IMG/VR virus record: IMGVR_UViG_3300037357_000054
Location: 1-20,549 of that record
Length of the DNA stretch: 20,549 nucleotides
Strand: one strand, 5' to 3'
DNA from: a virus
Shown here piece after piece: positions 1 through 20,549 of this stretch (the stretch's first letter is position 1; each line of letters starts with the position of its first letter). A model generated the notes under the pieces. That model was not told the origin of the DNA, made no database searches, and saw only the letters and a program-made list of their open reading frames with translations. The translations under genes and the position numbers were made by a program.

Positions 1-202
1 ACAGGCGGTGTGACTCCACCACGTTCGTGAAGGGAGCCAGCCGGCGGTCTACGGCGTCCTCGATAGCGGCCGTGGCCTCGACCATGAGCTGCTCCACGGC
101 CAGCGGGTCCGCACCGACGCCCTGCTGGCACAGAGCGGGAAAGAAGCGCTTGAAGTCGGCCGCGCTCGCCAGAGGCGGTGGGACCGTGCTGACGATGGCC
201 AT
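1..202 (-). CDS. Head-tail connector (gp6-like), 5' part; runs off the left edge
   Basis: Sixty-seven codons are visible from an ATG at 202 before the window edge. A strong purine-rich ribosome binding site (GGGGGAGG) lies 4 nt upstream. The visible protein starts MAIVSTVPPPLASAADFKRF and continues into a helical stretch (EQLMVEATAAIEDAVDRRL) followed by APFTNVVESHRL. That layout, and its place after the capsid gene, resembles the head-completion or connector proteins that form a ring under the portal. The family call rests on remembered resemblance plus context, since the C-terminal half is not in the window. It begins 15 nt after the stop of the preceding gene. Confidence 0.6.
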   Translation of the reverse strand, partial: MAIVSTVPPPLASAADFKRFFPALCQQGVGADPLAVEQLMVEATAAIEDAVDRRLAPFTNVVESHRL

Positions 203-217
203 GCCGCCTCCCCCTGC

Positions 218-655
218 TTACCCTGCGCCCGGTTCGGTGCTCTCGGCGTCCAAGACGGCAACAACTCCGCCGTTGTCGGGCGGCTCGGGGAACACGGTGG
301 ACGGCGTGGTGGTCTCGGTCGGCGCGACGTCGGCAGGCACGGCGGCAGGCACGGCGGCACCTCTGGAGCGCATCGACCAGGCCGGGACCAGTGGCTCGCT
401 GGCCGGCCCGGGCCCGGCATCCGCTGTGACGACGCCTTCGTAGATCTCGTCGGTGGGTTCGTCGACCTCGACTACCGGGTGGCCAGTGAACGGCACGACG
501 ACCTCGACGACCTCAGTGAATGGCGACGGAGCTGTGCCACCTTGGGGGAAGTTGGCCGGCACGACTTCGGCGAACTCGCCCTGGACCACAGGGGCAGGGT
601 TGTGGGTGGCTTCCTGAGGGGGCGGGACGTTGCGGGTGACGGGTTCCTGGGTCAT
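218..655 (-). CDS. Pro/Val/Glu-rich hypothetical structural-cluster protein, 145 aa
   Basis: The start is the ATG at 655, which overlaps the stop of the preceding gene in an ATGA; a longer frame to 727 exists but would run well into that gene. The protein is acidic and rich in Pro, Val, Thr and Glu, with little predicted order. It contains APSPFTEVVEVVVPFTG near residues 42-58. That short SPF motif recurs in several other proteins of this operon. No catalytic motif or membrane segment is seen. Its position between capsid and connector suggests a minor head or decoration component, but this is inference only. Function is not recognised. Confidence 0.65.
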   Translation of the reverse strand: MTQEPVTRNVPPPQEATHNPAPVVQGEFAEVVPANFPQGGTAPSPFTEVVEVVVPFTGHPVVEVDEPTDEIYEGVVTADAGPGPASEPLVPAWSMRSRGAAVPAAVPADVAPTETTTPSTVFPEPPDNGGVVAVLDAESTEPGAG

Positions 656-1134
656 CGGTCGGACGAGAGCTCGATGGAGGGACCAGCGAAAACGGGAGAG
701 GGCACCACGAAGGGCCCGGGCGACCACAGCTCGCCGGTGTACGGCTCGAACTCGCCACCTGTGCCGGTCGGCTCTTCGCCGGCCTTGTCCTCGGCGTAGG
801 TGAACAACCGGAGGCCGTGGGGTCCCGTCACGTCGCTGACCGGTACCCAGCTCAGGGCGTCGATGGTGCGGGAAGAGCCGACGAAGGCGTACAGGGGCAG
901 CTTGGAGTCAGGGTCGTACGTCTGCACCAGCACGGGGACGACGGGCGCCACCACGGGCGCAGCGGGCACGGGGATGCCGGCGGCGGCGGTCTTCAGCACC
1001 ACGGTGGTGGAACTGATGCGGGACGCGGCGGCTTCGATGGCGGCGCTGTCCTCAGCCACGATGGCAGCTTGCAGGTCGGCGTCTTGCGCCACCAGGGCGG
1101 CCACGGCGGCGTTCAGGTCAAGGATTGGGGTCAC
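652..1134 (-). CDS. Hypothetical head-region protein, 160 aa
   Basis: A GTG start at 1134 overlaps the stop of the upstream 67-aa gene (GTGA), and the gene ends in an ATGA overlap with the next one, so translational coupling is likely. The first 50 residues (ILDLNAAVAALVAQDADLQA and onward) look like an Ala-rich amphipathic helix. A Pro/Val linker follows, then a segment around residues 75-120 that may be a small beta domain. The C-terminus is Gly/Pro-rich and contains GPFVVPSPVF. An N-terminal helix with a C-terminal beta domain would fit a decoration or head-fibre protein, but I do not recognise the family. Confidence 0.65.
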   Translation of the reverse strand: MTPILDLNAAVAALVAQDADLQAAIVAEDSAAIEAAASRISSTTVVLKTAAAGIPVPAAPVVAPVVPVLVQTYDPDSKLPLYAFVGSSRTIDALSWVPVSDVTGPHGLRLFTYAEDKAGEEPTGTGGEFEPYTGELWSPGPFVVPSPVFAGPSIELSSDR

Positions 1135-1334
1135 GTGTTTCTCCGTCTGCGAGGGTCGTCACCGACCGGGGGATGGTGGCGCTCGGCGGGCTCGTGCTCG
1201 GGCTCGACTACGGCCTCGCCCACGAACGGGCTACGGGCGACTTTGCCAAGCATCACCGCGGCCTCGGCGTGTTGGCGTGCCACTTCGGCGCGGTCGCTGA
1301 ACGGGCTGTGGGCGGTGCCTGAGTTCTGCGGCAT
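1131..1334 (-). CDS. Small hypothetical protein with two SPF motifs, 67 aa
   Basis: The ATG at 1334 has a clear AGGAG ribosome binding site 5 nt upstream, which favours it over the much longer open frame that would overlap the capsid gene. The protein has a short helical centre (RAEVARQHAEAAVMLGKVAR) flanked by AHSPFSD (residues 8-14) and ARSPFVGEA (33-41). It ends in a charged tail, PRRRRNT. It is the first gene after the major capsid protein and begins the coupled run 1334 to 218. Role unknown; a capsid-associated peptide is possible. Confidence 0.65.
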   Translation of the reverse strand: MPQNSGTAHSPFSDRAEVARQHAEAAVMLGKVARSPFVGEAVVEPEHEPAERHHPPVGDDPRRRRNT

Positions 1335-1360
1335 ATGTGCTCCTAGAGGAAAGGCCCGAG

Positions 1361-1393
1361 GGCCGGGCGCACGAGGGAGGCGCGCGCCCGGCC
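1361..1393 (-). terminator. Strong GC hairpin just downstream of the capsid gene
   Basis: GGCCGGGCGC (1361-1370) and GCGCCCGGCC (1384-1393) form a perfect 10-bp stem with a 13-nt loop, starting 18 nt after the capsid stop codon. On the minus strand it is followed by CTCGGGCCTTTCCTCT, which has only a weak T tract. It could be a leaky terminator or an mRNA 3'-end stabiliser that raises capsid output relative to downstream genes. Confidence 0.45.
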
Positions 1394-1410
1394 GGTCCCG
1401 GGGTGGGGAA

Positions 1411-2835
1411 TTAGGCCGCCAGTGTGACCAGGGCGTTGGTTGCCCGGGCCAGGAAGTACTGGTCCCGGACCGCCAGGCAGTTGTCGTCCACGAAGGCGAA
1501 CGGCAGGCTGTCCGGGCTGGACGTGGTCGGGTAGACGTTGACCGTCTGGAACTCCCGGACGTAGGGCCGGATGAGCAGGTCCGGGTCGAGTGGCAGCAGG
1601 TACAGGTTCTGCTGGCCCGTCGCCGGAGGAGCAAACCCGGTGTTGGTGCCCACGTAGGCGGCCGGGTAGGTCGCCGGGACGGTCGAGCCGTTCTGGGGGA
1701 CCAGGGTCACGCCGGTGTCCACGATGGAGGTCGTGGGGATCGGGGTGATGTTGTCGCTCTGAAGCCCGACGTTGGCGTCGACGAAACCGAGGAGCGACTC
1801 GGTGCCCGTCCCGCCGGCGGCCGCAGTGCGCCACACCTTGTAATGGGTGGGCGAGAGCGTCTGGCCGAGCGTGGTCACCGACGGAGGTGTGAAGGCCAGG
1901 GTGATGAGGTTGACGCCCACGCCCGCACCCGTTGTCTGGCTGACCTCAGCCGAAGCCAGGATCTCGCCGAAGCGGGCGATGACGGCGCTAACCATGTACT
2001 TGTACGTGGTCGAGGCCGGCATGCCGCCACCCGTCGCCGTCGTGGTGGCCGTTACAGTGCCCATCGTGTTCGTGCGCGGGTTCAGGAAGCTGGACTTCAT
2101 GATGGGGATGTTGCGGTAACTCGCCACGATGAGACCGGGGGCGACCTCGACGTTGGTGAGCGCCCCATGGTCGGCAGCGATAAAGCGCTGCTGGTTGGTG
2201 AGGAGCTGGGCGATGCGAGAATCGACCGTCGAGCTCACCACGAAGGCGTACTTGGTCGAAGCACCGGGGTACTCGGCCGAGTTCGTCTCCACAAGTTCGA
2301 TCATCTGGTCGAACAGGCCCAAGTCGAAAGCGGCGTTGGCCCAGGCGATCGTGTTCGGCGCGCCACCCCCCACGATGTTCACGAGGCTGTCCAAGCCGTC
2401 CATGTGGGGGTACGGACCGTTCAGGGTCGAAGCGGCATTGCCCCATACGAGGTCCGTCTCAACGTCCCACATGAGGCCCCTACTGGCGCCCTGGATTTCC
2501 TTGGCCCGCAGCGACCCGATCAGGTCCGCGGTCACTGCCTCGGCGTAACCCGTGACACCGCCCACGATCTGGTAGTTCTTCATCGTCACGGGGGACTGGA
2601 CGTAGGTGGACGTGCTGATAGGCCGAGCACCACCGTCGGTGACGGCGCCGCCCGCAGCTACCTGCGTCCGCTGGTTGAAGTTGTAAACAGTCGATCCCCA
2701 GCGAACGGACGGGAGCACCCGGACCAGGGGGGCGTAACGACGCTGCATCTCGTGGACGACAGGGTCGATCTGCTTCTGGACCAGGGCACTCGCGCCGGTG
2801 GCGCTGAGGATGGCTTCGGAGAGTTCTGTAGCCAT
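1411..2835 (-). CDS. Major capsid protein (HK97-like) with an inserted Ig-like domain
   Basis: This 474-aa protein follows the prohead protease/scaffold gene and is preceded by AAAGGA 7 nt before its ATG. The N-terminal part (residues 1-255) has features common to phage major capsid proteins, including IDPVVHEMQRRYAPLVRVLP, a TVYNFNQRT strand and a helix-rich core with LMWDVETDLVWGN. Residues about 258-378 look like an inserted fibronectin/Ig-type beta domain (STTYKYMVSAVIARFGE, then THYKVWRTAA, then SIVDTGVTL). The capsid fold resumes with LYLLPLDPDLLIRPYVREFQ and AVRDQYFLARATNALVTLAA at the C-terminus. It would assemble the icosahedral shell after protease maturation. The call is firm by position and pattern; the subfamily is not determined. 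Confidence 0.85.
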   Translation of the reverse strand: MATELSEAILSATGASALVQKQIDPVVHEMQRRYAPLVRVLPSVRWGSTVYNFNQRTQVAAGGAVTDGGARPISTSTYVQSPVTMKNYQIVGGVTGYAEAVTADLIGSLRAKEIQGASRGLMWDVETDLVWGNAASTLNGPYPHMDGLDSLVNIVGGGAPNTIAWANAAFDLGLFDQMIELVETNSAEYPGASTKYAFVVSSTVDSRIAQLLTNQQRFIAADHGALTNVEVAPGLIVASYRNIPIMKSSFLNPRTNTMGTVTATTTATGGGMPASTTYKYMVSAVIARFGEILASAEVSQTTGAGVGVNLITLAFTPPSVTTLGQTLSPTHYKVWRTAAAGGTGTESLLGFVDANVGLQSDNITPIPTTSIVDTGVTLVPQNGSTVPATYPAAYVGTNTGFAPPATGQQNLYLLPLDPDLLIRPYVREFQTVNVYPTTSSPDSLPFAFVDDNCLAVRDQYFLARATNALVTLAA

Positions 2836-2883
2836 CGTTTTGTCCTTTCTGGACGGGGAGTGTTGAGAGGGGAGCCGAGCGCG

Positions 2884-2921
2884 AAAAAGCCCCGGACCGT
2901 CAAAACAGGCGCGGGGCTTTT
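2884..2921 (-). terminator. Rho-independent terminator upstream of the capsid gene
   Basis: AAAAGCCCCG (2885-2894) and CGGGGCTTTT (2912-2921) pair perfectly over 10 bp around a 17-nt loop. On the minus strand the stem ends in CTTTTT, a classical terminator tail. The plus strand has a shorter T4 tail, so it could act in both directions. It lies between the end of the protease/scaffold gene and the capsid start, so it could tune read-through into the capsid gene. Confidence 0.75.
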
Positions 2922-2933
2922 AGAGCGGGCTGG

Positions 2934-3455
2934 CTAGGCCATTTGTGGCAGCATCGGGTCGAAGGTGTCGAGGATCGCCTTGTTGAAGTCCTCGTCGGAC
3001 ATCTCGGCCAGCTTCTTAGGGTCGCTCTCGACCTTGGACTCACCTATCGCGCGCGCCTGGGCGACCAAACCGCGCCGGGTGATGCCGCCAGAGCGGCGGA
3101 CTTCCTCGATGACCTCTTCGCGCACCTTGGTGGTGGTGGCTTCGACGATCGACTCGCCGAAGGTCTTGAGGTCGGCCAACGTGACCGGCTTGGCCGCGGC
3201 AGCCGCATCGGCTTCGGCGACGACGCGCCGGGCCTTGGCGAGCTCGTCCTCGACCACGGGGGCGGGCTTGGCTGTCAGCATCTCGGCCAGCAGTTCGATA
3301 GGGGTCTTGGCTGCGGGTGCGGTCTCAGTGACCGGAGCGGGAGTGAGTAGAACGCGCAGTTCCTCGGTGGTGTACTCGGTCTTGGTAGCGTCCAGGGTCG
3401 CCGCCTGCTCGGGAGTGAGCAGCGCCTTGACTTGGTCCGCGCTGTGGACAGGCAT
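2934..3455 (-). CDS. Nested in-frame scaffold protein from an internal start, 173 aa
   Basis: Codon 401 of the protease gene is an ATG (3453-3455) preceded by AAAGGGG with 5 nt spacing. That is as good a ribosome binding site as those of the main genes. The product starts MPVHSADQVKALLTPEQAAT and contains Ala/Glu-rich helices with a probable coiled coil (KTFGESIVEATTTKVREEV), ending DTFDPMLPQMA. Making a separate scaffold from the 3' end of a protease gene is established for lambda C/Nu3 and related phages. The internal start lies just after the zinc ribbon, at a natural domain boundary. Expression of this form is inferred. Confidence 0.5.
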   Translation of the reverse strand: MPVHSADQVKALLTPEQAATLDATKTEYTTEELRVLLTPAPVTETAPAAKTPIELLAEMLTAKPAPVVEDELAKARRVVAEADAAAAAKPVTLADLKTFGESIVEATTTKVREEVIEEVRRSGGITRRGLVAQARAIGESKVESDPKKLAEMSDEDFNKAILDTFDPMLPQMA

Positions 3456-4655
3456 AGATGCCCCTTTCGGTTGGCCGACGCTTTCGGCGCCGGGGACTGG
3501 TTGCCCGCACTGCGGGCAGAACATTGCGGGAGAAGCGAAGGAGGCGCCGCACGAGGGGCAATCCTCCATGTCGTCGTCGTCGGCCTCGTCGCCCGGCTTG
3601 ATGTCGATGTCACCGTCGTTGTCGGGGTCGAGCGCCAGCAGGCCGGCCAGAGCGGCGCGGGCGATGCGGGTAGCCACCTTGGCGAGGTTTGCGGGCTCGT
3701 CGGTGTAGCCGCTGACGCTGATGCTTCCTTGCCCGTTGTCGAGGCTGGTGGAGGCGTACGCTTCGATCACGTCGACGAACTCGGCACCCAGACGGCCGAG
3801 GGTTTCGTCCAGGTCGACGGACTCTTTGGCCACGTCGATGCCGAACCGCTTGCATGCCGCCTTGATCTTGGACTTGATGCGGGCGAGTTGCGCGCTCGAG
3901 TACTTGGCAGCGTTGCCGCCCTTGTTGATGTACGACCAGGCGGACCGGGCGTGCCCCTTGGTGTCCAGGGGATAGCGCTTGACCTTGTCCTTCTGGTAGC
4001 CAGGATCGGCGTAGTTGCTGCCCGGCGTGAGCGCGCGCTCGTCGACACAGGCCGTGCACAGCCCGTCCGCCATCGGGTGGGCGATCTCGGCTTCGAGCAG
4101 AGCCAGCACGGACGGCCGCTCCTCTTCCAGGCTCACGTCGAGGTCGTCGACCGACTCGGTGACCGTGCCCGCCGGGAGCGATTCGCCCAGCTTGCCGGCG
4201 TCGATCTGCGCGCTGCCCACGCCCGGCCGGTGGGTGAAGTCGATACCGGTCACGTCGAGGTCGGGGGCCGTCTCGTTGCCCTGGTCGTCCTTGGTCACGT
4301 CGCCGACCCACTGGCCGAAGATGGAGACCGTCTTCAGTGCCGCTTTGCCGTCCTTGTCCGGCACGGCCATGGCGGCGATGTCCCGGCCCGCGTCGGTGGG
4401 CAGGATGTCGGCCTCGAAGCGAGCGGCGCCCGAGTCGGGGTCCTGGTAGACCTTGGTCACGGTGGCCGCGGTGGCCCGGGTGTCACCTTCGGCGTGGGCC
4501 TTGTGCGATGTATGCATCGGGATCGTCTGCCCACTGCCCAGGCGCGCGTTCATGCGCTTGACGGCGTGGCCGATGTTCTCCCGGTCGTAGCGCCGGTGGT
4601 TCCGGCTGACGCCGGGTGCCAGGAAGGTGCCCTTGAGCGTGCCGATTCGAGCCAT
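2934..4655 (-). CDS. Prohead protease fused to a scaffold-like C-terminal region
   Basis: The ATG at 4655 is preceded by GAAAGGAA, so the 573-aa protein starts MARIGTLKGTFLAPG. Residues about 1-150 resemble caudoviral prohead proteases: HRRYDRENIGHAVKRMNARL, then PMHTSHK (H48/H51), then LKTVSIFGQWVG (S111), then FTHRPG. A segment at about 215-273 (ADPGYQKDKVKRYPLDTKGH, AWSYIN, KIKAACKRFGI) resembles the DUF6582-type helical domain. A DPDNDGDIDI loop (343-352) looks like a calcium-binding motif, and CPSCG with CPQCG (366-384) forms a zinc ribbon. Residues 401-573 are Ala/Glu-rich and probably coiled, as expected for scaffold. It would build and then mature the prohead. The assignment of catalytic residues is inferred. 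Confidence 0.75.
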   Translation of the reverse strand: MARIGTLKGTFLAPGVSRNHRRYDRENIGHAVKRMNARLGSGQTIPMHTSHKAHAEGDTRATAATVTKVYQDPDSGAARFEADILPTDAGRDIAAMAVPDKDGKAALKTVSIFGQWVGDVTKDDQGNETAPDLDVTGIDFTHRPGVGSAQIDAGKLGESLPAGTVTESVDDLDVSLEEERPSVLALLEAEIAHPMADGLCTACVDERALTPGSNYADPGYQKDKVKRYPLDTKGHARSAWSYINKGGNAAKYSSAQLARIKSKIKAACKRFGIDVAKESVDLDETLGRLGAEFVDVIEAYASTSLDNGQGSISVSGYTDEPANLAKVATRIARAALAGLLALDPDNDGDIDIKPGDEADDDDMEDCPSCGASFASPAMFCPQCGQPVPGAESVGQPKGASMPVHSADQVKALLTPEQAATLDATKTEYTTEELRVLLTPAPVTETAPAAKTPIELLAEMLTAKPAPVVEDELAKARRVVAEADAAAAAKPVTLADLKTFGESIVEATTTKVREEVIEEVRRSGGITRRGLVAQARAIGESKVESDPKKLAEMSDEDFNKAILDTFDPMLPQMA

Positions 4656-4675
4656 AGGGCGTTCCTTTCGAGGGG

Positions 4676-4681
4676 TAAACT
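4676..4681 (+). promoter_or_regulatory. -10-like TAAACT for a leaderless plus-strand gene
   Basis: TAAACT matches the TAnnnT pattern of bacterial -10 boxes and ends 6 nt before the ATG at 4688, where a transcript would begin close to the start codon. The surrounding word GTAAACTTG recurs at 15637-15645 before the other plus-strand gene. No convincing -35 box is seen. Confidence 0.4.
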
Positions 4682-4687
4682 TGAGAA

Positions 4688-5029
4688 ATGGACTTTTCAG
4701 CCGAATATCAGGCCGCAGAGGAAGAACTGCGGCGCCGGAAACTCTCCGGGGACTTCTCCGGGCCAACCATCTACGGGGCCAGCTACGACCAACTCGGTCG
4801 ACCTTATGCTGTGATTATCGGCCCTTTGAAAACTTCCACTGCGCGGCTCTACCTAAAGATCATGGCGACCACGGAAGAGTGGGTACCGCTCAAGCGGGGT
4901 TGGCTCAAAGAGTTCCCGCCGGAGCAGTTGAACATTTGCACCGGAAATGAAGTGGCGGCTGCGGCAGGTCCTGTAGCGAGTACGTGCCCTCTAGCGGCTC
5001 GCACTCGCCGCAGGCCCCCGGCTGTGTGA
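4688..5029 (+). CDS. Plus-strand small hypothetical protein (possible moron), 113 aa
   Basis: This frame runs against the direction of the operon and fills the only space left between the protease start (4655) and the MuF stop (4905). Residues 1-85 look like a genuine soluble protein: MDFSAEYQAAEEELRRRKLS, then IYGASYDQLGRPYAVIIGPL, then TARLYLKIMATTEEWVPLKR. The last 40 residues lie antisense to the MuF Cys-rich end and look less natural, so the functional part may be the N-terminal two thirds. No ribosome binding site is well placed, but a -10-like box lies 6 nt upstream, which suggests leaderless translation. The family is not recognised. Confidence 0.5.
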   Translation: MDFSAEYQAAEEELRRRKLSGDFSGPTIYGASYDQLGRPYAVIIGPLKTSTARLYLKIMATTEEWVPLKRGWLKEFPPEQLNICTGNEVAAAAGPVASTCPLAARTRRRPPAV

Positions 5030-5789
5030 TGTAGTCGAACATCTCGACGCCAGCGGAGACGAGCTGAGCCAGCTGCGCCCGCATCATCGCCGTGTTTATG
5101 GCCTCGTCGATGTAGCCCTGCGCACCGGCGCCCTTGTCGATGACCTCGTTTACCGCCTTGACCAGTTCCTCGCTGCCGAAGTTGTGGGCGATGCCGTCGG
5201 CGATCACCCGGCCCATGTCCCCGGCGAGGCCCAAGAGCTGGTCGGTTATCCACTCGGGCGCTTCGGAGCCGTAGCTGTCGAGCGTGCGCAACTGGGCCAG
5301 CGTGTCGCGGTAGAGATGGTCGAGGTCGACCGGCACGTCCAGGCGTCCGCTGTCGGCCAGTAGCGCCGTCGCTTGGGTCACGCCCTCCGCTGCCGCTTCT
5401 GCCTCGGCCAGCGAGACGAGCTGCGCCCAGTCCTTCTCGGTGTCCGGGTTGGCCCTCAGCCAACTGCGCAGCCAGAGCAGGGCGAGCGCCTTGGCCGTGT
5501 CCCGGCGCAACGTGTAGAGGGCGCTGCGGGGCGTCTCTGCCCCCATGTCGTCACTTGAGGCTGAGAACGGGCCGATGCCCGAGGCGTGGAACTGGGCCGC
5601 CGCAGCGGACACTACGGTGGCCGTGGGGAACGTCTTGGCTATCGTCCTGGGGATGGGCTTGATCTTGCGGGCCCATCGCTTGCTCAGGCGCTCCCGGCGC
5701 TCGGCCAGGGTGGCCAGCACGCCCTCGTAGCGCTCCACCTCGGCCACGGCGATGCCGTAGCGGCTGGCGATCTCCTCCGCCAGGGTCAC
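4905..5789 (-). CDS. MuF-like minor head protein (head morphogenesis)
   Basis: This 294-aa protein has a mostly helical body (EEIASRYGIAVAEVERYEGV, then WLRSWLRANPDTEKDWAQLV). Its C-terminus carries the hallmark of SPP1 gp7/MuF proteins: helices ending MFDYITQ, then ACGECEPLEGTYSL, then PPLHFRCKC. The usual HPxCRC is here HFRCKC, a small deviation. Proteins of this family attach to the portal and enter the capsid. It begins with a GTG at 5789 that overlaps the stop of the 83-aa gene (GTGA). MuF genes usually sit directly beside the portal gene; here about 8 kb of surface-protein genes separates the two. Confidence 0.75.
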   Translation of the reverse strand: MTLAEEIASRYGIAVAEVERYEGVLATLAERRERLSKRWARKIKPIPRTIAKTFPTATVVSAAAAQFHASGIGPFSASSDDMGAETPRSALYTLRRDTAKALALLWLRSWLRANPDTEKDWAQLVSLAEAEAAAEGVTQATALLADSGRLDVPVDLDHLYRDTLAQLRTLDSYGSEAPEWITDQLLGLAGDMGRVIADGIAHNFGSEELVKAVNEVIDKGAGAQGYIDEAINTAMMRAQLAQLVSAGVEMFDYITQPGACGECEPLEGTYSLQDLPQPPLHFRCKCSTAPAGTL

Positions 5790-6037
5790 GACGGCTTGAG
5801 CCGCTTGGTGCCGCTCCAGTCCCGCAGCGCTACCTTGTGGACCTTGACGGGGGCGATGCGGGCAGCGAAGCGGGAGCCGGGCGGCGTCGGCACCGGGTTG
5901 ATGCGCTTCTGGAAGTGGGCGGGCTCGCCGGACAGGGGCAGCTTGTGGACCGGAGCGGTCAGGCTCTTCGCCGTCGCCAGCCCCGACTTCGGCGGCTTGA
6001 GCGGCTTCTTTCGAGACTGACGCTTAGCCGTTGCCAC
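5786..6037 (-). CDS. Small basic hypothetical protein, 83 aa
   Basis: The protein begins with GTG at 6037 (MATAKRQSRKKPLKPPKSGL) and is strongly basic throughout, with many Lys, Arg and Pro and no Cys or membrane segment. It overlaps the preceding gene by 14 nt and couples to the MuF gene by GTGA. Such a basic peptide beside a minor head protein might bind DNA or an acidic capsid surface, but this is a guess. The family is not recognised. Confidence 0.6.
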   Translation of the reverse strand: MATAKRQSRKKPLKPPKSGLATAKSLTAPVHKLPLSGEPAHFQKRINPVPTPPGSRFAARIAPVKVHKVALRDWSGTKRLKPS

Positions 6038-6215
6038 TGGCAGGCTCGGTGGGCTGCATCAGGCCGGGGCCAGCGAAGGCGCCGACGGACATGAAGTGGT
6101 CCCAGACTTCGACTGGGTCGACCTGGCTGTCCAGTTCAAGCGATTCAGTCTCCTGGGCTCGGAGTACGCCCTGGTCGTCCAGGATGTCTCGAATCACAGA
6201 AATGGTGTGTTTCAT
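6024..6215 (-). CDS. Small acidic hypothetical protein, 63 aa
   Basis: ATG at 6215 is preceded by GAGGAG with 7 nt spacing. The protein starts MKHTISVIRDILDDQGVLRA, continues with an acidic stretch (ESLELDSQVDPVEVWDHFMS) and ends in a Gly/Pro-rich tail. It overlaps the next gene by 14 nt in another frame. The regular codon use and strong ribosome binding site support it as real. Function unknown. Confidence 0.65.
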   Translation of the reverse strand: MKHTISVIRDILDDQGVLRAQETESLELDSQVDPVEVWDHFMSVGAFAGPGLMQPTEPASGNG

Positions 6216-6230
6216 GTCGTGCTCCTCGTG

Positions 6231-6432
6231 CTAGGAGTTGCCGTGTAGGTCCTGGGGGACCTCGTACTTACCGCCGGGCATCAAGGCTGCGACCCGCTTG
6301 TCGGGTTCGTGGACGCCCCCCTGTGGGGCCGGGGGGACCGGCGGGGCCTGGCACTTCTACTATCCCTTCTCCTCCGACGCCGCCCCACGAGAAAATGCCG
6401 GGGGGGACGAGGGACGGCGTTTGAGTGGCCAT
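6231..6432 (-). pseudogene. Small gene split by a +1 frameshift (collagen-like N-part)
   Basis: ATG at 6432 has GGAGG 6 nt upstream and reads MATQTPSLVPPGIFSWGGVG, then a collagen-like PGPAGPPGPTGG. In this frame it ends soon after in unnatural Arg-rich sequence (about 6259). In the +1 frame the text becomes protein-like (VHEPDKRVAALMPGGKYEVP, then QDLHGNS) and stops at 6231, just before the ribosome binding site of the next gene. The switch would fall in one of two homopolymer runs (6316-6321 or 6331-6336). The same +1 frame also opens at an ATG (6437) that overlaps the upstream stop, but two TAG codons (6360-6365) interrupt it. This could be programmed frameshifting, decay or a sequencing indel. 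Confidence 0.5.
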
Positions 6433-6433
6433 G

Positions 6434-7555
6434 TCATACCTCCACTAACGGCACGGCCGCGAAACGGGCACGAGCACCAGCGGGCCCGACGAACCGGCTG
6501 ACTGGCTTGCCCATCCCGGCCAAGACCTGCGCCAACGCCGGCTTGGGCTGGCCGAGGTTGTCGTATAGTCCCCATGCTCCATCACCGCTCGGGTAATTCG
6601 GGGTGTCCAGCACGTCGAAGACGTAGAAACGAGCGATCTGTGAATGGAGCGCAGCTTGTTGAATGGCGACCGTTAGTGCAGCCGCTTGACCAGCCAGCGT
6701 GTTGACGATCACCGGCCAAGGGGGCACGCTCTCCGAGTTGTCCGTTAGCCACCCGTACTCAGTGATCCACATGGGCGTGGCCGTGTCGCCGTTGGCCACC
6801 ATCAGGGAGTAAATCGAAGGCGTGGTGCCAAACATTTGGTACCAGCCGTTCCACACGTCAGTGTCGGTGGGCAGCACGGGCGCCGAGTAGGGATGAACGT
6901 TCATTACGTCGAAGTACCCATGCGCCCCGGCCGCATAGAGGGTTTGCAACCAGGCGATCGGGTTGACCGCACCGGAGTAATCGCCCGTGGCCGCGTTGTA
7001 GCTGCCGCCGTAATTCCCCGGTGCCGTGCCTCCCGTCCAGGCACCGTATGAACCAGTTCCAGCGCTCCACGTCCCGGTGGGTGCCGCGTACTGCCCGTAC
7101 TCAGCCAGGGCACCGAGCAGCACCAGGGCTGCGGGGTCGGCAGCGTGGATGGCGGCATAGCACAGCTTGAGCAGAGCCGTGTATGCACCGGGGTTGGTGG
7201 TCCCCGCCGTGGTGTTCCAGTTGGATGGTGCCCCCGGCTCGTTTATCACCTCGTAGGAGTGGACACCGATGGCGCTGTAAGTGGTGGTCACGGCGGCGGC
7301 GAAGGCGGCATAGGTGGCGGCTGAGATGGTGGCGGCGTTATAGCCCCCGAGGATGATCTGAACGTCAAGCCCCGCGGCAACGGCAGATCGGATAATGCTG
7401 TCTTCTTGCACGGGCGGGGTTGCCGTGTAATAAACCACGATGCGCACGGAGGTGAACCCGAGTGCCTTCAGTTGCTGAAAGTCGGCCAGCCCCTTGTCGC
7501 TGAGCGCCTCGAAAACGGCCTCAGTCCCAGCCCCCAGCGTGACGCCGTAGATCAT
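6434..7555 (-). CDS. Glycoside hydrolase, clan GH-A TIM barrel (GH5/GH39-like)
   Basis: The 373-aa protein shows the clan-A pattern: TSVRIVVYYTA near residue 35, VINEPG with the likely acid/base E106, DVMNVHPYSAP near 216-226, and PMWITEYGW with the likely nucleophile E266. The last part (GAWGLYDNLGQPKPALAQVL) is the usual end of such barrels. The substrate cannot be read from sequence; a beta-linked polysaccharide of the host surface or capsule would fit. There is no signal peptide, so it is probably a virion component rather than secreted. I chose the ATG at 7555 because it overlaps the upstream stop (ATGA); GTG at 7567 is an alternative. The C-terminal 20 residues are low complexity. Confidence 0.8.
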   Translation of the reverse strand: MIYGVTLGAGTEAVFEALSDKGLADFQQLKALGFTSVRIVVYYTATPPVQEDSIIRSAVAAGLDVQIILGGYNAATISAATYAAFAAAVTTTYSAIGVHSYEVINEPGAPSNWNTTAGTTNPGAYTALLKLCYAAIHAADPAALVLLGALAEYGQYAAPTGTWSAGTGSYGAWTGGTAPGNYGGSYNAATGDYSGAVNPIAWLQTLYAAGAHGYFDVMNVHPYSAPVLPTDTDVWNGWYQMFGTTPSIYSLMVANGDTATPMWITEYGWLTDNSESVPPWPVIVNTLAGQAAALTVAIQQAALHSQIARFYVFDVLDTPNYPSGDGAWGLYDNLGQPKPALAQVLAGMGKPVSRFVGPAGARARFAAVPLVEV

Positions 7556-8940
7556 GCCCTTATCCACATAGCGTACTGAGCGGAGTACATGCCGTTACCA
7601 GAAGTGCCGCCGGGGAGAGTGATGAACTTGGCCAGGGGGATGTTGCCTAGGACGGTGTTGGAAAGATAGATCTGAGCGAGGGGAAGGAGCAGAGACGTGG
7701 CAGCCATGCTCCCGGGCATGAACGGCTGGAGGGATGAACCGGATACGATACCCGCCAACTGAGGGATCGTTACCCCGTTGAAACAGCACCCGGCAAAGTA
7801 GTCCTGACCGGCTACCAAGATGGCCGGTGAAGTCAGGGCGGCCGTCTTTACCCCGATCGAAGCGGCAGGGGTCGACTGGTCGGCTGAAGTCGCCAGCAAG
7901 GTAGCCTGTGCGTTGTTCGATTGCCCGGTATCCCAGATGCCGAAATAGCTGTTCGTCAGGGTGGCACCGGCAACCATCACGTTGTAATCAATGTGGTTGA
8001 CCGCACCGGCCGCATAAGTCCGGAACCGGTTGAGGACCAGCACCGCACTATAACCGGTGACTGCGACTAGACCTGAGAACGGGGAGACCGTCCATCCCGC
8101 GGCGCCAAAGTCCGGTGGCTCGAACTGCTTATGCAGCAGCAACCCTTGGGCAGGCCATGTCCCCGAGGCGAAGGGGCCGTACATCACGTTGGCTATGGCG
8201 TCGTAAGCGAAGTCGCCGTTCTGGTCCGTGCTGAGCACGGTGGGTGCCCCCGTGGTGGCCCGGATGGAGGAAGAGGCATTGGTCTGCGCCGCTGTGCTGC
8301 TGGTGACGCCCACCCAGACGTTGGCCGCCGCCTGAATGAGCGTGATGGCCTGGTAGGCGCCCGTGGTCGCAACCGAGCCGCCGCTGACCCCGTTGAGGGT
8401 CACGCCCGCGGCGCCGGTGACGGTCAGGACCCCGGAGCCGGGGCCGTCCAAGGCCGTTATCTCTGTGGGGACGCCGAAGCCCACTGTGGAATTGAGGGGG
8501 ATCGTGAAGGTTGCACTCGTGGCGTAGGTGGACTCGACGACGGTGCCCTCGTCGGCCAGGGCGAAGGTGTAGGTCGCTCCGGCCTGCTGGGTGACCACCA
8601 GCGCTTGAGCCGCCCCGTTCAGGAACCCCGCGGGGATGGTATTAGAGAACGTGTCGCCTATCGAGTGGGTCTTGACTACGCCGTTCGTCCCCATGCCGCG
8701 CAGCACGACCACCTGGGTGCCGTTCAGGACTTCGGTGACGACGACTACCTCGGGGTTGGCGTCGCCACCGGGCGGGAGGACCGTGACGCCGTACCGCTGG
8801 CCGCTGGTCGGCTGCGGCAGCGGCGGGCTGCCCGTCGTCGAGGTGAGGCTCCACGTCTCGGTCGTGCCCGGCGTGGGCGTGGTGGTGATGGCAGCAGCCA
8901 GCGTGGTCGAGCCCGCGTCAGCGAAGATCCATGCAGTCAT
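7552..8940 (-). CDS. Tail-fibre or surface-fibre protein, 462 aa
   Basis: AAAGGAG lies 6 nt before the ATG at 8940. The protein is Thr/Ala/Gly-rich and beta-strand-rich. Residues 1-85 form one unit (MTAWIFADAGSTTLAAAITT, then RYGVTVLPPGGDANPEVVVV). Residues about 122-215 match a fibre motif common in phages (YTFALADEGTVVE, TIPLNSTVGF, GVTLNGVSGG, NVWVGV). The rest may be a jelly-roll head (YNVMVAGATLTNSYFGIWDT). It precedes and overlaps the glycoside hydrolase, so both may act at the host surface. Receptor binding is inferred from composition and neighbours. Confidence 0.65.
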   Translation of the reverse strand: MTAWIFADAGSTTLAAAITTTPTPGTTETWSLTSTTGSPPLPQPTSGQRYGVTVLPPGGDANPEVVVVTEVLNGTQVVVLRGMGTNGVVKTHSIGDTFSNTIPAGFLNGAAQALVVTQQAGATYTFALADEGTVVESTYATSATFTIPLNSTVGFGVPTEITALDGPGSGVLTVTGAAGVTLNGVSGGSVATTGAYQAITLIQAAANVWVGVTSSTAAQTNASSSIRATTGAPTVLSTDQNGDFAYDAIANVMYGPFASGTWPAQGLLLHKQFEPPDFGAAGWTVSPFSGLVAVTGYSAVLVLNRFRTYAAGAVNHIDYNVMVAGATLTNSYFGIWDTGQSNNAQATLLATSADQSTPAASIGVKTAALTSPAILVAGQDYFAGCCFNGVTIPQLAGIVSGSSLQPFMPGSMAATSLLLPLAQIYLSNTVLGNIPLAKFITLPGGTSGNGMYSAQYAMWIRA

Positions 8941-8959
8941 CGGGCGCTCCTTTCGGTCC

Positions 8960-9271
8960 TCAGTAGAGCGTGAGCGGCCCGCAAGGCAGCACGATCACCT
9001 CAGGGGGCTCGGTCAACTTGATGTAGGCGTCGACATCGCCCGGTGCCAGCGACAGAGCCGCCGGGTCGAACAGCACCTGGGCGGTAAAGCCGGCGCCGGT
9101 CTCGGCCCATATCCCAGCCGTCCAGGTCGTGCCGGACGTGGGCCGCGTACCCGAAGGTAGGAAAGCGAATGCCACGTCCCCGCCGGTCGGGTCGACGTTG
9201 CTGCCGTCGGACAGCACGCAGGACACATCGCAGTACAGGTAGATAGTCGACAGCACCGAGATGGGGTCCAC
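8960..9271 (-). CDS. Small beta-rich structural protein, 103 aa
   Basis: A GTG start at 9271 lies one base after the stop of the repeat protein. The sequence (VLSTIYLYCDVSCVLSDGSN, then GGDVAFAFLP, then TWTAGIWAETGAGFTAQVLF, then VDAYIKLTEPPEVIVLPCGP) has the alternating pattern of a small Ig-like sandwich. Proteins of this size and pattern often sit between fibre genes as attachment or adaptor proteins. It has three Cys residues and no signal peptide. Function is inferred from context. Confidence 0.6.
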   Translation of the reverse strand: MDPISVLSTIYLYCDVSCVLSDGSNVDPTGGDVAFAFLPSGTRPTSGTTWTAGIWAETGAGFTAQVLFDPAALSLAPGDVDAYIKLTEPPEVIVLPCGPLTLY

Positions 9272-9272
9272 G

Positions 9273-10856
9273 TCAGATGCCTCCCACGGCCCAGGGCGAG
9301 TAGGCGTTACCCACGGCCCAGGGCGAGTAGGCGTTACCCACGGCCCAGGGCGAGTAGGCGTTACCCACGGCCACGGTGCCGTAACTGAAGGTGGGGAACG
9401 TCAGCGCGTCGGCCAGTACCGACGCCTGCGCCCGAGCGGCAGCCGCTCCCAGCCAAATCAGCACGCCGATTGTCGCAACCATCACCGCCGCAGCAGACGA
9501 AGCCGCTCCGATCACACTCACACCACCAGCGACGGTGATGGTTGCGACCGCCGTCGTGCTCGCTGCTCGAAGGACGATGACCGTGCCAGCCGTGCTCACC
9601 GACGCCATGGCTGCTGGATTAGCGACGCCGAGAGCCGACGCTAGGGCTGCCACCGTCACCGATACGGTGCCCGCCGGACTTGCAGCCGCCAGCTTGGCGA
9701 TTATTCCAGCGGCCGATACTGAGGTCGACGCCCCAGGCGACGCTACTGCCAGGATGGTCACGTTGCCCGATGTCAAGACGGTCGCCGACGCCACCACGTT
9801 GGCCGTACCGATGGCGAAGGATCCTGAACTGGCCGTGACGTTGGCCAGCGCAGTCACGTTGGCAGTTGCCAACAGGGAAAGCAACGCTGCTGCCGTGACC
9901 GAAGCGGCCGAGGTGACCGTAACCGATCCGATGGCGAAGGCCGTAGCCGACGCGCTCACCGTCGTCGTGCTGGCTACCGCGGCGGCCCCAAACTTAGTGA
10001 GCACGGCGCTGACCGTGACGGACGTGGTCGCGGCAACTGAGGCCGCGCCCGAGGCAGAAGCAAGAGCCGCTGCTGATATAGAGGCGGCTCCGGCCGGCGC
10101 AGCAGAAGCCAGGAGCGTGAGAAGAGCGGCGGCTGAGATAGAGGCCTGAGCGGCCGGTGACGCTATTCCGAGCTTGGTGACGAGACCTGCTGCGCTCACG
10201 GAAGCCACGCCCGCAGGAGAGGCAGTGCCGAGAAGCGTGAGCAGCGCCGCGGCCGAGACTGAACTACTGGCCGCAGGGTTGGCCACTCCGAGCAGAGACA
10301 ACAGACCCGCCGCGCTCACGGACGACTGGGCGACAGGGTTCGCGCCCCCAAGCATGGCCGTCGAGCCTGCTGCTACGACTGAGGTCGTGGACGCGGCGCT
10401 TGCGGCGGCCAGAAGCGTGAGGAGGGCCGAGGCGCTCACGCTGACGACAGATGCGGGCGATGCGATACCCACCGCCGAGACAAGTCCCGATGCGGAAACG
10501 GCTGAGACGGCCGCTGGTACTGCTGCCGAGAACTGAGTGACTACCGCTGCGGCCGAGACGGAGGCTGTCGCTGATGGGGAGGCTATGCCGGAGGCAGAAG
10601 CTAGACCGGCAGCAGATACTGATGTGCTGGCAGCCGGTGCCGCCGTGGCAAGCTTCGTGACGACACCGGCAACGGAGACCGTCGACGAGGCAGCCGGAGA
10701 TGCGGCTCCTAGTTCGGTAACGACAGCCGCTGCGCCAACGCTGGCCGACGCCGTGACGGTGGCGGCGCCGTAAACCGTCGTGACGATCGTGTTTTCCAGC
10801 CACGCCGGGACCGTTGCCCCGTGCGGGACCGGGAAAGAGCGACCGAAACGAGCCAT
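9273..10856 (-). CDS. Long 20-residue tandem-repeat protein (fibre-like), 527 aa
   Basis: After a 29-residue N-terminus (MARFGRSFPVPHGATVPAWL and ENTIVTTVY), residues 30-489 divide into 23 consecutive units of exactly 20 residues. The consensus is roughly GxASPAAxxSVSAAGLLTLL, with a Gly or Ala first and an invariant small/hydrophobic pattern. The units differ in sequence but not in length, which implies a structural constraint such as a beta-solenoid or stacked rod. The C-terminus adds three perfect copies of VGNAYSPWA. The composition is almost only Ala, Ser, Val, Thr, Gly and Leu. It starts directly after the propeller gene stop (TAAATG). A fibre shaft is the most likely role; the family is not recognised. 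Confidence 0.7.
   Translation of the reverse strand: MARFGRSFPVPHGATVPAWLENTIVTTVYGAATVTASASVGAAAVVTELGAASPAASSTVSVAGVVTKLATAAPAASTSVSAAGLASASGIASPSATASVSAAAVVTQFSAAVPAAVSAVSASGLVSAVGIASPASVVSVSASALLTLLAAASAASTTSVVAAGSTAMLGGANPVAQSSVSAAGLLSLLGVANPAASSSVSAAALLTLLGTASPAGVASVSAAGLVTKLGIASPAAQASISAAALLTLLASAAPAGAASISAAALASASGAASVAATTSVTVSAVLTKFGAAAVASTTTVSASATAFAIGSVTVTSAASVTAAALLSLLATANVTALANVTASSGSFAIGTANVVASATVLTSGNVTILAVASPGASTSVSAAGIIAKLAAASPAGTVSVTVAALASALGVANPAAMASVSTAGTVIVLRAASTTAVATITVAGGVSVIGAASSAAAVMVATIGVLIWLGAAAARAQASVLADALTFPTFSYGTVAVGNAYSPWAVGNAYSPWAVGNAYSPWAVGGI
9283..9363 (-). repeat. Three perfect 27-bp direct repeats
   Basis: Three identical 27-bp units (9283-9309, 9310-9336, 9337-9363), plus the start of a fourth, encode VGNAYSPWA in triplicate at the C-terminus of the repeat protein. 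Perfect identity at DNA level indicates recent duplication. Confidence 0.95.
9390..10769 (-). repeat. Twenty-three diverged 60-bp coding repeats
   Basis: Each 60-bp unit encodes one 20-residue repeat of the fibre-like protein, with no phase break from residue 30 to 489. The copies are diverged at DNA level, so this array is old compared with the 27-bp array next to it. Confidence 0.85.
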
Positions 10857-11642
10857 TTACGTCGCCCTTGCTAGACCGTCACCTCGGGTGAGTAGACCGC
10901 TGCCCCTCTGGCGCCAGGGCTTGTGGTGGTAGTAGCTGGCCCTGATCTGGGGGACGAAGGAGGGCTGAGATGCTGGAGGGACGTAGCTGGAAGGCGCTAT
11001 GGCGATGGCGATGGCGCGCGGGCCTGACCCGACAGTCAACGCAGACCCGACCGTGAGGAACGTCGACAGGTTTATTTGGGTGACAGTGCTGGCGGTGTAG
11101 TTTGCCGTATAGGCGTAAGTGCCTGTCGGGTCAATGGCGATGCCGAACGGGCCTGACCCGACAGCCAGCGCAGACCCGACCGTGAGGAACGTCGACAGGT
11201 TTATTTTGGTGACAGTGCTGGCATTGTAGTTCGCCGTATAGGCGTAAGTGCCTGTCGGGTCAATGGCGATGCCGTACGGGCCTGACCCGACAGTCAACGC
11301 AGACCCGACCGTGAGGAACGTCGACAGGTTTATTTTGGTGACAGTGTTGGCGCCGATGTTCGCCGTATAGGCGTAAGTGCCTGTCGGGTCAATGGCGATG
11401 CCGCGCGGGCCTGACCCGACAGTCAACGCAGACCCGACCGTGAGGAACGTCGACAGGTTTATTTTGGTGACAGTGCTGGCGGTGACGTTCGCCGTATAGG
11501 CGTAAGTGCCTGTCGGGTCAATGGCGATGGCGCGCGGGCCTGACCCGACAGCCAGCGCAGACCCGACCGTGAGGAACGTCGACAGGTTTATTTGGGTGAC
11601 AGTGCTGGCGGTGAAGTTTGCCGTATAGGCGTAAGCGGCCAT
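10857..11642 (-). CDS. YVTN-type beta-propeller repeat protein, five repeats, 261 aa
   Basis: Five near-identical 43-residue repeats fill residues 4-218. Each reads YAYTAN, then a variable dipeptide, then STVTKINLSTFLTVGSAL, then VGSGPxGIAIDPTGT. This is the YVTN/surface-layer beta-propeller signature. The gene has no leader or N-terminal domain before the first blade, and it ends in a 43-residue basic tail (SYYHHKPWRQRGSGL). Five blades are fewer than the seven usual for YVTN propellers, so the protein may oligomerise or copy number may vary. ATG at 11642 overlaps a small upstream reading frame stop (TAATG). A role in adhesion or glycan binding is inferred. Confidence 0.75.
   Translation of the reverse strand: MAAYAYTANFTASTVTQINLSTFLTVGSALAVGSGPRAIAIDPTGTYAYTANVTASTVTKINLSTFLTVGSALTVGSGPRGIAIDPTGTYAYTANIGANTVTKINLSTFLTVGSALTVGSGPYGIAIDPTGTYAYTANYNASTVTKINLSTFLTVGSALAVGSGPFGIAIDPTGTYAYTANYTASTVTQINLSTFLTVGSALTVGSGPRAIAIAIAPSSYVPPASQPSFVPQIRASYYHHKPWRQRGSGLLTRGDGLARAT
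10989..11633 (-). repeat. Five near-identical 129-bp tandem repeats
   Basis: The word CCTGACCCGACA recurs at 11023, 11152, 11281, 11410 and 11539, exactly 129 bp apart. Units differ mainly at the codons before and after the GSGP and YTAN words. The high identity suggests recent expansion or gene conversion. Confidence 0.95.
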
Positions 11643-11692
11643 TACCTCACCGTCCAGACAGAGATGCCACCGTGGTACTTATCACCAAACAT
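11642..11692 (-). CDS. Possible 16-aa micro-ORF before the propeller gene
   Basis: ATG at 11692 reads MFGDKYHGGISVWTVR and stops in a TAATG overlap with the propeller start. It is in frame with the preceding gene, which stops at TGA 11705, so it could also be an extension made by read-through. There is no good ribosome binding site. It may serve only as a translational coupler. Confidence 0.25.
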   Translation of the reverse strand: MFGDKYHGGISVWTVR

Positions 11693-11704
11693 CGGTGCCA
11701 CGGC

Positions 11705-12232
11705 TCACACTTCGATGACGACGTAAGCCGTGACCTTCGTGGTGCCGTCGCCGAGGACCATGACCCGCAGCACCTCTGCTGGTGCGATCCCCGGTTGCAA
11801 ACCAAGCGGGAACTGCTTGAAGTACCCGCCGATCGGCTCTACGAGCGCATGGTCCATAAGCCGGGTCGCAGAGATGCTCCCTTCCGCCGACGAAGTGAAC
11901 CCGGACGTGGCGGTCGACATGTTGAACGGGTAGGACGTGGACCCGGCCGTCGTGTTGGCGGGCGCGTTCGGGTCGCAGTACGGCATAGCGTCGGCAGCAG
12001 CAAAGGCCGTGACGGTGGCGGCGATGGCACCCGTGGTTATCAAGGCGCACGGGAAACCGGCTACGAGGGCGGCGCCGTTGAAACTGACGCCCCACTCGAT
12101 GACCTTCCCGGGGAACCCAGCAGCGGTGACGATCTGGAGCTGGGTGAACAGGGTGGCGCTGGTGACCACACCCGCGGGAGGGCCACCAGTCGTCGGCATG
12201 TGCCCGTTATAGAGACGGTACTGGGTACCCAT
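11705..12232 (-). CDS. Beta-rich structural protein of the fibre cassette, 175 aa
   Basis: The protein starts MGTQYRLYNGHMPTTGGPPA and is rich in Thr, Ala and Gly with alternating strands (KVIEWGVSFNGAALVAGFPC, then RVMVLGDGTTKVTAYVVIEV at the end). It has no membrane segment or known catalytic motif. It starts 3 nt after the stop of the 137-aa gene and precedes the propeller gene. A jelly-roll or fibre-tip protein would fit, but I do not recognise a family with certainty. Confidence 0.6.
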   Translation of the reverse strand: MGTQYRLYNGHMPTTGGPPAGVVTSATLFTQLQIVTAAGFPGKVIEWGVSFNGAALVAGFPCALITTGAIAATVTAFAAADAMPYCDPNAPANTTAGSTSYPFNMSTATSGFTSSAEGSISATRLMDHALVEPIGGYFKQFPLGLQPGIAPAEVLRVMVLGDGTTKVTAYVVIEV

Positions 12233-12235
12233 CGG

Positions 12236-12649
12236 TTATGCCAGCGCCTCTGTGTAACTCGCCGAGCTCACAGTAAACGTGTTCCCAGAGGCGACGGCGA
12301 TGCTGCCCGCCGTCCAGGGCGCCCAGAACTCGCGCAGCGGCGTGCCCGAGGTGTCCCACTTCTCGCAGCCCGTCAGCGTGCATGTGGGCATCAATGTCCA
12401 CGACACAGCGGCGTTCGACGCGATAGAGCCCGCAGAAGCGGTGCCCATGCCGATCGCCGAGCCGCCAGCGGTGTAGCCGCCGGAGGTCGTCAGCTCTGTG
12501 CCGGTAGCAGCGTCGGTGCCGTTGACGGTGAACAGGCGCAGGTGCAAGGGGAAGGTGATCGTCTTGGTACCGATCGTTGCTGTGCCGGAACTCGGGTTCA
12601 GCCCTGCGAGGATCGCCGTAGCGAGTGTCTGATCGATTCCACCTGCCAT
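12236..12649 (-). CDS. Phage tail-fibre-type protein, 137 aa
   Basis: The pattern PLHLRLFTVNGTDAATGTEL, then SGGYTAGG, then AVSWTLMPTCTLTGCEKWDT, then SGTPLREFWAP and a final SGNTFTVSSASYTEAL is typical of a small family of minor tail or fibre proteins seen in many actinobacteriophages. It forms a predicted beta sandwich. It starts the fibre cassette and lies two bases after the stop of the zinc-binding 112-aa gene. The assignment is from remembered pattern and context. Confidence 0.6.
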   Translation of the reverse strand: MAGGIDQTLATAILAGLNPSSGTATIGTKTITFPLHLRLFTVNGTDAATGTELTTSGGYTAGGSAIGMGTASAGSIASNAAVSWTLMPTCTLTGCEKWDTSGTPLREFWAPWTAGSIAVASGNTFTVSSASYTEALA

Positions 12650-12651
12650 GA

Positions 12652-12990
12652 CTAGACCGTCCCTCCCACGATGGCGGCCCGTAGGGCGTCACCCTTGATG
12701 CCTTGGGCGCAGAGCGCCTGGACTTTGCGGATATGGTCCTGGGTCGCCGGGTCGACCTTCTCGTGCCAGGTCAGCCCGTTCTCGTCCTTGGGCGGCTGGC
12801 AATCGAAGTGGTAGCTGATGCTCCCGTTGCGGTCGAAGTCGTGCTCGTGGTAGGCCCGGGTGCCGTCGGCGGAGAAGAGCGCCGCACCAATGGAGATCTG
12901 GTGCTTGGGATGGTCGTCGGTCTGGCCGCACGCACCACACTTGGTAAGAGGTTCGACAGGCGCTACGGCCTGCTGGGATATGTCAGCCAT
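12652..12990 (-). CDS. Small Cys/His protein, 112 aa
   Basis: AAAGGAAGG lies upstream of the ATG at 12990. The protein has CGACGQTDDHPKH near residue 18, then AYHEHDF and YHFDCQ, which together give a set of Cys and His ligands suited to one zinc site. The C-terminal half (ATQDHIRKVQALCAQGIKGD) looks helical. It follows the other small Cys/His proteins and precedes the fibre genes. The fold resembles no family I can name; metal binding is inferred from residue spacing. Confidence 0.65.
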   Translation of the reverse strand: MADISQQAVAPVEPLTKCGACGQTDDHPKHQISIGAALFSADGTRAYHEHDFDRNGSISYHFDCQPPKDENGLTWHEKVDPATQDHIRKVQALCAQGIKGDALRAAIVGGTV

Positions 12991-13003
12991 AACGGCCTTC
13001 CTT

Positions 13004-13309
13004 TCAATGCGGCTCTAGACTCAACGGGCTCAGGCGGCTCAGTGGTTGGCATGGGCGCACCGTCCCTAACTCGTCGGCGTCCTGGGTAGCGAAAATGCGA
13101 GCGGCTTTGCGGATTTCAGCGTTGCGGGACAGCGAGCAGTCAGCATGAGCGTCGTGGCCGTCATCGAAGCAGGGGTGCTGCCAGACCTGCAGCTTCTGGC
13201 CACACCGGCAGCACGTACCCGGGCTGATCGTCAGTCGGCGCATCTGCTGGCGGTTGGACGGCTCAAGCTGGCCGCACTTGGGCAGGCGGTTGATGCGGTC
13301 GAAGTTCAC
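13004..13309 (-). CDS. Small zinc-binding hypothetical protein, 101 aa
   Basis: A GTG start at 13309 overlaps the stop of the 88-aa gene (GTGA). Residues 33-58 carry CCRCGQKLQVWQHPC, then HDAHADC, a plausible zinc knuckle. A helix (SRNAEIRKAARIF) follows. The last 25 residues (RPCQPLSRLSPLSLEPH) look less ordered. Function unknown. Confidence 0.6.
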   Translation of the reverse strand: MNFDRINRLPKCGQLEPSNRQQMRRLTISPGTCCRCGQKLQVWQHPCFDDGHDAHADCSLSRNAEIRKAARIFATQDADELGTVRPCQPLSRLSPLSLEPH

Positions 13310-13572
13310 GGCCGCGCTGCCAATTCGAGTTGCACCCAGCCTTCAGTGCCGATGTCGGACCCCACAACGCGCCGGCCAAAGTGGTCAGCGATCCGGAGGG
13401 CCATCTCGATGTTGTTGTCGTGGATGAGCTGGCTGAACGGCTCGGACTCAGGCGTATGGCTTACGTCGGCGAACAGCAGCCCGCATTCGATGCCCCGGGC
13501 GAACTCTTCGGAGTCTGAGTCGAAAGCCAGGACAAGGCCCCACGATTCTCTGCTGCCGTCGCCCTCGCTCAT
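13306..13572 (-). CDS. Small acidic hypothetical protein, 88 aa
   Basis: ATG at 13572 overlaps the stop of the zinc-finger gene (ATGA). The protein (SWGLVLAFDSDSEEFARGIE, then IHDNNIEMALRIADHFGRRV, then GWVQLELA) reads as a compact alpha/beta domain with several acidic residues. It has one Cys and no zinc motif, unlike its neighbours. It is translationally coupled on both sides. The family is not recognised. Confidence 0.65.
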   Translation of the reverse strand: MSEGDGSRESWGLVLAFDSDSEEFARGIECGLLFADVSHTPESEPFSQLIHDNNIEMALRIADHFGRRVVGSDIGTEGWVQLELAARP

Positions 13573-13718
13573 GACGGCTGGGCGTCCCAGTCGCTGAACT
13601 GCTCGTGCCAGGCGGTGTGCGCGGCCTGGTCCTCGCCCATGACGAGCCCGTGGCAGGCGCCACAGCGGTAAAGGTGCCAGCCGTCGACGGTCAGGGCTAG
13701 CTCATAGTGGACTGTCAT
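13569..13718 (-). CDS. Single zinc-finger protein, 49 aa
   Basis: ATG at 13718 has GGGAGG 6 nt upstream, so I prefer it to the longer frame from 13763. The protein is MTVHYELALTVDGWHLYRCG and onward, with CGACHG and, 14 residues after the second Cys, HTAWH. This gives a C2H2 zinc-finger arrangement. It is the first gene after the portal and starts the coupled run of small proteins. DNA or protein binding is possible; function is not known. Confidence 0.65.
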   Translation of the reverse strand: MTVHYELALTVDGWHLYRCGACHGLVMGEDQAAHTAWHEQFSDWDAQPS

Positions 13719-13787
13719 GGCTTGCCTCCCCGGCGTTCCACCGCTGTCGCTGTTCGGCTCCACGATGGACGGAGTGGAAGAAACAGC

Positions 13788-13808
13788 AAAAACCCCACGC
13801 CGCCGGGG
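13788..13808 (-). terminator. Short hairpin with T5 tail after the portal gene
   Basis: GGGG (13805-13808) and CCCC (13793-13796) can pair around an 8-nt loop and are followed on the minus strand by TTTTT. The 4-bp stem is short, so termination would be weak. It sits 7 nt beyond the portal stop codon. Confidence 0.35.
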
Positions 13809-13814
13809 AGAACT

Positions 13815-15611
13815 TTAGGGCTGGCTCACCGGAGCACGCCGCCGCTGGTACTCGTTGCGCCACGAGCGCCGGGCGAAGTACTCGGCCAGCGGTTCGCCGG
13901 GCTGGATCTCGTCCTCTTCGTCGTCGTCGGACTTGCCCAACGCCGGTTTCGGCTTCTTGCCGCCCGGTAGTGCCGGTTGGCCAGACTGCGGAGCACCAGG
14001 GGCACCGGGTGCACCGGGAATGGTCGGAGCGAGCCCGGCAGGGGCCGGCGCGGCGTTCTTGGCCGACAGCTGCTCCAGGTCCTGCCACAGGACCAAGTTC
14101 TGGCGGTCGACCAGTACCGGTTTGTCGCCGCCCTTGGTCGGCGGCTCGCCGATGTCCTTGCGCAGGCGGTCGAGGTCCCAGGAGCCATTGCGCAGGCGCA
14201 GGTCCCGGATCTGCTCGATGGTCAGGTCGTCACGCCAGTCGATCTCCGTGAAGCGGATGCGCCAGTCCTTGATGCCGTATGCCTGGTAGCACAGTGCAAA
14301 CGTGAACTTCTCGAGCACGAGCTCGGACGTGGGCCCGCAGGTGGTCACACGGTAGGTCTTATCTTCCCCAGCTTCGGCACCAGCACCACCAAGTGAGCCA
14401 GGTACGGCGACGCCGGCCTTGCGCTTGGGTGTGCCGAATTCGCTGAGGATGTCGTCCCGGGCGCCCTCCTTGACCGCCATCCAGTACTCGATCTTGTTCT
14501 GGCTGAGCTCGGTTACCTTGGTGCCGCCGCCCTGGACGCCGCCCCTGGTCTCGAACAGGTTGCCGATGTTGCGCGGCCCCAGGTTGCGACTGGCGTACTG
14601 GCTGCTCGCCTTGCGCACCTCGGGCTCGGCGAGCACCATGGGCCAGTCGACATGCAACCGGGGCGGGTCGCCCCGCTTCATGGTCTGTTCGAGCAGGCTG
14701 GCCGCAAACAGCCACGTTTCGATGGCGACGTGAGCCTTACTCGTGGGCGAGACGCCGTAGAGGGAGGCGCCGGGGGCGTCGAGCTTGACGTGGATGATCT
14801 CGTGGGGCTCGAAGTCGACCCGCATGCCGGTCTCGGTCGTTTGGGTGTAGCCGACGAGCTTGCCGTCGACCATACGGCCGATGTTGCCGTGCTCGTCGGA
14901 GATGACGGACATGGTCTGGCAGTCAAGCGGCCACAGCGCTACCGGCTCGGGCCCGAGCCAAGTGACCTCGACAAAGGCGTCACCGAAGATCAGGGCGTCG
15001 GTTATCACCCGGCGCATCAGCTGGCGGACGTCGTCGCTCGGGTTGACATAGTCGAGCAGGGCCTGTATGCGCGCTATCCCGGGCGGAGGGGTAGGCGTCT
15101 TGGCCATCTCCTCGGGGTCGGTGTTGACCGGCTCCAGGGTCAGGCCGCCGGCGGTGATGGTCCGGGCGATGCCGTCGACACAGGTGCTCACCCACGGGCA
15201 GGTCAAGTACGCCTGGAGCAGTTCCGTCATAGCCGTGTCGCGGTCAGGCGCGCCCGGCGTGCTACTCGTGCCGCTGTTGTACGGCGTCGTCCCGCCGATG
15301 GGGATGTTGTCGACGTAGCCGCGCCGCACTACCGGCCGGGCGAGCGGAGCGGGCTGGGCTGTCGCAACGGCATTGTTGCGGCGCCAGGGGAGCAGGGAGC
15401 GTGACGGGGTGCTCGCCGCCTCTACGAACGGGCTGGAGACGGTCTGTGCGAACGATGGCGGACGCAGCGGGCCGGCCTCGGACAGCGGCACCAGGTCGGT
15501 CATGGACAGCTCGCGCTCGAGGGTGGCGATCTTCAGTTCGAGTGTCAGCCCGTCAAGGCGCTGCTGGAGCGGGTCGAGCGGCCCCGGCTTGGCCCGGTTC
15601 CAAAAAGCCAC
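13815..15611 (-). CDS. Phage portal protein, 598 aa
   Basis: I chose the GTG at 15611 because GGAGG lies 8 nt upstream; an open frame to 15776 exists, but its extra sequence is antisense to a plausible plus-strand gene. An N-terminal coiled segment (residues 14-36) is followed by SSPFVEAA and a linker. The core has portal-like words: CPWVSTCVDGIARTITAGGL, then DALIFGDAFVEV, then EPHEIIHVKLDAPGASLYGV, then ETWLFAASLLEQTMKRGDPP and RIRFTEIDWRDDLTIEQIRD. The C-terminus has collagen-like GAPGAPGAP and an acidic tail. Portals form the dodecameric DNA channel at one capsid vertex. Its order after the terminase agrees with this call. Confidence 0.85.
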   Translation of the reverse strand: MAFWNRAKPGPLDPLQQRLDGLTLELKIATLERELSMTDLVPLSEAGPLRPPSFAQTVSSPFVEAASTPSRSLLPWRRNNAVATAQPAPLARPVVRRGYVDNIPIGGTTPYNSGTSSTPGAPDRDTAMTELLQAYLTCPWVSTCVDGIARTITAGGLTLEPVNTDPEEMAKTPTPPPGIARIQALLDYVNPSDDVRQLMRRVITDALIFGDAFVEVTWLGPEPVALWPLDCQTMSVISDEHGNIGRMVDGKLVGYTQTTETGMRVDFEPHEIIHVKLDAPGASLYGVSPTSKAHVAIETWLFAASLLEQTMKRGDPPRLHVDWPMVLAEPEVRKASSQYASRNLGPRNIGNLFETRGGVQGGGTKVTELSQNKIEYWMAVKEGARDDILSEFGTPKRKAGVAVPGSLGGAGAEAGEDKTYRVTTCGPTSELVLEKFTFALCYQAYGIKDWRIRFTEIDWRDDLTIEQIRDLRLRNGSWDLDRLRKDIGEPPTKGGDKPVLVDRQNLVLWQDLEQLSAKNAAPAPAGLAPTIPGAPGAPGAPQSGQPALPGGKKPKPALGKSDDDEEDEIQPGEPLAEYFARRSWRNEYQRRRAPVSQP

Positions 15612-15637
15612 GGGCGAGACCTCCGACGTGCCGGGTG

Positions 15638-15643
15638 TAAACT
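15638..15643 (+). promoter_or_regulatory. -10-like TAAACT for the second leaderless plus-strand gene
   Basis: TAAACT ends 7 nt before the TTG at 15651. The word GTAAACTTG (15637-15645) is identical to that at 4675-4683. It lies 26 nt upstream of the divergent portal start, so it may also influence portal expression. No -35 box is evident. Confidence 0.4.
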
Positions 15644-15650
15644 TGGGGCC

Positions 15651-15860
15651 TTGCCTGAGCGCCGCATCCACGAGCTGGCGAGCGAGCTGGCCGACACTGC
15701 GGTGCTCGATGTGGCCGGCTCGACCGGTCAGGGCACTGGCCTGGTCCCCGAACTGGCGCAGGTGCGGGCCGCCCACAAGCTGGCCCTGGCTGCCGTGGAG
15801 GTGGCGTTCTCCCGCTACCGGGAAGAGGCGCTTAGCCGGGCGCTACCTGACAAACGGTGA
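15651..15860 (+). CDS. Plus-strand small helical hypothetical protein, 69 aa
   Basis: A TTG-started frame divergent from the portal reads PERRIHELASELADTAVLDV, then LVPELAQVRAAHKLALAAVE, then AFSRYREEALSRALPDKR. The pattern of charged and aliphatic residues is that of two amphipathic helices. It ends 20 nt before the structured element at 15880. There is no normal ribosome binding site, but a -10-like box sits 7 nt upstream, which suggests leaderless expression. It might be a small regulator or moron. The alternative is that it is a shadow of an N-terminally extended portal; the unnatural look of that extension argues against this. Confidence 0.5.
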   Translation: MPERRIHELASELADTAVLDVAGSTGQGTGLVPELAQVRAAHKLALAAVEVAFSRYREEALSRALPDKR

Positions 15861-15879
15861 GCGCGCTATGATCTCAAGA

Positions 15880-15977
15880 GAGCCACCCAGTAAACAAATG
15901 CTCTCGAAAGAGAGACGGCCTTGGGCGCTGGCCCGGAACAGTTCCTGGCCAATTGGCGGCCGGAACCTGGGTGGCTC
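15880..15977 (-). ncRNA. Cloverleaf-like structured element, candidate RNA
   Basis: A perfect 11-bp closing stem joins 15880-15890 (GAGCCACCCAG) to 15967-15977. It encloses three hairpins. P2 pairs 15941-15945 plus 15947-15950 with 15958-15966 over 9 bp with one bulge. P3 pairs 15923-15926 with 15931-15934. P4 pairs 15901-15905 with 15910-15914. P2 abuts the closing stem without a gap, as coaxially stacked helices do. No minus-strand gene covers it, and the closing stem begins inside the stop codon of the 71-aa gene. Neither strand has a T tract, so it is not a simple terminator. Strand is assumed from the operon; DNA-level function (pac site, cruciform) is also possible. Confidence 0.5.
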
Positions 15978-16180
15978 AAACGAACGGTGAGCGAGCCACC
16001 GCTCCGGGCTCGGTCTTGGGCTTAGGGCGGGGGTCCTCCACATCCGTCATGGCCATGTCCTTGGCAGCGAAGCGGCCGGCGAAGGGTGGCAGGCGCTCCT
16101 TGCCGTCAGGGTCGGTGCCGGGGAAGTAGGGCTCGACCTCGGGCTCGTCGGTAGCGAACACGTCGACGTCCATGTAGCGG

Positions 16181-16191
<11 letters not shown>
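15976..16191 (-). CDS. Small acidic hypothetical protein with C-terminal SPFV, 71 aa
   Basis: ATG at 16191 lies just before the terminase stop (16183-16181) and overlaps it in another frame. The protein (MATDRYMDVDVFATDEPEVE, then YFPGTDPDGKERLPPFAGRF, then MAMTDVEDPRPKPK) is acidic and probably disordered. It ends exactly in ARSPFV, a short motif shared with other proteins of this operon. It lies between terminase and portal, so it may bridge packaging proteins, but no function is known. Confidence 0.65.
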
Positions 16192-18178
<1,987 letters not shown>

Positions 18179-18689
18179 TTTCTGCCTCCAGACGCAACAG
18201 CTCAGCATCCACCATGTCTGTGGTGATGACCTCGACCCGGGACCGGGTCGGAGCGTCGATGCCTGTGAGCTTGCGTCGAGCCTCGGATACCTTCAGGACC
18301 CGATCGATCGCTGCCAAGACCGGGGCATCGTCCAGGAGCGGCTTGCCCCTCTCGGTGGGGTCATAAACAATCTTGCCCGCTTCGGGGCCGCCGGTGACGA
18401 TGACGTAGTGGTACGTCTCCAGCACCTTCCACGCTGCTCGCTCCAAGGTGTCGAGCTTGTGGAGCTCGATCGCCTTGAGGCGCTCCGCTGCTTCGGCGGG
18501 GATGGAATTGAGGGCCCGCTGTACCCGTTCAAAGGCCACCGTACCCGAGCAGTGCTGGGCCGCCGCGATCGCTCGGTAGGACATCCCCTTGGTGCGCAGG
18601 TCGCAGGCCTCGGCGTCCTTACGGGCCGTCTCTACGCTTCTAGTGGCCCGGCCCCGAGGACCCCTCGTTACGATGGTCATGGTGTTCGC

Positions 18690-18773
18690 CTAACGCTCTC
18701 CAAATAGGTACTCACGCACGACCCGACGCTCAGAGGGTGTCATCCACTTATCGCCGATGGTGTCCAGGCTCAC
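18690..18773 (-). CDS. Very small protein, 27 aa, coupled upstream of the terminase
   Basis: GTG at 18773 overlaps the preceding stop (GTGA), and the frame reads MSLDTIGDKWMTPSERRVVR, then EYLFGER, ending at TAG 18690. The exact fit between two genes, the coupled start and the natural-looking helix support it as real, despite its length. It may be a peptide regulator or a translational coupler for the terminase. Confidence 0.5.
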   Translation of the reverse strand: MSLDTIGDKWMTPSERRVVREYLFGER

Positions 18774-18976
18774 TTGTCGGGCCCTGGCTCGATGTCCTCG
18801 TCCTTGACCTGCCCGTCACCAGGGCAGTCATGGGGGAAGTAGGTGTGCGTCTGGCAGCGGGCGCACCAGCCCCAGACGGGCTCGTCGTCGCCTCGGTAGA
18901 AGGTTGTCAGCGGTACTGAGGGCACGCCACCACGGCCGCCGGCGGTCGCCAGCTTAGGCTCAGCCAGTGCGTTCAC
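18770..18976 (-). CDS. Small zinc-ribbon-like protein, 68 aa
   Basis: A GTG start at 18976 overlaps the upstream stop. The protein carries WCARCQTHTYFPHDC, with Cys-X2-Cys, a His and a third Cys that together could bind zinc. Both ends are acidic or flexible (EDIEPGPDK). It is part of a tight run of small genes before the terminase. Function unknown. Confidence 0.6.
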   Translation of the reverse strand: MNALAEPKLATAGGRGGVPSVPLTTFYRGDDEPVWGWCARCQTHTYFPHDCPGDGQVKDEDIEPGPDK

Positions 18977-19137
18977 CCGTCACCTCGCAGGACGCGCCGA
19001 GCCCGCACGCGCTTCTCGATCGCCTTGCGCTCTTCGGGTGTCCGGCTGGCCAGCACCCGGTCGACGTTCAGCACCGCACCGAGCACGCCGATAGCGGCAC
19101 CGCAGATCAGGGCGCAGGCTACGAGGGCGATGGTCAT
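18973..19137 (-). CDS. Small single-span membrane protein, 54 aa
   Basis: ATG at 19137 overlaps the stop of the previous gene (ATGA). Residues 2-22 (TIALVACALICGAAIGVLGA) form a clear membrane helix. The cytoplasmic-type tail is very basic (TPEERKAIEKRVRARRVLRG). This organisation suits a small holin or spanin-like protein, but no lysis enzyme is visible nearby. The longer open frame from 19275 overlaps its neighbour and looks spurious upstream of this Met. Confidence 0.65.
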   Translation of the reverse strand: MTIALVACALICGAAIGVLGAVLNVDRVLASRTPEERKAIEKRVRARRVLRGDG

Positions 19138-19301
19138 CGGCGCTCTTTGCATCCACGTTCGTACCAGTACTGACACATCAGAGCCACCCCGACCAAGAGG
19201 ACGCCATAACCGAATGCCTTGTCCCAACCTGGCCAGTGCTGAATAGCGGATGTGCCGCTGCCCAAGCACATCCACGCCCAGAGCAAGCGGACGGTGGTCA
19301 C
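19134..19301 (-). CDS. Small membrane protein, 55 aa
   Basis: The frame from GTG at 19301 reads MTTVRLLWAWMCLGSGTSAI, then a Trp-rich turn (QHWPGWDKAFG), then YGVLLVGVALMCQYWYERGC. This gives two hydrophobic segments (about residues 4-20 and 31-46) and a basic tail. A TTG at 19379 would add 26 unnatural residues, and the GTG overlaps a TGA of another frame, as elsewhere in the operon. Together with the next gene it forms a pair of small membrane proteins, which may act as holin and antiholin. That role is inferred only. Confidence 0.55.
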   Translation of the reverse strand: MTTVRLLWAWMCLGSGTSAIQHWPGWDKAFGYGVLLVGVALMCQYWYERGCKERR

Positions 19302-19565
19302 CCGGGGTCCGGGGGCAGAACCTCGGGCCGCGGGTCGGCCGCCTTCAATCGCTCGATCTCTTCGGCTTGGCTGTTTCAACCCTCGACCGGGGATTTGGTC
19401 GCTGTACTAGGTGGACGGAGGCCGGCGTGCTACCGGTGCACCACCCAAACAAGAGGAAGAGCCGCTTACACGACTCTCCGATAAGGATCGTACCACACGC
19501 GTGTAGTTCAACAGCGTTCGCCCTGCAAGTAAGCCTTGACGCCACCCTGGGCGTTCGCCGCACCA
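19302..19565. other. Region without a convincing gene; several hairpins
   Basis: No frame here looks like a real protein from a good start. The minus strand can form a 9-bp hairpin with two wobble pairs (19456-19464 with 19471-19479), a GTGC/GCAC hairpin (about 19428-19442) and a GACC/GGTC hairpin near 19390. A short frame just upstream of 19301 reads AEEIERLKAADPRPEVLPPD and ends in a GTGA overlap with the membrane gene, but it lacks a start codon. It may be the end of a broken small gene. Confidence 0.4.
19487..19504 (-). promoter_or_regulatory. Possible extended -10 promoter with palindromic operator
   Basis: On the minus strand TGGTACGAT (19495-19487) fits an extended -10. The perfect 10-bp palindrome ACACGCGTGT (19495-19504) lies directly upstream, where a repressor would block polymerase. 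No good -35 is at the normal distance. The next genes downstream are the membrane proteins and the terminase. Confidence 0.3.
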
Positions 19566-19889
19566 CTAAACACGAGGCGGCACAGCCCAATGGCCCTGGC
19601 CCTCACCTTCGTCGACGCTCGTCGCCCAGTACAGATCGTTGCCGTCGAGGAGGACTTGGCCGTTTACAGCCGTCCCTTCCGTCGGCGCGTGATGACTGCA
19701 TACCTTCGTAATAACGAGTGGGTAGACCTCGCCAGCCGAGACGGCGTTGCCTACGTGGACCTGAACGCCGTTGCTGTTGGCTTGGTGCTCGGGCATGTGG
19801 GCACGGGCGTGGGACCGACGTCGGTTGATGGCCTCGGCGTCTTGCTCGTTGAGGGTGTAGTGAACTATGCGGCCAACGGACGGGATCAT
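19566..19889 (-). CDS. Conserved-looking phage protein of unknown function, 107 aa
   Basis: ATG at 19889 overlaps the stop of the first gene (ATGA). The sequence MIPSVGRIVHYTLNEQDAEA, then INRRR, then VQVHVGNAVSAGEVYPLVIT, then VNGQVLLDGNDLYWATSVDE resembles a small protein seen in many actinobacteriophages and in other phages with unknown role. It is predicted to be a beta-rich single domain. The final part (GEGQGHWAVPPRV) contains the Trp that often ends this family. The function is not established. Confidence 0.7.
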   Translation of the reverse strand: MIPSVGRIVHYTLNEQDAEAINRRRSHARAHMPEHQANSNGVQVHVGNAVSAGEVYPLVITKVCSHHAPTEGTAVNGQVLLDGNDLYWATSVDEGEGQGHWAVPPRV

Positions 19890-20548
19890 TTGACTTCCAC
19901 CTTTCCTTGTCGGTACTGCTCATCGAAGCGCCGCCGATCAGCCACCGGGTCGCCGCTCGGCTTGTTCTCCAGCTGCCACACGCCCCAGGCAAGCTGACAG
20001 TCCGGGCACCAGCCGTTCTTGAGTTGATCGCCCACCGCCCCTGACGCCCAGGCAGCGCAGCGGCGGCAGTTACCACCCAAGGCGGACTCCCGGCCCTTGA
20101 CGGCGTCCCTGGCGTGCATCACCATCTGGCGCTTGCGGTCGACGATGGCGGCTAGCCGGCGCATGTCGGTCAGGGCGGCCACGATGTCTCGCACTCCCTC
20201 GCCGATGGGGTCGGCCCAGCGTCGGCCCGTGCCGTTGCAGCGCTGACAGGGCTTGGCGAATGGGGCCACCGTCCCAGGCGGCAGCGCTGCGGGGCCCGGC
20301 ACCGGGACCCACCCACGCCCCTCGCAGTTGTCGCAGACATCGTGCATGCGGTCCAGGGCGGCCTGCTCGACGGAGGTGTCATCCACGAAACCGTGCTCGT
20401 GGTGGCTCGGCATCGGGTCGTAAAGGTGGGTGCGCAGTGCTCCGTTGCTGGTCGGCTGGTTGAGCAGGGCTCCTGTGACGCTTGAACCTGAGCCGTAGCC
20501 GTCCGGGCGGGCACTGAAGGCGGCGCGGGCCAGTAGGTCGCCCATCAC
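19886..20548 (-). CDS. Cys-rich protein with DnaJ-like zinc motifs, start near the right edge
   Basis: The frame begins with GTG then ATG at the very edge (20548/20545), so more sequence could lie upstream. It has CDNCEGRGW and CQRCNGTGRRW (about residues 71-103), two CxxCxGxG motifs as in DnaJ zinc centres. A second set follows near the C-terminus (CRRCAAWASG and WCPDCQLAWG). A helical stretch (DIVAALTDMRRLAAIVDRKR) lies between. This fits a zinc-binding phage protein, perhaps a nucleic-acid-binding factor, but without the J domain a chaperone role is unlikely. Confidence 0.6.
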   Translation of the reverse strand: MMGDLLARAAFSARPDGYGSGSSVTGALLNQPTSNGALRTHLYDPMPSHHEHGFVDDTSVEQAALDRMHDVCDNCEGRGWVPVPGPAALPPGTVAPFAKPCQRCNGTGRRWADPIGEGVRDIVAALTDMRRLAAIVDRKRQMVMHARDAVKGRESALGGNCRRCAAWASGAVGDQLKNGWCPDCQLAWGVWQLENKPSGDPVADRRRFDEQYRQGKVEVK

Positions 20549-20549
20549 C

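Follow-up and report, generated by a model that had tools for sequence, protein, structure and literature searches.

Genome organization

The window analysed here is a 20.5-kb fragment of a tailed phage, comprising 20,549 bases of one uncultured-virus record, and its main genes are all encoded on the minus strand. We identified genes for a small terminase-like protein (18680-18108), a large terminase that contains a Hint/intein domain (18208-16181) and the portal protein (15776-13815), as well as for minor-head-like (5789-4905), protease/scaffold-like (4766-2934) and SU10-type major capsid (2835-1411) proteins; where no profile match was obtained, the names are those which we take to apply from reading alone. 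The major capsid protein has no relative in the collection of named phages. The Hint/intein domain of the large terminase occupies approximately residues 476-609, and is lacking in the terminases of the related contigs L122 to L129.

Several small genes stand between the portal gene and a gene for a YVTN beta-propeller-type repeat protein (11642-10857, minus strand). The latter is flanked upstream by the gene for a conserved 175-aa protein (11705..12232, minus strand), termed here the partner gene, and downstream by the gene for a second repeat protein (9273..10856, minus strand), which is the subject of this report; the TAA stop of the propeller gene adjoins the ATG start of the repeat gene on the same strand. 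The propeller gene contains 4.9 copies of a 129-bp unit which are 94% identical, a young expansion of 43-residue YVTN blades, although 4.9 blades are few for a closed propeller. Downstream of the repeat gene are a small unassigned gene of the same cassette (103 aa; 8960..9271, minus strand) and further fibre- and glycosidase-like genes, such that the repeat gene sits within a cassette between the portal and minor-head genes.

In the close relative L122 the capsid protein is 98.7% and the portal protein 95% identical to those of the window (95-99% for portal and capsid overall). The whole segment containing the partner, propeller and repeat genes is missing from L122, where a fibre with a glycosidase-like domain is found instead. 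This makes the cassette an optional, exchangeable segment, which is what would be expected for surface appendages. The glycosidase-like domain of L122 (12635-14659) is fused to the same fibre N-terminus that window gene 7552-8940 has, while the window carries a separate glycoside-hydrolase-like gene at 6434-7567; in both cases the glycosidase-like fold was assigned by reading and is presumed. Relative to the window, the portal gene of L122 (9023-11741) is interrupted by approximately 785 bases after residue 42, and its minor-head relative (16105-17802) has a Hint-type insert of its own near the C-terminus, which the window copy does not have.

The tandem-repeat protein

The repeat gene encodes a protein of 527 aa, consisting of a 33-residue N-terminal part, an array of 23 units of 20 aa and three 9-aa C-terminal repeats. 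The array (residues 34-493; 9378..10757, minus strand) is in phase throughout and free of insertions and deletions, each unit being exactly 20 residues long with the consensus P-A-A-S-A-S-V-S-A-A-A/G-L-V-T-x-L-G-A-A-S. A preliminary description of this DNA had placed 23 perfectly phased 20-residue units at 10769-9390, which describes the same array but starts each unit four residues earlier, and this was confirmed: identity at a lag of 20 residues was 0.41, compared with 0.166 +/- 0.016 in 5000 shuffles (maximum 0.225), with further peaks at lags of 40, 60, 80 and 100. Leave-one-out scoring favoured the in-register frame over every shifted one for each of the 23 units. The final two score weakly, below 0, yet remain in phase, and the 20 residues preceding unit 1 were found by the same scoring not to belong to the array. 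The residues A, S, V, T, G and L account for 87% of the array, in agreement with the composition first reported, and only 8 of its 460 residues are charged.

The DNA copies of the unit are old. No DNA repeat was reported by TRF across the array, and the mean pairwise nucleotide identity between units is 0.46. Units match at codon position 3 at a frequency of 0.288, against 0.283 by chance, whereas the values are 0.51 at position 1 (chance 0.35) and 0.59 at position 2 (chance 0.41); the repeat has thus been kept by selection on the protein and is not the result of recent duplication. The one young, exact DNA repeat within the gene is a 27-bp sequence at its C-terminal end (9283..9372, minus strand; about 3.3 copies, three of them exact, by TRF) encoding the 9-residue repeat AVGNAYSPW.

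Relatives with the 20-residue unit

Searches with the whole protein of viral contigs, named phages and the PDB gave no match, probably because low-complexity filters mask the sequence. Relatives were found with a degenerate period-60 (three-unit) DNA pattern, which identified at least 120 viral stretches. A repeat-profile search, which the preliminary description had proposed, was productive: an HMM built from the window units alone gave scores above 100 bits, the highest being 146, to about twenty ORFs, against at most 2.2 bits for 312 shuffled relatives. Period 20 was seen by autocorrelation in the relatives inspected. After removal of near-duplicates, 53 non-redundant proteins, the window's included, carry 5 to 24 units with hardly any insertion or deletion; ten units are commonest, and copy numbers of 5, 7, 8, 9, 13, 14 and 17 also occur. 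Many relatives end in Trp repeats of about 10 residues (e.g. NTWTPVSADS), where the window protein has AVGNAYSPW, and others end in Arg-Pro repeats of about 10 residues.

The window protein shares the 20-column unit, its phase and its contiguity with the proteins of L010, L037 and L132 and with gp51 of the cultured OM43 phage Venkman. In Venkman and in the Manatee Spring phages, where the product is called a 'serine-rich adhesin', the repeat gene lies inside a tail-fibre module. These proteins resemble the window protein in unit and phase and carry C-terminal Trp repeats, but they begin with an N-terminus of MFGI or MYGL type in place of the MARxGR tag described below, and are richer in Thr, Asn and Arg; the partner gene was not found near their contig relatives.

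The statement in the preliminary description that no named repeat family has this consensus holds for the window protein itself, for which no Pfam, PHROG or NCBIfam match was obtained. It needs amending for the family, as the unit occurs in many phage contigs and relatives show weak matches to known beta-solenoid and beta-flower families. The repeat protein is not classed here as a beta-flower, a filamentous haemagglutinin or a named minor tail protein because the cut-offs tested were not reached. The filamentous haemagglutinin repeat PF05594 gave no match to the window protein and matched its relatives weakly relative to the Pfam cut-off. Filamentous haemagglutinin forms a parallel beta-helix with coils of about 20 residues. 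The Fil_haemagg and DUF2807 adhesins (3ljy, 3pet) are alike in their weak profile and structure matches to the repeat, but are secreted or cell-surface proteins of bacteria, and the window protein lacks a Pfam match or secretion domain. The mycobacteriophage SAEAFG-repeat minor tail proteins (phrog_13352; Marvin gp88, EniyanLRS gp42) also have repeats of 20-22 residues and resemble the body of one tagged relative, L134, the only one of the tagged relatives to match PHROG 13352; they differ from the window protein, which gave no match to this profile, in repeat sequence, in having about five units and a large C-terminal domain, and in lacking the MARxGR tag. Tweety gp54 was rejected as a precedent, its repeats being tetrapeptides unrelated to the 20-residue unit.

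Predicted structure of the repeat

In 421 homologous units, columns 19, 1, 3, 5, 7 and 9 are small or hydrophobic, with Ser, Thr, Asn or Asp in 0-14%, whereas in columns 20, 2, 4, 6, 8 and 10 these four residues account for 59-88%. Such alternation is the pattern of a strand buried on one side and exposed on the other; the contrast is weaker in the window's own units. An AlphaFold monomer model of ten units, computed from a 45-row in-register alignment, has two strands per unit (pLDDT 61.8, pTM 0.56), and the model of the full-length protein (pLDDT 55, pTM 0.46) was too weak to yield a PDB candidate. Foldseek comparison of the ten-unit model with the PDB gave no significant match, but nearly all candidates listed were beta-helices or other solenoids. 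VIA-align placed Cthe_2159 (Z 14.8; 188 residues at an rmsd of 3.0 A) and filamentous haemagglutinin (Z 13.3; 180 residues at 3.2 A) at or near the top, although with repeats a Z of around 13 may carry little weight. The repeat profile weakly matched the solved 'putative adhesin' structures 3ljy (E 0.009) and 4opw (E 0.021), and a library of viral structures gave mostly weak matches, including adhesins, 'curlin associated' and tail-fibre proteins. Taken together, the structure and profile matches lend moderate support to a beta-solenoid, short of proof.

Phage fibre shafts are commonly trimers, and the array might instead be built from three interleaved chains, as a triple beta-helix or beta-prism. 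The protein would then still be a fibre shaft, with the monomer model wrong in detail, since an obligate trimer would look different from it. The low monomer confidence could stem from obligate oligomerization, as in a described trimeric beta-solenoid (PMC10584680). A single-chain solenoid, on the other hand, accounts for both the alternating pattern and the two strands per unit, and we regard the interleaved trimer as rather unlikely.

Two other readings appear improbable. In the first, the array would be a string of small closed barrels, each set of six 20-residue hairpins forming a six-fold beta-flower (PF21786). The likeness lies in tandem hairpins of about 20 residues and in weak sequence matches of relatives: of 45 repeat fragments, 10 matched Bflower_3 (E down to 8.3e-8), as did L010 (E 4.9e-5), and the length of that model, 125, fits six such hairpins. 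Against this, the window protein itself has no PF21786 match, L010, at 23.7 bits, falls short of the cut-off of 34, and the ten-unit model resembles beta-helices and not a Tubby-like barrel. A closed six-fold barrel would need multiples of six, whereas the family varies freely in unit number (5-24, most often 10). The hairpin motif [DNEQ]XXG of published beta-flowers (PMC10584680) is also absent from the window unit.

The second, to which we give equally little weight, is that the array is a flexible, largely disordered or aggregation-prone low-complexity spacer, kept for length or composition only; the dominance of six residue types, the low AlphaFold confidence and the likening of mycobacteriophage tetrapeptide-repeat proteins to unstructured proteins (PMC2884959) would agree with this, but it is opposed by a phase that stays exact through 23 units whose third codon positions are saturated, by the keeping of that phase in some 50 relatives with almost no indels, and by the alternating columns.

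N-terminal tag and partner gene

The repeat protein begins with the tag MARFGRSFPVPH (10821..10856, minus strand), which is common to many otherwise different phage tandem-repeat proteins. This tag and the partner gene, neither of which figured in the preliminary description, are the most informative parts of the locus. A DNA pattern for M-x-R-[FL]-G-R-[ST]-F-P was found in 29 viral stretches, in some 22 of which long ORFs begin at the tag; nearly all of these encode tandem-repeat proteins, with periods of 18, 19, 20, 21 or 22 and units that look unrelated. In L132 and L042 the tag is combined with the window's own 20-residue unit, in phase. The tag strings were not found in a literature search.

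About 20 of the tagged loci have a relative of the partner gene close upstream, in the same orientation, and most related loci show it ahead of a tagged repeat protein. To avoid the bias of searching with the tag pattern, the partner gene was then used as the starting point. A MARxGR-type start was present downstream on the same strand in 51 of the 74 partner loci with enough downstream sequence, compared with none of 65 on the upstream side and none of 74 on the opposite strand, these loci not being all independent because some are near-duplicates. Proline occupied tag position 9 in 38 of 41 aligned tags, though the scan did not demand it. By the threshold used, about 32 of the 51 tagged downstream proteins have a clear period, and this varies from 18 to 25. 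Because the periods differ, the constant tag and partner appear, judging from sequence, to carry exchangeable repeat bodies; what the coupling shows is co-occurrence and not contact. The window has the same arrangement, with the tag (MARxGRxxP) at the start codon and the partner upstream on the same strand, the propeller gene intervening.

Two further genes belong to the module. In L132 a relative of the second (137 aa; 12236..12649, minus strand) immediately precedes the tagged repeat gene, and in L042 one is found within the same module; the third (112 aa; 12652..12990, minus strand) has a 45% identical relative in L132. Two loci allowed the module to be placed: in L151 it is preceded by a major head protein and followed by a tail-completion/neck protein, and in L137 a head-tail adaptor lies downstream. 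Such a location, among the head and head-tail-joining genes of these two loci, would be as compatible with a fibre of the head or neck as with one of the tail.

The partner family is large, 267 viral stretches having passed the test, and contigs carrying it are labelled Streptomyces, Nonomuraea, Schlesneria, Collierbacteria and Micrarchaeota. It matched no PHROG or PDB family, and the named-phage collection held no relatives of the partner or of the tagged proteins tried (L132, L138 and L148).

Proposed role of the repeat protein

On balance we favour, by a modest degree, the interpretation that the repeat protein is a virion fibre or adhesin with a beta-solenoid shaft, docked by its tag as part of an exchangeable surface module. 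The 23 units would stack as rungs of a parallel beta-solenoid to give a stiff shaft, with its length set by the copy number of the unit and the short C-terminal repeats at its far end. The tag would dock the shaft on the particle, most likely through the partner protein, directly or indirectly. With a constant tag and partner, and a repeat body that differs between phages through exchange or expansion, the module would act as an interchangeable surface appendage, plausibly binding host cells or the surroundings. Of this picture, the phase, the family, the tag, the gene coupling, the variable copy number and the optional cassette are observations and the strands and solenoid topology are predictions, while location in the virion, docking and binding are inferred. 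The earlier suggestion of a strict fold, possibly a fibre shaft, survives as the best reading, favoured by a fixed period with free copy number, alternating inside and outside columns, the beta-solenoid model and the tail-fibre neighbourhood in relatives; the structure prediction suggested at that time gave two strands per unit in the monomer, but with a pLDDT of only 62, and disorder would be possible on prediction alone.

More tentatively, and with rather less confidence than in the fibre itself, a two-gene phage system may be envisaged in which a constant partner of 170 residues receives the MARxGRxxP tag of a body with an exchangeable array, of period about 18 to 25. It would be a standard socket for surface fibres of the head or neck and not of the tail tip, widespread and so far undescribed. 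The tag and partner offer a direct test of whether phages keep such a socket.

Phage tandem-repeat proteins are mostly unannotated because low-complexity filters hide them. A start-codon tag with a conserved neighbour allows them to be recognised whatever their repeat, and links many uncultured phages. The tagged set is a large and so far undescribed group of phage proteins that have a short tag at the N-terminus and a partner gene in common but differ greatly in their repeats, and the period-20 family, with one unit in 5 to 24 copies, is a natural series for testing fibre length against repeat number. Some of the tagged proteins have bodies which are not repeats.
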